DNA from: Muribaculaceae bacterium
GTDB lineage: Bacteria; Bacteroidota; Bacteroidia; Bacteroidales; Muribaculaceae
NCBI GenBank assembly: GCA_017396945.1
Contig: JAFQKI010000001.1
Coordinates: forward strand, 62,001 to 126,000
Direction of reading: 5' to 3'
Length of the DNA stretch: 64,000 bases
The first letter of the stretch is position 1. Each line of letters opens with the position of its first letter. This document shows, in pieces, positions 1 through 64,000 of this stretch. Below the pieces are notes generated by a model. It was not told where the DNA came from. It ran no database searches and saw nothing but the letters and a program-made list of their open reading frames with translations. The translations under genes and the position numbers were made by a program.

Positions 1-284
1 GTCGCTTTAGCACTCTACCCCCCGACAATGGACGAGCAGCCCTTAAATGCCGGTATACTTGAGCTTGCAACCCATAAGACGTGCGGCGCATGATATCGCT
101 ATCACACCCGGTGAGCTCTTACCTCACCTTTTCACCCTTACCTTTTCAGGCGGTTATTTTCTGTCACGCTACTCTACCGTCGCCGATAGCTTCCCGTTAA
201 GAAATATGGTGCTCTGTGTTGCCCGGACTTTCCTCCCACCCCGCTATATGTGAGTGAGCGACGAGCCGTCCGACTGCCTTTGTG
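1..284 (-). ncRNA. rnpB: RNase P RNA (type A), 3' end cut by window edge
   Basis: This is the catalytic RNA of ribonuclease P, which removes 5' leaders from pre-tRNAs. On the minus strand it carries the conserved early block GAGGAAAGTCCGGGC (around 236-222), then GACAGAAAATAACCGCC and the strongly conserved GGTAAGGGTGAAAAGGTG block, in the order expected for bacterial type A RNase P RNA. The 3' part runs off the left edge, so only about the first 280 bases are present. The 5' end is inferred from a -7 element at 289-296. The plus-strand reading frame inside it (47-253) is an artefact. Confidence 0.93.
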
Positions 285-288
285 ATTG

Positions 289-296
289 CAAAGTTA
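289..296 (-). promoter_or_regulatory. -7 promoter element of rnpB
   Basis: On the minus strand this reads TAACTTTG, matching the Bacteroidetes -7 consensus TAnnTTTG. It lies just upstream of the inferred RNase P RNA 5' end. No convincing TTG was found at the usual -33 distance. Confidence 0.6.
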
Positions 297-382
297 CAAC
301 ATTCCCACCTAATTTACTCCGGTTGGCACATGAATTTTATTTATTTATCGCAAATTCACAAAAATGATAACCTATAAAAAAG

Positions 383-422
383 AAATAAACCCCAAAGTTT
401 AGACAAACTTAAGGGTTTATTT
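383..422 (-). terminator. intrinsic terminator after the 450-2339 gene
   Basis: The arms AAATAAACCC (383-392) and GGGTTTATTT (413-422) are perfectly complementary and enclose a second stem (AAGTTT 395-400 with AAACTT 405-410). It sits about 28 bases downstream of the stop of the minus-strand lipoprotein gene. The A/T-rich arms supply the U-rich tail. Confidence 0.65.
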
Positions 423-449
423 TATTGGCAATTTTATCTTTTGGGCTAC

Positions 450-2339
450 CTATTTAGTTATATTATCAACATCTTCAACCAACCGCCAAGTACCATCCTT
501 TTGGATATAAAGCCCGAGACCTATATGCGTACCATCGGTGCGAGCCAATGCAACAACATAGTCGTTAGTAGTTGTTGTGCCATTATATTGGTTCACAAGC
601 GATTCAATTGCATTTCGCCATATACTTTCGGCAGTTTTATCAAGATCAGACTCGATTTGGGCACCAACTTTAAGTGTTTCGTCGCTAAGAGCTCGATAAT
701 TGACATTCGACATTAAGTACGCTTCAAGATTACTCCACTCAGCACCATCTGCAGTTCCGCCGTAACCGGGAAGCGGATATGGCGAGTATTTTTCAAAATA
801 GCGATAAACCTTCGGCAATGTAATCGTATGATAGTCATAATAGTAATCCCAATGGAGTATTCCTTCCCAAATTCCGGCATACTGACTTTGAACCGTTTGT
901 TTTATATCCCATTGCAGTTTCACATCATTTTTCCCGAAGGATTTGGTATCACTAACCAAAAATGTAACCGCCTGATCAGTATGACAATATTCATGTACGA
1001 TATCAGGATAATCATTGACCACGGCATTAAATCCGGCACGACAAGTATAAATATCCAAATCAACATTATATACCCATTCGGCATGCTTGTTGGTATTACT
1101 GAAAGATATTGGCATCTCAGCATGATTGAAACTTATTGTCGTTGTTGGCAGTGTGACACCCATACTCAACCCTAATGAAAGTCCCGGGGGATCAGAAATA
1201 TCAACTCCTCCGGACGCACCAAGGCTAATCTGCGCGGGATAGTGTGTATTGTTATATTGTCCATTTGTCATAGGTAGTGGAGCGACTTCCTCTACTTCAA
1301 TTGTAGATTCCGGTATATCAATCAAATACAACTTACTTTCCGGTCCAATATAACAACCTCCGGTATATTTATAATTATACGCTAAATGCTCATATATATA
1401 TACATCATCAACAAATGTCTTATCGGCAGGAAAATCCTCATACATATTAATGTCATATATATCACATTGCTTATCCACATCATACACTCCATAAATTGTT
1501 ATTTTATACTTTGCATCTACCGTTGTTGGACCGGGAATTTTATCAGCGTCTTCGCAATACTCCTTAACCCAGTCATGGGTAACAGTAATTGGTCTATAAA
1601 ACGTCAATTCTGCAGGTTTAACACAATAGGAATCTGCACGGCTGAATGCAACATGACGAGACTGACCAATAACCACATTATCAGACAGCCATTCAGCCAA
1701 ATTATCAGCCACACGCCCCCTCAGATAGTCATTTAATTCTGCGATATGTGGAGTTGTTGCTACAGTTTCCTTTGTTGACTCATTGTCTGTTGTTCTCACA
1801 ATAACACTCTCATAGGGACTAGAAACAGCATCCATCCTTTCGTGATAGAATGAGGTTCCATCAGCACGTGTAGCATAAATATGAACATCTTTAAACTGCA
1901 CCAGATCTTCTACTGAGGGACTTCCGGCATAATCCGACGATTGTAGTTTTTTGATTAAAGTATATGCCTCTGCTCCAGGATTTATAAATACAACTATTTT
2001 ATTGTAATCCCACATCTTTTTCAGTGTCTCATATTCTGCTGTATTTAGAATAGAATGTGCACGACTCTCGTCAAGCACAACGACATCCGCATCATCAACC
2101 AATTCGACAGTTGTATTGATAATGCGCTTGGTCAAATAACCTACCACATTATCACTATTAGGCTGAAGAATAGCAACTTTGCCATTAAAAACATTTTCAA
2201 TCTTGTCTTCAGTTGGCTGATTATCTACATAATGCTTGTCGTAGTCATATTCTGTAGAAGATGGTTCTTCATCGGAACACGAAAAAAAAGAAACGCTCAA
2301 AACTCCTACAAACAAAAAAATAAACCACTTTCTTATCAT
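450..2339 (-). CDS. large surface lipoprotein of unknown function
   Basis: A 629-residue protein beginning MIRKWFIFLFVG with a lipoprotein signal peptide ending in SFFSCSDEE. The acidic run after the cysteine resembles the Bacteroidetes signal that sends lipoproteins to the cell surface. I do not recognise the fold. The first ~200 residues read like a small alpha/beta domain; the middle (around residues 330-450) is rich in Gly, Ser, Thr and aromatic residues and looks beta-rich. An upstream in-frame start at 2450 is rejected because a -7-like TATCTTTA (2390-2397) lies inside that extension and the signal peptide begins at 2339. The gene is separated from the operon upstream by 128 bases, so it may be its own unit. 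Coding is certain, function unknown. Confidence 0.85.
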   Translation of the reverse strand: MIRKWFIFLFVGVLSVSFFSCSDEEPSSTEYDYDKHYVDNQPTEDKIENVFNGKVAILQPNSDNVVGYLTKRIINTTVELVDDADVVVLDESRAHSILNTAEYETLKKMWDYNKIVVFINPGAEAYTLIKKLQSSDYAGSPSVEDLVQFKDVHIYATRADGTSFYHERMDAVSSPYESVIVRTTDNESTKETVATTPHIAELNDYLRGRVADNLAEWLSDNVVIGQSRHVAFSRADSYCVKPAELTFYRPITVTHDWVKEYCEDADKIPGPTTVDAKYKITIYGVYDVDKQCDIYDINMYEDFPADKTFVDDVYIYEHLAYNYKYTGGCYIGPESKLYLIDIPESTIEVEEVAPLPMTNGQYNNTHYPAQISLGASGGVDISDPPGLSLGLSMGVTLPTTTISFNHAEMPISFSNTNKHAEWVYNVDLDIYTCRAGFNAVVNDYPDIVHEYCHTDQAVTFLVSDTKSFGKNDVKLQWDIKQTVQSQYAGIWEGILHWDYYYDYHTITLPKVYRYFEKYSPYPLPGYGGTADGAEWSNLEAYLMSNVNYRALSDETLKVGAQIESDLDKTAESIWRNAIESLVNQYNGTTTTNDYVVALARTDGTHIGLGLYIQKDGTWRLVEDVDNITK

Positions 2340-2467
2340 ATCGTAATTTTTATTGGTTATAAATTTATATTTTGTTTTACAACTTTGCGTAAAGATACAA
2401 AAACTATCCAATACAATCTTATTTTTCAGCAAAAAATAATTTATAATCAACGATACACCTTATGCAT

Positions 2468-3292
2468 CTAATTTGAGATAATGGAGCCGGTGGAGAAGAT
2501 ATGGATATGTGGGGACGAGGCTGACAGAAGTTGCTTCGCTCGGTCACTGGTGCAATGACCGGTATATATTTCGGTATCGGGATAATTATCGTTCAGGTCT
2601 TGAATAAATTGTGAGACCTCTCGTTGAGTCGCGTTGCAATCGACAAAATGCAGTCCACCAACAAAGGCACTCACTTTTTCCACAGCCGTAAATTCTCGGC
2701 ATGAGTTCATTATATTAATCGCTCCGCAATGAGAGCATGGCGAAATAACGACCAATCCCCTACCGGTTTTTATCGCTAAAGCCAATTCATGAGAAAAGTC
2801 ATCTTTATGAAGAGTTTCCCTTACTCTTGTAAATAGGAAATTATTTCCTTTTGGTGTGGGGAAATTGCGGTTTTGTGTTCGCACCAACGCAATGTCATCA
2901 CTCAGCCAACAACTATCTTCAACCATAACCATGCGGTCAAGATAAGGTTTACAAGCATCAACATCGGTACTGATTTCTCGACAATCTCCGTGACGAGTGG
3001 AAAAATATCGCTCATTAAGTACGTCATGAGATAAATAAACCTTTGCGGTGGAATTTATCTCAAGGAAACGAGGTAATCCACCACTATGGTCATTATGACC
3101 ATGGGATAGAACCGCAAAATCGATTTTTTTCAAATCCACTCCAAGGACAACAGCATTGTCAATAAACGCGTCTGACTTCCCCATGTCGCAAAGCAGATGC
3201 CGACCATTAATTTTAATCAATATCGACAATCCATGCTCACTAACCAAATCAGGGTGTTCGCAGACATTATCAACCAGCGTTATCAGCTCCAT
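2468..3292 (-). CDS. metallo-beta-lactamase-fold hydrolase (COG1237-like)
   Basis: A 274-residue cytoplasmic protein with no signal peptide. The metal-binding motif HGHNDH is at residues 64-69, followed by later conserved-type elements CSHCG (186-190), GGLHF (212-216) and TGHC (244-247). This pattern fits the metal-dependent hydrolase group related to the enzyme making the ribofuranosylaminobenzene phosphate of methanopterin; in bacteria the substrate is usually unknown. Its start overlaps the end of the acyltransferase gene by 23 bases, which suggests translational coupling as the last gene of the eight-gene operon. Family assignment is firm; the reaction is not known. Confidence 0.85.
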   Translation of the reverse strand: MELITLVDNVCEHPDLVSEHGLSILIKINGRHLLCDMGKSDAFIDNAVVLGVDLKKIDFAVLSHGHNDHSGGLPRFLEINSTAKVYLSHDVLNERYFSTRHGDCREISTDVDACKPYLDRMVMVEDSCWLSDDIALVRTQNRNFPTPKGNNFLFTRVRETLHKDDFSHELALAIKTGRGLVVISPCSHCGAINIMNSCREFTAVEKVSAFVGGLHFVDCNATQREVSQFIQDLNDNYPDTEIYTGHCTSDRAKQLLSASSPHIHIFSTGSIISN

Positions 3293-4412
3293 GCTTCACA
3301 AATAGATTGCTGATTTTGGGCAGTCGTGGGCTTATATACTTTGAATAATAATAGTAACCAACAAGCGGGATACCGACTCCGGCTATAGTGTACCATATCC
3401 AAAAATAGTCATCGGCCGAATAATCATGTATCACCATGTGACAACTTATCTGTCGAGGGTCCAAATCATATATCCAGATTTTTATCAGACTAACCAATTT
3501 ATAGGCTGCAACATGCCAAACAAATACATATAGCGTGTGATTACCACAATAGATAAGACCTCTTACAAGCCGTGAGTTGTTGAATTTTGCCAGATACACC
3601 GAAAAATTATATGTCATAATCCAACCGGCAATACCTGTCAACGGCAATGTGAATGGGTCTTGTAACAATGGTCGGATATTCATTCCTGAGAATTTAAGCC
3701 ATGCCGCAAGAATTACAATTACTGCGCCAACAAATGACCAGATGAGATTATGTCCGATACAATGCTCGTATTTGCGATACAATACCCCTATCGCAAAGAA
3801 CATCAACCCCATTGTGTCACGAAATCCACCTTGCGGGAAATTAGGGATAAACATCTTTTTGTATGCCAAAATAAAACCGATCCCCAACCCAATGAATGCA
3901 ATTATTAAAGGTATCGTTGTCGTTTTATCTTTAAGCCACTTGATTTTATTTAAAAGCAAATAGAATATCAAGAAGACGATACTTACAACAAACAAAGCCC
4001 TAAAGAACCAAAATGCACCGGCAAGAAATACATCATAGCCACTCATTGAAAAAATTATGCTTTGGAATTTATTCCAAAATTGCTCTGTTGTATAAGGATA
4101 GATTACGCCTCCTGTCCAATTGCCATAAACCGAGTTATACACCCCAATGTCAAACAACCAATTGTGTATAAACAAGAAAAACAAGCTATATTTAAGAAAC
4201 GGCCAATATATACCCTTAAATCGTTTCTTAATAAAAACAAATGGTTTCTCTATCGCCTTATGACTAAAAAAGTATCCTGCCGTAATAAAAAACAACGGCA
4301 TATGAAACATATAAATGGACCGGTTTAATAATCCGGGCATTTCGGCATGACCTATCACCACTAAGATGATAGCTATCCCTTTAGCTATCGAAACCGCGTT
4401 ATTACGTTCCAT
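3270..4412 (-). CDS. membrane acyltransferase, family 3 (O-acetyltransferase-like)
   Basis: A 380-residue polytopic membrane protein with about ten hydrophobic segments. The N-terminal KGIAIILVVIGHAEMPG with a histidine at residue 22, followed by IYMFHMPLFFITAGYFF, is typical of acyltransferase family 3 (OafA / fucose 4-O-acetylase type). Members move acyl groups, usually acetyl from the cytoplasm, onto surface sugars. It starts 9 bases after the PCMD lipoprotein gene and overlaps the hydrolase gene by 23 bases, so it is probably expressed with the surface-protein genes. Acetylation of a glycan that those proteins bind or display is an inference from context. Confidence 0.88.
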   Translation of the reverse strand: MERNNAVSIAKGIAIILVVIGHAEMPGLLNRSIYMFHMPLFFITAGYFFSHKAIEKPFVFIKKRFKGIYWPFLKYSLFFLFIHNWLFDIGVYNSVYGNWTGGVIYPYTTEQFWNKFQSIIFSMSGYDVFLAGAFWFFRALFVVSIVFLIFYLLLNKIKWLKDKTTTIPLIIAFIGLGIGFILAYKKMFIPNFPQGGFRDTMGLMFFAIGVLYRKYEHCIGHNLIWSFVGAVIVILAAWLKFSGMNIRPLLQDPFTLPLTGIAGWIMTYNFSVYLAKFNNSRLVRGLIYCGNHTLYVFVWHVAAYKLVSLIKIWIYDLDPRQISCHMVIHDYSADDYFWIWYTIAGVGIPLVGYYYYSKYISPRLPKISNLFVKHGADNAG

Positions 4413-4421
4413 TTACGACAA

Positions 4422-5999
4422 TTAATAATCATATTCCAATTGCAACTCATCGACATAAAGCAATGATCCATCGCCTCCGGTAAAGAAATCACCATATTTA
4501 CTTGCCGATGCAACTACAACAATATATCGCGGAATGCGTTGAGTTGTACGATAATCCAATTCTACTTCAAATGGTATATATTCAGGCACACTCTCCCCAT
4601 ATTGTACCTTCCCATAAGCAATTACATGGTCATCATTTTCGTCAAATAGTTGACGATTAGCCGGATTGGTACGTATTTCAAATGGTTCTGCCCAATCGGC
4701 AAGAGCAACCCAAACGATAGCAGTATCAGGACGGCCCTTTAAATGTGTAAAATCTGATGATGAATGGCTTATTGGAGCACAATTATACTTTAGGTACCCC
4801 TTCAGTTTGGTAGGTCGTTGCGTAAATTCACGACCAAAAGCAAGGATTCCATTTGTACCATCGGTTTTCACATATGAACCGGTAAATAGATTGCCAGCTG
4901 CAAGTTTACCGATAGACGCAATCCCTACAAACTTAGTTTCTAACTTAGCCGATAGTCCAACTCCAAATGGAGTATCATCTGATGGCACACTATTGCTTTG
5001 TCCCAATGTAGTTGCACCTTTATTGCCGGTATCCCAATAAGACGCATCATCTCGCGCCCATGGGCACCAAACTTTACCATCCAACCACCAATCATCGAGA
5101 GATGGATTTACGAGTTGCGGTTCACTACCGGTAGTAAAAGAGATAGCAACTCCGGCTTCCCCTTCAGTCGTCGCACGAGCCTCATACTGAGTGCCGGGTT
5201 GTAGATGAATTATGCGAGCTGTAAAGTTTCCCCCATCATGAGTAATCCAGTCAGCCGGAACAGCAATCCATTCTGATGCGCCTAACTCGCGATATTCTAC
5301 TCCATTGATTTTACCGACTTCAGCAACACCATAAACCCATGCAACGCGAGACCAAGCATCAACACGTTCGGTAGTAACCGAACTCTCGGTAGCAGTTACA
5401 TATATAGTCCATGTCGATGTGCGACCATAGTCTGAAACCTCAACTTCAACCGGCATTGAAAAATCAACCTTATTCCCCACCAAATCGGGAGTAACAACAG
5501 AACGTTCAGATCCTAATTTCATGGTCAGCACCTCAACCGATTTGATGTCCACGACATCAGAAACATATGCGACAACACGACGCGACGCAACGTCAATAGT
5601 TGATACACCAATTTGGTTGGCAATGGTAAAATAGCGTTGTATCTCCTGAACAGCGGTTATAGTCCATTGATATTCTTGATACAACTTCAACATTACAGGA
5701 TAAGGTGTTGCCAAATTTAATCCCGATTTAATATCTTCGCCTACAACCGACGCGCCCTCACTAAGAGTATAATCAGTGATGTAAACATTCTCAATATCAA
5801 CAGTATCACTGAGATAAAGAGTCACATTGCGTTTAAGCGTATCAATCAACGCCGGTTTTGTTTCCCCTTGAGCCTCAATTGATGTAAAATTGGGTTGAAT
5901 GCGGGGATAAGGTATGTCATTTTCTATACAACCCGAAAATGCAATTGTCATCAAACCGCAAAGTCCAACCACTAATATATATAGATTTCTGATTTTCAT
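4422..5999 (-). CDS. PCMD-type surface lipoprotein (putative carbohydrate metabolism domain)
   Basis: A 525-residue lipoprotein; the signal peptide begins MKIRNLYILVVG and ends FSGC, followed by IENDIPYP. Residues ~30-220 read as Ig-like or bacterial-surface repeats, then a fibronectin-like segment, then a C-terminal beta-sandwich (about 310-525) starting NPSLDDWW and ending LLYVDELQLEYDY, which is typical of the PCMD domain of Bacteroidetes. The domain is thought to bind glycans. A longer start at 6029 is rejected because it would place ten residues before the signal peptide. It is 16 bases from the barrel gene upstream and 9 from the acyltransferase downstream. Confidence 0.8.
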   Translation of the reverse strand: MKIRNLYILVVGLCGLMTIAFSGCIENDIPYPRIQPNFTSIEAQGETKPALIDTLKRNVTLYLSDTVDIENVYITDYTLSEGASVVGEDIKSGLNLATPYPVMLKLYQEYQWTITAVQEIQRYFTIANQIGVSTIDVASRRVVAYVSDVVDIKSVEVLTMKLGSERSVVTPDLVGNKVDFSMPVEVEVSDYGRTSTWTIYVTATESSVTTERVDAWSRVAWVYGVAEVGKINGVEYRELGASEWIAVPADWITHDGGNFTARIIHLQPGTQYEARATTEGEAGVAISFTTGSEPQLVNPSLDDWWLDGKVWCPWARDDASYWDTGNKGATTLGQSNSVPSDDTPFGVGLSAKLETKFVGIASIGKLAAGNLFTGSYVKTDGTNGILAFGREFTQRPTKLKGYLKYNCAPISHSSSDFTHLKGRPDTAIVWVALADWAEPFEIRTNPANRQLFDENDDHVIAYGKVQYGESVPEYIPFEVELDYRTTQRIPRYIVVVASASKYGDFFTGGDGSLLYVDELQLEYDY

Positions 6000-6015
6000 A
6001 AAAATTTGTTTTTTA

Positions 6016-6849
6016 TTAGATGTGAACACTCAATCCAAAGTTGATATTCAAAAGGTTAAATCGGAAATTGGCACCGGAAGAGAAACGCGATCCATCTTCT
6101 ACGCCATTGGTTTTCTGCTTTTCATTTGTAAAATGAACTCCGAAAACTCCAAATGAGAGATTAAAACTGACGTTCTCTACCACAAAAACCGATACTCCGG
6201 GACTGAAATCAAGACTCGCTTTTGTCATTGTGGTACGAGTGCTACGCATTTCACTATTATAGGGACGGCGAAATATCGACTCACCCCAACCAAACGATAA
6301 ATCTACATCATTAAAGAATCCGAAACGTCTTTTGGTATCAAGCCCTATATATTTGCGATAAAACAATGACACGCCATAATTTTTTGAATCATAACTGATA
6401 TCGCTCAATGTGAAATTTAAATCCTCGTCAAAATCAAACGACAAGCTACCTATGCTCGCACTTGCATTTGTATAACTGAATTTTACGCCGACCGATTGGT
6501 TGTTTTTAAAGAAATATGCTACAGTAGGTTTTATTGTATAAATTTTACCTCCAAAATCAAGGTCTTGCAAAACCGACAAAATTTGGACATCATCGGTATC
6601 AAAACTACCACAAGATGCTGTCAGTCCAAATGCCCAGCCTCCTTTAGGGATATATAAATAATTAAACAATCCACGGTCATAACGACTATAATTCTTCTCA
6701 GGAATAATGTTGCTTACAGTATCATTTCCTACAATAACCATCTGATCAAAAGAAGGTTGTTCGGATGTAACCGACAGAGTTTCCACAGCGTTAACGTTGA
6801 CTGTTGCCAACATTGAGAAAATAGCGATTAATATATTGAGTCTCTTCAT
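6016..6849 (-). CDS. outer-membrane beta-barrel protein, copy 2 of a tandem pair
   Basis: A 277-residue exported protein with a signal peptide (MKRLNILIAIFSMLATVNVNA). The mature part alternates hydrophobic and polar residues in short amphipathic strands and ends LNINFGLSVHI, as outer-membrane barrels do. It shares the IPKGGWAFG / KPTVAYFFKNNQSVGVKF pattern with its neighbour (IPKGQWITG / SPMLMYSFKDDMAIGGRF), so the two are paralogues from a tandem duplication. The ATG at 6849 lies 5 bases after the upstream stop. Specific role unknown; an anchor or pore for the operon's lipoproteins is a guess. Confidence 0.82.
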   Translation of the reverse strand: MKRLNILIAIFSMLATVNVNAVETLSVTSEQPSFDQMVIVGNDTVSNIIPEKNYSRYDRGLFNYLYIPKGGWAFGLTASCGSFDTDDVQILSVLQDLDFGGKIYTIKPTVAYFFKNNQSVGVKFSYTNASASIGSLSFDFDEDLNFTLSDISYDSKNYGVSLFYRKYIGLDTKRRFGFFNDVDLSFGWGESIFRRPYNSEMRSTRTTMTKASLDFSPGVSVFVVENVSFNLSFGVFGVHFTNEKQKTNGVEDGSRFSSGANFRFNLLNINFGLSVHI

Positions 6850-6854
6850 AATAA

Positions 6855-7595
6855 TCAAAGATAGAATGACACACCAAAAGATATTGAGAATAAATTCAAG
6901 CTCAAACTCGCGGAACTGCTATTCCGTTCAGAGCGATATATTTGATCGGTAGTTGCTTTTGTATGAGAATAGCCAAATCCAAGGACTCCGACATTAACTT
7001 CAAGAGCTGAATAGTTATTCAAAAACATCATAACACCGGGGGCTACACCAAGGTGAGCATTAAAATTACGTTCAAAGGTTCCCGATAAGTCATCACCGCT
7101 ACCATTACAAATTTTTGTTTCACCTCCGCCAAGTTCCAAGCGTGTTTCTGCAAAGAAAGCAAAACGCTTGCTACTACCCATACTTATATAATTGCGGAAA
7201 GCAGCTGTCACCGAATAGTTGTGGCTCAAACAATAGAGATTATCCACCGAGTAGTCAGTTTCAGAGTCTATTACTACTCTTCCCTCATCAAGTTTTGACA
7301 TTTGGCGGGAGTAGGCAAATCGACCACCAATTGCCATGTCATCTTTAAAACTATACATCAACATAGGACTAACTTTAAATGTATAAGAATCTCCCGACAA
7401 ATCCTCAATTATCAAAAACTGATAATTATCCTGATCGTTATGAGAATAGCTAACACTTATACCGGTAATCCACTGCCCTTTGGGGATAAATGGCACTTGT
7501 TCAAGATCTCGTTTGAATCGTTCTTGCGCATCTGCATAAAACGCAGAGCATAACACAAGCGACAATACTATAAATATATTTTTTATCGTTTTCAT
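6855..7595 (-). CDS. outer-membrane beta-barrel protein, copy 1 of a tandem pair
   Basis: A 246-residue exported protein with signal peptide MKTIKNIFIVLSLVLCSAFY and cleavage near ADAQ. Alternating amphipathic strands and a terminal SISFGVSFYL indicate an outer-membrane barrel. It is a paralogue of the next gene in the operon, with conserved elements at the mature N-terminus (IPKG) and near the end (LNLFSISFGV versus FNLLNINFGL). It starts 12 bases after the DUF4493 lipoprotein gene. It is short for a transport barrel (8-10 strands by eye). Confidence 0.82.
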   Translation of the reverse strand: MKTIKNIFIVLSLVLCSAFYADAQERFKRDLEQVPFIPKGQWITGISVSYSHNDQDNYQFLIIEDLSGDSYTFKVSPMLMYSFKDDMAIGGRFAYSRQMSKLDEGRVVIDSETDYSVDNLYCLSHNYSVTAAFRNYISMGSSKRFAFFAETRLELGGGETKICNGSGDDLSGTFERNFNAHLGVAPGVMMFLNNYSALEVNVGVLGFGYSHTKATTDQIYRSERNSSSASLSLNLFSISFGVSFYL

Positions 7596-7607
7596 TCCTA
7601 CTTTGTT

Positions 7608-8759
7608 TTATTCGACCACCTCTATAGGTTTTATTATCAAATCCAATGTCTCAGAGCGGCTTAAGCCATCTATGTCGACAGCTGTTATCACAATTGTATA
7701 CTCCCCTGCCGGCAACAAATTACATAATTTGGCACTTATATTCAACACAAAATTCGAGCTACCATCGTCATAAGTTTTATACACATAGTTTATTCCCTTA
7801 TGCAACAAGTAATCGGCTTGTTCATCAGCAATAGGTAACAATTCATAGCTAAGTGCGTCAAAACCAAGTTCGACAAAGCTGTCACAAGCCATTGTCACTT
7901 GCGACAACTCAACAGGAGATGTTACAATAATAGCTTTACGTCCAACTTCACCCTTTGTAAATTCTTGAGTTTGTGCTATATCAAAATCAACGCCTAAAAT
8001 AGAGGGCGCGTTATTAATTGACACATTGTGTTCCACATCAACAACAGCCTCATCAACAGTTACAATTATTTGAGCTCCACCCTCATCAGGAAGATTGCCG
8101 GTATATTTAATGTTTATACTATATTCTGTTCCACCTTTTACATTTGGGATAATCCCTTTTTTTGTAAATGGCTTACCATCAAATGTGGTCGCATTCAATG
8201 TCCAACTTAATTGCGACACATTTAGAGGCATCATGAAATATCCCTTGCGAGTATCATCGCCGTTAAATGTCAACGAGCCACGAGTATGTCCCACTACTAT
8301 TGAATAGTCTTTCAACGCATCTGTAACCTCTGCATCATATTGAACAGACGCCACAACATTGGCAATGCCACAAGTCAACTCAACAGTAGTTGTTTCACCT
8401 TTGTTAATCACAAATGACTGTTGACCTTTGTAATAAATCGCATCAAATGATGCCGGCACACTATCACCACTCCATGCTTCAACGCGATATTCGCCGGTTT
8501 TCAACCACTCTTCAGCCGGAAGATTGTCAATACCTTTATACTTGCGAATTATTCCTTTGTCATTAAACAAATATATCTCACAGCTATCGGAAAGCTCCTT
8601 AGCATCGATTGAACGAGACTCAGATGGAGTTTCGATAATGGCACGCATCATCAATTTACCCTCACCCGATAACAATGCCTCATTATCGTTGTTACATGAC
8701 GAAAACACACTTCCCGCCAACAACGCATACACACAATATCTTTTTAATTGACTGATCAT
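7608..8759 (-). CDS. DUF4493-type surface lipoprotein (third copy)
   Basis: A 383-residue lipoprotein (signal MISQLKRYCVYALLAGSVFSSC). The core around residues 35-240 matches the DUF4493 pattern seen in its two upstream neighbours: a GEYRVEAWSGD element, a segment FDAIYYKG, then VTLT-type strands (VELTCGIANVVASVQYD) and KGYFMMPL. Its ATG overlaps the preceding stop in an ATGA arrangement (8756-8759), so translation is likely coupled. The C-terminal ~130 residues look like an Ig-like beta domain (VDIDGLSRSETLDLIIKP). DUF4493 has no known biochemical function; the members are exposed Bacteroidetes lipoproteins. Confidence 0.82.
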   Translation of the reverse strand: MISQLKRYCVYALLAGSVFSSCNNDNEALLSGEGKLMMRAIIETPSESRSIDAKELSDSCEIYLFNDKGIIRKYKGIDNLPAEEWLKTGEYRVEAWSGDSVPASFDAIYYKGQQSFVINKGETTTVELTCGIANVVASVQYDAEVTDALKDYSIVVGHTRGSLTFNGDDTRKGYFMMPLNVSQLSWTLNATTFDGKPFTKKGIIPNVKGGTEYSINIKYTGNLPDEGGAQIIVTVDEAVVDVEHNVSINNAPSILGVDFDIAQTQEFTKGEVGRKAIIVTSPVELSQVTMACDSFVELGFDALSYELLPIADEQADYLLHKGINYVYKTYDDGSSNFVLNISAKLCNLLPAGEYTIVITAVDIDGLSRSETLDLIIKPIEVVE

Positions 8760-9952
8760 AACTCAGGAGCAAATAATTTAAGAGTTTTGGTGATTGATTG
8801 ACCGGTTGTATCAGTTATTGTAAGTTGGAACTGATGTTCACCGGGGAAATAAATCAATAATGACATAAATAGCGTGATATCAAACGTCATATTGGTTTGA
8901 CCAATAACAGCATCACCTGTCGGAAAGCCCAATTCATTTAATGCGCCTTCCAAATCTCCGGGATAAGCCAAGTCAAATTCCGAATCCAAACCTACATTTT
9001 GCAAATCCTCCGTCGATAATCCCTGAGAATTAATTACTACTTTAAAATTGCTAATGCCTAATGGCGCAGAAATATCAACTTTTGCAATCAAAGACTCGGT
9101 AATTTCGTTTACGCCATCAAGATTAAGAGTTTCACTTGTAATTGTCGGAGCGTTATCTTCACCTTCTCCGGGGCGGTCATCGGGCAAAACATCATCATCA
9201 CCCGGAACATCTACCTCTACATCATCATAAGAAATATCGGCGTCAATTATAATATCGGGATTAATGGCACCGGTATTCAATGAGAATGTAATAATATGAT
9301 GTTGACCTACGGCAACGTCGGCAAATGTTTTATAGAAAGATACATAACGACCATCAACAGTTCCTTCAAACGATGCTACAAGTGTTGAGCTTTGAGATGG
9401 AAGCATAAAATATCCTGCACGTTGCTCACCTTTGACATAATCCAATGTTGCGTCACCGCCAACATTTATCTTCACAATCACATCATCGCCAAGGGCAGCT
9501 GCCAACGCTTCACTATAAGCCACCGACACTTTTACATTTGACAATGTGCATGTAACAGCACCGATTTCAGTAACTTTATTTTTCTCTATTTTAAATTCTT
9601 TTGATGCAAAATAATAAGGAGTATCCCACTGCGCAGCCTCAGGATTGTGAGATTTTACTTCTATAATATATTCACCAACTTCAAATGTGGCAACTTCAGG
9701 CATTTCGCTGTATTTCCATGAAGTTACGATTTCCTGAGTCTGAGTTTTTTTCACAACAATCTCAAAATCTGACAGATCTACCGATGTACGGCTAACGATA
9801 GTCTCGGTAGCGTCAACATCAATTGAAATTGAAGCCAACGACAAGTCTCCCGTCTCTTTTAGCAATTCATTGGGTTCCCAACTTTCACTGTCACATGAAT
9901 TGAACATTACAACTGCGGTCAACGCAAGCAATATGTTATATATCTTTTTCAT
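8756..9952 (-). CDS. DUF4493-type surface lipoprotein (second copy)
   Basis: A 398-residue lipoprotein with signal MKKIYNILLALTAVVMFNSC followed by DSESWE, an acidic start suited to surface export. It shows the same DUF4493 core as its neighbours: VGEYIIEVKSHNPEAAQWDTP, YYFASKEFKIEKNKVTE, then TCTLSNVKVSVAYSEAL and RAGYFMLPS. A Pro/Asp-rich linker (about residues 235-262) joins it to a C-terminal Ig-like region ending TDTTGQSITKTLKLFAPEL. It lies 29 bases after the first copy and overlaps the third copy by 4 bases. Confidence 0.85.
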   Translation of the reverse strand: MKKIYNILLALTAVVMFNSCDSESWEPNELLKETGDLSLASISIDVDATETIVSRTSVDLSDFEIVVKKTQTQEIVTSWKYSEMPEVATFEVGEYIIEVKSHNPEAAQWDTPYYFASKEFKIEKNKVTEIGAVTCTLSNVKVSVAYSEALAAALGDDVIVKINVGGDATLDYVKGEQRAGYFMLPSQSSTLVASFEGTVDGRYVSFYKTFADVAVGQHHIITFSLNTGAINPDIIIDADISYDDVEVDVPGDDDVLPDDRPGEGEDNAPTITSETLNLDGVNEITESLIAKVDISAPLGISNFKVVINSQGLSTEDLQNVGLDSEFDLAYPGDLEGALNELGFPTGDAVIGQTNMTFDITLFMSLLIYFPGEHQFQLTITDTTGQSITKTLKLFAPEL

Positions 9953-9981
9953 ATATAAGAGTTTATTATATTTCTAAATTA

Positions 9982-11166
9982 TTATTGTTTTGGAGTTGTA
10001 TTCACTATTAAAGAAATTGTATCGCTGATCTTGTCATAACCGTCTTTTACGACAACATTAAATATCGATTGAGTTGCGACGCCATTTGTTTTAATCTGAG
10101 ATAAGAATGACGTAAAATCAATTACAGCCATTTGATCAGGATTGCTCCACAAGCCTTTAACATCTAATCCTAATGATACTAACACTTCTTGAGTTGCCTT
10201 GTCTATAGACATCAAATCAACTTCAGCCGAAAGTCCGGCAGCAGTGAGCAGTTGAGACTGATGATTAAGCACAACAGATTTCAAGCCTCCACGTGCATTT
10301 ATAGTCATCTTTACCGGTGTTGCTGATACCACACCCTCTTCCAAAGAAATAGGTTGTCCACTCCCAAAACCTTCGGTATAAACTTCAGGTGCCGGACAAC
10401 TCATTATCTCATCACTCAAATCGATAATGACATCTTCACTCGCAAGCGTATCATCAAATTTCACAATGAGTTTCGCTTGTCCCATCTCTCCATTATTCAC
10501 ATCGAGTGTCGCATGATAATGATGACGAGCAAGCGCATTTTCATTCAATAAAACTTGATAGGTTGCGGTTGCTCCACTATATTTTGTAACCGAGATATTC
10601 AACTTGATAGAACCGGGAACAAAATATGCGGCTCTTGTCTCGCTCTTGGCATAAGAAATTTTTGTACCGGTCGAAGAAACAACCGACACCGCATAATCAG
10701 TAAAAAATCCTTTAAACGCATCGGTATATCCTACCGAAACCATTGTATTAGCAAGAGTACATGTTATGTTGACTTGTGTAGTCGAAGCCTCAGTGATTTC
10801 AAACTCTTCCGAACCGTAAAAACAAGGCTTTTCAAAACCCTCATCTGACACATCGCCATAAAATGCCTCCATGAAATAAGAGCCGATTTTATACGATTCA
10901 TTTTGATTGAACGACGATAATGAATTCCACTCATTTACCAATGTTCCATCATTACTCTTCAAAGCCAACTTGAAATCATCGATTTGAGGGATATCAACAA
11001 CCGACCGACGTTCTGGAACTGTAGTAGCACTAATCACATCGGCATCCATGTCTAAATTCAGACTGATTTTGCCCTCGGCCACATTTTCAGGAAATGCAAT
11101 CTCATCAGAAGAACACCCACAGATAAATGCAGGTAACAAAAGGAATAAGAGTTTGTTTTTTTTCAT
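9982..11166 (-). CDS. DUF4493-type surface lipoprotein (first copy, operon leader)
   Basis: A 394-residue lipoprotein. The signal peptide MKKNKLLFLLLPAFICGC is followed by SSDE, which resembles the surface-export signal. The DUF4493 core is visible as KIGSYFMEAFYGDVSDEGF, PCFYGSEEFEITEAS, TCTLANTMVSVGYTDAF and RAAYFVPGS. The C-terminal part is an Ig-like region (VVKDGYDKISDTISLIVN). The start at 11166 is chosen over 11238 because the lipoprotein signal begins there. It is the first gene of the eight-gene operon and is divergent from the nucleotide-sugar dehydratase gene. A weak -7-like TAACTTTA lies about 90 bases upstream. Confidence 0.85.
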   Translation of the reverse strand: MKKNKLLFLLLPAFICGCSSDEIAFPENVAEGKISLNLDMDADVISATTVPERRSVVDIPQIDDFKLALKSNDGTLVNEWNSLSSFNQNESYKIGSYFMEAFYGDVSDEGFEKPCFYGSEEFEITEASTTQVNITCTLANTMVSVGYTDAFKGFFTDYAVSVVSSTGTKISYAKSETRAAYFVPGSIKLNISVTKYSGATATYQVLLNENALARHHYHATLDVNNGEMGQAKLIVKFDDTLASEDVIIDLSDEIMSCPAPEVYTEGFGSGQPISLEEGVVSATPVKMTINARGGLKSVVLNHQSQLLTAAGLSAEVDLMSIDKATQEVLVSLGLDVKGLWSNPDQMAVIDFTSFLSQIKTNGVATQSIFNVVVKDGYDKISDTISLIVNTTPKQ

Positions 11167-11455
11167 ATATAAAACATTGACCACAAAGAAAATAGCGACC
11201 AAATAAGCAGTTCTCATAAAAACCGCCAAATCGGTCACCTTAATTTGTTTGTAAAGTTAGTTGATTTATTTTAACTGAGACTACTTATTGCCGTTAAATT
11301 ACATTAACATCTTTTTAATTGAAACAGATTTATTCAAATTTGGAAGATTATTCCATTCATTGCGACATTAAAACATACTCAAAAATTGTTACTTCCAAAA
11401 ATTCCTATTACTTTTGTAGAAGTATTAAAATTTTGCGAGCTATTATTCAAAAAAG

Positions 11456-13459
11456 ATGAAAGCCCAATCTATATTATCAAGCATATCTACATCAGCACTA
11501 ATGCGTCTTATAATACTTACCCCTTCACCTCGGTGGGTTGTGTTATTGACCGATTTAATTATTGTTACTGTCAGTTGCATACTTACATACCATTTCAACC
11601 CATCAATTGGAGCAAATGACAGCTTTATATATTCACCAATTGTCAAAAGCGCTATTATTGTCGGCATATACTTAGCCTTCAGCATTACACTTAGAACATA
11701 CAAATACATCGCACGACTATCGGTAATTGAGGATGTCTATCGTTTAGCCCTGTTGGTATCATTGTCATCTGCGTTGCTGACTGTCATTGCTCTTATATTT
11801 GAATATGCTATCGGTTATAGATATTTCAGCATTTGGAATATCTTCACGATAGGGATGTTTACATTTGCCACAATGATGAGCATCCGATTGATTTTGAAAT
11901 ATCTATACAATCGCATTTGTGGCACTAACGCTCCTCGTAAACCGGTAATAATTTTAGGTTCCGCACTAAACTCATTCACCTTTGCAAGTGCATTAAAAAA
12001 TGAGGTTAACGGGCAATTTGAACCGGTTGCGATGCTAAGTTTATCAGATAAAGAAATCGGGTCGATTGTCAATGGCATACCAATCCTAAAATACAACCCC
12101 GACCACTTGAAAGAGATATTCCAATCATACAACTGTAACACATTGCTGTTTCTTGCGACACAGATTGAAATGATGCGCAACGGTCTTGCCGATGAATTTC
12201 TAAACAACCACATAAAGTTATTGATGTTAAATCAGGTTGAGGAGTTTGACATTAATGGATCGACCTATCCCAACCTTTCATTGCACGTCAAAAACATCAA
12301 AATTGAAGATTTGCTGGGACGCAAACAGATTGACAACGACAACCCATATATCGAGCAACAGATCACCGATCAAACGATATTGATTACAGGTGCCGCCGGC
12401 TCTATCGGTAGCGAGATTGTCAGACAAGTCGCGCAACTTAACGCCAAAGAGATCATCCTCGTTGACCAGGCTGAGACCCCAATGCATGAAATTCAAATCG
12501 AATTGGAGGAGAACTATCCGACAATGAAAACTCACTTATTCATCGGCGACATAACAAATCGCTCACGAATGGAAGAAGTGTTCAAGAAGTATCACCCGCG
12601 ATTTGTCTATCATGCCGCGGCATACAAGCATGTGCCAATGATGGAACACAACCCATCAGAAGCGATATTGACCAACGTATTCGGAACAAAGAACATTGCC
12701 GATTTATCAATAGCATACGACGTTGAGAAATTTGTAATGATTTCGACCGATAAGGCTGTAAACCCGACAAACATAATGGGGGCGTCAAAACGCATCGCCG
12801 AGATATATGTGCAATCATTGTTCCTACACAATAAAAGACGCGACAAAAAGTCCACTCAATTTATCACAACACGTTTTGGCAATGTATTGGGTAGTAATGG
12901 TTCTGTAATACCTCGTTTCCGTAAACAGATTGAGGAGGGAGGTCCTGTAACAGTTACACATCGTGAAATAATCAGATATTTCATGACCATTCCAGAGGCT
13001 TGCTCTTTGGTGTTAGAAGCCGGATGCATGGGAAATGGCGGAGAAATATATATTTTCGACATGGGTAAACCGGTTAAGATATACGACCTTGCTTGTCGCA
13101 TGATTACTCTCGCCGGATTAAAGCCCAATGAGGATATCAAAATCATTGAAACCGGATTGCGTCCCGGCGAAAAACTCTATGAAGAGCTACTCAACAACAA
13201 AGAACAAACTATTGCGACTCATCATAAAAAAATCAAAATCGCCAAAGTGCGCACCTATGAGTATGACAACGTTATCAATCATCTCAACTCATTACTTGGA
13301 TATGCCAACAAAGGGAAAATTCGTGATATGGTGACTGAGATGAAACATATTGTACCGGAATTTAAATCTCAAAACTCCCAATGGAGCGAAATCGACAAAG
13401 AGATAAACTCCGATGAACATGTAAAAGAGACCAATCCCGCTGTAAATCAGTATTTCTAA
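11456..13459 (+). CDS. membrane nucleotide-sugar 4,6-dehydratase (CapD/WbpM/PglF family)
   Basis: A 667-residue inner-membrane enzyme that most likely dehydrates UDP-N-acetylglucosamine to the 4-keto-6-deoxy sugar, the first step toward di-N-acetylated or deoxyamino sugars of capsules, O-antigens or glycoproteins. Residues ~20-150 contain four membrane segments. A first Rossmann-like region starts around 165 (PVIILGSALNSF). The catalytic SDR domain starts near residue 307 with ITGAAGSIGSE and contains AAAYKHVPMMEHNP and ISTDKAVNPTNIMGASKR, where the usual SDR tyrosine is methionine, as is normal in this family. Length is normal. It stands alone, divergent from the operon and followed by a DUF4923 gene 24 bases downstream. 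Confidence 0.93.
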   Translation: MKAQSILSSISTSALMRLIILTPSPRWVVLLTDLIIVTVSCILTYHFNPSIGANDSFIYSPIVKSAIIVGIYLAFSITLRTYKYIARLSVIEDVYRLALLVSLSSALLTVIALIFEYAIGYRYFSIWNIFTIGMFTFATMMSIRLILKYLYNRICGTNAPRKPVIILGSALNSFTFASALKNEVNGQFEPVAMLSLSDKEIGSIVNGIPILKYNPDHLKEIFQSYNCNTLLFLATQIEMMRNGLADEFLNNHIKLLMLNQVEEFDINGSTYPNLSLHVKNIKIEDLLGRKQIDNDNPYIEQQITDQTILITGAAGSIGSEIVRQVAQLNAKEIILVDQAETPMHEIQIELEENYPTMKTHLFIGDITNRSRMEEVFKKYHPRFVYHAAAYKHVPMMEHNPSEAILTNVFGTKNIADLSIAYDVEKFVMISTDKAVNPTNIMGASKRIAEIYVQSLFLHNKRRDKKSTQFITTRFGNVLGSNGSVIPRFRKQIEEGGPVTVTHREIIRYFMTIPEACSLVLEAGCMGNGGEIYIFDMGKPVKIYDLACRMITLAGLKPNEDIKIIETGLRPGEKLYEELLNNKEQTIATHHKKIKIAKVRTYEYDNVINHLNSLLGYANKGKIRDMVTEMKHIVPEFKSQNSQWSEIDKEINSDEHVKETNPAVNQYF

Positions 13460-13483
13460 AAAATATATTAAAGCAAAAAACAA

Positions 13484-14125
13484 ATGAGAAAAATTTCAAT
13501 TATCTCAAGCGTAATTATTCTTTTACTCACATCTACTAACGGATATGCGTTTGACTTGAGTTCATTGTTTGGTGGTTCAAAAGAAAATGGCTCTACAGTC
13601 GGCAGCGCAATAAGTAACATTCTCACAGATTTGACATCAACAAGCGAGTTTGACATCAACAACCTCGTTGGAACATGGAATTACTCCAGCCCGGCTGTAA
13701 ATTTCAAAAGCAACGATGTTTTGACCAACGTCGGCGGTAGTGCGGCATCAGGAGTTGTTGAAAGCAAATTAGAATCATACTATCAGATAGCCGGCATCAA
13801 TACTCTCACATTCACAGTTGATAGCAATCTAAAATTTTCGATGGCGACAAAAATAGTCACTCTCAACGGAACCATTGAAAAAGGTGAGAATGGAACATTG
13901 ATTTTTAATTTCAACGCATTTGACAAAATCAAAATCGGCAAAATCACTGCCTATGCCGAGAAATCAGGGAATAATCTCAGTCTCACATTCGACGTTTCTA
14001 AAATCATCACTATTGCAGAGAAAATATCTTCAATCGCAAATAATGACACGTTTAAAAGCGCGGTTGCCATTCTGAAAAATTATGACGGAATATATGTAGG
14101 ATTTAACGTCACCAAACAACGTTAA
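13484..14125 (+). CDS. DUF4923 family exported protein
   Basis: A 213-residue exported protein with signal peptide MRKISIISSVIILLLTSTNG and mature start YAFDLSSLFGG. The sequence LVGTWNYSSPAVNFKSNDVL, followed by GGSAASGVVESKL, is the lipocalin-like pattern of the DUF4923 family found in Bacteroidales. Function is unknown. It lies 24 bases after the dehydratase gene, probably on the same transcript, and is followed by a strong terminator. Confidence 0.82.
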   Translation: MRKISIISSVIILLLTSTNGYAFDLSSLFGGSKENGSTVGSAISNILTDLTSTSEFDINNLVGTWNYSSPAVNFKSNDVLTNVGGSAASGVVESKLESYYQIAGINTLTFTVDSNLKFSMATKIVTLNGTIEKGENGTLIFNFNAFDKIKIGKITAYAEKSGNNLSLTFDVSKIITIAEKISSIANNDTFKSAVAILKNYDGIYVGFNVTKQR

Positions 14126-14139
14126 TCGGTTTCAACCTA

Positions 14140-14183
14140 AAACGACAGAGGCGCGTCAAAAAAATGACGCGCCTCTGTCGTTT
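14140..14183. terminator. bidirectional terminator between convergent genes
   Basis: A perfect 19-base inverted repeat (14140-14158 and 14165-14183) with a six-adenine loop. Outer ends are AAA/TTT and the core GGCGCGTCA is GC-rich. It lies between the plus-strand DUF4923 gene and the minus-strand Dabb gene and can serve both. Confidence 0.88.
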
Positions 14184-14197
14184 CTATATCGTTGAGA

Positions 14198-14491
14198 TTA
14201 AAACTCGTAATCAACACATGCACGATCACCTTTGTGTCCGGCGAGCAAGCCCGCTGCGGCAACGTGTGCTGGATGTTTAGCATAAACCTCAACATCAGCC
14301 ATTGAATCTACAATAGCGGTCAAAACCACGTCCCATGTCTCAGCAGGATTTTCATTAATACCCACTTCCATCGAACGGAGCACTTCAATCTGTTCGGGCA
14401 ACGCCAATAGCGCAGCCTTGAATTTTTCGGCAACCTCACGACGCTCTGCATCGGTTCCGGTCAATTTAAACGCAACAATATGCTTTACCAT
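14198..14491 (-). CDS. Dabb family (stress-responsive A/B barrel) protein
   Basis: A 97-residue cytoplasmic protein starting MVKHIVAFKLTG with the dimeric alpha/beta-barrel pattern: MEVGINE in the middle, DVVLTAIVDSMADVEVYAKH, then HPAHVAAAG. The length equals a single Dabb domain. The function of this group in bacteria is not settled. It lies 26 bases downstream of the ABC-F gene and may be co-transcribed with it. Confidence 0.85.
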   Translation of the reverse strand: MVKHIVAFKLTGTDAERREVAEKFKAALLALPEQIEVLRSMEVGINENPAETWDVVLTAIVDSMADVEVYAKHPAHVAAAGLLAGHKGDRACVDYEF

Positions 14492-14517
14492 AATTCTTTA
14501 TATTTTATTTTGTATTT

Positions 14518-16173
<1,656 letters not shown>

Positions 16174-16187
16174 TTAGGGTAATAGCA

Positions 16188-16217
16188 AAGGCGTGCCGCT
16201 GTGAAGTGGCACGCCTT
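16188..16217 (-). terminator. GC-rich hairpin after the BspA-like gene
   Basis: The arms AAGGCGTGCC (16188-16197) and GGCACGCCTT (16208-16217) pair perfectly with a 10-base loop. It lies 24 bases downstream of the BspA-like stop on the minus strand. No long U tract follows, so termination is likely but may be weak. Confidence 0.55.
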
Positions 16218-16241
16218 GTGTAAAAAGTTTTTAGAGTTATA

Positions 16242-19200
16242 TTATCTTACGATAAGACGGAGTGTCTTGCGGTGTGAGCCGTCGGTGACGGTCATCAAGT
16301 ATAAACCGTTGGCGATGTTCAACTCGATGGGTTGATATTCACCGTCGGCAGGAATGAAGCCGTTGGCAACCACGCCGCCGTTGGTGGTGAGGATATAATA
16401 TTCGGCTTCGATGGCTGATGTTCCTGCAACTTTAACCCATGCTGTGGCTGTGGCGGGATTTTCTCGCAACATCACGTCAAAGTTGTTGCTGTCATCAACT
16501 TCGATATATTCAATGCCTGCGGGGTCTTCTCCGGTAGAGAATTCCTCTTCCGCTCCATAGAATGTGCCTTGTGCTGTCTTGACATACGCACGATAGCGGT
16601 AGGTCGAGTTATATTCAAGGTTGGCGAGCGTGGCGGTCATAGAGATGCCCGAAGCCTTAACGGTCATAACGGTAGATGTGGCGCGAGAGGCTGGCACTTT
16701 CCAATACTCAAATCCTTGTTCGCTGATATCGTCGGTACCGGGGAGAGCATACCCTTTGACGGTGACAGAGTTATTGACAACAGAACGTTCGCTGAAGGTG
16801 CGTACCTCAGGCTCGAAATACACATTGGCATCTCCGGTAAAGAATGTTATCCATTCACCATAATAGGTTGTGCCACTTGATGAGGTGTAGTAGGGTCGGC
16901 ACTTGTAATATACATCGGGATTGAGATTGAGATTGCGGAGCGAGCCAATAAGCATACCATCAACAACAGGACATGGAGCCTTGCTTGGGGCGAGACTTTC
17001 GGGAGCGTCATAGCGTTTCCACTCAAAACCTGTACCGGCTGTTGCATCGCAATTTGTCTCAACGCTCAATCTTGCACTTGTGGTTGAAGTAGCGGTAAAT
17101 CCACCATTGCTCCATGTCAAATCTCCGGTAGTGAAATATTTATAAGTCGAGTAAACACCACCCTCTTGAGTTTTGACAGCATAATATATAGTATAACTTG
17201 TCTTGGGATTAAGATTGTAAACTGTAATAGTGTTGTTGCCGTCATAATTGGTTACACTACTGCCATAGTTAATACCCTCGCCAAGTATGGTCACGTCACC
17301 ATTGGTATATGTTCCGATTGCCGATACCGAAGTAGTTGTTGTGCTACCAGAGAGGTATGCGCTAAATGATTGAGTAGTGAAGCTAAAATCCTTAATGGGG
17401 CAATAAATACCATTGATTATCAATGCAAGGTCATAACTGCTGATTGTTGAACCCGGTTTTAAACCGGTGAGTTTAGCAACTCCATTCGCGGCCTGTGCTT
17501 TATCGTTATCGCTGTAATATAACCCCAAGTTATATTGCGTGGGGGATGTTAATCGGATTGTGGCTGTAGTTTGAGTTGTTGCAACAACACTGCCATCAAT
17601 CAATTTATTGCAACCCCTAAATGCATCTGTTCCAATAGATGATAAACCATCTCCACCTGATAATGACGCCAAGTTGGAGCAATTATAAAACGCATAGGAG
17701 CCGATAGTGGACACCGAGTTGGGAATAGTTACCGATGTCAAACCGGTGCAACCATAGAACGCATAAGAAGGAATATTTGTAACATTATCGCCAATATTTA
17801 GTGTTGTAAAATTAGTACATCCACTAAATACCGGATAACTTGAACTGCCCATTGTTGTACAATTTGTAGCACTAAAGTTGACTGTTGTCAAGCCGGTGCA
17901 ACCATAGAACGCATAACTGCCAATCGTGGTCACCGAGTTGGGGATAGTTACCGAGGTTAAGCCGGTGCAACCATAGAACGCATAACTGCCAATCGTGGTC
18001 ACCGAGTTGGGGATAGTTACCGAGGTTAAGCCGGTGCAACCATAGAACGCATAACTGCCAATCGTGGTCACTGAGTTGGGGATAGTCACCGAGGTCAAGC
18101 CGGTGCAACCTTTGAACGCATAATTTGGTATATTTTGCACATTATTTCCTATAGTTACTGTTTTTAGGTTTGAGCAACCTTCAAATACCGGATAACCATA
18201 ACTTCCCATCGTTGTGCAATTAGTAGCATTGAAGTTTACAGTTGTCAAGCCGGTGCAATTATTGAACGCATCTTTGCCAATCGAGGTTACTGAGTTAGGT
18301 ATAGTTACAGAGGTTAAGCCGGTGCAACCTTTGAACGCAAAATTGCCAATTGAGGTCACAGAGTTGGGGATAGTTACCTCTGTCAAGCCTTTGCAATTAT
18401 AGAACGCATAGGCTTTAATCTCAGTAATATCATTTGGAATAACCAAATCTATAACTTCTGAACCATTTAACACTAATTTATCTGCATAATATAATGGATT
18501 TGAATCGGAATCAGCAAAAGTAATTTTACACCAAGCTGAAAGGTCTGTGATATTAACCTCCAACAAACCGGAGCAACCAAGGAACGCAGAGGAGCCAATC
18601 GAAGTCACTGAGTTGGGAATAGTTACCGAGGTCAAGCCGCTGCAACCCATGAATGCATCGTAGCCAATCGTGGTCACGGAATTGGGGATAGTTACCGAAG
18701 TCAAGCCGGTGCAACCATAGAACGCAGAGTTGCCAATTGAGGTCACTGAGTTGGGAATAGTTACCGAGGTCAAGCCGGTGCAATCACTGAACGCAGAGTT
18801 GTCAATTGTGGTTACTGAGTTACCAATGGTTACCGAGGTCAAGCCGGTGCAATCACTGAACGCAGAGTTGCCAATTGTGGTTACTGAGTTAGGAATAGTT
18901 ACTGATGTCATTATATCATAACCTTCAAAGGCATAATCTTTAATTTCTGTAATTTCATTAGGTATAACCAATTTCGTAATATCAGTTCCATTTAATTTTA
19001 ATTTATCTGCATAACGTAATGGATTGGAATATAAACTAAAATCTATTTTACACCACGCAAATAAATCTGAGATATTAACCTCTGTCAATCCGGTGCAACC
19101 ATAAAACGCAGATTCGCCAATTGAAGTCACCGAGTTAGGGATAGTTACCGAAGTCAAGCCGGTGCAACCCATGAACGCACATTCGCCAATCGAGGTCACG

Positions 19201-19430
19201 GAATAGGTAGTGCCGGAATAGGTTACAGCCTCGGGGATAACGACACTGCCGGTGTATTCGTTGGCAACAGCATCGTAAGAACCACCACTGTAAGTGACAG
19301 CAACAGTTTTGTCGGTTGAAGAGGTGATGTTGTAGTAGATGCCATCGACCTTGAAGTCGTGGGCTGAGAGGGGGATTGAGGTGAGGAGCAGGGCTACAAG
19401 GAGTAGCGGAATGCGTAAAATCTTTTTCAT
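16242..19430 (-). CDS. BspA-like leucine-rich-repeat surface protein with T9SS-like C-terminus
   Basis: A 1062-residue secreted protein. The signal peptide (MKKILRIPLLLVALLLTSIP) is followed by about 20 LRR_5/BspA-type repeats of ~23 residues (AFYGCTGLTSVTIPNSV) across roughly residues 60-640, interrupted by two DLxAWCKI-containing inserts. Fibronectin-like segments follow (640-960). The last ~80 residues, ending GLYLMTVTDGSHRKTLRLIVR, resemble a type A T9SS sorting domain, so the protein is probably exported by the T9SS and attached to the surface. BspA-like proteins often bind host matrix or other bacteria. The three most identical repeats are at 17890-18096. A long leader and a good promoter precede it. 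Confidence 0.88.
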   Translation of the reverse strand: MKKILRIPLLLVALLLTSIPLSAHDFKVDGIYYNITSSTDKTVAVTYSGGSYDAVANEYTGSVVIPEAVTYSGTTYSVTSIGECAFMGCTGLTSVTIPNSVTSIGESAFYGCTGLTEVNISDLFAWCKIDFSLYSNPLRYADKLKLNGTDITKLVIPNEITEIKDYAFEGYDIMTSVTIPNSVTTIGNSAFSDCTGLTSVTIGNSVTTIDNSAFSDCTGLTSVTIPNSVTSIGNSAFYGCTGLTSVTIPNSVTTIGYDAFMGCSGLTSVTIPNSVTSIGSSAFLGCSGLLEVNITDLSAWCKITFADSDSNPLYYADKLVLNGSEVIDLVIPNDITEIKAYAFYNCKGLTEVTIPNSVTSIGNFAFKGCTGLTSVTIPNSVTSIGKDAFNNCTGLTTVNFNATNCTTMGSYGYPVFEGCSNLKTVTIGNNVQNIPNYAFKGCTGLTSVTIPNSVTTIGSYAFYGCTGLTSVTIPNSVTTIGSYAFYGCTGLTSVTIPNSVTTIGSYAFYGCTGLTTVNFSATNCTTMGSSSYPVFSGCTNFTTLNIGDNVTNIPSYAFYGCTGLTSVTIPNSVSTIGSYAFYNCSNLASLSGGDGLSSIGTDAFRGCNKLIDGSVVATTQTTATIRLTSPTQYNLGLYYSDNDKAQAANGVAKLTGLKPGSTISSYDLALIINGIYCPIKDFSFTTQSFSAYLSGSTTTTSVSAIGTYTNGDVTILGEGINYGSSVTNYDGNNTITVYNLNPKTSYTIYYAVKTQEGGVYSTYKYFTTGDLTWSNGGFTATSTTSARLSVETNCDATAGTGFEWKRYDAPESLAPSKAPCPVVDGMLIGSLRNLNLNPDVYYKCRPYYTSSSGTTYYGEWITFFTGDANVYFEPEVRTFSERSVVNNSVTVKGYALPGTDDISEQGFEYWKVPASRATSTVMTVKASGISMTATLANLEYNSTYRYRAYVKTAQGTFYGAEEEFSTGEDPAGIEYIEVDDSNNFDVMLRENPATATAWVKVAGTSAIEAEYYILTTNGGVVANGFIPADGEYQPIELNIANGLYLMTVTDGSHRKTLRLIVR
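17890..18096 (-). repeat. tandem 69-base repeats inside the BspA-like gene
   Basis: Three head-to-tail 69-base units start at 17890, 17959 and 18028; a diverging fourth starts at 18097. The first two are identical as read, the third differs at a few positions. Each unit encodes one 23-residue leucine-rich repeat and keeps the frame. Such near-identity suggests recent duplication and possible length variation by recombination. Confidence 0.85.
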
Positions 19431-19516
19431 TGAGATGAATGTTTTTGTGTGCCTCCTGTGTCCCCGAATTTGGCGATTAATAAATAGCGATTGATTAGGT
19501 TATAAAAATGCGAAAA

Positions 19517-19630
19517 CGTGGGACATTGCCAGTTTATTTATTCGTAGGTATCGCCAAACACCTTGCACATAATAAACAGTCCACTCCCACGCCTATATCG
19601 AATATCTCGATGCCCCTTGTCGGGGAGTGG
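19517..19630 (-). promoter_or_regulatory. structured 5' leader of the BspA-like gene, candidate attenuator
   Basis: Within a leader of about 335 bases, the minus-strand RNA can form CCACTCCC (19630-19623) with GGGAGTGG (19588-19581), or CGTGGGA (19591-19585) with TCCCACG (19523-19517). The second helix is reinforced by GTTTATT (19577-19571) with AATAAAC (19538-19532). The two helices share bases 19585-19588, so they exclude each other. The later helix is followed by a U-rich stretch (UUUUCGCAUUUUU), like an intrinsic terminator. A short CCCC-GACAA-GGGG hairpin competes with the first helix. Regulation is inferred. Confidence 0.45.
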
Positions 19631-19773
19631 ATAGACGACAAGCATGAGCGTTTATTTTGTTTATCCTATGTGCTAAAATTTGGCGAATTTTACGAATAAG
19701 GATAAAGCTGAAAACGCTTTCACAAATAAAATGTCACTTGGGGGCTAACGCATTAGCTTTCCCAAGATTACTG

Positions 19774-19804
19774 CAAAGATAGTGCAAATCGAGCGCAAAA
19801 GCAA
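19774..19804 (-). promoter_or_regulatory. promoter of the BspA-like gene
   Basis: On the minus strand: TTG (19804-19802), a 20-base spacer, then TATCTTTG (19781-19774). This matches the Bacteroidetes promoter pattern exactly. It belongs to a promoter-bearing repeat that is duplicated just upstream and is also found before pyrB. Confidence 0.75.
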
Positions 19805-19854
19805 GAAAAAACAAAGTTTTATTTCTTCTTTTGCCGAAGCGTAGCCTATCTAAG
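19774..19854 (-). repeat. promoter-bearing repeat, copy A
   Basis: An 81-base element running on the minus strand from CTTAGATAGGC through TTCGGCAA to GCGCTCGATTTGCACTATC and TTTGC. The ends are nearly identical to copies B and C and the middle is diverged. It contains the BspA-like gene promoter. Confidence 0.7.
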
Positions 19855-19861
19855 ACCCTGT

Positions 19862-19944
19862 CAACGATAGTGCAAATCGAGCGCAATAACAAAAATAAAA
19901 TGAAATTTTAATTTTTTGCATTGCCGAGATGCAGCCTATCTAAG
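19862..19944 (-). repeat. promoter-bearing repeat, copy B (degenerate -7)
   Basis: An 83-base element directly upstream of copy A and in the same orientation. It is about 90% identical by eye to copy C before pyrB. The TTG (19892-19890) and 20-base spacer are kept, but the -7 element reads TATCGTTG, so it may be inactive. Confidence 0.7.
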
Positions 19945-20040
19945 GCATTGTCAACCGATAATAATAATTTATAAATGTGGGGTGATTTTAACTTAGAGTG
20001 GGGTTAGGGGAGGTGCCCATAGGGCGGAGGAGTGTGGAAT

Positions 20041-20073
20041 AAAAAAAGCGTGCTATCCCGGCACGCTTTTTTT
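20041..20073 (-). terminator. terminator after the GHL10 family gene
   Basis: A 13-base perfect stem (20041-20053 with 20061-20073) with a 7-base loop; the arms are GCGTGC flanked by seven A / seven T. It lies 18 bases beyond the stop of the minus-strand glycosidase gene and separates it from the BspA-like transcription unit. Confidence 0.9.
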
Positions 20074-20090
20074 GTGATGTTGAGTGAATG

Positions 20091-23000
20091 TTATTTCACG
20101 ATGATTTTTTGTACAATAGTTTCGCCATCAACAACTGCATTTACAATATAGATGCCGGCAAGACGATTAACAATGATAGATGAGGAGTTTTGAGCGCAAG
20201 CAACTTGAGAACCCATCATGTCGTAAACGGCAATTACATCAGCAATCGCACCGAACATCACTTGATTTCCAACGACAGAGATTACCACCCTTTCGGTCGC
20301 AACATCTTCAACCCCCGAAACTGTAGTATCGATAACTTCGTAGGCAGAAATACCATTACCGGGAACATACAAATAAACAATACCTTTCCCCTCGTGAATG
20401 GCCACATAGTCGGCATCGGCTTGCATAGTAGTTGAATTAATTGCACCGATACCTGATTTAGGCATGTTCCACATCAACGACATTGAACTAAAATCCATAT
20501 TGTTATTTACCGAAACGAGGTTGAATGAATGAGAGCCACCCGTATAATCAGAATAGGGATAAACAATGAATTTCTGATTGTTCAATGTGAAATACACCCC
20601 TCCATTCGCCTCATATCCTGTGGGAGCGAGCGAAGTATTGTTTTTAAACGAATCGGTCAATCTACCGGTAGAGAAATCATAGCGAGAGAACGCCGTGTTA
20701 CCACCGGCAACAAACATTGAGTTGCCGTCGATAGGGATTACTACAGGTGCAATACCAAGCACGCTTGCCGAGGTTGGGTAGAATGATTGCAATGTGCAAG
20801 TTTCGGTATCATCAAGTTCACCATCGACAAATGTCCAACGGATAATATATTTTGACTTAGATACAGCGGCATAAAGTTGGAAGTTACCGGTAGCGACGTC
20901 ACCATAAATAGACGCGTGGTCAACACGAGTTGAAGACAATCCTGAATATGTTACAGAAGCGACTTCGGTCAACGCACCGGTTTCAAGATCAACCATAAAG
21001 ACTTTTAACGGAGTCGAAGATATATTAAGTGTCAGATTGGTGATACAAACATTATCTTCAGAGTCTTTGATTACATCATTACAAGGGTAATAGCTGATTT
21101 TACCCTCATCACCAAGAATAATATCACTTATGATCTCACCGGTTTTGCCGTCAAACTTGCGGAGGTAGATAGTTGCGCTATTGTCATTGTCGGCACGACC
21201 TGCCATATAAACATAATCGCCAACGGCACACATACCACGATTGTAAGAACCATTGTTGCCAAATGTAATGTTGTCATAGTTACTGTCAACCGAGCGCATC
21301 CAAAGGTTGTTTAATTGAATGTCGCCCACTTGGTCATAAGAATCTATATCGGTCAAAACCTGATAACCCGGTTCAAAATTACCTACTGCGATTTTTGTAA
21401 TCTCAAATGAGCGAACATCAGACGCGGTAGATGTCATGTGGCGGTGATTGGAAATAACTCTCCAATAAAACAAGCCCTTGCCAAGCATTGAAATCATCAC
21501 CGGCTCAGAAACAGTTGATGCACCGGCTGCAATCTCCTTGGTATATTTAACAGAAGAGAAGTTGCTATAGGCTGATACTTGCAATGTGTAGCTCTCAACA
21601 TCCACCCCACTCCATGAGAATGTAAAGTTATCTTCAAAAGATGCTCCATTTGCAGGCGAGATCAATGTCACTTTAGGCGCATTGGGGCGAGTAGTGGTTT
21701 TAAATGTAGCGACATCACTTGTAGAGGGTAGTTTGCCTTTTTCTGAGGCGGAAACTCGCCAATAATAAGTTTTGGAAGCTTCAAGATTGGCTAAATCAAC
21801 GCTGACAGAATTGGTGGTCAATGCCGACTTTTGAATCAATACATTTGAGAAATTGGCGTTATCGGCTATTTCCAAAACATAGGTAGCATTCTCGGCAGCA
21901 GTCCAAGAAAAATCGCAAACCCAAGAAACTGTTGCGCCATTTATGGGCGAAGTGAGCGTAACTTTTGTTGATTCGCCTTCAGGATAACCCGCAATTGCCG
22001 GTTCAAACTCATTACCATAACCATCATAAACACACACAGCATAGTAGTAGTCTCCCTGTTTGCTTGCCGGAACAGAGTAAGAATTTGAATAAGAAACACC
22101 AAGTAGATATTCATTACTGATACCATCACCATTGTCAAGCATAGCATCAGTAATTGTCACTTCATTAGGTATCGCATAAACTGTGTAGCGGATTATCGCA
22201 TTACCATTTGACACCGCATCCCATGACAAAGTTGAGCCACTTGAAAGCAGGTTGCTAACCTTACCATAGTTTGTTTTAGTTTTCCAATCAATAACAGGGA
22301 CAAGCGCACGATGAGAGTATGCGTCTTGTTGCATCAACTCACGAAGACCGCTTGTCACACTTGTGTGGCTATAATAAATTGAGCCAAAAACTCCATCGGG
22401 AGAATACTCACGATTGTAATTTACCTGTTTAATCATCTCATTCCAATTGGATTGAGTATCGGAATTACTAATGTATGATGCCGAATGGCTTGCATAGTAA
22501 TGAGTTTTGCCGATTGTCGCATTGGCATAATGCCACCAATTGGTCAACGGACCAAATGGTGCAGAGGAGTGATTTGTCAACCAATAGCACTGTGGAGAAA
22601 TAAAATCGATAGTACCTTCAGCCATCCATGCCAATGGATCGGAGTAAATCTGAGCATACTGCCAATCACTTGCACTTACGCCGTAAGAAGATGGAGAGTC
22701 TATACCATATTTACTTGCCGACTTACTCGAAACCCCGGCGGGTGAAATACCAAAGCGCACATCGGGACGAGTAGCCTGAATTGCTTCATAGACCTCCTTA
22801 ACCATCAAATTAACGTTGGCGCGACGCCAATCGCCAAAAGACAATGTAGTCCCACTTGATTTATAAGTGTCATAGTCGGGAGCTGACGATGATTCAGTCG
22901 TACCACCACTTGGGTAAAAGTAGTCATCGAAGATAATACCATCAATGCGATAATTTGCAAGGATTTCTTTTATCACATTCACAATAAGTTCGCGAGTTTC

Positions 23001-23519
23001 AGGCAAACCGGGATTAAACGTATAATAACTAGTATTTTCGGTTCCGGCAATTAACATATTGTTATCTTGCCATTCCTTATCAAGAGCGGTTGACCAGATT
23101 GTGCCACTTGACCAACGATAAGGATTTAACCACACGTATGCTTCAAGACCACGCTTGTGCGCTTCCTCCACAAAGAAAGCCAATGGATCCCAGCCGGGAC
23201 TTGTGCCACGCGAACCGGAAACGTAGCTTGACCATGGAGCATATTGGGAGGGATACATTGCATCACCCATACTGCGCACCTGAAAACAAGTAGATGTAAA
23301 GTTGGTGGCCTCAAGATTGTCAAGGAATTGTGTCATTTCTGACTTTTGCTTAGATTGAGCAGAAGCCGACGTACCTTGTGTTGAAGGCCAATCAATGCCC
23401 CAAACGGTAGTCAGCCAAGTCGAACGCATTTCGCGTTTGGGCGATAGAGCCATTGCATTACCGATTGCCAATGACGCAATGGTAACAGTTAAAACAGTTT
23501 TTTTTAATTTAGTCAGCAT
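20091..23519 (-). CDS. secreted GHL10 (DUF187) family glycoside hydrolase with T9SS-like C-terminus
   Basis: A 1142-residue secreted protein. A signal peptide (MLTKLKKTVLTVTIASLAIG) is followed by a GHL10 domain, about residues 28-370: REMRSTWLTTVWGIDWP, EAHKRGLEAYVWLNPYRW, IDGIIFDDYFYP and a WRRANVN element. Fibronectin-like domains follow (about 420-715), then a 300-residue beta-propeller-like region, and a C-terminal domain from ~1070 with VIAVYDMMGSQVACAQ and GIYIVNAVVDGETIVQKIIVK split across it, a good T9SS type A sorting signal. GHL10 enzymes cleave or rearrange complex polysaccharide or peptidoglycan-type chains; the substrate here is unknown. The frameshifted SGNH esterase gene lies 29 bases upstream and may be its partner. 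Confidence 0.88.
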   Translation of the reverse strand: MLTKLKKTVLTVTIASLAIGNAMALSPKREMRSTWLTTVWGIDWPSTQGTSASAQSKQKSEMTQFLDNLEATNFTSTCFQVRSMGDAMYPSQYAPWSSYVSGSRGTSPGWDPLAFFVEEAHKRGLEAYVWLNPYRWSSGTIWSTALDKEWQDNNMLIAGTENTSYYTFNPGLPETRELIVNVIKEILANYRIDGIIFDDYFYPSGGTTESSSAPDYDTYKSSGTTLSFGDWRRANVNLMVKEVYEAIQATRPDVRFGISPAGVSSKSASKYGIDSPSSYGVSASDWQYAQIYSDPLAWMAEGTIDFISPQCYWLTNHSSAPFGPLTNWWHYANATIGKTHYYASHSASYISNSDTQSNWNEMIKQVNYNREYSPDGVFGSIYYSHTSVTSGLRELMQQDAYSHRALVPVIDWKTKTNYGKVSNLLSSGSTLSWDAVSNGNAIIRYTVYAIPNEVTITDAMLDNGDGISNEYLLGVSYSNSYSVPASKQGDYYYAVCVYDGYGNEFEPAIAGYPEGESTKVTLTSPINGATVSWVCDFSWTAAENATYVLEIADNANFSNVLIQKSALTTNSVSVDLANLEASKTYYWRVSASEKGKLPSTSDVATFKTTTRPNAPKVTLISPANGASFEDNFTFSWSGVDVESYTLQVSAYSNFSSVKYTKEIAAGASTVSEPVMISMLGKGLFYWRVISNHRHMTSTASDVRSFEITKIAVGNFEPGYQVLTDIDSYDQVGDIQLNNLWMRSVDSNYDNITFGNNGSYNRGMCAVGDYVYMAGRADNDNSATIYLRKFDGKTGEIISDIILGDEGKISYYPCNDVIKDSEDNVCITNLTLNISSTPLKVFMVDLETGALTEVASVTYSGLSSTRVDHASIYGDVATGNFQLYAAVSKSKYIIRWTFVDGELDDTETCTLQSFYPTSASVLGIAPVVIPIDGNSMFVAGGNTAFSRYDFSTGRLTDSFKNNTSLAPTGYEANGGVYFTLNNQKFIVYPYSDYTGGSHSFNLVSVNNNMDFSSMSLMWNMPKSGIGAINSTTMQADADYVAIHEGKGIVYLYVPGNGISAYEVIDTTVSGVEDVATERVVISVVGNQVMFGAIADVIAVYDMMGSQVACAQNSSSIIVNRLAGIYIVNAVVDGETIVQKIIVK

Positions 23520-23548
23520 AAAATGTTTTTATGTTTTGGTATTATAAA

Positions 23549-24629
23549 TTATTTCAATGATATTGTGTTGATTATCGGTTTCAATTTGTCAGCGAAATAG
23601 CGGAAACCCAAATCTGTGAAATGATAATTGTCAACAGTAAACTCAGTGTTACCACCAAACACCTCCTCGGCTTCCATATAATAAATGTTTTGTGCGCCTT
23701 CAGCCTTTATTTTTTCATAAAATTCGCGCAACACTTCGTTTTTTTGCATTAATCGCATCGGCAGTTCCTTGATTATATCTTATAATTGGGAACAATGGAC
23801 TTTCGATAAACAGAATGGGTACATCGGGACGATGTTCACGCAAATAGCGGTAGAACGGTTCCAATCGTTCTCTCAAACGCTCAGCGGTATTGTTAGGCAA
23901 ACAATCCATTATATATAATCCGGCATCGATTGTAACCAGCAACTGAGCGACTTCCATGTCAAGTTGCCCATTACCACTAAATCCAAAGTTGTAAAACTCC
24001 CGATTCATTTCTCGTTCGAGGATATTGGTGTATGCCATACCGGGGCGCGAAGCACAAGCCCCTTGCGTAATGCTTGTACCATAAACAACAATAGGCTTTT
24101 CTCGTATGGGAAGATCAACATTTGGCATTTGGATTACTGCCGCCGAATCGATACCGATATAAAGACTGTCAATGCCATCATATAATGGCAAATATAAAAG
24201 ATATTCACGCATTTTGCGTTCCATACCGCTAACAATAGAGTATTGAGACGCTTTTTTATTACAAGTGGGACGCACACTGCTTACAAAAGTCCATTCACTG
24301 TTGTCATCAAGCGTATAAAGATCCAACCCCCTAATACCTACCGGTGTCATGTGATTCATCTCAAGTTCAAGAGTTGACACCCATTTTGCACTCAACGCTG
24401 TTGCATCAGAAGAAAAGCGTATTGCCATACCTGCGGTATTTGTTCCGAGCGTATAAAGCAATTCTCGTTCTACTTGATTTTTCAACGAATCCGGGAATCG
24501 GGTATATCCCTCCTCAACAAGAACCACAGTGCCGAGCACAGGAAATTGTCGGGCATCATGGTAAACTAAATTTTTTGCACTACACACCAAACAGGTGCAA
24601 GCAAGCATTAAGGTTAAAAAATTTCTCAT
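23549..24629 (-). pseudogene. GxDLY-type SGNH/GDSL esterase split by a frameshift
   Basis: A secreted esterase in two frames. The first part (24629-23715, 304 residues) has a signal peptide, the N-terminal GIRGLDLYTLDD motif, and SGNH blocks I to III: VYGTSITQGACASRPGM, FGFSGNGQLD and MDCLPNN. The second part (to 23549, another frame) carries NEVLREFYEKI and the catalytic Asp/His block VDNYHFTDLGF. Removing one base from a run of seven T at 23739-23745 joins them cleanly (INAK-NEVL). Without the second part the catalytic triad is incomplete. It may be a real inactivating mutation, a slipping or phase-variable tract, or an assembly error. A -7 element TAACTTTG lies at 24673-24666 (minus). Confidence 0.85.
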
Positions 24630-24789
24630 GTTTATGTTATAAAATTATTAATGCACAATAAATTGCAAAGTTAATATAAAATAGCGAAAATGCGTACGAA
24701 ACACTCCCAATTATAACCAAATTGTAATAACCAACGACTTTTAACGCAATTTTTGACATTGAGATAACCGATATTTCACCAATAATTAC

Positions 24790-24797
24790 TAACTTTG
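24790..24797 (+). promoter_or_regulatory. -7 promoter element of bamD
   Basis: Reads TAACTTTG, about 32 bases before the bamD start. No clear TTG stands at the usual distance. Together with a minus-strand copy at 24666-24673 it makes a divergent promoter region. Confidence 0.55.
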
Positions 24798-24828
24798 CAA
24801 ATTAAAATGACAACATTTGCAAATGTAT

Positions 24829-25629
24829 ATGCTTAAGTATATTATTTTTACCATATCCGCGTTAATGCTCACATCTTGTGGCGAATATCAACGTGTACAA
24901 AAGAGCAATGACTACAACTATAAATTTGAGTACGCCAAACGCGCATTTGAAGAGGGCAAATATATGCAAGCATCAACCATTCTTCAAGAAGTGGTAACAG
25001 TAATGAAAGGATCAGAGCGCGCCGAAGAATCGCTATACCTATTGGCCATGAGCCACTATGAGAACAAAGACTACCTTAGCGCAAGCGCTTACTTCCAAAG
25101 CTACTACAATCGATATCCCAAAGGCAAATACACCGAATTGGCTCGATTCTATGCCGGATATGGCTATTACTTAGACTCTCCCGAACCTCAACTTGATCAA
25201 AGCGGGACAATTATGGCAATCGAAGAGTTGCAAGCTTTTTTAGACTATTTTCCTAAAAGCGACAAAGTTTCCATTGCCCAAAATGCGATATTTGAACTTC
25301 AAGACAAGTTAACTCTAAAAGAGTTGCAAAGTGCCCAACTATATTACAACTTAGGCAATTACATGGGGAACAACTATGAGTCGGCAGTAATCGTCGCTCG
25401 CAACGCGATAAAAACTTACCCATACTCAAAATACAAGGAAGATCTTGAAATGATTATATTAAAAGCCCGCTTTCAAGAGGCATCACAAAGTGTAGCCGAG
25501 AAGAAAGCCGACCGCTTCCGCGATGTAATCGATGAGTATTACTCTTTTATAAACAACTATCCCGACGGACCAAACCGCGAAGAGGCTGACAACATTTTTA
25601 AAATCGCATCAAAATATATAACCGATTAA
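24829..25629 (+). CDS. bamD: outer-membrane assembly lipoprotein BamD
   Basis: A 266-residue lipoprotein that helps the BAM complex fold outer-membrane barrels. Signal peptide MLKYIIFTISALMLTSC, then GEYQRVQKSNDYNYKFEYAK, a typical BamD N-terminus. TPR-type repeats follow (AKRAFEEGKYMQASTILQEV, SAYFQSYYNRYPKGKY, AIEELQAFLDYFPKS). No acidic run follows the cysteine, consistent with a periplasmic-facing position. The start could be 24823 (two residues more). It is followed by rpoZ after 32 bases. Confidence 0.92.
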   Translation: MLKYIIFTISALMLTSCGEYQRVQKSNDYNYKFEYAKRAFEEGKYMQASTILQEVVTVMKGSERAEESLYLLAMSHYENKDYLSASAYFQSYYNRYPKGKYTELARFYAGYGYYLDSPEPQLDQSGTIMAIEELQAFLDYFPKSDKVSIAQNAIFELQDKLTLKELQSAQLYYNLGNYMGNNYESAVIVARNAIKTYPYSKYKEDLEMIILKARFQEASQSVAEKKADRFRDVIDEYYSFINNYPDGPNREEADNIFKIASKYITD

Positions 25630-25661
25630 TATCAAAAACTTAAAATCATATATTAACCATT

Positions 25662-25997
25662 ATGGATTACAAAAAGACAAACGCCCCTCTTAACACCGTC
25701 ACTCGCGACATGATAAAAATGTCGGAAGACACAGGCAACGTCTATGAAACAGTGTGCATCGTAGCCAAACGTTCAAACCAAATCGCCGGCGAGATGAAAC
25801 ACGACCTCGAAAAGAAATTGCAAGAGTTTGCCACCCTCAACGACAATCTTGAAGAAATCTCTGAAAACCGCGAGCAAATTGAAATCTCTCGTTATTACGA
25901 GAAACTACCCAAACCAACACTCATCGCGGCTCAAGAATATGAAGAGGGCAAAATTCATTATCGCAACCCAGCAAAAGACAAGCCAAATCTCGACTAA
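25662..25997 (+). CDS. rpoZ: RNA polymerase omega-type subunit (Rpb6 family)
   Basis: A 111-residue protein of the Bacteroidetes omega/Rpb6 type that stabilises RNA polymerase assembly. Recognisable elements: TRDMIKMSEDTGNVYETVCI, VAKRSNQIAGEMKHDL, and a Glu-rich tail with SRYYEKLPKP. Position directly behind bamD is the usual Bacteroidales order. Confidence 0.87.
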   Translation: MDYKKTNAPLNTVTRDMIKMSEDTGNVYETVCIVAKRSNQIAGEMKHDLEKKLQEFATLNDNLEEISENREQIEISRYYEKLPKPTLIAAQEYEEGKIHYRNPAKDKPNLD

Positions 25998-26041
25998 AGA
26001 AAATATATCGCACAAATTATGGTTATTTCAAAAATAATTTG

Positions 26042-26049
26042 TACCTTTG
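26042..26049 (+). promoter_or_regulatory. -7 promoter element of rpsO
   Basis: TACCTTTG, 38 bases before the rpsO start, matching TAnnTTTG. The -33 region is not clear. Confidence 0.5.
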
Positions 26050-26087
26050 TGCGCTCAATTTTTATTAACACTTAAAATTTCACAAGA

Positions 26088-26363
26088 ATGCACTTGAATT
26101 CTGAAGAAAAAGTAGAAATCTTTGAGAAATACGGTAAGGGCAAGACTGATACTGGCTCACCTGAAGCTCAGATAGCATTATTCTCAGTCCGTATTGCTCA
26201 TTTGACTGAACACCTCAAGTCAAATCACAAAGATTATAGCACTGCGAGAGCTCTCAAAATGCTTGTAGGTAAACGTCGTCGTCTCCTTGACTACCTCAAG
26301 AGAAAAGACATCAATCGTTACCGTGCAATCATCGCACAAAAAGAGCTCGGTATCAGAAAGTAA
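26088..26363 (+). CDS. rpsO: 30S ribosomal protein S15
   Basis: A 91-residue protein with the S15 signature across its length: GKGKTDTGSPEAQIALFSVR, HLTEHLKSNHKDYS and GKRRRLLDYLKRKDINRY. Length is normal. It has its own promoter and is followed by a clear terminator, so it forms a single-gene unit. Confidence 0.98.
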   Translation: MHLNSEEKVEIFEKYGKGKTDTGSPEAQIALFSVRIAHLTEHLKSNHKDYSTARALKMLVGKRRRLLDYLKRKDINRYRAIIAQKELGIRK

Positions 26364-26391
26364 GCCGCAGGCTCTACTTGAAGATTACACA

Positions 26392-26428
26392 CAAGAGATT
26401 GTCAGCACGGCAATCTCTTGTTTTTTAA
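26392..26428 (+). terminator. rpsO terminator
   Basis: The stem ACAAGAGATTG (26392-26402) pairs with CAATCTCTTGT (26412-26422), with a 9-base loop and a run of six T after it. It lies 29 bases after the S15 stop. Confidence 0.88.
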
Positions 26429-26544
26429 ATACAATTATAGATATAAAAAATATGCGCAGATTATAATAGACAAGCATCCATTTACGTTATTATATTAATG
26501 TGATAATTTTTAATTATCATCAAAACCATACAACAAATTACACA

Positions 26545-27567
26545 ATGACAACATTACGCGCAATAATAATTGTAACGCTTGCTATATTTGGATGCTTTAC
26601 CCTATCGGCAACTGATGGATCGGCAGCATACAACTTTCTTGATATAACATCATCGCCCCACATATACGGATTAGGAGGTGTAAACATCTCAACCGTTGAA
26701 GACAACATTGGCACCACCGACCAAAACCCGGCATTGCTCGGCGGAGAGATGGACTTACAACTCAATCTAAACTACATGAGATATATCGGGAACTCCAATT
26801 TTGCAGGGGTAAAATTCGGCAAAGCTGTACATGACCATGGAACACTTGCGATTGGAATAAAATACTTCGGATATGGAGAGATGGACTACACCAATGAGAA
26901 TGGAGACAAATTAGGCACATTCTCAGCAAAGGATATGGCATTCTCCTTGACATATTCACATGACATTACCGATAGATTGCGTGGAGGTATCAGTGTCAAA
27001 TATCTATACAGCGCATATGATGAGTATTCGGCGATGGCACTTGCTACCGATCTTGGACTTAACTATTACAACCCCAATAATGACTTGTCTCTATCATTAG
27101 TTGTTGCCAACCTCGGAGGACAAATAAAGCGTTTTAACGAAAGTTACGACCGATTGCCTATTGATGTGAGACTCGGCTTCACCAAAGGACTTGGCTCCAC
27201 TCCAATACGCCTATCTGTAACAGCGTGGAATTTAACAAAATGGCGACTCCCCTATTATGAAGTCGGAGATGGGACGACCGATCAAGAGCCCGAATTAAAA
27301 GACTCTTTCACATCCAATCTGTTCCGTCACTTAGTTTTTGGGCTTGATTTTGTTCCATCCGAACGCTTCCACATCGGCATCGGCTATAACTACAAGACTC
27401 GTACCGACATGAGTACATACGCGAGAAACATTCTATCGGGTTTCTCAATCGGCGCAGGCATTAATGTCAAATCATTTGGCATAGAAGCCGCCTTGTCACA
27501 ACCCCACACAGGAGCGACAACATTTATGATAGGCATCACTTGTAACATAAACAACTTTATCAAATAA
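26545..27567 (+). CDS. porQ: type IX secretion system protein PorQ
   Basis: A 340-residue outer-membrane protein needed in Porphyromonas-type T9SS. Signal peptide MTTLRAIIIVTLAIFGCFTL, then YNFLDITSSPHIYGLGGVN and DQNPALLGGEM, the characteristic PorQ opening. The rest is a beta-barrel of amphipathic strands. The start at 26545 is preferred over 26500 because it begins the signal peptide. It forms the porQ-cmk-ispH group with 5- and 10-base gaps, an order common in Bacteroidales. Confidence 0.9.
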   Translation: MTTLRAIIIVTLAIFGCFTLSATDGSAAYNFLDITSSPHIYGLGGVNISTVEDNIGTTDQNPALLGGEMDLQLNLNYMRYIGNSNFAGVKFGKAVHDHGTLAIGIKYFGYGEMDYTNENGDKLGTFSAKDMAFSLTYSHDITDRLRGGISVKYLYSAYDEYSAMALATDLGLNYYNPNNDLSLSLVVANLGGQIKRFNESYDRLPIDVRLGFTKGLGSTPIRLSVTAWNLTKWRLPYYEVGDGTTDQEPELKDSFTSNLFRHLVFGLDFVPSERFHIGIGYNYKTRTDMSTYARNILSGFSIGAGINVKSFGIEAALSQPHTGATTFMIGITCNINNFIK

Positions 27568-27572
27568 TAATC

Positions 27573-28274
27573 ATGACAACAACCAATAAAAATATAATCA
27601 TCGCCATTGACGGATATTCATCATCAGGTAAAAGCAGCATGGCTCGCGCTCTTGCACATTCCATCGGATACAGATATATTGACACAGGCGCAATGTACCG
27701 AGCAGTGACACTATATGCAATGAGGCATTCGATGATATCCAATGGCATAGTTGCCACCGAAGAACTATCATCAGCCCTCTCTTCGATAAAAGTTGACTTC
27801 AAAGTAGTCGGAGACAAACAACACACCTTATTGAATGGTGAAGATGTTGAAGACGAAATCAGAGAGTTAGCCGTATCAAACAACGTGTCGCAAGTTGCGG
27901 CAATTCCGGCTGTAAGACATCACTTAGTAGCCATACAACAATCTCTTGGAAATGAAAAAGGAATTGTAATGGATGGACGAGACATCGGAACAACCGTATT
28001 CCCAAATGCCGAATTAAAGATATTTGTTAACGCATCGGCAGAGACTCGCGCGCAACGTCGTTTTAAAGAATTGACAGAAAAAGGGACAACAACAACTTAC
28101 CAAGAAGTGCTTGACAACATCAAGCAACGCGATCATATTGATGAGACCAGAGAAGAAAGTCCATTAAGAAAAGCCGCTGATGCCGTCATGCTTGACAATT
28201 CTCAAATGACGATTGAAGTACAAAACGCTCGTCTGCTTGAGTTATACCACACAACATTAGAACATCTAAATTAA
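27573..28274 (+). CDS. cmk: cytidylate kinase
   Basis: A 233-residue cytoplasmic kinase that phosphorylates CMP and dCMP. P-loop GYSSSGKSS (14-22), YIDTGAMYRAVT just after, and GRDIGTTVFPNAELKIFV in the lid region; all typical. Starts 5 bases after porQ. Confidence 0.96.
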   Translation: MTTTNKNIIIAIDGYSSSGKSSMARALAHSIGYRYIDTGAMYRAVTLYAMRHSMISNGIVATEELSSALSSIKVDFKVVGDKQHTLLNGEDVEDEIRELAVSNNVSQVAAIPAVRHHLVAIQQSLGNEKGIVMDGRDIGTTVFPNAELKIFVNASAETRAQRRFKELTEKGTTTTYQEVLDNIKQRDHIDETREESPLRKAADAVMLDNSQMTIEVQNARLLELYHTTLEHLN

Positions 28275-28284
28275 GTCAACCTTT

Positions 28285-29154
28285 GTGTCAACCCCAACCA
28301 TAGAAATAGATGAAAACTCCGGTTTTTGCTTTGGCGTGGTAACAGCTATACGCAAAGCCGAAGAAGAACTTGAAAAATCCGGACAATTATATTGTTTGGG
28401 GGACATTGTGCATAATAGCGATGAGGTTGAGCGACTACGCGATAAAGGGCTGATAACAATTACCCACGAAGAGATGGCACAACTTCACAATGTAAAAGTG
28501 TTGCTTAGAGCACATGGCGAGCCACCATCAACATACGAACTCGCCCGACGCAACAACATAGAAATCATCGATGCTACATGTCCGGTTGTGCTACAATTGC
28601 AGAAACGCATTAAAGAGACCTACGATACAGCATCTCCTCGTCCGCAAATCGTCATATACGGCAAAAACGGACACGCAGAAGTAAACGGACTCGTCGGACA
28701 AACATCGGGAGAAGCAATCGTTGTAGAAGATGTCGCATCGCTTGACAAAGTAGATTTCGCAAAAAACATTACCTTATATTCGCAAACGACTAAATCACTT
28801 CAAGGATTTTCAGACATCATTGATGAGATATCTCGTCGCAAGGCAACCAATTCCACATTTAACAGCTACGACACCATTTGCCGCCAAGTTGCCAATCGAG
28901 TTGCCAAAGTCAGAGAGTTTGCCGCCTCGCACCAATTAATACTTTTTGTCTGCGGGAAGAAATCAAGTAATGGGAAAATATTATATGAGGAATGCCACTC
29001 TGTCAATCAATCGACACATCTCATAGCCAACGAAAACGAAATAGACCCGAATTGGCTTATTGGCGTATCAGGCATAGGAATATGTGGCGCGACATCAACC
29101 CCCAGATGGCTAATGGAGCAAGTAAAAAAAAGAGTAATAGAAATGCTGAAATGA
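28285..29154 (+). CDS. ispH: 4-hydroxy-3-methylbut-2-enyl diphosphate reductase
   Basis: A 289-residue iron-sulfur enzyme for the last step of the non-mevalonate isoprenoid pathway. The three cluster cysteines are in SGFCFGVV (C15), DATCPVV (C99) and DTICRQ (near 198); RAHGEPP and the late SGICGATSTPRW-like block are present. The start codon is GTG. It follows cmk by 10 bases and ends in a terminator that overlaps its stop codon. Confidence 0.95.
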   Translation: MSTPTIEIDENSGFCFGVVTAIRKAEEELEKSGQLYCLGDIVHNSDEVERLRDKGLITITHEEMAQLHNVKVLLRAHGEPPSTYELARRNNIEIIDATCPVVLQLQKRIKETYDTASPRPQIVIYGKNGHAEVNGLVGQTSGEAIVVEDVASLDKVDFAKNITLYSQTTKSLQGFSDIIDEISRRKATNSTFNSYDTICRQVANRVAKVREFAASHQLILFVCGKKSSNGKILYEECHSVNQSTHLIANENEIDPNWLIGVSGIGICGATSTPRWLMEQVKKRVIEMLK

Positions 29155-29173
29155 AATAAATTCATTTCAGCAT
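29143..29173. terminator. terminator shared by convergent ispH and nucleotidyltransferase genes
   Basis: A perfect 13-base inverted repeat, ATGCTGAAATGAA (29143-29155) and its complement (29161-29173), with a 5-base loop. It includes the ispH stop codon and is about 30 bases beyond the minus-strand gene's stop. Confidence 0.7.
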
Positions 29174-29203
29174 TCTTATATTAATTCTGTATTATAACGA
29201 GTT

Positions 29204-30109
29204 TTAGAACAATTTATCGGGATAAACCCCAAGAGAATGAAGCTCTGCCAATTTAGCAATTACGCCGGGGCGATCCTCAAGATATGTAACACCAAACCAC
29301 TTCGCATCGGTATCCAACAACTTAACTGTAGCTTTTCCGGTTTTGATTAAAGTATCAACAACGGTTGGAATGAAAAATTCCGATTTTGGCTCATTAATGC
29401 GAGCATCAAGGAATTTAACAAACTCTTCCATACTATAATCAAAATAATCGGGTGTAAATCCCCAGAAATTCATTGACACCGGAGCCATCGGATCAAGCAG
29501 TTTTTCCGCTCCGGTTTCATCTTTATATGATATCTCATGATTTTCATTATAAGAAATAGCCGTACGCTCAACAACCGTTGACAAACAACCATTATCATCA
29601 TAGCATACACCTCGAGACACACTTCCATTTTCAGTGATAGTATTACCTAAACGGAATGCCACCATGCAGTAATCTCCTTTTGCCGAACGAGGTCGTTGCA
29701 ACTCCTCAGCAATCACCTTAAAGGCATCACGACTATAAAAATCATCAGCATTAATAACAACAAACGGCTCATTAATCACATCTTTACCCATCAACACAGC
29801 ATGATTTGTCCCCCATGGCTTCTGACGATCGACAGGACAAGTATAACCTTGAGGCAACGCTGTCAATTCTTGAAATACAATCTCAACCGGGATATGTGAT
29901 GAGTATTTTGAAAGCACACGTTCACGGAAATCAGTTTCAAAATCATGACGAATAACAAACACGATTTTGCCAAATCCAGCTTGAATAGCATCATATATTG
30001 AATAGTCCATTATTGTCTCTCCGTGAGGACCGACTCCATCTAATTGTTTTAGCCCGCCATAGCGACTGCCCATCCCGGCAGCCAACACAAGCAATGTTGG
30101 TTTAACCAT
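29204..30109 (-). CDS. sugar-phosphate nucleotidyltransferase
   Basis: A 301-residue cytoplasmic enzyme of the NTP_transferase fold. The N-terminal LAAGMGSRYGGLKQLDGVGP (9-28) binds the nucleotide; VINADDFYSRDAF carries the metal-binding aspartates; MNFWGFTPDYFDYS and YLEDRPGV follow. It resembles the Bacteroidetes group annotated as nucleotidyltransferases related to glucose-1-phosphate uridylyltransferase, but the true substrate cannot be read from the sequence. A -7 TAACTTTG lies at 30156-30149 (minus). Confidence 0.85.
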   Translation of the reverse strand: MVKPTLLVLAAGMGSRYGGLKQLDGVGPHGETIMDYSIYDAIQAGFGKIVFVIRHDFETDFRERVLSKYSSHIPVEIVFQELTALPQGYTCPVDRQKPWGTNHAVLMGKDVINEPFVVINADDFYSRDAFKVIAEELQRPRSAKGDYCMVAFRLGNTITENGSVSRGVCYDDNGCLSTVVERTAISYNENHEISYKDETGAEKLLDPMAPVSMNFWGFTPDYFDYSMEEFVKFLDARINEPKSEFFIPTVVDTLIKTGKATVKLLDTDAKWFGVTYLEDRPGVIAKLAELHSLGVYPDKLF

Positions 30110-30204
30110 ACCTTTGGGTGAATTTTCAATTTATAAAATAATGTTTTGCAAAGTTAGTAATAAATAGTGGATTACGGAAATTTTTCATCATAATTCACCT
30201 ACCG

Positions 30205-31050
30205 TCATCTTATTCGTCGCAATACAAGGACTTGTTTACCATCTTTATCATATAACACAACTGTATCAGCATTTTTCCCTCTTAAACAACTCTCAACTTC
30301 TTCAAGAGCTATCAACAACGCCATTTCTTGTTCACCATCGGGACATGCCATGCGTGTTGTAGCAATCTGCTGAAACATAATTGAGTTTCGTTTGTCCGGA
30401 TCTATAAGCAAAGTTCCATTAAAGATATTACATCCTGTATTGCCATGAATTTTCAGTTGTGGAATGTCAATAACCATCCCAATATCTTCGTTATCACACC
30501 GCATCTCGTTTATATTAATAACGTTCCATGTTCCATTAAGAAAATCCATATTATGTTTACGCAAAACCATTACACCACGTTTTGCCTCATTGAAGACACT
30601 CATAAAATACTCATTGCCGACCTGAGTTATCGACAACGAACGAGCAGCATTAATAGCATTATTTATTTCATATTCATATTCTGCATCAGGACATGAGCGC
30701 ATTGTTGACAGGACATTAGAGAAAGAGATACGATTGTCAGTGCCAAGCCTATAGTCTCCATTAAGCGTATTACAACCATTAAACGCATAAAAACGGAGCG
30801 ACGACTCTTCAAATGTTATATATGGGCGATTATCCTCCCCTGTAACACGCTTGTCATTTATTGAATATATCATCCACTCGCCATTAATCACATCGCTCAC
30901 CTCAATAAACGACGCCGGATTTGACAACGTATCCACTTCAACAACCGTTGATGCATAATTGCCTGATTTGGTTGTCCCATTAAGTAAATTGCAACCACTT
31001 AATACTATTACAAGTGTAATCGCAGTCATTATATATCGATAATGTTTCAT
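30205..31050 (-). CDS. lipoprotein with two META (HslJ-like) domains
   Basis: A 281-residue lipoprotein (signal MKHYRYIMTAITLVIVLSGC, then NLLNG). Two META domains: residues ~50-150 with INGEWMIYSIN, YAFNGCNTLNGDY and TMRSCPD; and ~165-280 with LNGTWNVININ, HGNTGCNIFNGTL and TRMACPDGE. Each has the NGCN / CPD cysteine pair expected of the family. E. coli HslJ is linked to novobiocin resistance; the role here is unknown. It has its own promoter and no linked gene. Confidence 0.87.
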   Translation of the reverse strand: MKHYRYIMTAITLVIVLSGCNLLNGTTKSGNYASTVVEVDTLSNPASFIEVSDVINGEWMIYSINDKRVTGEDNRPYITFEESSLRFYAFNGCNTLNGDYRLGTDNRISFSNVLSTMRSCPDAEYEYEINNAINAARSLSITQVGNEYFMSVFNEAKRGVMVLRKHNMDFLNGTWNVININEMRCDNEDIGMVIDIPQLKIHGNTGCNIFNGTLLIDPDKRNSIMFQQIATTRMACPDGEQEMALLIALEEVESCLRGKNADTVVLYDKDGKQVLVLRRIR

Positions 31051-31091
31051 TGTTTGGATTTTTTAATCGGTATAACACATAAATTCAAACG

Positions 31092-31122
31092 CAAAATTAG
31101 ACAAAATAGTGCGACTTGACAA
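31092..31122 (-). promoter_or_regulatory. promoter of the META lipoprotein gene
   Basis: On the minus strand TTG (31122-31120), a 20-base spacer and TAATTTTG (31099-31092), an exact fit to the Bacteroidetes pattern, about 42 bases before the start codon. Confidence 0.7.
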
Positions 31123-31198
31123 CTAAAAAACAATTTGGGGTGCAATTATGTCGGGAATTATTCGTAAGTTTGCAATAAATTAGCAAAATTTCGGCAAT

Positions 31199-31891
31199 AT
31201 GGAAAATCAGAATGAAGCAACAACAAAAAGCAAGAAGAATATAATTGAACGATACAAGGATAGCTACCGTAAGCACCCTATCATATTTAATCTGGTATAT
31301 ATAATCCTAACCGGATGTACAATCCTATGGCTCGCATTGATATTTCTTGATTTCTGGACAAACCATGGCGAAATCAGTACTGTCCCCGATGTAAAGGGGA
31401 TGACTATCGAACAAGCATCGGAAACACTTGCCACATCCAATCTAAACATGCAGATTGTGGATACAGTATATAGTGAAAGTGCAACCCCCGGACAAATCAT
31501 GGATCAACAACCCAAAGCCGGTGCCTGCGTAAAACCAGATGGGATAGTATATCTAACTATAAACTCTTTCAATTCAGAGCCAATACGCATATATGCTCCT
31601 ATCATCGGCACGTCAGAACTTGAAGCATCAAGCAATTTGAAAAACTACGGATTTAAAAATATAGTCGTGCGTTATGTAGATACAGAGTATAAAGACAAAT
31701 TAGTTCTATCAGCCACATTCAACGGAATTCCGATTGAAGTAGGAAGCATAATCCCAAAAAACGCGACGATTACACTTGAAGTAGGACGTGTCCCAGAAAT
31801 AGAAATTATTGATGAAATTCCCGGAATGAGCGACAGCAACGGCGATGTAATTGTCGAAACAACAACCGACAACATGTTTGACTCATTTTAA
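31199..31891 (+). CDS. membrane-anchored PASTA-domain protein
   Basis: A 230-residue protein with a short basic cytoplasmic N-terminus, one membrane helix (about residues 30-52) and two PASTA domains: VPDVKGMTIEQASETLATSN (about 60-127) and APIIGTSELEASSNLKNYGF (about 132-198). PASTA domains bind peptidoglycan stem peptides or related ligands. No kinase or transpeptidase domain is attached. It is followed 24 bases later by rluD. A -7 TAAGTTTG is at 31165-31172. Confidence 0.88.
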   Translation: MENQNEATTKSKKNIIERYKDSYRKHPIIFNLVYIILTGCTILWLALIFLDFWTNHGEISTVPDVKGMTIEQASETLATSNLNMQIVDTVYSESATPGQIMDQQPKAGACVKPDGIVYLTINSFNSEPIRIYAPIIGTSELEASSNLKNYGFKNIVVRYVDTEYKDKLVLSATFNGIPIEVGSIIPKNATITLEVGRVPEIEIIDEIPGMSDSNGDVIVETTTDNMFDSF

Positions 31892-31915
31892 TCCAATTCA
31901 ATAATATCTCATTTT

Positions 31916-32989
31916 ATGAATACTGACACGGATATTGAATTTGATGAAGACTACAATCCATCCGAGCAACTTGAGGATTGTGATGATGGAGGTGGAATGT
32001 ATGAGCATTTCAGATTTGTCGCCGACAAAGGACAAACACTCTTGCGTGTTGACAAATTCCTTGTAGCGCGTCTTGAAAAATCATCACGCAACCGCGTACA
32101 ACAAGCCGCCGAAGCTGGATGTATACTCGTAAACGGCAAAGCCGTAAAATCCAATTATCGAGTAAAACCATTTGATGTGGTTTCAATCGTAATGGACCGT
32201 CCAAGATATGAACTTGAGATTATCGCTGAAGATATTCCTTTAAATATCGTCTATGAAGACGACCACTTATTGGTAGTTAACAAACCACCGGGATTGGTTG
32301 TACACCCAGGGCACGGAAACTACCATGGAACATTAGTAAACGCTCTCGCCTATCACTTTAAAGACAATCCCGACTATGATGTAAATGACCCTCGATTGGG
32401 TTTGGTGCATCGTATCGACAAAGACACATCGGGATTGTTGGTAATTGCCAAAACACCCAACGCCAAAACCGCCCTTGGGAAACAATTTTTTGACAAAACA
32501 ACAAAACGTGAATATGTTGCCATTGTGTGGGGTGTTCCAACCCCCGAACAAGGGCGCATAGAAGGGAATATCGGGCGCAGCTTAAAAGATCGGTTGCAAA
32601 TGGCGGTGTTTCCTGATGGCAGCAATGGCAAACATGCTGTCACCCATTATGAAACAATTGAGAATTTAGGATATGTCTCTGTGGTCAAATGTAGATTGGA
32701 AACAGGTCGTACACACCAAATACGTGTACACATGAAACATATCGGACATCCACTATTAAATGACGCGAGATATGGCGGTGACCAAATTTTGCGTGGCACT
32801 ACAAGCGCAAAATATCGTCAATTTGTCAACAATTGTTTTGAGATATGCCCTCGACAAGCCCTTCATGCCCGTACCCTTGGATTTGTTCATCCCGAGACCG
32901 GAGAAGAAATGTTTTTTTCTTGCCCCGTCCCCAATGACATGACATCGATGATTGAACGTTGGAAAAACTATTCAAATGTTGATAAATAG
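31916..32989 (+). CDS. rluD: RluD-family pseudouridine synthase
   Basis: A 357-residue rRNA-modifying enzyme. An S4 RNA-binding domain is near residues 40-90 (LRVDKFLVARL, GCILVNGKAVKSNYRV), and the catalytic motif HRIDKDTSGLLV (about 165-176) contains the active aspartate. The later GRTHQIRVHMKHIGHPLLND block is canonical. An acidic N-terminal extension of ~30 residues is present. PASTA-rluD order suggests one transcript. Confidence 0.92.
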   Translation: MNTDTDIEFDEDYNPSEQLEDCDDGGGMYEHFRFVADKGQTLLRVDKFLVARLEKSSRNRVQQAAEAGCILVNGKAVKSNYRVKPFDVVSIVMDRPRYELEIIAEDIPLNIVYEDDHLLVVNKPPGLVVHPGHGNYHGTLVNALAYHFKDNPDYDVNDPRLGLVHRIDKDTSGLLVIAKTPNAKTALGKQFFDKTTKREYVAIVWGVPTPEQGRIEGNIGRSLKDRLQMAVFPDGSNGKHAVTHYETIENLGYVSVVKCRLETGRTHQIRVHMKHIGHPLLNDARYGGDQILRGTTSAKYRQFVNNCFEICPRQALHARTLGFVHPETGEEMFFSCPVPNDMTSMIERWKNYSNVDK

Positions 32990-33075
32990 CTAAAATTCTC
33001 TAAGAAATTAGTCTTTTTTGCTAAAATCTTAGGAATTTGTATTAATTTTGAAAAGTTGAACTATAATTTGCATTT

Positions 33076-34254
33076 ATGTCTCAAACTACAGAACAAGATA
33101 GCTATTCGGCATTTAACGATATCGCCCCTTATGATGATTGCGAGTTTCAAGAAAAAATGTCACAACTCATAAAAGAACCGGGCTTTGAACATGCAGTGCG
33201 TTTTGTTATGCACGATGTTGATTGGGAGCAATTTACCGCCGGATTATTGACAATCAAATCCAAGGACGAATTTCAGCACAAAATTGTCGCTCCATTTCTT
33301 GAGATGCTGGCGATGAAAACCACATCAGGATTAAGCATGAGTGGCAACGAGCAATGCTCATCACAACAAAACTACACATTCATTACCAATCACCGTGATA
33401 TAGTTCTTGATGCCTCATTCTTAAACATACTTTTTATACGCAACAACTTACCCACTTCTGAAATAGCAATAGGTAGCAACCTTCTAATTCATGATTGGAT
33501 TAGTGACTTGGTGAAACTCAATAAGAGTTTCATCGTTAAGCGAGGATTAAGAATGCTTCAAGCACTTGAAGCAGCGAAACAATTGTCCGGATATATTCAT
33601 TACGCGATTAACGACAAACGACAATCAGTGTGGATTGCTCATCGCGAAGGTCGCGCTAAAGATTCCAACGATGTAACACAAGAAAGTCTCATTAAGATGC
33701 TTGCGCTTGCGGGCAAAGGGAACATTGTTGAGAATTTGTTGGAGATTAACCTTTGTCCGGTTTCAATCTCTTACGAATATGACCCCAACGACTATTTGAA
33801 AGCTCGTGAGTTCTTGCTAAGACGCAACGATCCGGAATTTAAAAAGAGCCAACGCGATGATTTATTTGCAATGGAAACAGGGATATTACAATACAAAGGT
33901 AAAGTTCACTTCCATGTAGCAGGTTGTATTAATGACAAATTAGAGACATTGCGAGGATTAACCGATAAAGCCGAGATAGTAAAACGCGTATGTGGTTATA
34001 TTGACAACGCTATTCACTCAGGATATAAAATTTATCCAATAAACTACATCGCCTACGATATGCTAAACGACACAAAAGCGTTTACCGATAAATACACCGA
34101 CAATGATATAGCCGAATTTAATGCTTATATCTCATCTCAGTTGGCAAAGGTTGACATCCCGGATTTGAGCGAAGATGATATTGAGTACATGCGTCAAATG
34201 GTATTGACAATGTATTCATATCCATTAAAAAACAAACTCAATGCCAAGAATTAA
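33076..34254 (+). CDS. PlsC-type acyltransferase
   Basis: A 392-residue protein of the glycerophospholipid acyltransferase superfamily. The catalytic H-x4-D motif is in TNHRDIVLDASFLN (near residue 110). The substrate-binding block appears as VWIAHREGRAKDS, equivalent to the usual FPEG region. No membrane helix is obvious. It probably acylates a lysophospholipid in membrane lipid synthesis; the exact acceptor is unknown. Confidence 0.82.
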   Translation: MSQTTEQDSYSAFNDIAPYDDCEFQEKMSQLIKEPGFEHAVRFVMHDVDWEQFTAGLLTIKSKDEFQHKIVAPFLEMLAMKTTSGLSMSGNEQCSSQQNYTFITNHRDIVLDASFLNILFIRNNLPTSEIAIGSNLLIHDWISDLVKLNKSFIVKRGLRMLQALEAAKQLSGYIHYAINDKRQSVWIAHREGRAKDSNDVTQESLIKMLALAGKGNIVENLLEINLCPVSISYEYDPNDYLKAREFLLRRNDPEFKKSQRDDLFAMETGILQYKGKVHFHVAGCINDKLETLRGLTDKAEIVKRVCGYIDNAIHSGYKIYPINYIAYDMLNDTKAFTDKYTDNDIAEFNAYISSQLAKVDIPDLSEDDIEYMRQMVLTMYSYPLKNKLNAKN

Positions 34255-34289
34255 AATTTATCCTACAAATAATCACACGATAATCATTC

Positions 34290-35474
34290 ATGAGATTACC
34301 CATAATAATGATGTTAATAGTCCTACTACTTAGTGGGACTATTGATTATTATATATACCGAGCCATAAAACGCCATACTAAATCACGTCGCTGGCTAAAC
34401 ATTCACACATATAGCGCAATTTTATTCTTTACATATTTAATTATATCTATTTCTCTACCTCGACGCAATGGCAGTAATGAGTTACTGATTTCAATAATGT
34501 GGCTTTTATTTGCCTACATGTCAATATATATTCCCAAATTTATATTTGTACTCTGCGATGCTATATCATACATTCCAAAACTTTGGAAACATAAACGATG
34601 GCAGGCAACAACCTATATTGGCATTGGGATATCGACCATATCATTCATATTAATGTGGTGGGGAGCTCTCGTTAACAGATACAACATTGACATCCAAGAA
34701 CACTCCATAGCAATTAGTGACCTCCCACAAGCATTTGATGGATATAAAATCGTTCAAATATCAGACCTACATGTGGGCTCTTATGGAAAAGACTCTGAAT
34801 TTATTGACAAGCTTGTCGCCAAAATAAACTCGTTGGAAGCTGATGTCATTGTTTTTACAGGAGACATTGTAAATCGCAACACCAAAGAATTACTACCCTT
34901 TATTGATACCCTATCCAAATTCCACGCAAAAGACGGTGTGTTTTCAATACTTGGAAATCATGATTATGGCGACTATAGTGATTGGGAATCTGATGCAGAA
35001 AAACAACAAAACATGCAACTGATGTATGAATTACAACAAAAAATGGGGTGGCAATTATTACTTAATGATACCCGGATGTTATATAGAGGAAACGATTCAA
35101 TCGCTATAATTGGAGTAGAAAACGTTGGTGACCCTCCATTCAAAATATATGGCTCGCTCGATGGTGCCTACAGCACACTAAATGATAGTGTAACCAAAAT
35201 ACTCCTTTCACATAATCCTGCGCATTGGGTCAAAGACATAAAGAACAATCCGACCAAAAATATCGCATTGACTCTTTCTGGTCATACTCATGCTATGCAA
35301 TTATCGTTTTGCAATCTTTCCCCCGCGGCATTGCGATATGACACATGGGGTGGATTGTATAACGACAACAAGAATCAACACCTATATGTTAATGTCGGCA
35401 TTGGAACGGTTGCTTTACCCATGCGCATTGGCGCAACGCCCGAAATTACAATACTAACATTAAAACGAAAGTAA
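34290..35474 (+). CDS. membrane-anchored calcineurin-like metallophosphoesterase
   Basis: A 394-residue protein with four membrane helices in residues 1-140, then a metallophosphoesterase domain: VQISDLHVGSYG, VFTGDIVNRN, ILGNHDYGDY, LSHNPAH and LSGHTHAMQ supply the full set of metal ligands. Similar proteins include UDP-diacylglucosamine hydrolase-like and YkuE-type enzymes; the substrate is not known. It precedes tex by 4 bases and is probably co-transcribed. Confidence 0.88.
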   Translation: MRLPIIMMLIVLLLSGTIDYYIYRAIKRHTKSRRWLNIHTYSAILFFTYLIISISLPRRNGSNELLISIMWLLFAYMSIYIPKFIFVLCDAISYIPKLWKHKRWQATTYIGIGISTISFILMWWGALVNRYNIDIQEHSIAISDLPQAFDGYKIVQISDLHVGSYGKDSEFIDKLVAKINSLEADVIVFTGDIVNRNTKELLPFIDTLSKFHAKDGVFSILGNHDYGDYSDWESDAEKQQNMQLMYELQQKMGWQLLLNDTRMLYRGNDSIAIIGVENVGDPPFKIYGSLDGAYSTLNDSVTKILLSHNPAHWVKDIKNNPTKNIALTLSGHTHAMQLSFCNLSPAALRYDTWGGLYNDNKNQHLYVNVGIGTVALPMRIGATPEITILTLKRK

Positions 35475-35478
35475 CAAA

Positions 35479-37626
35479 ATGACTCCAAATTTTGCCGAGA
35501 TAATAAGTAGTGAACTAAACATTTCCAACAGATCTGTAATTGCGACAATAAAACTACTCGATGATGGCGCAACAATTCCATTCATAAGCCGATATCGCAA
35601 AGAAATAACAGGAGGACTCGATGAAGTTGCGATACACAACATCCAACTTCGTTACGAAGGATTAAAAGATCTTGCTCATCGCAAAGAATATATTCTTGAA
35701 ACAATCGAGCAACAAGGCAAACTCTCATCAGAACTGAGAAACAAAATTGAAACAACATTTGACTCGGTTTTGCTTGAAGACATCTACATGCCTTTTAAGC
35801 CAAAACGCCGTACACGTGCCGAAACAGCCAGAAATCTCGGATTAGAACCCCTTGCGAAAGTCATAATGTCACAATCTTCGATTTCAGCAGTTGAGCATCA
35901 AGCCCAACGCAGTTTATCCAATGAAATCAAAAACACTGATGACGCAATTTCAGGAGCACTTGACATCATAGCAGAATGGGTAAGTGAGAGCGAAAAAGCT
36001 CGTCATGTAATCCGCACCAGATATACACGTTCAGCGCAGATCAGTTCTTCAATCATAAATGGCAAAGAAAACGAAGGTGCCAACTATTTAAACTATCATA
36101 ATTTCAGCCAGCCACTACGCCATTGCTCTTCACATCGCTATTTAGCCATGCGACGCGGTGAAGAGGAGGGATTTCTTAAGGTTTCTATTACCATTGACGA
36201 CAATGACGCTATTGAGCAGCTAAACAACATCTTTGTAAAACGGAATAGCGACAATAATATCGCGCAACTTGTCAAACAAGCAGTCAAAGATGGCTATAAA
36301 CGATTATTACGTCCATCTATAGAAACTGAGATTGCCTCAACCGCAAAAATAAAAGCCGACACTGACGCAATCAACCTTTTTGTCGACAACGTGCGACAAC
36401 TATTATTTGCCCCACCACTTGGTTCTAAACGCATTTTAGGGATTGACCCCGGATTTCGAACCGGGTGTAAAGTCGTGTGTTTGGACAATCAAGGCAATCT
36501 AATGCATAACGACGTTATATATCCATGCGCACCAACCAACGACTTCAAAGGTGCTGCTCGCAAAATAAGCTATCTCGTCGAAGCCTATAAAATTGATGCC
36601 ATAGCATTAGGTAATGGCACAGCAAGTCGTGAGACAGAGCGTTTTTTATCATCAATACATTATCCTCGCAATGTTCAAGTTTATGTCGTAAACGAGAATG
36701 GCGCTTCAATATATTCGGCATCAAAAGTAGCTCGCGAAGAGTTTCCCGACAAAGATGTTACTGTCAGAGGTGCAGTGTCAATAGGTCGTCGCCTTTTAGA
36801 TCCACTTGCCGAACTTGTCAAAATCGAGCCAAAATCCATAGGTGTTGGGCAATATCAACACGATGTAGATCAAACCCGTCTTAAAGAAGCACTTGATTTT
36901 ACCGTTACTTCCTGTGTTAACTCTGTTGGCGTAAATCTCAATTCCGCATCCAAAGAATTATTATCATATGTTTCCGGGATTGGTCCACAACTTGCCGAAA
37001 ACATTGTCAAATATCGAGCCGAAAACGGAGATTTTGAATCTCGCAAAACGCTATTAAATGTTCCGCGAATGGGAGAAAAAACATTCAAGCAATGCGCTGG
37101 ATTTTTGAGGATTCCGGGAGCGATTAACATCCTTGACAACACTGCCGTTCACCCTGAGAGTTACGATTTAGTTTCAACAATAGCTACCGACAACAATTGC
37201 ACTATTTCACAACTTGTTGAAAACAAACAACTACTTCATTCAATCGACTTAAACAAATATGTTACCGACATCGTAGGATTACCCACTTTAAACGATATTA
37301 TTACAGAGCTTGACAAACCAGGTCGCGATCCTCGTACGTCAGTTTCAATCATGCAATTTGACGAAACAGTTAAAACGATTGAAGACCTGCGCATCGGCAT
37401 GAAACTCAACGGCATAGTAAATAACATTACCGCCTTTGGAGTCTTTGTTGATATCGGAATAAAAGAAAGTGGTTTAGTACATATCTCTCAACTTTCTGAT
37501 AAATACATTTCATCGCCGGCTGAAGTCGTTTCACTTCATCAACACGTCAAAGTAAAAGTAATTGACATCGACACCACACGCCGTCGCATCTCTCTCTCGA
37601 TGAAAGATATTAATCCAAACGACTAA
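35479..37626 (+). CDS. tex: Tex-family RNA-binding transcription accessory protein
   Basis: A 715-residue protein with the Tex domain order: N-terminal helical region (ATIPFISRYRKEITGGLDE), a YqgF-like domain (LGIDPGFRTGCKVVCLD, near residue 325), helix-hairpin-helix segments (SYVSGIGPQLAENIVKYR) and a C-terminal S1 domain (GVFVDIGIKESGLVHISQLS). Tex binds RNA and affects transcription. Length is normal. Confidence 0.95.
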   Translation: MTPNFAEIISSELNISNRSVIATIKLLDDGATIPFISRYRKEITGGLDEVAIHNIQLRYEGLKDLAHRKEYILETIEQQGKLSSELRNKIETTFDSVLLEDIYMPFKPKRRTRAETARNLGLEPLAKVIMSQSSISAVEHQAQRSLSNEIKNTDDAISGALDIIAEWVSESEKARHVIRTRYTRSAQISSSIINGKENEGANYLNYHNFSQPLRHCSSHRYLAMRRGEEEGFLKVSITIDDNDAIEQLNNIFVKRNSDNNIAQLVKQAVKDGYKRLLRPSIETEIASTAKIKADTDAINLFVDNVRQLLFAPPLGSKRILGIDPGFRTGCKVVCLDNQGNLMHNDVIYPCAPTNDFKGAARKISYLVEAYKIDAIALGNGTASRETERFLSSIHYPRNVQVYVVNENGASIYSASKVAREEFPDKDVTVRGAVSIGRRLLDPLAELVKIEPKSIGVGQYQHDVDQTRLKEALDFTVTSCVNSVGVNLNSASKELLSYVSGIGPQLAENIVKYRAENGDFESRKTLLNVPRMGEKTFKQCAGFLRIPGAINILDNTAVHPESYDLVSTIATDNNCTISQLVENKQLLHSIDLNKYVTDIVGLPTLNDIITELDKPGRDPRTSVSIMQFDETVKTIEDLRIGMKLNGIVNNITAFGVFVDIGIKESGLVHISQLSDKYISSPAEVVSLHQHVKVKVIDIDTTRRRISLSMKDINPND

Positions 37627-37662
37627 AACGTCTCCCAACAACAATTGTTTCCCTCAATTATA

Positions 37663-37693
37663 TTGCGAGATAGACCAATTGATTGTATCTTTG
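37663..37693 (+). promoter_or_regulatory. promoter of ruvA
   Basis: TTG (37663-37665), 20-base spacer, TATCTTTG (37686-37693). The element overlaps a longer in-frame start at 37683, which supports the ATG at 37719. Confidence 0.75.
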
Positions 37694-37718
37694 TATAGTA
37701 ATCATAAAATGCGCTAAG

Positions 37719-38300
37719 ATGATTGAATACATCAAAGGAAATATAACTGAGTTATCTCCAACTTATGTAGTTATCGACTGCTCCGGCATCGGATATTTAC
37801 TTAACATCACTTTGCAAGCATATAGCCGACTTGAAGGACTCTCAAACACAAAATTACTTGTTCACGAGATAATAAGAGAGGACACACATGCTCTATATGG
37901 ATTTATCGATGACCAAGAACGTTCGCGATTCCGCTCACTTATTGGAGTGTCAGGTGTCGGAGCTAATACCGCACGCATGATTTTATCGTCAATCTCAGCA
38001 CCGGAATTAGAACAAATCATTATTTCCGGCGACCATACGCGACTAAAAAACGTCAAAGGCATTGGAATAAAAACCGCACAACGCATAATTGTTGACCTCA
38101 AGGATAAAATAAAACCAATGGGTGATGCGTTAATAATACAGCCGTCGGTGACATCCGATGTCTATGAAGAAGCTTTGGCAGCACTTGTAATGCTTGGTTT
38201 TACTCGTCAGGCATCACAAAAAGTTTTGAAAAAACTTTTTGACAGCGAACCATCATTGAAAGTCGAAGTCGCGATAAAAAAAGCACTCGCAATGATGTAA
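37719..38300 (+). CDS. ruvA: Holliday junction DNA helicase subunit RuvA
   Basis: A 193-residue protein that binds Holliday junctions and loads RuvB. The N-terminal OB-fold opens MIEYIKGNITELSPTYVVID; helix-hairpin-helix motifs are at LIGVSGVGANTARMILS and LKNVKGIGIKTAQRIIVDLK; a C-terminal three-helix domain follows. The upstream start at 37683 is rejected because it overlaps the promoter. The gene ends 47 bases before sprA, a standard pairing in the phylum. Confidence 0.96.
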   Translation: MIEYIKGNITELSPTYVVIDCSGIGYLLNITLQAYSRLEGLSNTKLLVHEIIREDTHALYGFIDDQERSRFRSLIGVSGVGANTARMILSSISAPELEQIIISGDHTRLKNVKGIGIKTAQRIIVDLKDKIKPMGDALIIQPSVTSDVYEEALAALVMLGFTRQASQKVLKKLFDSEPSLKVEVAIKKALAMM

Positions 38301-38347
38301 AACATCAAAAGCATCACACGTTGCGCGCAAAGATTATGCTTTTATAA

Positions 38348-41300
38348 ATGAGAAAAGGGAACAGTAAAAAACGAAATATCAAAGGACTATTGCTGAGAGG
38401 TAGCATATTGCTATGTCTCATGACTGCGTTTTTCACTGTCGCCCAACAGAAAGAGACTAAATTAACCCCTCCGGTATCACCCCCACCTGCCAATGCATCT
38501 CAAATCTCACGAGACTCAATCGACATGCATTTCCCGGTGAGTCCTACCACCCCTCAAAGCTATGACGACCTTATCTCATCGGAATATGCCGCCGACTTAA
38601 AAACTCCATCAAACATCACAACCGAAGCCGAATATGACCCGACAACCGGATGTTACGTTGTGCGCACAAAATTGGGAGAGATGGAGATTGCCACTCCATT
38701 TATTTTATCGGCAAGTCAATATAACGATTGGCAACTTAGGGAATCGCTACAACAATACTACCGAGAACGCAACCTCGCTCTTATCGAAGATAAAGAGAAA
38801 CAACCTTTCAACATCTTTGATATGAATTTTGCGCTCGGGCCATTGGAAAAGATATTCGGACCCGGTGGAGTACAACTCAAAACTCAAGGCTCGGTTCAAA
38901 TTTCAATGGGGATAAAATCCAACAAAACCGACAACCCCTCATTGTCTTTAAATTCCCGTCGCAAAACATATTTTGATTTTGACCAAAAAATTCAAGCGAC
39001 CATTGCGGCTTCGGTTGGTGACAGGTTAAAATTCAATATGACCTATAATACCGACGCAACATTTGATTTTGACTCAAAAAACATCAAATTGGCTTATGAA
39101 GGCACCGAAGACGATATTGTACAAAGCATTGAAGCCGGTAACGTGAGCATGACAACCGGGTCATCACTCATCAGAGGAAGTACAGCTCTTTTCGGGGTCA
39201 AAACCAAATTACAATTTGGTCGGTTGACAGCCACGGCATTGGTTTCTCAACAAAATTCCGAGTCAAAAACTGTCAACACCTCAGGAGGTGTACAAACTAC
39301 TGATTTCGAAATCAATGCCGATGAATATGACCAAAACCGCCACTATTTCCTTGGGCATTTCTTCAGAGACAATTACGACCATTTTGCGTCAAAGTTGCCA
39401 TATGTATCTTCAGGAGTTAACATTACACGCATAGAAGTGTGGGTTACCAACAAAAGCGGGAACTACAATCAATCTCGCAACATTGTTGCGTTCATGGACT
39501 TAGGAGAAAACTCTCGATTGGCCAACAATCATTGGATTGGGAACCCATCCTTGCCAAATCCGGCAAATACATCAAACAACCTATTGACCACAATCAAAAA
39601 CGATTACCCGGGAGCCCGAAATATCAATCAAGTCACCCAAGTACTTGAACCGCTATCGGTTTACGGATTTGATGGAGGTCGTGACTATGAGAAAATCGAA
39701 AGCGCAAGGCTACTTACAGAGTCAGAATATACACTTAACGCCACTCTTGGTTATATCTCAATTAAAAGTGCGCTTAACGCCGATGAAGTATTAGCAGTCG
39801 CTTACGAATACACCTATCAAGGCAAAGTCTATCAAGTTGGTGAATTTTCAGGCGACATCACCTCAACCGACCAATCGCTATACCTTAAAATGCTGAAAGG
39901 CACTACAGTAGCCCCACGTCTTCCCATGTGGGATCTTATGATGAAAAACGTTTACTCTCTCGGAGCATATCAAATCCAAAAAAGCAACTTCAAGCTAAAC
40001 ATAAAATACCTCAGCGACACTACAGGTACAAAAATAAACTACCTGCCGGTTCCGGGACTCAATGACCAATCACTATTGCAAGTGATGAATCTTGACCGCA
40101 TAGACTCAAATGAAGAGTCTAATCCCGACGGTTTCTTTGATTTTATCGAAGGTTACACTGTATTATCTCAAAGCGGGAAAATCATATTCCCCGTTGTTGA
40201 ACCTTTCGGCTCTCACCTAGCAGACAAAATAAACAATCCGACACTTGCTCAACAATATGTTTATAATGAATTGTATGATTCAACATTAGTTGTAGCACGA
40301 CAATTTGCCGATAAAAACAAATTCATACTAAGTGGAGAATATCAAGCCTCGTCAGGCTCTCAAATCCGCCTTAATGCGATGAATATACCACGAGGGTCGG
40401 TCGTTGTGACTGCCGGAGGTGTTACTCTTGTCGAGAACAGTGACTATACCGTTGACTATTCTATGGGGATTGTGACAATCACCAACCAAAGCATCATCGA
40501 CTCAGGGCAAAACATCAGCGTAACGCTTGAAAATCAATCGATGTTCAGCACTCAGCGCAAGACATTGCTTGGATTGGATCTCCAATATGCGTTCAGCAAG
40601 AATTTCAATATCGGTGCTACATTCATGCACTTCTCCGAAAAAGCTCTTACGGAGAAAGTTAACATTGGCGACGAAGTCATAAACAACTCTATGTGGGGAT
40701 TAAATCTCTCCTACAATACTGAGTTTATGTGGCTCACCAATCTGCTAAATAAAATTCCGACGATCAACGCCACTCAACCATCTCGATTAAGTTTAACAGC
40801 CGAATACGCACAATTGGTGCCATCCAATCAACGTTCCGGTTCAAGTAGCGGAAGCTCCTATGTCGATGATTTCGAATCTTCTCAAACAGGCATTGATTTG
40901 CGCTCTCCTTACTCATGGTTCCTTGCGTCAACCCCATACGAACAAGGCGTAAACGCGCTTTTCCCTGAGGCCGCTCTCGCCAATAACGTTGATTACGGGA
41001 AAAATCGCGCACTTCTAGCATGGTACTACATCGACCGCATGTTCACTCAACGCAATTCGAGCCTTGCGCCGGGCTATATCCGTAGCGACTTGAAACAACT
41101 ATCTAACCCCTACGTGCGTGAAGTTACATCTTATGAGATATTCCCGGGACGTCAGTTAAATTATGGAGAATCCTCAACTATTCAAACGCTCAACCTATCA
41201 TTCTACCCTACAGAGCGTGGTCCATACAACCTCGACGCAACCAACATTGATGATCAAGGCAATCTTCTCTATCCTGAACGTCGTTGGGGTGGCATCATGC

Positions 41301-44300
41301 GCAAAATGGATAATACCAATTTTGAGCAATCCAACATTGAATATCTCCAATTCTGGATGATGAACCCATTCCTTGATCCTGAAAATCCCAACTATGATGG
41401 TGGTGACCTTTATTTCAATTTTGGAGAATTAAGCGAAGACATTCTGAAAGATGGATTGAAATCATACGAAAACGGATTACCCATAAATGGAGACAACCAA
41501 TATCTCACATCAACCGTATGGGGCCAAGTTTCATCACAAAATTCTCTCACATACGCATTTGACAACGCAACCGGCGCACGACTCGCCCAAGATGTCGGAC
41601 TTGACGGATTGCGTAACGACGAGGAGTTTGTGTTTGATTCTTACAAGAACTATCTTGATCAACTTCGTGCCAAATTGCCGGCTTCGACCATAGAGCAGAT
41701 GCAACTTGACCAATTCTCTCCGTTTAACGACCCTGCCGGCGACAACTATCACTTCTTCAGAGGATATGACTATGATGAAGAGCGTCTCTCTATACTTGAA
41801 CGCTATAAACACTACAATGGTGTCGAAGGAAACTCATTATCTCCTGAGGATAGCAACGATGGACTCTATCAATCATCTCGTAGCGTTCCCGATGTTGAAG
41901 ACATCAACCAAGATAACACACTTAACGAATATGAGCGTTATTTTCAATATCGCGTGTCAATTCGTCCCGAAGACCTCGTTGTCGGCAAAAATTACATCAC
42001 CGACAAACAGGTTTCTCTTGTGCGCACTCGAGACGGTGAAGATCAAGAAGTTGAATGGTATCAATTCAAGATACCCTTGAATGATTATGAAAAAGTTGTC
42101 GGCTCTATTTCCGACTTCTCAACCATTCGTTTCGCACGTATCTTTATGACAGGTTTCAAACAGGTTACTCACTTGCGTTTTGCTACACTTGAACTTGTTC
42201 GTGGTGAATGGCGCACCTACGATTTCAATCTTAATTCCCGTGGCGATGCTCCCGCCGAAGGTCAATTAGACCTTTCTGTTGTAAATATCGAAGAGAATGC
42301 CGAACGTGAACCGGTTAACTATGTATTACCTCCCGGTGTAACTCGCATCGTTGACCCGGGTCAATCACAAATTACTCAACTCAACGAGCAATCGCTCATG
42401 ATGAAAGTCATCGGACTTCAAGCCGGCGATGGACGCGGGGTTTATCGCAACACACAACTTGACTTACGCAACTACAAACGCCTACAAATGTGGGTACACG
42501 CCGAAAAACTCATTGATGACGTCACCAATTTGCAATCCGGCGAAGTCTCATTGTTCGTCCGTCTCGGAACCGATGTCAAGAGCAACTATTACGAATATGA
42601 AATTCCTTTGTTGCTTACACCTGCCGGACGATACAATGGAGATTTATCTTCCGACAGATACATAGTATGGCCTGAAGAAAACCGTCTTGACCTTAATCTG
42701 CAAAACCTCGTAGCACTCAAAAACGAGCGAAACGCAGCAAAAAGTCAAGGTGGAAGCAATATCGGATATGCAACTTTATACACCGGACGTGACCCCGACA
42801 ATGAACGCAATCGAATGGCAGTCATAGGTAATCCGTCATTAAGCGACGTTCGAGTTATACTTGTTGGTGTACGCAACAACGCAAGTTCCACACGTGATGC
42901 AATTGTTTGGGTTAACGAGTTGAAAGTTACAGATTTCAACGAAAGTGGGGGTTGGGCTGCAAAAGTCAACGCCAATCTTGGTGTGTCAGACATCGCCACG
43001 CTCAATTTTGGAGCTCATGTTGAGACTGCCGGTTTTGGTGGAGTTGACCAAGCACTAAATGCTCGTCGCCTTGATGATTATGAACAATATAACTTTGCCG
43101 TTCAAGCCGATCTTGGTCGCGTTGTCCCCGAAGCAGCTAAATTGAGAGCGCCTATTTACTATTCTGTAACAAAAGAAACAACTACCCCACTCTATAATCC
43201 TCTTGACCAAGACGTTTTATTGGAAGACGCTCTTGATGCGACAGCGACCGAAGAGGAACGAGACTCTATCAATGATTATGCGGTAGAACGCTCAACGGTT
43301 CAAAGTTTCAGCATCTCAGGGTTGAACTTCGGCATCAAAAGCAAAAATCCTATGCCTTGGGATCCTGCCAACTTTACGATTAACTTCTCGTTTAACAAAA
43401 AGACAAAAATGGATCCTACCACCGAATATGAATACACCAACGATTATCGTGGTAGTTTCCAATATAGCTATACACCCTATTTCAAAGGGTTCAAGCCATT
43501 TGATTGGATTAAAAGCAAATCCAAAAATCTCAAATTCTTCAAAGAGTGGCAATTTAACCCATTGCCAACAAATATATCATTTCTCACTACGATGTCACGC
43601 TACTATTATGAGCAACAGACTCGAAGTGAAGTTGACGTCATGTTCCAACTTCCCGTATCAGTTAGCAAAAACTTCCTTTGGGATAGACAACTTGCTCTAA
43701 CTTGGGCTTTAACAAAAAGTCTTAGTGTAACATTCAACTCCAATACATCAGCCCGCATCGAAGAACCGGTTGGAGCCGTTAACCGCAAATTATTTCCCGA
43801 TAAATATCAAGCGTGGAAAGATACCGTGTTGCAAAGCATCTTACACTTGGGTACACCCTGGTCCTATAACCAAACGTTTACCGCAACCTACAAAGCTCCA
43901 TTTAACCAAATTCCGGTGCTTGATTTCATAACCGGTTCAGCCACCTACAATTCCACCTATCGTTGGGACAAAGGTGCTGCAATCGAAGATGTAAATCTCG
44001 GTAACACAATAGCCAACCAATCCTCATGGAACGTTGATGGTCGTGTAAACTTTGAAACACTTTACAATAAAGTTCCCTACCTCAAAAAAATAAACCAACG
44101 CTTCTCATCTTCTTCTCGACGCGGTACAGGCAACACAACTCGAAAGCCCAAGAAGTTTGAGCGCACTTATAAACTATTGCCCGACACATCGCTTGTGATT
44201 AAACACAATCTCCGCAACAAAAAAGTCAAAATCGTTGCGACCACAACCGATGGGCAACCATTCGCCGTAAAAACCCGCGCAATTGATGCCAATAGTGTTG

Positions 44301-45802
44301 AAATACTGACTCGTGGCGACCAAAACATTAAATTTACCATTACCGAGATTATTAAAGAAGATAAAAACATCTGGACAGAGATTGGTGAATACGCTACCCG
44401 ATTTGCCATGATGACTCGTAGTGCAAGCGTTCGCTGGAAAACAACACGCTCAATCTCTCTTCCGTTGTTCTCTCCCGAAATCGGTAACGTATTCGGGCAA
44501 ACCAACAGCTATGGGCGAATGGCACCGGGTCTTGACTTCGCATTCGGCTTTACTGACGAGAGCTATATCGATCGCGCTATTGACAGAGGTTGGCTCATAA
44601 CCGATAATGGCGAGACATCTCCTGCCGTTTGGTCCAATTCCGACGAATTAAACATTGAGTTAAATCTTGAGCCGATAAGAGGCCTCAAAATACAATTAAC
44701 CACCAACCGCACAGAAAGTCGCACCAATCAGATACAATTCATGTATGCCGATATGCCTACGACCCGTTCCGGCACATATACCAAGACACACTGTGCTATT
44801 GCGACTGCTCTACGTGGTAGCAGCGCCGATGATGGTTACTATAGCGAAGCTTTCAACACATTCCTAAACAACATCCCCATCATTGCTCAACGTGTTGAAA
44901 GCCAGTATATCGGTCTGAATTATCCTACCCAAGGATTTTTCAAGGAATCGGCTCATGCCGGAGCTCCGTTTGACCCTGCGGTAGGAACAGTAAGCCAAAC
45001 AAGTAGCGACGTACTCATCCCCGCATTCATCGCGGCATATACCGGAACCGACGCAAAAAACATTTACTTGAACCCATTCCCTTCATTTGCCAACGCATTG
45101 CCCAACTGGCGTGTAACCTACGATGGTTTTATCCATTTAGGCAACATGAAAAACATCTTCAAGACATTTAAATTGACTCATGCCTATCAATGTACCTACA
45201 CCGTTGGGTCCTATTCATCTTATCTTAATTGGGTAAGTGCTGATGGCAACCTCGGATTTACAGTTGACGAGCTTACAGGTCAACCGGTTCCATCATCTCC
45301 ATTCAACATTTCTTCTGTTGCGATTACCGAAAAGTTTGCACCTCTTATCGGGGTTAACTTCACATTGAAAAACGAGTTGCAATTTAATGCCGAATATCGT
45401 GATAGTCGCACGTTGACTCTCAATTCAAGCGCCGGTCAACTTGTTGAAGCCGCAACCAAAGGATTGACCATAGGTGCCGGCTACAAAATCGTAGGGTTCA
45501 ACACATTCCTTAAAATGAAAGGGTCACAACAAGGCATCAGCAACGACTTGACTCTGAATGCCGACATTTCTTTCCAAGAAAGCCAAGCATTGATACGCAA
45601 CATCGAAAACAACTATGCCCAAGCCACAAGCGGTACAAAATCTCTGAACATTAACTTTACCGCAAGCTACATCATGAGCAAGCGACTTACCATTGCAGCC
45701 TACTTTGACCACCAAGTCAACACCCCGCTTGTATCTTCAAGTGCCTACCCTACATCCAATAGCAGCTACGGCATTTCATTCAACCTCAATCTTGCCCGAT
45801 AA
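38348..45802 (+). CDS. sprA: T9SS outer-membrane translocon SprA/Sov
   Basis: A 2484-residue giant barrel that forms the protein-conducting channel of the type IX secretion system. Recognisable SprA features: the N-terminal FNIFDMNFALGPLEKIFGPG, repeated SprA-type segments, SSGSSYVDDFESSQTGIDLR, EYLQFWMMNPF-type blocks, and long runs of amphipathic barrel strands ending SYGISFNLNLAR. Length is usual for the family (about 2400-2500). The order ruvA-sprA is conserved in Bacteroidetes. Its presence supports active T9SS export of the two large cargo-like proteins at 16242-23519. Confidence 0.96.
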   Translation: MRKGNSKKRNIKGLLLRGSILLCLMTAFFTVAQQKETKLTPPVSPPPANASQISRDSIDMHFPVSPTTPQSYDDLISSEYAADLKTPSNITTEAEYDPTTGCYVVRTKLGEMEIATPFILSASQYNDWQLRESLQQYYRERNLALIEDKEKQPFNIFDMNFALGPLEKIFGPGGVQLKTQGSVQISMGIKSNKTDNPSLSLNSRRKTYFDFDQKIQATIAASVGDRLKFNMTYNTDATFDFDSKNIKLAYEGTEDDIVQSIEAGNVSMTTGSSLIRGSTALFGVKTKLQFGRLTATALVSQQNSESKTVNTSGGVQTTDFEINADEYDQNRHYFLGHFFRDNYDHFASKLPYVSSGVNITRIEVWVTNKSGNYNQSRNIVAFMDLGENSRLANNHWIGNPSLPNPANTSNNLLTTIKNDYPGARNINQVTQVLEPLSVYGFDGGRDYEKIESARLLTESEYTLNATLGYISIKSALNADEVLAVAYEYTYQGKVYQVGEFSGDITSTDQSLYLKMLKGTTVAPRLPMWDLMMKNVYSLGAYQIQKSNFKLNIKYLSDTTGTKINYLPVPGLNDQSLLQVMNLDRIDSNEESNPDGFFDFIEGYTVLSQSGKIIFPVVEPFGSHLADKINNPTLAQQYVYNELYDSTLVVARQFADKNKFILSGEYQASSGSQIRLNAMNIPRGSVVVTAGGVTLVENSDYTVDYSMGIVTITNQSIIDSGQNISVTLENQSMFSTQRKTLLGLDLQYAFSKNFNIGATFMHFSEKALTEKVNIGDEVINNSMWGLNLSYNTEFMWLTNLLNKIPTINATQPSRLSLTAEYAQLVPSNQRSGSSSGSSYVDDFESSQTGIDLRSPYSWFLASTPYEQGVNALFPEAALANNVDYGKNRALLAWYYIDRMFTQRNSSLAPGYIRSDLKQLSNPYVREVTSYEIFPGRQLNYGESSTIQTLNLSFYPTERGPYNLDATNIDDQGNLLYPERRWGGIMRKMDNTNFEQSNIEYLQFWMMNPFLDPENPNYDGGDLYFNFGELSEDILKDGLKSYENGLPINGDNQYLTSTVWGQVSSQNSLTYAFDNATGARLAQDVGLDGLRNDEEFVFDSYKNYLDQLRAKLPASTIEQMQLDQFSPFNDPAGDNYHFFRGYDYDEERLSILERYKHYNGVEGNSLSPEDSNDGLYQSSRSVPDVEDINQDNTLNEYERYFQYRVSIRPEDLVVGKNYITDKQVSLVRTRDGEDQEVEWYQFKIPLNDYEKVVGSISDFSTIRFARIFMTGFKQVTHLRFATLELVRGEWRTYDFNLNSRGDAPAEGQLDLSVVNIEENAEREPVNYVLPPGVTRIVDPGQSQITQLNEQSLMMKVIGLQAGDGRGVYRNTQLDLRNYKRLQMWVHAEKLIDDVTNLQSGEVSLFVRLGTDVKSNYYEYEIPLLLTPAGRYNGDLSSDRYIVWPEENRLDLNLQNLVALKNERNAAKSQGGSNIGYATLYTGRDPDNERNRMAVIGNPSLSDVRVILVGVRNNASSTRDAIVWVNELKVTDFNESGGWAAKVNANLGVSDIATLNFGAHVETAGFGGVDQALNARRLDDYEQYNFAVQADLGRVVPEAAKLRAPIYYSVTKETTTPLYNPLDQDVLLEDALDATATEEERDSINDYAVERSTVQSFSISGLNFGIKSKNPMPWDPANFTINFSFNKKTKMDPTTEYEYTNDYRGSFQYSYTPYFKGFKPFDWIKSKSKNLKFFKEWQFNPLPTNISFLTTMSRYYYEQQTRSEVDVMFQLPVSVSKNFLWDRQLALTWALTKSLSVTFNSNTSARIEEPVGAVNRKLFPDKYQAWKDTVLQSILHLGTPWSYNQTFTATYKAPFNQIPVLDFITGSATYNSTYRWDKGAAIEDVNLGNTIANQSSWNVDGRVNFETLYNKVPYLKKINQRFSSSSRRGTGNTTRKPKKFERTYKLLPDTSLVIKHNLRNKKVKIVATTTDGQPFAVKTRAIDANSVEILTRGDQNIKFTITEIIKEDKNIWTEIGEYATRFAMMTRSASVRWKTTRSISLPLFSPEIGNVFGQTNSYGRMAPGLDFAFGFTDESYIDRAIDRGWLITDNGETSPAVWSNSDELNIELNLEPIRGLKIQLTTNRTESRTNQIQFMYADMPTTRSGTYTKTHCAIATALRGSSADDGYYSEAFNTFLNNIPIIAQRVESQYIGLNYPTQGFFKESAHAGAPFDPAVGTVSQTSSDVLIPAFIAAYTGTDAKNIYLNPFPSFANALPNWRVTYDGFIHLGNMKNIFKTFKLTHAYQCTYTVGSYSSYLNWVSADGNLGFTVDELTGQPVPSSPFNISSVAITEKFAPLIGVNFTLKNELQFNAEYRDSRTLTLNSSAGQLVEAATKGLTIGAGYKIVGFNTFLKMKGSQQGISNDLTLNADISFQESQALIRNIENNYAQATSGTKSLNINFTASYIMSKRLTIAAYFDHQVNTPLVSSSAYPTSNSSYGISFNLNLAR

Positions 45803-45891
45803 GCCTCATAATAATGGTGTTAAATTCTTTCCAACACCCCTCTCCTAATAAAATTATGAATTATAAATTATGGATTATGAATTTAAATACG

Positions 45892-45899
45892 TAACTTTG
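45892..45899 (+). promoter_or_regulatory. -7 promoter element of tmRNA
   Basis: TAACTTTG, 24 bases upstream of the mature 5' end. A TTA at 45868-45870 is a weak candidate for the upstream element with a 21-base spacer. Confidence 0.55.
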
Positions 45900-45923
45900 C
45901 ACCGCTATACATTAGCGACACAT

Positions 45924-46324
45924 GGGGTTGACCGGTTTTGACAGCGTGTAGAGGTGGTGTGTAAGCGTGCAGAGCAATGATGGCTACGCTCTTTAATCAG
46001 GGACATCAAAAGTTTTAAATGGCAATAATAACTATGCTCTTGCTGCCTAATCGAAGTACAGTAGATTGAGCTTAATCTCCGCAACAGTTGCAGAGACAAG
46101 ACATCACCCGATTGTCCTTTTCCCGAGACTAATCGATAAGGTGGTGCAGGTAAATCGGGAATGGGATGCCAAGAGCCTCGCGAGGCGTCCGAGATTTTAG
46201 AGGCTAAGGTTGTGATTGGCGGTCTCTTGCCTGTCACTCCCCGACAACCAAGTAGAGACTACGCACGTAGAAAGCTCATTAGTTCCGCGTTTGGACGAGG
46301 GTTCAAGTCCCTCCAACTCCACCA
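45924..46324 (+). ncRNA. ssrA: tmRNA
   Basis: Rescues stalled ribosomes. The 5' GGGGTTG (45924-45930) pairs with CAACTCC before the terminal ACCA (46321-46324), forming a tRNA-like acceptor; the T-arm GAGGGTTCAAGTCCCTC is just upstream. The tag frame at 46018-46050 reads AAT GGC AAT AAT AAC TAT GCT CTT GCT GCC TAA, giving NGNNNYALAA, close to the GENNYALAA-type tags of Bacteroidales. The exact resume codon is not certain. Confidence 0.95.
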
Positions 46325-46330
46325 TCATAA

Positions 46331-46369
46331 AAATAACCTATTGCAGAAAATTGCAATAGGTTATTTTTT
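46331..46369 (+). terminator. tmRNA terminator
   Basis: A perfect 15-base stem (46331-46345 and 46352-46366), six-base loop GAAAAT, and a T tract. It begins six bases after the CCA end. Confidence 0.9.
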
Positions 46370-46539
46370 CATCTCCTCCAACATTATCCCACAAAGACCT
46401 CGACACGCACTATCATACAATAGTATGTTTTTATTCTTATGTTTGACCATCCTATAAAATTATGAATTGTGTACTATGTTTTATTCATATATAGGTTGTG
46501 TTTGGGTTTGAACTCAGTTAGAACTATCGTTGGCTATAG

Positions 46540-46620
46540 CTTAGATAGGCGACATCTCGGCAATACAAAAATTAAATTTCATTTATTTTTGTTATTGCGC
46601 TCGATTTGCACTATCTTTGC
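46540..46620 (+). repeat. promoter-bearing repeat, copy C
   Basis: An 81-base element from CTTAGATAGGC through CATCTCGGCAA to GCGCTCGATTTGCAC and TATCTTTGC. It nearly matches repeat B (19862-19944) and shares both ends with repeat A. It ends in the pyrB promoter. Confidence 0.7.
46589..46619 (+). promoter_or_regulatory. promoter of pyrB
   Basis: TTG (46589-46591), 20-base spacer, TATCTTTG (46612-46619). It lies inside a longer in-frame reading that starts at 46606, so the real start is 46651. Confidence 0.78.
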
Positions 46621-46650
46621 AATATATTAATCTTTAATCTCGCTACAACG

Positions 46651-47580
46651 ATGAATAGCAATAGTCTCGTGTCGATAACAGACATCTCCAAAGAGGAGAT
46701 ATTGTATTTATTGGAGCAGGCGCGTTATTTTGAGGAGCATCCCAATCATAAAGTCCTTGACGGCAAAGTGGCCGCAACCCTGTTCTTTGAGCCCTCAACG
46801 CGCACACGCTTGAGTTTTGAAACAGCAGTTAACCGCCTTGGCGGACGAGTTATCGGATTTTCCGATGCCTCAACCACGAGTTCATCTAAAGGTGAGACAC
46901 TTAAAGATACCATCAAAATGGTGAGCAACTATGTTGACATCATAATTATGCGTCACTATTTGGAAGGTGCCGCTCGATATGCGACTGAGGTTACCGATAC
47001 TCCCATCATTAATGCCGGAGATGGAGCCAACCAGCACCCCTCACAAACAATGCTTGACCTATACTCGATTTACAAGACCCAAGGTTCTCTTGAGAACTTG
47101 ACAATCACTATGGTAGGCGACTTAAAATATGGCAGAACGGTTCACTCTCTATTAATGGCGATGCGTTATTTCAATCCAACATTCCGCTTTGTGGCATGTG
47201 AGGAATTGCAGATGCCTAAAGAATACACCGAGTTTTGCGATAAAAATGGCATAAAATATTCAAAACACACCGACTTCTCCGCTGATGTAATTAATACTTC
47301 AGATATTATCTACATGACTCGTGTGCAACGTGAACGCTTCACCGACATCATGGAATATGAGCGAGTGAAAGACCTTTACACTCTACGCAATTCGATGCTC
47401 GATGACTCTCGCGACAACTTGCGCATATTGCATCCGCTACCTCGTGTCAATGAGATTGCATACGATGTTGACGACAACCCAAAAGCATATTATTTCCAAC
47501 AAGCCCAAAACGGCTTGTATGCTCGACAAGCGATTATTTGCAAGGCATTAGGTATTGACATTAAAAAAATGGAGGAATAA
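46651..47580 (+). CDS. pyrB: aspartate carbamoyltransferase catalytic subunit
   Basis: A 309-residue enzyme making N-carbamoyl-aspartate in pyrimidine synthesis. The carbamoyl-phosphate motif STRTR is at 49-53 ([15 protein letters not shown]); HPSQTMLDL and HPLPRVNEI follow. The start at 46651 is set by the promoter at 46589-46619. Next gene is its regulatory partner pyrI, 5 bases on. Confidence 0.97.
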
Positions 47581-47585
47581 TCCTT

Positions 47586-48047
47586 ATGACTACCGATAAA
47601 AAAGAACTTGCCGTAGCGGCATTGTGCAACGGAACTGTTATTGACCACATTCCATCATCGGCGTTGTTTAAAGCCGTAAAAATCCTTGGTATTGAAAACC
47701 TGGATAAACATGTGACAATTGGCAACAATCTTGAGAGCAAAAAACTTGGCACCAAAGGAATCATAAAGGTTGCCGATATTGTCTTCCCCGAAGCGACTCT
47801 CAATCGCATTGCTTTGATCGCACCTACTGCCGTTGTCAACATTATACGTGATTTTGAGGTGGTAGAGAAACATCCGGTCGTATTGCCCGACACAATTGTA
47901 GGTATCGTGCGTTGCAACAATCCCAAGTGCATCACCAATAATGAGCCTATGGCGACTCGTTTTGATGTCATTGATCGTGAAGATGTGACAATCCGCTGTC
48001 ATTATTGCGGTCATTCGGTGAAAAACAAAGATGCTCAAATAGATTAA
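47586..48047 (+). CDS. pyrI: aspartate carbamoyltransferase regulatory subunit
   Basis: A 153-residue regulatory chain that binds nucleotides and relays feedback to PyrB. The zinc site is complete: C110, C115, C138 and C141 (RCNNPKC and CHYCG). KHVTIGNNLESKKLG in the allosteric domain is typical. It is coupled to pyrB and followed by a flavin reductase gene 6 bases later. Confidence 0.97.
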   Translation: MTTDKKELAVAALCNGTVIDHIPSSALFKAVKILGIENLDKHVTIGNNLESKKLGTKGIIKVADIVFPEATLNRIALIAPTAVVNIIRDFEVVEKHPVVLPDTIVGIVRCNNPKCITNNEPMATRFDVIDREDVTIRCHYCGHSVKNKDAQID

Positions 48048-48053
48048 ATTTAT

Positions 48054-48623
48054 ATGGCAAAACAAAGTTGGAGACCAGGTACAATGATTTATCCGCTTCC
48101 CGCCATTTTGGTAAGTTGCGGTAGCTCTATTGAAGATAGCAATCTCATCACAATCGGTTGGACAGGGACTATATGCAGCGACCCGGCGATGTGCTATATA
48201 TCTGTACGTCCCGAACGCCACAGCTATGAAATAATCAAGCGACAAATGGAGTTTACTATCAATCTCACAACCGAGGCAATGGCTCGCGCGACTGATTGGT
48301 GCGGAGTGCGCTCAGGTCGAGACTACAACAAGTGGAAAGAAACCGGCTTGACTCCTGGCAAGGGTGTAAAAGTCGCTTGTCCCTACATTGAAGAGTCTCC
48401 GCTAAGCATAGAATGTCGAGTAAAAGAGATTGTGCGTCTTGGTAGCCACGATATGTTTATCGCCGATGTGATAAATGTACTTGCCGATGAGAAATATCTC
48501 AACCCCGAGACCGGTGCGTTTGAAATGGAGCGAGCCGGACTACTCAATTACAGTCATGGCACATATTTCACCCAAGGGGAGAAAATTGGGACATTTGGTT
48601 GGACCGTAAAGAAAAAGAAATAA
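48054..48623 (+). CDS. flavin reductase-like (FMN-binding split barrel) protein
   Basis: A 189-residue cytoplasmic protein. The opening [40 protein letters not shown] and [18 protein letters not shown] matches the flavin reductase family that binds FMN. Redox partner and substrate are unknown. It sits between pyrI and glyA, with gaps of 6 and 23 bases, likely on the pyr transcript. Confidence 0.87.
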
Positions 48624-48646
48624 ATAATAAAATAATCATATCAATA

Positions 48647-49927
48647 ATGGAAAGAGACAATAAAATTTTTGACATTATCGAGCGTGAACATCAACGCCAA
48701 AAGAAAGGTATTGAGTTGATCGCTTCTGAAAACTTTGTGAGTGAACAGGTGATGCAAGCTATGGGTTCTTGCTTGACCAACAAATATGCTGAAGGCTATC
48801 CGGGACATCGTTACTATGGTGGTTGCCAAGTGGTTGACGAAGCCGAGCAACTTGCAATCGATCGTCTTAAAGAAATTTTTGGAGCTGCGTATGCCAACGT
48901 ACAACCACACTCAGGCGCACAAGCCAACATGGCGGTATTCATGGCATGTATGCAACCCGGAGACAAGTTCCTCGGTCTTAATCTTGCTCATGGAGGTCAC
49001 CTTTCTCATGGTAGCCCTGTAAACTTCTCAGGCTTGATGTTCCAAGCGCTTGAATATAATGTAAAAGAGGATACCGGTCTTGTTGACTATGAGCAAATGG
49101 AAGAAGTGGCTCGCCGCGAACGTCCCAAATTAATCATTGGTGGCGCAAGTGCCTATTCTCGAGAATGGGACTATGCCCGCATGCGTCGTCTTGCCGATGA
49201 AATCGGTGCCATTTTCATGGTTGACATGGCTCACCCTGCAGGTCTTATCGCAGCCGGCTTGCTCGACAATCCCGTAAAATATGCTCACATTGTAACATCA
49301 ACCACCCACAAAACCCTTCGCGGTCCTCGTGGCGGTATCATTCTTCTTGGCGAAGACTTTGAAAACCCATGGGGGAAAAAGACTCCTAAGGGCGTGACTC
49401 GCATGATGTCATCTCTTCTTGACTCTGCCGTGTTCCCCGGAGTGCAAGGTGGTCCGCTCGAACATGTTATCGCAGCAAAAGCCGTTGCATTTGGCGAAGC
49501 ACTTCAACCCTCATACAAAGAATATCAAGCTCAAGTTAAGAAAAATGCGGCTGTTATGGCTCAAGCGCTTGTTGACAAAGGCTACAAAATCATTTCCGGC
49601 GGCACCGACAACCACTGCATGCTGGTTGACCTCCGCACCAAGTTCCCCGAATTGACTGGTAAGGTTGCCGAAAAGGTACTTGTTGAAGCCGACATCACTG
49701 CTAATAAAAACATGGTACCATTTGACAGTCGTTCACCATTCCAAACTTCAGGAATTCGCCTCGGTACTCCGGCTATCACAACTCGTGGTGCCAAAGAAGA
49801 CCTCATGGGTGAAATCGTTGAAATGATCGATACAGTACTTTCTAACCCCGAAGATGCAAAAATTATCGCATCAGTACGTGAGAAAGTAAATTCAATCATG
49901 ATAGAATATCCAATGTTCGCTTACTAA
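48647..49927 (+). CDS. glyA: serine hydroxymethyltransferase
   Basis: A 426-residue PLP enzyme converting serine and tetrahydrofolate to glycine and methylene-tetrahydrofolate. Markers: [35 protein letters not shown], and the PLP-lysine motif [12 protein letters not shown] near residue 222. A longer in-frame start at 48599 overlaps the flavin reductase gene and is rejected. A strong terminator follows. Confidence 0.98.
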
Positions 49928-49944
49928 TCATAGTTACATATTAT

Positions 49945-49980
49945 AAAAATGGTTATGCTCAAAAGAGCATAACCATTTTT
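49945..49980. terminator. bidirectional terminator between glyA and fmt
   Basis: A perfect 16-base stem (49945-49960 and 49965-49980) with an AAAA loop; the arms start AAAAATGG and end CCATTTTT, so either strand has a U tract. It lies between the convergent glyA and fmt genes. Confidence 0.92.
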
Positions 49981-50006
49981 ATATATATATCTTATTACAG
50001 ATGCTA

Positions 50007-50972
50007 TTATATCATCTTAGGATGTGACGTGAAGCGGGTGCCACGGAGGTAGTCGGCGGCTGACATTCGTTTTTTTCCGGCGGCTTGGAGCGATAATATC
50101 TCGATGCGAGCATCAACACAATCGACAAAAAGTCTCACTCCTTCGATTGTGATTTTGCCGGGAGTGAGTTCGCCGTTATTAGGCACAACCACTGTTTCAA
50201 AAATTTTCACAGCTATCGGGTCTTTACCCTCCTCGATCAGATCAGTCCATGCTGCGGGATAAGGGGATAGTCCACGCACGAGGTTGTGAACCTCTATTGC
50301 ATTACGACTCCAATCAATTTTACAAGTGTCTTTGAAAATTTTGGGTGCTGGAGTAGGCTCGGCACCTTGCAGTATCTCATCTTGAGGTATCGGAGTCAAA
50401 TCTCCGGCTATGATATGCTCGATTGTGTCAATAGTTAGGTCGGCGCCAAGCATCATTAATCGATCATGAACATCCCCCACGTTGTCGGTAGGCTTAATCT
50501 CAACGCGTTCTTGGCGAATGATGTCACCGGTATCGATTTCATGTTTAAGGAAAAATGTTGTTACTCCGGTTTCGGTATCGCCATTTATTACAGCCCAATT
50601 TATCGGAGCTGCACCGCGATATTTGGGTAGTAACGATGCGTGTAGGTTGAAAGTGCCAAGTTCCGGCATTGACCACACAACTTCAGGCAACATACGGAAT
50701 GCGATAACGACAAACAAGTTTGAGCCAAGTCCTCTCAATTCCTCTACAAATGCGGGGTCTTTTAAATTCACCGGTTGTAATAGGGGTAGATTGTTGGCTG
50801 TCGCATATTGTTTTACCGGAGAGTGCAGCAATTTGTGTCCACGCCCTGCCGGTTTGTCGGGCATTGTGATTACTCCTACTATATTATATCCACCCTCATG
50901 TATGCGACGAAGGCTTTCAACCGCAAAGTCGGGTGTGCCTAAAAACACAATTTTTAAATCCTCTTTATTCAT
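50007..50972 (-). CDS. fmt: methionyl-tRNA formyltransferase
   Basis: A 321-residue enzyme that formylates initiator Met-tRNA. Markers: LKIVFLGTPDFAVESLRRI at the start, PAGRGHKLLHSPVKQYA, and HASLLPKYRGAAPINWAVIN with the formyl-folate site, then the C-terminal tRNA-binding domain. It is downstream of a pseudouridine synthase gene with a 13-base gap. Confidence 0.97.
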   Translation of the reverse strand: MNKEDLKIVFLGTPDFAVESLRRIHEGGYNIVGVITMPDKPAGRGHKLLHSPVKQYATANNLPLLQPVNLKDPAFVEELRGLGSNLFVVIAFRMLPEVVWSMPELGTFNLHASLLPKYRGAAPINWAVINGDTETGVTTFFLKHEIDTGDIIRQERVEIKPTDNVGDVHDRLMMLGADLTIDTIEHIIAGDLTPIPQDEILQGAEPTPAPKIFKDTCKIDWSRNAIEVHNLVRGLSPYPAAWTDLIEEGKDPIAVKIFETVVVPNNGELTPGKITIEGVRLFVDCVDARIEILSLQAAGKKRMSAADYLRGTRFTSHPKMI

Positions 50973-50985
50973 AATCTGTTTTATC

Positions 50986-51672
50986 CTAAATGTTTCCGGC
51001 TAAGGCTTGCCACAAGTTATCATCGACCGGTACCGGTGCGATAACTGAAATCTCTATACCTGAGACAGGATGTATAAATTCAATGTGACGAGCTATCAAT
51101 GATATGCTTCCATCGGGGTTGCTACGCTTGTCTCCATATTTTAAGTCCCCTTTTATCGGGCAACCTATTGCCGATAGTTGTACTCTGATTTGGTGTTTGC
51201 GCCCGGTCATCAGATTCACTTCAAGCAAGTGATAACGATCACTCGACGCGATGTGTCGGTATGCCAATCGAGCCTCTTTTGCATTATTTTTGGGAGTAAG
51301 CGAGGCATAAGACTTGTTGTTGCGCTCTGTTGTGGTAATGTAATGAGTCAAAGTGTCCTCCGACTTTGGTGGCTGATTGCGGGTTATCGCCCAATAGGTT
51401 TTGTGAACATCGCCATTGCGAAACATTTCGTTCATGCGAGCCAACGCCTTTGACGTCTTGGCAAACACGACCACGCCACCAACCGGTCGGTCGAGTCGAT
51501 GCACCACTCCGCAAAAAACATTTCCCGGCTTGGCATATTTCTCTTTAATCCAATCTTTAACAATATCAACAAGAGGTCGATCACCGGTTTTGTCGCCTTG
51601 CACAATCTCCCCCGGAGCCTTATTGACAATTATAATATGATTATCCTCGTACAATACTTCCATCTCAAACAT
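50986..51672 (-). CDS. RluA-family pseudouridine synthase
   Basis: A 228-residue enzyme without an S4 domain. The catalytic motif HRLDRPVGGVVVF has the active aspartate at residue 61; GRKHQIRVQLSAIGCPIKGD is the second conserved block. The target uridine is not readable. A second ATG (51663) is possible. The -7 TAACTTTG at 51690-51683 (minus) fits a short leader. Confidence 0.9.
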   Translation of the reverse strand: MFEMEVLYEDNHIIIVNKAPGEIVQGDKTGDRPLVDIVKDWIKEKYAKPGNVFCGVVHRLDRPVGGVVVFAKTSKALARMNEMFRNGDVHKTYWAITRNQPPKSEDTLTHYITTTERNNKSYASLTPKNNAKEARLAYRHIASSDRYHLLEVNLMTGRKHQIRVQLSAIGCPIKGDLKYGDKRSNPDGSISLIARHIEFIHPVSGIEISVIAPVPVDDNLWQALAGNI

Positions 51673-51807
51673 ATATATTACACAAAGTTAATCATTTTAT
51701 TTGGGATAAAACACATTTCATAAACAATAAGCAACTCAACTCAATGAAATAATGTATAACTGACGTAATTTATTTTAGTGAATATATACGCATTTTTATA
51801 AAAATGT

Positions 51808-51815
51808 TACCTTTG
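51808..51815 (+). promoter_or_regulatory. -7 promoter element of the AraC-type regulator gene
   Basis: TACCTTTG, 23 bases upstream of the start codon. No TTG is found at the usual distance. Confidence 0.5.
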
Positions 51816-51837
51816 TGCAAATTTTATGTAAGGAACT

Positions 51838-52962
51838 ATGAGCTACGAACAATTTATTTTGACGGTAAACTCGTCTTCGATTGTGATTTTAACGCTGTTG
51901 ACATTCATTTTGTTAATCGCCACACGTTTTCGTGGCAAAAACTCTTATGCGGCGGCAATCATTATCATTCCTACCATTCCGGTATATCTATATAATATGA
52001 GTCGCATGCTTGAATGGCATGGATTGTCGTTGGCTCTTTTTCCATTGGCTTTTTCTGTCAATACGACTCTGATGCCATTATTATGGTTGTTTGCAAAACG
52101 CAATCTTGATGCGAACTTCCGTTTCCGACCTATTCATATATTGCATTTCCTTCCCATGGTCGCAAGCCTTGCGTTATGCTTGAGCGTTGGTATAACAGAG
52201 TGGCAGAAAAACATTGTATATGAAATGAGCGGAGATGACGCTATGTTTGGAGACATAAATTCCGCTATCGTATTATTGCAAGTCATAGGCTATTTCACAT
52301 CGATATTTGTATTTATTCACCGACAGAAAAAACGCATAAAAGACTCGGAGTCTGATGCCGAATGGATACAAGCCGAGTGGATTGTAACTTTTATGAGATT
52401 GTTTGCGGTTCTGTTTACGGTGGTGATGACTTGTTATATGATATGGCCGCGTACCGATGCCTGGCTTATTCAGATATTAAATGTAATCGCGATGAGCTAC
52501 CTGGTTTATAACTCTATCGCACATCCAGTGTTGCCGGCATTATCAAAAACAGAGCAGAACGTTGTCGATTTCGCGGAACCGGCGAATTTGGGACCAACAG
52601 CAATTGATGTTGAACAGATGCGCGAAATCTGTGAAAAGGCGACCGAATATCTGAAAACGACTAAAGCCTATCTGCGCCCCGATATAAATCTGGCGCTATT
52701 CGCGAAAGAGGTTGGCATCCCACAACGCACATTATCTAAATCAATCAATGGTTATCTGCATCGCAATTTCTTTGAATTTATTAATGAAATGCGTGTGGAG
52801 GAGGCCAAACATCAATTGTTGCATTTGGACGCATTGGATTATAATGTGGATAGCGTTTATGCCGAATGTGGTTTCCGTTCACGCTCTACATTTTTCCTCG
52901 TTTTCAAAAAGACGACAGGCAAAACACCGGCGACATGGTTGGCTGAAACCAAAAAGGTTTGA
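51838..52962 (+). CDS. AraC-type DNA-binding regulator with multi-helix membrane sensor
   Basis: A 374-residue protein. Residues 1-235 hold about seven membrane helices with no recognised sensory motif; residues ~275-370 form an AraC helix-turn-helix domain (INLALFAKEVGIPQRTLSKS, CGFRSRSTFFLVFKKTTGKT, PATWLAE). The combination implies a DNA-binding protein held in the membrane. Signal and targets are unknown; the envelope cluster 628 bases downstream is an obvious candidate, by position only. Confidence 0.88.
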   Translation: MSYEQFILTVNSSSIVILTLLTFILLIATRFRGKNSYAAAIIIIPTIPVYLYNMSRMLEWHGLSLALFPLAFSVNTTLMPLLWLFAKRNLDANFRFRPIHILHFLPMVASLALCLSVGITEWQKNIVYEMSGDDAMFGDINSAIVLLQVIGYFTSIFVFIHRQKKRIKDSESDAEWIQAEWIVTFMRLFAVLFTVVMTCYMIWPRTDAWLIQILNVIAMSYLVYNSIAHPVLPALSKTEQNVVDFAEPANLGPTAIDVEQMREICEKATEYLKTTKAYLRPDINLALFAKEVGIPQRTLSKSINGYLHRNFFEFINEMRVEEAKHQLLHLDALDYNVDSVYAECGFRSRSTFFLVFKKTTGKTPATWLAETKKV

Positions 52963-53082
52963 TATGAGTCCAAAATTCCGAACTTTGTACTAATAAAATG
53001 TCAAATTCTGCCAATTTTCGATAGCTTTTACATTACTTTGCAAAAAAAAAGCACCAGCCCACAAAAAAATGTGGTAACGCTA
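52963..53082. other. intergenic DNA after the AraC-type gene
   Basis: A/T-rich spacer without coding sequence. It contains a small hairpin (CCAC-AAAAAAAT-GTGG around 53070). Nothing else recognised. Confidence 0.3.
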
Positions 53083-53112
53083 TTGCGGATAGAAAGAAAA
53101 TGTATATCTTTG
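53083..53112 (+). promoter_or_regulatory. promoter of the structured leader / envelope cluster
   Basis: TTG (53083-53085), 19-base spacer, TATCTTTG (53105-53112). It is one of the best promoter matches in the window, yet the next start codon is 478 bases away. Confidence 0.72.
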
Positions 53113-53589
53113 TAAGACTCATCGTCGGATGAGGTACATTTTTAGATACCGCGAAAGTGTTTAGCTTTATTCTCTGAAAGCAAATCTGGTAAATTTAACG
53201 GACGAGAATGAGCACCATTTTTTCACGTAAGTTGTATATCCTTAGTCATAGGTATATCGCAATGCGTGGGCTGTTGCTTATTTTAGTCCAAAGGCTTACC
53301 AGAGCCTGCTTTCATAAAATGTAAGTTAACGGGTTCACGCTTTCTTATTTTATAACCGTCATCAAGAGCCCGGATGATAACTAAATTGAATTGCGATGGC
53401 AATATCATTTAAGCAAATTATTACATGCAAGGCAATCGCAGGGGCTGCTTGCAAGAACTTTTATCCAAACTTCCGATTTTAGGACTTACTAAGAGCGCAT
53501 TTATTATGTGTTCAATATTTTAGCGTGTATATTTGCAAATATGAATTAAATGCCAATTAATTCGACTAATTGACTAATAATATGAGTTT
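53113..53589 (+). ncRNA. candidate structured leader or free-standing noncoding RNA
   Basis: About 475 bases downstream of a strong promoter with no plausible coding sequence. Several local hairpins are visible: CTCATC-GTCG-GATGAG (53118-53133), GGTA with TACC (53133-53150), GCTTT with AAAGC near 53163-53180, and AGGCT-TACCAG-AGCCT (53292-53307). GC content is higher than in most intergenic DNA here. No oligo-T terminator was seen before the OmpA-like start, so a long 5' leader of that gene is as likely as a separate RNA. Family not recognised. Confidence 0.4.
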
Positions 53590-54885
53590 ATGAAACGACT
53601 GCTGATTACATTGTCATTATCTCTCATAGTGGGAGGTGTGACTGAGTTGATGGCCCAAGGGTGGCTTAAACGCTTAGGTCGCAAAGTAGAGGAAGAAATA
53701 AAAGAGCGCGTTGAAGACCGGGTGGTGGATGGTGTTGGCGATGCTGTTGATGGCGCATTTGACGAAGCCGGCGAGGCTATCTCCGGCGATAATTCATCTG
53801 ACAATAATCGCGGAAACGACACTTCGCAACCGGCTCCGGTGGCGACAGGCGATACAGGCAGTAGCGCAGCTCCGGCAGCAACCCCGGTAACACTTGAGGC
53901 AACATACGCAAAGTGTGACTTCGTTCCCGGTGATGAAATCATATTTGAGGACAATCTTACCAATGAACAATTAGGTGAGTTTCCAATGCAATGGGATTTG
54001 AATAGTGGCAATGCAGAGGTTGTTAATGTGAATGGAGTAAAAGCGATTTGCCTTGTTGACGGGTCGGCTAACATTATGCCTCTTATGAGTAATCCTCAGA
54101 ATTATTTACCCGACGTTTTTACATTGGAAATGGACGTCTTTGTTGGTGATGGATCTTATATCTCAGAAGAACCGTATAAGAAAAATCAATCGCGATACAT
54201 CATTTGTTTATATTCTGAAGATGGGGACTATCACGAATTAGATTTATATGATGAAGGCGAAAATATCAGTTGGGATTTTTACAGAAAAGGGCAATCAAAT
54301 TTAACCGGTCGTCAAGTTACATCAAATATAGTGAAATTGAACGATTGGAATCACTTGGCATTTTCATTTAACAAACGTGCATTCAAAGGATACATAAATG
54401 GGACTCGAGTAATTAATATACCAAATGTGCAAGGTCGCCCTGTACGTTTTGAAATATATGATAATTGGTCTCATCACTGTAATGACTTTATTACAAATAT
54501 ACGTATCGCTAAAGGTGCAGTGCCATTGTATGACCGCATGATAAGTGATGGAAAATTCATCACATACGGCATTACATTTGATGTGGGTAAATCTACCATC
54601 AAACCTGAATCTATGGGTGAAATCAATCGCATCGTACAACTGATGACCGAAAATCCCGAATTGAAATTCTCGGTGGAGGGTCACACCGACAATACCGGCA
54701 ATCCCACAGGTAACCAAACCCTCAGCGAAGCTCGCGCCAAAGCCATTGTTGACAAGTTGGTTGAATTGGGCATTGCGCCTGACCGTCTGAGTGCTGTAGG
54801 CAAAGGGCAAACATCGCCAATAGCCGATAATACAACCGATGAGGGCCGCGCAAAAAATCGTCGTGTGGAATTTGTCAAGCAGTGA
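53590..54885 (+). CDS. OmpA-family protein with concanavalin-like middle domain
   Basis: A 431-residue exported protein. Signal peptide (MKRLLITLSLSLIVGGVTEL), then an acidic and charged helical segment (KVEEEIKERVEDRVVDGVGD), a Ser/Pro/Ala linker, a beta-sandwich of about 190 residues resembling a LamG/concanavalin fold (KLNDWNHLAFSFNKRAFKGY), and a C-terminal OmpA domain (about 325-431) with FSVEGHTDNTGNPTGNQTLS and LSEARAKAIVDKL, which binds peptidoglycan. First gene of a four-gene envelope cluster. Confidence 0.9.
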   Translation: MKRLLITLSLSLIVGGVTELMAQGWLKRLGRKVEEEIKERVEDRVVDGVGDAVDGAFDEAGEAISGDNSSDNNRGNDTSQPAPVATGDTGSSAAPAATPVTLEATYAKCDFVPGDEIIFEDNLTNEQLGEFPMQWDLNSGNAEVVNVNGVKAICLVDGSANIMPLMSNPQNYLPDVFTLEMDVFVGDGSYISEEPYKKNQSRYIICLYSEDGDYHELDLYDEGENISWDFYRKGQSNLTGRQVTSNIVKLNDWNHLAFSFNKRAFKGYINGTRVINIPNVQGRPVRFEIYDNWSHHCNDFITNIRIAKGAVPLYDRMISDGKFITYGITFDVGKSTIKPESMGEINRIVQLMTENPELKFSVEGHTDNTGNPTGNQTLSEARAKAIVDKLVELGIAPDRLSAVGKGQTSPIADNTTDEGRAKNRRVEFVKQ

Positions 54886-54997
54886 GAATTGAACCAAAAT
54901 TGCTTGTAATATGCCGAAATGCGATGACAAAATAGGTAAGTAAATTTGTTAAATTGTGATATTATAAATCATTTCTAACCCCTAAAATTTATTGCGT

Positions 54998-55792
54998 ATG
55001 AAGAAGAAATTTTTATTTTTGATGGCTGCAATGATTTGTGTGACATTAAATTCATGTAGTGATGAAGATGAACCGACTCCGGTAGTTGATTATCCTGCAG
55101 GTGAAATACCCGGACTTGGTGAAGCCGATGGTGAGTTGACCGGAACTCCGTTCTCTCTTCCTGACGGAGTAGAACTTACCGGCGAAATCACCGGACAAGG
55201 CGACCAATATGATTATTGGGATTACAGCTCTTACTCGGTTTCAACCTATCAGTATGCCCTGAAGAACGGTAGCATCGAGACTCGCAGTTTTAAACCACTA
55301 TCACGTACAACTCCTGAGCGTCATTATTATGGTAGCGGAAAAGGCTATGTTGATTTGTTAATCCCAATGAGCAACACCCGCAATGAGCCTGTGACTATCA
55401 CATTCCCCGCGGCTCTTATTTTGGAAAATGTTGGTGGTGACAGTCAAAATGGTATATTGCTTAAGAAAGTTATGGTAACAATTCCCGCCAACACCGAATA
55501 TCATCTTAACCTCTCGTTCTATTGCGGGAATGCTCATCGCAGTTCGGCAGGTTCATCCGATGTATATACCCTTGGTGTAGTAAGTGATGCCGCTCCGTTG
55601 CTTGACTTGTGTGAACGCGTGAAAAACAAGAAAATCAACATTGAGGAGTTTGACCCGACAAGCTATGATGACTACAGTATCTACACCAGTCAAAAGAGCA
55701 GGTTGCAAAGCATCGTTTGGGAAGTAACAGACTATGACGGATTGACCGAAGAGGATATCGAGTATCTCAACTCTCTCCCCAACAGCAGATAA
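54998..55792 (+). CDS. surface lipoprotein of unknown function
   Basis: A 264-residue lipoprotein starting MKKKFLFLMAAMICVTLNSC followed by SDEDEP, a surface-export-like acidic run. The mature part has a Gly/Asp-rich start (AGEIPGLGEADGELTGTPFS) and a beta-rich centre (VDLLIPMSNTRNEPVTITFP). No family recognised. The TTG start at 54992 is less likely. It follows the OmpA-like gene by 112 bases. Confidence 0.82.
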   Translation: MKKKFLFLMAAMICVTLNSCSDEDEPTPVVDYPAGEIPGLGEADGELTGTPFSLPDGVELTGEITGQGDQYDYWDYSSYSVSTYQYALKNGSIETRSFKPLSRTTPERHYYGSGKGYVDLLIPMSNTRNEPVTITFPAALILENVGGDSQNGILLKKVMVTIPANTEYHLNLSFYCGNAHRSSAGSSDVYTLGVVSDAAPLLDLCERVKNKKINIEEFDPTSYDDYSIYTSQKSRLQSIVWEVTDYDGLTEEDIEYLNSLPNSR

Positions 55793-55875
55793 TCGCAACT
55801 GAAATTTAAAGAGAAATTATTATAGCGGAACCGAAAAGCTTATAGAGTAGGACTAATAAAAAAAATTATTCAATT

Positions 55876-56361
55876 ATGAAAAAACTTTTAGTGATTGCCT
55901 TAATGGCTGTTATCGGATTTAGCGTAAACGCGCAAAGTCAAAAAGGTGACATGGCTGCCGGTGTAAATCTTTCATTGGGTACAGGTAGCGGATTTACAAA
56001 CTTTGGTATCGGCGCGGAATTTCAATGGAACATTACCGATGCTATCCGTCTTGAACCCTCTGTTAACTACTTCCTGGAGTCGGATTTTGTAAGCATGTGG
56101 GACGTTAATGTAGATGCTCAATACGTATTTGATGTTGCCAATAAACTTGAAGTTTATCCTTTTGTAGGTTTGACCGTTTTAGGTGCGAAAGCCGACGTTT
56201 GGGGATATAGCGCATCTTCAACCAACTTTGGCGCAAATATCGGTGGTGGCGCTCAATACTGGTTTACCGATAAAATCGCGGCAAGTCTCGAAGTTAAATA
56301 TCAACTTGTAAGTGACTTTGATCGCGTGGTTCTCAGCTTAGGTGCGGCTTATAAATTCTAA
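55876..56361 (+). CDS. small outer-membrane beta-barrel protein (porin-like)
   Basis: A 161-residue protein with signal MKKLLVIALMAVIGFSVNAQ and eight-strand barrel character: regular alternating strands such as FGIGAEFQWNITDAIRLEP and a terminal aromatic (LSLGAAYKF), as in OmpX/OmpW-like barrels of Bacteroidetes. Function unknown. It follows the lipoprotein by 83 bases. Confidence 0.85.
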   Translation: MKKLLVIALMAVIGFSVNAQSQKGDMAAGVNLSLGTGSGFTNFGIGAEFQWNITDAIRLEPSVNYFLESDFVSMWDVNVDAQYVFDVANKLEVYPFVGLTVLGAKADVWGYSASSTNFGANIGGGAQYWFTDKIAASLEVKYQLVSDFDRVVLSLGAAYKF

Positions 56362-56390
56362 TTTTGAAAATTGAATAAATTATTTATACA

Positions 56391-56828
56391 ATGAAAACTT
56401 TATTGAAGTATCTTTTCTCTCTCTTGTTTGTATGCTCAATGAGCTTGTGTGCGGTATCTTGTGGTGATGACACTGACGAGCCGGATCCCGGTATTGTTGA
56501 TCCCGATGATCCCGAACTTGTAGAGGGCGAATGGAGAGAAGAGGGCAACAAACTTATCTGGGTATATACCTATGATTATGGCTATGGTGTAAGCTATACC
56601 GCAACATGGACTTTGACATTTGATGGTGATACTTGTGTTAAATCAGAGTGTGCTTGTAAATTCTCTTCTTCAGAAATGGCCGACATGTTCTATCAGGCAT
56701 GGAAAGAAGACAGTCCTGAGTATCCTGTGACTAAATCAGGCAATACTGTGACTATCGATTACACAGCATTGCATCGTGGATTGAGTAAAGAAGCAGTTAA
56801 AGCTGCTATCGAAGCCGGTCAAATGTAA
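56391..56828 (+). CDS. small surface lipoprotein of unknown function
   Basis: A 145-residue lipoprotein: MKTLLKYLFSLLFVCSMSLC, cysteine at AVSC, then GDDTDEPDPG, a strongly acidic surface-export-like run. The rest is a small beta domain (WVYTYDYGYGVSYTATWTLT). No family recognised. It ends in a terminator, closing the cluster. Confidence 0.82.
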   Translation: MKTLLKYLFSLLFVCSMSLCAVSCGDDTDEPDPGIVDPDDPELVEGEWREEGNKLIWVYTYDYGYGVSYTATWTLTFDGDTCVKSECACKFSSSEMADMFYQAWKEDSPEYPVTKSGNTVTIDYTALHRGLSKEAVKAAIEAGQM

Positions 56829-56858
56829 TACTCCCGACATAAATGATTAAAACATGGA

Positions 56859-56896
56859 AATGGTTGCACTTCGTGAGAAGCGCAACCATTTTTTAT
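56859..56896 (+). terminator. terminator of the envelope cluster
   Basis: AAATGGTTGC (56859-56868) pairs with GCAACCATTT (56883-56892), with an inner CTTC-GTGA-GAAG stem (56870-56881) and a T tract after it. The convergent PAP2 gene may use the opposite strand. Confidence 0.85.
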
Positions 56897-56906
56897 CTTT
56901 CAGTCT

Positions 56907-58052
56907 TTAAAAGTTAACACGAGTAGAGATACCTAATGATAGGGAGTTGTCAATGCCCGATATGTTGGCATTGTCGCCAATGTGGTATGTATCACTTGGT
57001 GTCATGGTGTAGTTATATTGACTAAAATTATATCCCAATGCCGCGCCGAGTGTCAAATGCTCATCGATATTGAGAGAGGCTCCTACTTCGCATTGTCCAA
57101 CAAATGACCCATTACCGCAATCAATAGCATTATCAAGTGATGTCAATGAGAGATTTTTCATATATCCGCCACCTATTTCGGCATTAATCGACCATCTGTC
57201 ATTAAGTGCAAGGCGATAGTAGGGCATGACAATAAATCCAATAGCATTTTGAGGAGCTACGAAAGTTGTAAATTCGTCATGTTCAAGGAACAGCGATGTC
57301 GATGTGATTGCCACTTCTCCGGAAAGTCCCCAATGCTCTGACAATGGGAGTCCACCTTTTATTCCTGCCGACAAGGCTTGTGTTCGATTGAGAATTGTTC
57401 CGCCAACCGATACCGTTGTCATAGGAAAAATAAACGATGTCTCAAGTGACAAATATGGACGATGATCATTTCGAACCTCGATATTATTTCCCCTATTATC
57501 TAACTGTCGGTCTTTAAAAATAAGATCCCCGATATAATATCCGAGATGACCTGTAAAGATGCCTATTCCGGCTCCCGCAACCACATCACATGGGAAATGA
57601 CGAGTATCCATTACTCGTTGAACCGCAATCCCTGTGGCAAATGTATATGCTCCAACCGTGTACCATGGAGAGTGCCAACAAAGTTCGCGCGAAATCCAGG
57701 TAGCACCGAGAAAAGCCCATGCGGTATGTCCTGAAGGAAATGACCGATAGTCGCTCCCATCGGGACGTTGTGCCGATACTGTGCGTTTCAGCAGTTCCAC
57801 TGACCCGGCCATCGCTACCGCACCTATCGCGTCAGAGACTGCCATACGCCCCCATCCTGAGCGAGTAGGCTCGCCACAAAGTTTCATAACCCAAGGGAAT
57901 GCCATAGGTGTATATTGAGCTATATCGACAACAATAGAATTATCGGTGTCGTCGTCAATGGTAGTTGGGACCCAGCTTTTCATTGATATTTCTTGACAGT
58001 CAGCAGAGGTAACACAGCAAATCACAAAAAGGATTGTAAGCAGTTTTTTCAT
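56907..58052 (-). CDS. PAP2-family phosphatase fused to a beta-barrel-like domain
   Basis: A 381-residue exported protein. Signal peptide MKKLLTILFVICCVTSADC; PAP2 phosphatase motifs K89-x6-RP97, PSGH (106-109) and R146-x5-H152-x3-D156 are complete. After residue ~190 the sequence changes to alternating strands (FIFPMTTVSVGGTILNRT through SLGISTRVNF), a barrel-like region. PAP2 enzymes dephosphorylate lipids such as undecaprenyl pyrophosphate or lipid A. A fusion to an outer-membrane-like domain suggests action at the outer membrane, by inference. Stands alone. Confidence 0.88.
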   Translation of the reverse strand: MKKLLTILFVICCVTSADCQEISMKSWVPTTIDDDTDNSIVVDIAQYTPMAFPWVMKLCGEPTRSGWGRMAVSDAIGAVAMAGSVELLKRTVSAQRPDGSDYRSFPSGHTAWAFLGATWISRELCWHSPWYTVGAYTFATGIAVQRVMDTRHFPCDVVAGAGIGIFTGHLGYYIGDLIFKDRQLDNRGNNIEVRNDHRPYLSLETSFIFPMTTVSVGGTILNRTQALSAGIKGGLPLSEHWGLSGEVAITSTSLFLEHDEFTTFVAPQNAIGFIVMPYYRLALNDRWSINAEIGGGYMKNLSLTSLDNAIDCGNGSFVGQCEVGASLNIDEHLTLGAALGYNFSQYNYTMTPSDTYHIGDNANISGIDNSLSLGISTRVNF

Positions 58053-58139
58053 GCAGAAAACATTCTTTTGGAAAATAACCCCGACTCTCGCCCTCGTCGG
58101 GCGTGTGTCAGGGTTATAGTAATATAAAATCGTTTTCGA

Positions 58140-59888
58140 TTAAATGCCCAAGTCTTTCTTGATTATATCTATTTTGCCTTGAGTTTCGGCAATAGCTTTG
58201 TCATAATCTTCGGCGGTTGTCATTGTGCCTTTAACTTCAACATAGAATTTGATTTTAGGCTCAGTGCCTGAAGGTCGCACAGAGATTTTTGTGCCATCTT
58301 CGGTAAAGAATTGAAGCACGTCGGAAGTTGTGGGCATATCCATTTTTTCAACTTTGCCATTCTTGACATCGGTTAAGTCAAGAGTTGCGTAGTCTTTGAT
58401 TGTAACAACCGCGCTACCACCGAGAGATTTAGGAGGATTGCTGCGAAAGTTTTTCATCATGGCTTGGATTTCCTCAGCTCCACTTTTTCCAGTGCGTACA
58501 ACAGAGATACCCTCTTCGCGAGAGAAGCCATATTTCAAATAGATGTCTTGGAGCATTTGAGAGAAGTCCATGCCATTTTCTTTAGCCCAAGCGGCGGCTT
58601 CAGCCATAAGAGAGATAGCAGAAACAGAGTCTTTGTCGCGAACAAAGTCTTCGGCAAGGAACCCATAGCTTTCTTCTGCGCCACCAAGATAACGGCAAGT
58701 AGCTTCGTTTTCACGAATTACTGAAGCAATCCATTTGAAACCGGTGTAGCAGTCATACATCTTGATGTTATTGGCATCGGCAATAGCTTTGATGGTTTCG
58801 GTTGTAACGATAGTCTTAACGATGTATTCGTTGCCGGTTAATTTGCCAAGCTCGGCATTGCGAGTCATCAAGTAGTAAAGCAAAATCATTGCGATTTGGT
58901 TTCCATTGATGAGAGTGTATTCACCTTTGTTGTCTCGTATCACGCAACCAATGCGGTCGGCATCGGGGTCAGAGGCCATGACAATGTCGGCTCCCACCTC
59001 TTTAGCTTTTGCGATAGCCATAGCCATAGCTGAGGGGTTTTCAGGATTGGGAGAGTCAACAGTGGGGAAGTCTCCGCTTGGAACATCTTGCTCAGGAACG
59101 TGAATAATGTTGGTAAAACCATAGTTCTTGAGCGATGCAGGAATAAGTTCAACACCCGTACCATGAATAGGAGTATAAACAATTTTTAAGTTACTATGTT
59201 TCTTGATAACATCGGGGCTCAAAGAGAGTTCTTTAATTGCAGAGAGGAATGCATCATCAATTTCCTTACCGATGATTTCGATTTTGTCGGGATTGCCTTT
59301 GAATTTGATTTCCTCTACACCCTTAATTTTATTCACGTTGTCAATGATGTTGACATCGTGAGGCGCAATGATTTGTGCGCCATCAGCCCAATATGCTTTA
59401 TATCCGTTATATTCTTTGGGGTTGTGTGACGCAGTGATATTTACACCACTTTGGCAACCTAAGTGACGGATTGCGAATGACAACTCCGGAGTAGGACGGA
59501 AACTATCGAAAAGATATGCTTTGATGCCGTTGGCAGAGAAGATGTCGGCAACAATCTCAGCAAAAAGACGGCTGTTGTTGCGCACGTCATGACCAACAAC
59601 AACTTTAATCTCATCAAGGTCGGCAAACGCTTCTTTAAGATAGTTGGCAAAGCCTTGTGTCGCAGCGCCAACTGTATATATGTTCATGCGGTTGCTGCCT
59701 ACGCCCATAATGCCACGCAATCCACCGGTGCCAAATTCCAAGTCACGATAGAAACACTCGATTAACTCGGTTTTGTCTTCAGCTTCAAGCATACGTTTCA
59801 CTTCGGCACGAGTTTCATCATCATAACCTTCGCCAAGCCACACTTGCGCTTTGGCAGTCACAGATTTCAATAATTCTTCATTTTCCAT
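58140..59888 (-). CDS. phosphohexomutase (phosphoglucomutase/phosphomannomutase)
   Basis: A 582-residue alpha-D-phosphohexomutase. Phosphoserine loop ITASHNPKEYNGYK, metal-binding DPDADRIG, sugar-binding GGAEESYGF, and phosphate-binding RPSGTEPKIKFY are all present, with normal length. It interconverts hexose-1- and -6-phosphates for glycan precursor supply; glucose or mannose preference is not readable. A -7 TACCTTTG (59938-59931, minus) precedes it. Confidence 0.95.
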   Translation of the reverse strand: MENEELLKSVTAKAQVWLGEGYDDETRAEVKRMLEAEDKTELIECFYRDLEFGTGGLRGIMGVGSNRMNIYTVGAATQGFANYLKEAFADLDEIKVVVGHDVRNNSRLFAEIVADIFSANGIKAYLFDSFRPTPELSFAIRHLGCQSGVNITASHNPKEYNGYKAYWADGAQIIAPHDVNIIDNVNKIKGVEEIKFKGNPDKIEIIGKEIDDAFLSAIKELSLSPDVIKKHSNLKIVYTPIHGTGVELIPASLKNYGFTNIIHVPEQDVPSGDFPTVDSPNPENPSAMAMAIAKAKEVGADIVMASDPDADRIGCVIRDNKGEYTLINGNQIAMILLYYLMTRNAELGKLTGNEYIVKTIVTTETIKAIADANNIKMYDCYTGFKWIASVIRENEATCRYLGGAEESYGFLAEDFVRDKDSVSAISLMAEAAAWAKENGMDFSQMLQDIYLKYGFSREEGISVVRTGKSGAEEIQAMMKNFRSNPPKSLGGSAVVTIKDYATLDLTDVKNGKVEKMDMPTTSDVLQFFTEDGTKISVRPSGTEPKIKFYVEVKGTMTTAEDYDKAIAETQGKIDIIKKDLGI

Positions 59889-59930
59889 AATAAAAAATGG
59901 GTATTTAGTCGTTAATAATTTTCTAATTTA

Positions 59931-59938
59931 CAAAGGTA
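59931..59938 (-). promoter_or_regulatory. -7 promoter element of the phosphohexomutase gene
   Basis: On the minus strand TACCTTTG, 43 bases before the start codon. No TTG at the standard distance; a TTG-like element is only 14 bases away. Confidence 0.5.
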
Positions 59939-60050
59939 AAGAATTTAATCCACAATTCATAATGCACAATTCATAATTTTGTGGAATGACCAAACAAAAG
60001 GGCAAAACATCCTATCCTGTGGCTTTGCTACGCCTAACCTACCGGCTTAC

Positions 60051-60076
60051 GCTATAAGCCTTCGAAGGTTTATAGC
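60051..60076. repeat. 26-base near-perfect palindrome
   Basis: GCTATAAGCCTTCGAAGG plus its complementary half; only one base pair is mismatched (a G/T pair that can wobble in RNA). It lies about 100 bases downstream of the minus-strand gene at 60180. A nearby shorter palindrome (GGCTTA / TAAGCC, 60044-60059) overlaps it. It may be a hairpin for termination or a repeat element; no T tract follows. Confidence 0.55.
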
Positions 60077-60179
60077 CTTGGTATTTTACCCTTGGGCAAT
60101 AGATGTTACACCTCCATAAGATAGCCCTATTCAACCATGTTATGCAAAATAATGATTAATCGATAGCCGTATCAAAGGT

Positions 60180-60755
60180 TTATTGATCCTCTTGGAGTTC
60201 GGAAGCGAGGGTGTCGCGTAGGTGACGGATGATGCGACGAGTGCGACGATCTATAAACACTCCGACAATAAAACCAACTACCAATCCCACTATAGCACCA
60301 ACAATCATCCCTCTATGACCTACCTGATATAAAAAATAAAAAATATAACTTAATAATGGGACGGCAAGCGCATAGCCTATGAGATTGTGTCGCTTGCGCA
60401 TTATCTCAAGTTGAGTCACCGCAACTATCGCTGCCTTGGTTGGAAGTGAGATATAATCAGTTGTGCGCAATCGATATAATGTATATACCACCAACAATGC
60501 CATTACAACAAAAAATACAATATAACTGACTATTAACAACATCGGCAGTGGTGCTTGCTCATTAATCCCAATCAATGAAAATGGAGCAACAATACAGGCG
60601 ATAATTGCCATGATGTATCGTCGCGAGAGATTGCTACGATAGCTCATCGCGGCATTATTGCGCAATTTGCGGGCAAGCCTGCGGTTTTCGTCTTCAAGAT
60701 GTGAGACTCTTAATTCTATATTTTTCCAACTATTTTTCAATTCGTCGATATTCAT
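60180..60755 (-). CDS. membrane protein paired with the ECF sigma gene (putative anti-sigma)
   Basis: A 191-residue protein. A charged N-terminal helix of ~45 residues starts MNIDELKNSWKNIELRV; four membrane helices follow (about residues 45-155) with a glycine-rich last pair (GMIVGAIVGLVVGFIVGVFI) and an Arg-rich tail. It lies 27 bases downstream of an ECF-type sigma gene, as anti-sigma factors do, but no zinc-binding HxxxCxxC motif is present. Anti-sigma role is an inference from position. Confidence 0.75.
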   Translation of the reverse strand: MNIDELKNSWKNIELRVSHLEDENRRLARKLRNNAAMSYRSNLSRRYIMAIIACIVAPFSLIGINEQAPLPMLLIVSYIVFFVVMALLVVYTLYRLRTTDYISLPTKAAIVAVTQLEIMRKRHNLIGYALAVPLLSYIFYFLYQVGHRGMIVGAIVGLVVGFIVGVFIDRRTRRIIRHLRDTLASELQEDQ

Positions 60756-60782
60756 AGTTTCAATGTTGTGAGGTTAATAAAT

Positions 60783-61259
60783 TTACTCTTGGCTATACTC
60801 AACAAGTTTGGCTTTAATGCGATGCAAGCGCGAAGCAACATTGTTGCGAGTCAAACCGGTGACTTCGGCAATCTCATCATAAGATTTTTCATCAAGCCAC
60901 ATGAGAATAATCGCTTTGTCAAGTTTTCGTAATCTACTGATTAGTCTATACATCTCTTTCAACTCCTCGCTACGATTACTTGCGACATCGGGTATTTCCT
61001 TGACCGCGTCAAGAGTCAAGGTCTCATCATGTCGGTGATTGCGTCGAAAGTATGTAACACAAGTATTAATACAGATGCGATAAATCCATGTTGATAGTTG
61101 AGCATCACCACGGAAACGTTCAAGCCCCTGCCAAAGACTTATCAGTATCTCCTGATACAAATCCTTAAAGTGGTCATTATCGGTGGCATACATATAACAC
61201 ACCTTATAAATGACCTGTTGATTGTGATTAACAATATCTAAAAATCGTTGTTCCTCCAT
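60783..61259 (-). CDS. ECF-type RNA polymerase sigma factor
   Basis: A 158-residue sigma factor. Region 2: DLYQEILISLWQGLERFRGD and LSTWIYRICINTCVTYFRR; region 4: KSYDEIAEVTGLTRNNVASR with a DNA-binding helix. The start at 61259 is preferred over 61436, which would add a hydrophobic, non-conserved stretch. Divergent from the unknown gene at 61363; followed by a membrane partner. Stimulus and target promoters unknown. Confidence 0.92.
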   Translation of the reverse strand: MEEQRFLDIVNHNQQVIYKVCYMYATDNDHFKDLYQEILISLWQGLERFRGDAQLSTWIYRICINTCVTYFRRNHRHDETLTLDAVKEIPDVASNRSEELKEMYRLISRLRKLDKAIILMWLDEKSYDEIAEVTGLTRNNVASRLHRIKAKLVEYSQE

Positions 61260-61362
61260 TTTAATGGTGATTTCTCTTTTAGACGCTAAAGATAACCAAT
61301 AGTTGCACTGCAAGTGAAGAAAATGTCGTAAATTTGTGGTCATAATAAAACTGACACACAAA

Positions 61363-62007
61363 ATGTCAAACGAAAAGATAATTAAGTTGCTTGATAGTTG
61401 CCGAGAGATTGAGATGATGCTCGACCATGGCGACATTCAAGATGCCACAATGCTATCGGGAGAGAAACTTGCGCAAGCCGATAAATTATGGACAGATGCC
61501 CGCAATAGCAATTCTCCAACAATAGATGAAATAACCGCCCTATCAATTATCGCGTCATATCACTGCGAGTCGCTTGCGATAATGGGAAACGAAGCTGACG
61601 CATATTCAACGGCAGTTATGGTATTATTCCAAATCGCTTTTGATGAAAGCGACTCGCAATCTCTCGACAAGTCAAGGTTGCAACTATACATCACCGCTGT
61701 AATGTCGCTGATAAGACGTCTTGATAGTGGCGAGTTTACAGCCGATGAGTATTCTCGCTCTCACATGAATCATATCATGCGCTACTTGGTGTCAATGCTA
61801 TACCACTATTATAACAAGGTGGGAAAACAGTCACCCGAATTTCCTCATCTTGATGTAGCCTATCGCCTACTCTCTCAATTAAAAGATATGGTGGTTATAG
61901 ACCGTACAAGAATAAATGTGATTGATAAACAGATAGACCCGGAAAAACCAATAAAACTTTTCGGAGACCTTATCGGACGTTCCAAAGCACTTGGGCTACT
62001 CAGCTAA
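61363..62007 (+). CDS. unrecognised helical cytoplasmic protein
   Basis: A 214-residue soluble protein starting MSNEKIIKLLDSCREIEMML. It is almost all amphipathic helix by eye, with a TPR-like rhythm (LSIIASYHCESLAIMGNEA, AVMSLIRRLDSGEF), and has no signal peptide or clear motif. It diverges from the sigma gene across a 103-base region with a TAAATTTG element (61329-61336), and its end overlaps the convergent M16 gene by 12 bases. I do not recognise the family. Confidence 0.75.
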   Translation: MSNEKIIKLLDSCREIEMMLDHGDIQDATMLSGEKLAQADKLWTDARNSNSPTIDEITALSIIASYHCESLAIMGNEADAYSTAVMVLFQIAFDESDSQSLDKSRLQLYITAVMSLIRRLDSGEFTADEYSRSHMNHIMRYLVSMLYHYYNKVGKQSPEFPHLDVAYRLLSQLKDMVVIDRTRINVIDKQIDPEKPIKLFGDLIGRSKALGLLS

Positions 62008-63282
62008 ATCGCCCGCAACAGCGATACGCATTTCATCAAGAAGCATATATTTCTCAGCAAGATATGCAATGCGCTGTGGCGACAATGATTTTATCGCTTG
62101 TAGTTGACGAGCAAAATAATCGTGAGGTGTCTGCACCACTCTCATATTTTCATAATAGTCCATTATCGAGAATGGGGAGTCGAGAGTGGCGGCAAGTGAT
62201 GTCATGGCAAATTGTCGCATACGCTCTAATTCATCCGCCTCCATCAGTTCTGATGCGAGTCGGGAAATCTCTTTACGAGTCTCCCCTATTAACGGCTCCA
62301 CATAACGATTATCGCATTGAGAATTTATTGTGATTGCACTACCTTCCCAATTCCCTAAAAGAGATGCCGAGATTCCATAGGTATATCCTTTATCCTCACG
62401 AATGTTTGACATCAATCGACTCCCGAAATATCCACCAAGAGCCATCACCGCAAGACGCAATTCAATATAATCGGGATGTGAACGCATGATTGTGGGAATA
62501 CCCATTACCACCGCACTTTGTAGCGCGCCGGGACGGGCGGTGACGATTTTTCTTTTTCCAGAAGGTCTCATCGGGACTACTCGTTGAGCCAACCCATTAG
62601 AATTGTTTTTTATCGCACCAAACGTACGATTTACCATGTCTTCAATTTGAGGAGTAATGCGACCCGCAAGGAATAATTCACATGTTGACGTAGCAGTCAA
62701 GTCAGCATGCATTTTTGCCACATCTTCACGAGTTATCGTTCTAATCATATCGGGCGTTTCATCAACCGATGTAGGATGATTTTCCCCATACAAAAGTTGA
62801 TGGCTATCTCGATTGGCATAGTATGTGACACGCTCCATCTCAACCTGTTTGCGACTTGCCATCTTATCTCTCAACACCTCAAATTCTTTTGTGGGAAATG
62901 TCGGTTCGGAAATAATCTCCACCATTGTGGGAAAAACCTCTTCCACTCGCGAGTTGAGAGAATGAATAACTTGAGATGTAAAATGGGAATTATAGCAACA
63001 TTTCAGCCACGAGCCGTTATAATCAAGTGTTTCGGCAATTTCTGCACCGGAGTGATATGTAGTACCCTCTCGCATCAAATCGGAAGCGAGTTTTAATGTT
63101 GAGAGACTAACAACATCATTTGCCCCACCTTCCCATGATATTGTAAGACGATTAACCTCTTGCTCCCCTTGATCAACGACTGTGAGTTTTATGCCATTAT
63201 TCAATGTCAATACACGAGCCGGAGGGACTGACAAATCTCCAAATTGCTTTATTTCAGGAGGAGTTAAACGATCCAAAGCCAT
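61996..63282 (-). CDS. M16-family peptidase-like subunit lacking the zinc motif
   Basis: A 428-residue protein with the two-domain M16 layout. The N-terminal part (VLTLNNGIKLTVVDQGEQEV, WEGGANDV) and the C-terminal RLMSNIREDKGYTYGISAS block fit the family. The HxxEH zinc motif expected near residues 60-90 is absent. No signal peptide is seen, so it is probably a non-catalytic partner subunit or pseudo-enzyme. Downstream neighbour of kdsB, separated by 5 bases. Confidence 0.85.
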   Translation of the reverse strand: MALDRLTPPEIKQFGDLSVPPARVLTLNNGIKLTVVDQGEQEVNRLTISWEGGANDVVSLSTLKLASDLMREGTTYHSGAEIAETLDYNGSWLKCCYNSHFTSQVIHSLNSRVEEVFPTMVEIISEPTFPTKEFEVLRDKMASRKQVEMERVTYYANRDSHQLLYGENHPTSVDETPDMIRTITREDVAKMHADLTATSTCELFLAGRITPQIEDMVNRTFGAIKNNSNGLAQRVVPMRPSGKRKIVTARPGALQSAVVMGIPTIMRSHPDYIELRLAVMALGGYFGSRLMSNIREDKGYTYGISASLLGNWEGSAITINSQCDNRYVEPLIGETRKEISRLASELMEADELERMRQFAMTSLAATLDSPFSIMDYYENMRVVQTPHDYFARQLQAIKSLSPQRIAYLAEKYMLLDEMRIAVAGDLAE

Positions 63283-63287
63283 AGTGA

Positions 63288-64000
63288 TTAAATGTTGAGA
63301 GTTTCACAAAGTCGGCGAGCCTCTTCAAGGTCGGCAGGAGTATCAATCCCTATTGTAGGGCAATCGGTAATGCCAACTTTTATTTTATATCCATTTTGCA
63401 CCCAACGCAATTGTTCAAGCGACTCAGCAATTTCAAGCGACGACTGCGGGAGTTTCGTGATTTCACCAAGGACTTCAGCTCGATAGGCATACATACCGAC
63501 ATGAGTAAAAAATTCAGCCTTGTCAACCCACTCTTTCCAATCATAGTTACGCACATAGGGAATTATAGAACGACTAAAATATATCGCATTCATATCGTTG
63601 TCCATCACCACTTTGGGCGTATTGTTATCAAACAATGCCTCAAAACCACGTGAAGGATCAAATCGACGCACAAGTGTTGCGATTTGTGTATCTGGAACAT
63701 CAAAGCATTGCTTCACCGCAGCAATTTGCGAGGGGTCAATAAATGGTTCATCACCCTGAATGTTTATTACAACATCGGCATTGGAACGAAGATTTTGATA
63801 TGCCTCAAAACAGCGGTCGGTACCACTGCGATGCTCAGATGAGGTCATCACAACATTTCCCCCAAACGCTTTTACAGCATCGGCGATACGGTCATCGTCG
63901 GTAGCTATAGCAACAATATCAAGCTCTTTGCTTGCCTGAATATATACACGCTCAATCATTGACTTGCCACAAATGTCGGCAAGAGGTTTTCCCGGAAATC
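63288..64000 (-). CDS. kdsB: 3-deoxy-manno-octulosonate cytidylyltransferase, 5' end outside window
   Basis: The enzyme activates KDO for lipopolysaccharide core synthesis. The frame runs past the right edge: upstream of the internal methionine at 63959 the same frame reads SGKPLADICGKS. Other markers: EHRSGTDRCFEAYQ, VINIQGDEPFIDPSQI, IYFSRSIIPYVR and the C-terminal GIDTPADLEEARRL. Only the extreme N-terminus is missing. Paired closely with the M16-like gene. Confidence 0.95.
   Translation of the reverse strand, partial: FPGKPLADICGKSMIERVYIQASKELDIVAIATDDDRIADAVKAFGGNVVMTSSEHRSGTDRCFEAYQNLRSNADVVINIQGDEPFIDPSQIAAVKQCFDVPDTQIATLVRRFDPSRGFEALFDNNTPKVVMDNDMNAIYFSRSIIPYVRNYDWKEWVDKAEFFTHVGMYAYRAEVLGEITKLPQSSLEIAESLEQLRWVQNGYKIKVGITDCPTIGIDTPADLEEARRLCETLNI

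Follow-up and report, generated by a model that had tools for sequence, protein, structure and literature searches.

BT2081, a PCMD protein, has been proposed as a glycoside hydrolase in which Asp259 and Asp338 form the catalytic pair, Asp259 serving as the nucleophile (PMC2954218). Complexes in which an outer-membrane barrel is joined by surface lipoproteins are made by Bacteroidota, according to the excerpted text of PMC12578637, which uses as its criterion for surface exposure at least two acidic residues among the six that follow the lipidated cysteine. A literature search for DUF4493, another family discussed here, found no paper naming it. Genes for a PCMD lipoprotein, two barrels and three DUF4493 lipoproteins lie side by side in the window, a 64,000-nucleotide stretch of a Muribaculaceae genome, and the comparison with relatives points to these six as a conserved module.

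Organization of the locus

Eight minus-strand genes occupy positions 2468-11166, in the order and with the families that the initial annotation described. The DUF4493 lipoproteins D1 (9982..11166, 394 aa), D2 (8756..9952, 398 aa) and D3 (7608..8759, 383 aa) each combine DUF4493 with one Ig-like domain and match the PF14900 profile with E values of 4e-49, 9e-45 and 1.5e-45, well above the curated cut-off (154-168 bits vs 27). The small outer-membrane barrel barA (6855..7595, 246 aa) and its paralogue barB (6016..6849, 277 aa from its ATG) follow and are 26% identical to one another; a TTG at 6858 is a possible alternative start for barB. The PCMD lipoprotein (4422..5999, 525 aa from its ATG) also exceeds its curated cut-off (PF13201, 134 bits vs 28; E 9e-39) and consists of a conserved post-Cys peptide, CIENDIPYPRI, a less conserved spacer and a C-terminal jelly-roll head. 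The last two genes, outside the conserved module, encode an acyltransferase 3 family membrane protein (3270..4412; PF01757, E 9e-21) and an MBL-fold metallo-hydrolase (2468..3292; PF00753, E 3e-9).

Spacing is likewise as first reported, with gaps of 29, 12, 5, 16 and 9 bases and overlaps of 4 (D2/D3) and 23 (acyltransferase/hydrolase), taking the ATG starts of barB at 6849 and of the PCMD gene at 5999. The next downstream gene (450..2339, minus strand), a separate lipoprotein with a HEYCH (HExxH-type) motif, is set off from the eight by a 128-base gap and is not part of the module. A sequence scan found promoter-like and terminator-like sites only at the level of shuffled sequence, and no tandem repeats were found in 1-16000.

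Neither barrel matches a named family above cut-off in Pfam and NCBIfam profile scans. OMP_b-brl is matched weakly by 8 of 29 members of the barrel family, and the strongest Mul1B match of the barrels, over residues 1-61 of barA, reaches E 0.015 and was set aside. Searches of the PDB with DUF4493 or barrel profiles returned Ig/PKD pieces and chance matches only. The same Pfam and NCBIfam scans of ten proteins (450-11238 and 13484-14125) contain no SusC/SusD pair, glycosidase or regulator, in agreement with the initial annotation, and the missing SusC/SusD pair sets aside a polysaccharide-utilisation locus.

Conservation of six genes

The exact order D-D-D-barrel-barrel-PCMD recurs in the window's family and in the stretches L214-L219, which come from six further families of its order. 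Among 80 named relative loci, some of which end at contig ends, the full order is present in 9, the barrel pair in 76, a D gene directly upstream of the barrels in 34, and barrel-barrel-PCMD without an adjacent D gene in 39. The two sets of relative loci partly share genomes, so their counts are not independent and are not summed. Junctions of at most 60 bases are the rule in relatives for D-D (39/40), D-barrel (33/41), barrel-barrel (81/82) and barrel-PCMD (74/81), which argues that the close packing of the first six genes is not chance. Paralogues that share a position are orthologues, with nearest neighbours agreeing in 51/51 and 164/164 cases.

Barrels and DUF4493 also keep company at the level of whole genomes. 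The window's family (35 genomes, G004 and G011 excluded) has 28 with both, 0 with barrels only, 2 with DUF4493 only and 5 with neither (p 6e-5), and the order (198 genomes, four weak barrel matches of E 3e-4 to 2e-7 in G055, G188, G256 and G318 excluded) has 13 with both, 2 with barrels only, 6 with DUF4493 and no strong barrel match, and 177 with neither (p 3e-14), both p-values being overstated because the genomes are related. Co-occurrence holds even where the genes are unlinked, as in five genomes in which the D triad and the barrels are on separate contigs (L096-L100). A two-gene version, barrel plus PCMD, is found in another order (L307). Conserved order and spacing, co-occurrence and orthology together rule out chance adjacency, and by these sequence comparisons the first six genes are an old conserved block of Bacteroidales.

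The two enzyme genes do not share this history. Both are missing from all 80 named loci, 64 of which extend at least 1.5 kb past the PCMD gene, and from 20 distant stretches; the genes behind PCMD vary between genomes. Conversely, 12 stretches taken around good acyltransferase or hydrolase homologues (6 for each enzyme) all lack the six genes and the other enzyme nearby. The initial annotation had suggested a search for the eight-gene order in other Bacteroidales and had taken the lack of a conserved neighbourhood as a sign of chance adjacency; the search recovers the first six genes without the acyltransferase and the hydrolase, which by that standard are probably chance or lineage-specific neighbours. 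It is accordingly highly improbable that all eight genes act jointly, with the acyltransferase modifying a glycan bound by the surface proteins, despite the shared strand, the 9-base gap and the 23-base overlap. Membership of the two enzymes in the operon, and with it a glycan acylated by the operon's own product, is not supported by these comparisons, and an eight-gene unit is rejected. The broader proposal of a surface assembly distinct from a normal polysaccharide-utilisation locus is supported by the conserved six-gene neighbourhood and the missing SusC/SusD, once the two enzymes are taken out of it.

Surface-export signals and a possible barrel partner

D1, D2, D3 and the PCMD protein of the window each combine a lipobox cysteine with enough acidic residues in the next six positions (2, 3, 2 and 2, respectively) to predict surface exposure. 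Among the PCMD proteins of relatives in which a lipobox was found, 20 of 79 carry at least two such residues and most have one or none, making surface export less clear for PCMD than for the D proteins. Conservation among 82 PCMD orthologues peaks in the head loops and in the peptide behind the cysteine, which probably docks on a barrel, the middle part being a probable spacer.

Such a docking peptide would resemble the conserved N-terminus of BamH, which is wedged in the BamG barrel in the excerpted account of PMC12578637. This likeness, and the barrel and surface-lipoprotein complexes that the account describes, could place the six genes in outer-membrane biogenesis or maintenance, in a role akin to that of the dome found outside the BAM complex of Bacteroidota. 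That reading is very unlikely. Scans against Pfam and NCBIfam, where BamJ is the sole Bam model confirmed present, gave no Bam match for any protein of the module (BamJ scores 19 bits against a cut-off of 100 with the lipoprotein at 450-2339), and the barrels are absent from 7/35 family genomes and 179/198 order genomes, some of them incomplete, which argues against a housekeeping part.

DUF4493 lipoproteins as proposed stalks

The lipobox cysteine is the sole invariant column among 45 chosen DUF4493 proteins. D1 orthologues are mostly ~810-890 aa and D3 orthologues mostly ~700-760 aa, and both end in a PCMD head that is lost in the window, where PF13201 has no match over cut-off in D1 or D3. 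A length rule places an 801-aa protein of L104 with D1 in the surface-signal and C-terminal comparisons, though it is of the D2 type. The head of D1 is divergent: Pfam recovers it in 4/4 D1 proteins scanned, at 28-44 bits vs a cut-off of 28, and a custom PCMD model recovers it in only 17 proteins. The C-terminal parts of the window's D1 and D3 each correspond to the first Ig-like domain in the respective orthologues, which identifies them as shortened forms and excludes domain swaps. D2 varies in its stalk, with one to four Ig copies; the domain is repeated 2-4 times in five relatives of the same genus, and some duplications are recent (DNA identity up to 94%).

Variable stalks would also suit a fimbria-like or stalked adhesin. 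The DUF4493 proteins would then be related to Mfa2, the anchor of the type V pilus, and form short stalks with PCMD tips, and the barrels would serve as platforms for export or anchoring. Once signal and lipobox are trimmed off, a DUF4493 profile (92 sequences) and an Mfa2 profile (9) match with a probability of 45% in one direction and 84% in the other (E 2e-4 and 8e-6, respectively, for single comparisons); three other families compared with DUF4493 in six runs, plus three further controls, give at most 1%. Trimming was used because untrimmed profiles made unrelated lipoproteins look alike too, with false similarity of DUF4493 to the PCMD N-terminal part (64-89%) and to Mfa_like_1 (78-92%). 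The Pfam Mfa2 model, however, matches 1 of 45 proteins, under cut-off (E 0.053), and the ten proteins scanned at the locus include neither a fimbrillin subunit nor an Mfa2/FimB anchor over cut-off, the hallmarks of a type V pilus. Mfa2 and Mfa_like_1 are present in 13/41 and 19/41 relative genomes, away from the barrels, and the D proteins are fixed 1:1:1 paralogues, not a repeated subunit. An adhesin is thus an unlikely reading of the block.

The PCMD pocket

Pocket positions of BT2081 (PMC2954218) can be followed through 86 PCMD genes. The BT2081 residue is the commonest at 14 of 39 positions, and the other 25 differ or are gaps. Gly148, Asn149, Gly151, Ser334, Gly337, Asp338 and Phe340 are near-invariant (Asn149 85/86, Asp338 83/86, Phe340 82/86), and many of the remaining positions are conserved but changed: Tyr152 to Ala, Thr219 to Leu, Tyr261 to Trp. 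The Asp259 position is acidic in 3/86 genes only. Both members of the proposed catalytic pair are acidic in 2/86 PCMD genes, 0/17 D1 heads and 0/15 D3 heads, and the window's PCMD protein has Ile and Asp there, so that the pair proposed for a BT2081-style glycoside hydrolase is lacking.

The PCMD protein has a plausible ligand site as judged by residue conservation. The glycan put forward in the initial annotation is carried over from the PCMD family and has to be worded more weakly, since the many changed positions and the mostly non-acidic Asp259 position suggest that something other than a sugar may be bound. Uptake of a non-glycan nutrient through the barrels, without TonB, would fit head loops that are conserved even as 25/39 pocket positions depart from BT2081. 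In L207, moreover, DUF4493 is fused to Endonuclease I beside a receptor whose plug domain falls just under cut-off, an arrangement suggesting that DUF4493 can serve uptake systems. The ten proteins scanned at the locus include no TonB-dependent receptor, and barrels of about 220 mature residues may be too narrow, leaving non-glycan uptake quite unlikely.

A proposed surface complex

The six genes could well encode a surface ligand-capture complex, a reading that we favour tentatively. Against it weigh the loci that have barrel-barrel-PCMD with no D gene beside it, the order genomes with DUF4493 and no strong barrel match, the many changed pocket positions and the few acidic residues behind the cysteine in most PCMD orthologues. 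The two paired small barrels would most likely carry four surface-exposed lipoproteins, with the PCMD lipoprotein as their constant partner. Its jelly-roll head may hold a ligand in the conserved pocket, a glycan being the first guess, and would not cleave it by the two-aspartate mechanism put forward for BT2081. D1, D2 and D3 would all be lipid-anchored bases with Ig-like stalks, to which D1 and D3 would normally add further PCMD heads, lost in this genome; D2 would be a stalk whose length is altered by tandem Ig duplication. A role for DUF4493 as an adaptor is suggested by the Endonuclease I fusion and the profile similarity to Mfa2.

More doubtfully, the module may be an undescribed Bacteroidales outer-membrane machine that works without a TonB receptor, a barrel pair with four fixed lipoproteins. 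It would have arisen from a two-gene barrel and PCMD ancestor by barrel duplication and the addition of three DUF4493 proteins that set PCMD heads on a base resembling a fimbrial anchor; loss and Ig duplication would have adjusted how many heads there are and how long the stalks. The block ties DUF4493 and two unclassified barrels to a structurally known family. It gives experiments a single system to address in gut bacteria for which metagenome assemblies are the main source of knowledge, and a compact model of how surface lipoproteins may be joined to barrels in Bacteroidota.

Comparison with known systems

The PCMD lipoprotein shares with BT2081-type proteins (PF13201; PDB 3hbz, 3s30, 4jrl, 4het) a C-terminal PCMD domain, several pocket residues and a signal or lipoprotein anchor. 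It departs from them in its conserved post-Cys peptide, in the missing nucleophile and in the 25 altered pocket positions, and its partners are a small barrel pair and DUF4493 lipoproteins where SusC-type porins are reported for BT2081 (PMC2954218). Like Mfa2 (PF08842), DUF4493 is lipid-anchored, and the N-terminal parts of the two show a remote similarity by profile; unlike it, the module has Ig and PCMD parts and no fimbrillin subunits, and the similarity stays below the Pfam cut-off. SusCD, BtuBG and the BAM dome resemble the module in that barrels are encoded together with lipoproteins whose lipidated cysteine is followed by acidic residues. The module differs in that its two barrels are small and paired and in that it lacks a TonB receptor and SusD, and its complex is one that we infer from the genes.

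Conservation of the Gene Order

The genes D1-D2-D3-barA-barB-PCMD, encoding three DUF4493 lipoproteins, two small outer-membrane barrels, and a lipoprotein with a C-terminal PCMD head, form a real conserved system. The initial annotation described a unit of eight closely packed minus-strand genes, and this packing is borne out across 2468-11166. The six-gene part of that unit stands, while the last two genes, an acyltransferase (3270..4412, minus strand) and an MBL-fold hydrolase (2468..3292, minus strand), are probably passengers. Pfam matches on the window genes comprise PF14900 three times, PF13201 in a 535-aa frame, PF01757, and PF00753. The barrels are paralogues (26% identity), and 8 of 29 barrel-family members weakly match an outer-membrane barrel model. 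The window genome (Muribaculaceae, 1.48 Mb) is 64% complete, and same-genus relatives of barA are Muribaculaceae bacteria of ruminant gut source.

Relatives of barA occur in 31 of 61 genomes, its own counted, and 30 of these 31 carry a second barrel. Gene order was compared in three sets: segments from relatives, mostly 12-20 kb long; the best 80 of 420 confirmed named loci; and 20 distant stretches. All follow one pattern, with barrel-barrel-PCMD as the conserved core. Of the best 80 of 420 loci, 39 have this core without a D gene as their best run; one D gene accompanies it in 20, two do so in 3, and three in 9, and the run is cut or incomplete in the other 9. The gene order that the initial annotation proposed to seek in other Bacteroidales is indeed found for the first six genes, as D-D-D-barrel-barrel-PCMD recurs in six other families of the order (L214-L219). 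The D triad and the barrels lie on separate contigs in five Muribaculaceae genomes (L096-L100), and a single barrel neighbors PCMD at two loci of the same order (L209, L212) and one of another order of the class (L307). Linked or not, the two parts occur together: among 35 family genomes, 28 have both barrels and DUF4493, none barrels only, 2 DUF4493 only, and 5 neither; among 198 order genomes the counts are 13, 2, 6, and 177. DUF4493 is above cut-off in none of 296 genomes sampled across the phylum besides the window's own.

The two enzymes do not belong to this conserved order: homologues (phmmer E 1e-8) are absent from the best 80 of 420 named loci and from the 20 distant stretches, and at least 1.5 kb of sequence follows the PCMD gene in 64 of those 80. 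Of 61 genomes, 25 have relatives of the hydrolase and 21 have relatives of the acyltransferase, counting the window's own genome and weak matches. Enzyme matches with E <1e-50 in barrel-bearing genomes lie on a contig other than that of the barrels, and the surroundings of good enzyme matches in 12 stretches (six per enzyme) lack both the six genes and the second enzyme. The genes behind PCMD vary among relatives; the commonest cluster (22 of 74) is, by eye, a further outer-membrane protein.

Several other features lie in the window. The lipoprotein at 450-2339 carries an HEYCH motif, of the zinc-binding HExxH type, and its Cys is followed by three acidic residues; homologues occur in only 2 of 60 other genomes, one of them weak. 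A divergent WbpM-like gene (11456-13459), named from sequence reading, is followed by a DUF4923 gene (13484-14125); of the best 80 of 420 relative loci, 30 contain DUF4923 and 8 contain WbpM. The start of the window truncates an RNase P RNA (1-277), and a DUF805b motif (55822-55853) scores exactly at the gathering threshold.

DUF4493 Proteins and Barrels

Judged from their trees, D1, D2, D3, barA, and barB are five separate components of old origin rather than recent duplicates, because the nearest neighbor from another locus shares the same position for 51 of 51 DUF4493 domains (17 triads, the window's own among them) and 164 of 164 barrels, and the 82 A and 82 B barrel copies all fall into separate clades. 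In relatives scanned with Pfam, a PCMD head follows DUF4493 in D1 (4 of 4, scoring just to moderately above cut-off) and D3 (3 of 4). The window D1 and D3 proteins stop behind their first Ig-like domain, and in each case this domain matches the one in the protein's own orthologues; both are likewise shortened in L124, as is D3 in L107 and L159. D2 consists of DUF4493 and Ig domains, with 3, 2, 4, 2, and 3 Ig copies in the same-genus loci L102, L103, L104, L105, and L106, respectively. These tandem copies share 70 to 94% DNA identity, the upper values marking, at the DNA level, a recent change in stalk length.

At one relative locus (L207, 4238-9917), DUF4493 forms the N-terminal part of a fusion with Endonuclease I; the neighbors are a DUF5689 protein and a receptor-like protein whose plug domain falls just below its cut-off. 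From this placement, DUF4493 behaves as an adaptor, not an enzyme. The locus looks like one for nucleic-acid scavenging. Another DUF4493 protein (L201, 8282-9643) has a C-terminal part that reads, by eye, as lamin-tail-like. With signal and lipobox removed, profile comparison of DUF4493 with Mfa2 (a set of just 9 sequences) yields a probability of 45% in one direction and 84% in the other; DUF4493 reaches no more than 1% in six comparisons against Mfa_like_1, the barrels, and the N-terminal part of PCMD, and the same ceiling holds for three further controls. The similarity points to a shared fold but does not prove it.

Predicted Surface Location

Two or more acidic residues among the six behind the lipidated Cys are a surface-export sign used in PMC12578637. 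Each of the window's four lipoproteins has 2 or 3 such residues. Among relatives with a lipobox found, the sign is present in 20 of 36 D1, 13 of 16 D2, and 12 of 14 D3 proteins. For the PCMD proteins, whose usual reading is I-K-N-D-I-P, the figure is only 20 of 79.

PCMD Protein

The solved structures 3s30, 4jrl, 4het, and 3hbz match the PCMD gene across the PCMD domain. A literature search, with most subscription papers outside its reach, found no paper for 'PCMD domain', 'putative carbohydrate metabolism domain', DUF4493, or PF14900; among the matches listed for PF13201, BT_2081, BT3745, or PCMD, only the BT2081 paper (PMC2954218) is on the subject. Sections 3.5 and 3.6 of that paper describe the ligand pocket of BT2081, a PCMD protein of known structure. 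Across 86 PCMD genes, Gly148, Asn149, and Gly151 are each kept in 85, Ala197 in 82, Phe221 in 80, Ser334 in 84, Gly337 and Asp338 each in 83, and Phe340 in 82; the BT2081 residue is the commonest at just 14 of 39 listed pocket positions. Asp259, proposed there as the nucleophile (PMC2954218), is kept in 2 of the 86 and replaced by Glu in 1. Asp338, its proposed catalytic partner, is present in 13 of 15 D3 heads, resembling PCMD genes, and in 1 of 17 D1 heads, unlike them.

In 82 PCMD orthologues, conservation among the head loops peaks around Asp338 (SASKYGDFFTGG, 0.93) and reaches 0.84 in the peptide after the lipidated cysteine (GCIENDIPYPRI), against a whole-protein mean of 0.62 and 0.54-0.61 in the stretches between. 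Because this tail is conserved about as strongly as the putative ligand site, it suggests that the peptide makes a docking contact. BamH of the Bacteroidota BAM complex has a conserved N-terminus that is wedged in the BamG barrel (PMC12578637); purely by analogy, the post-Cys peptide of PCMD may be comparable to this N-terminus held within a barrel.
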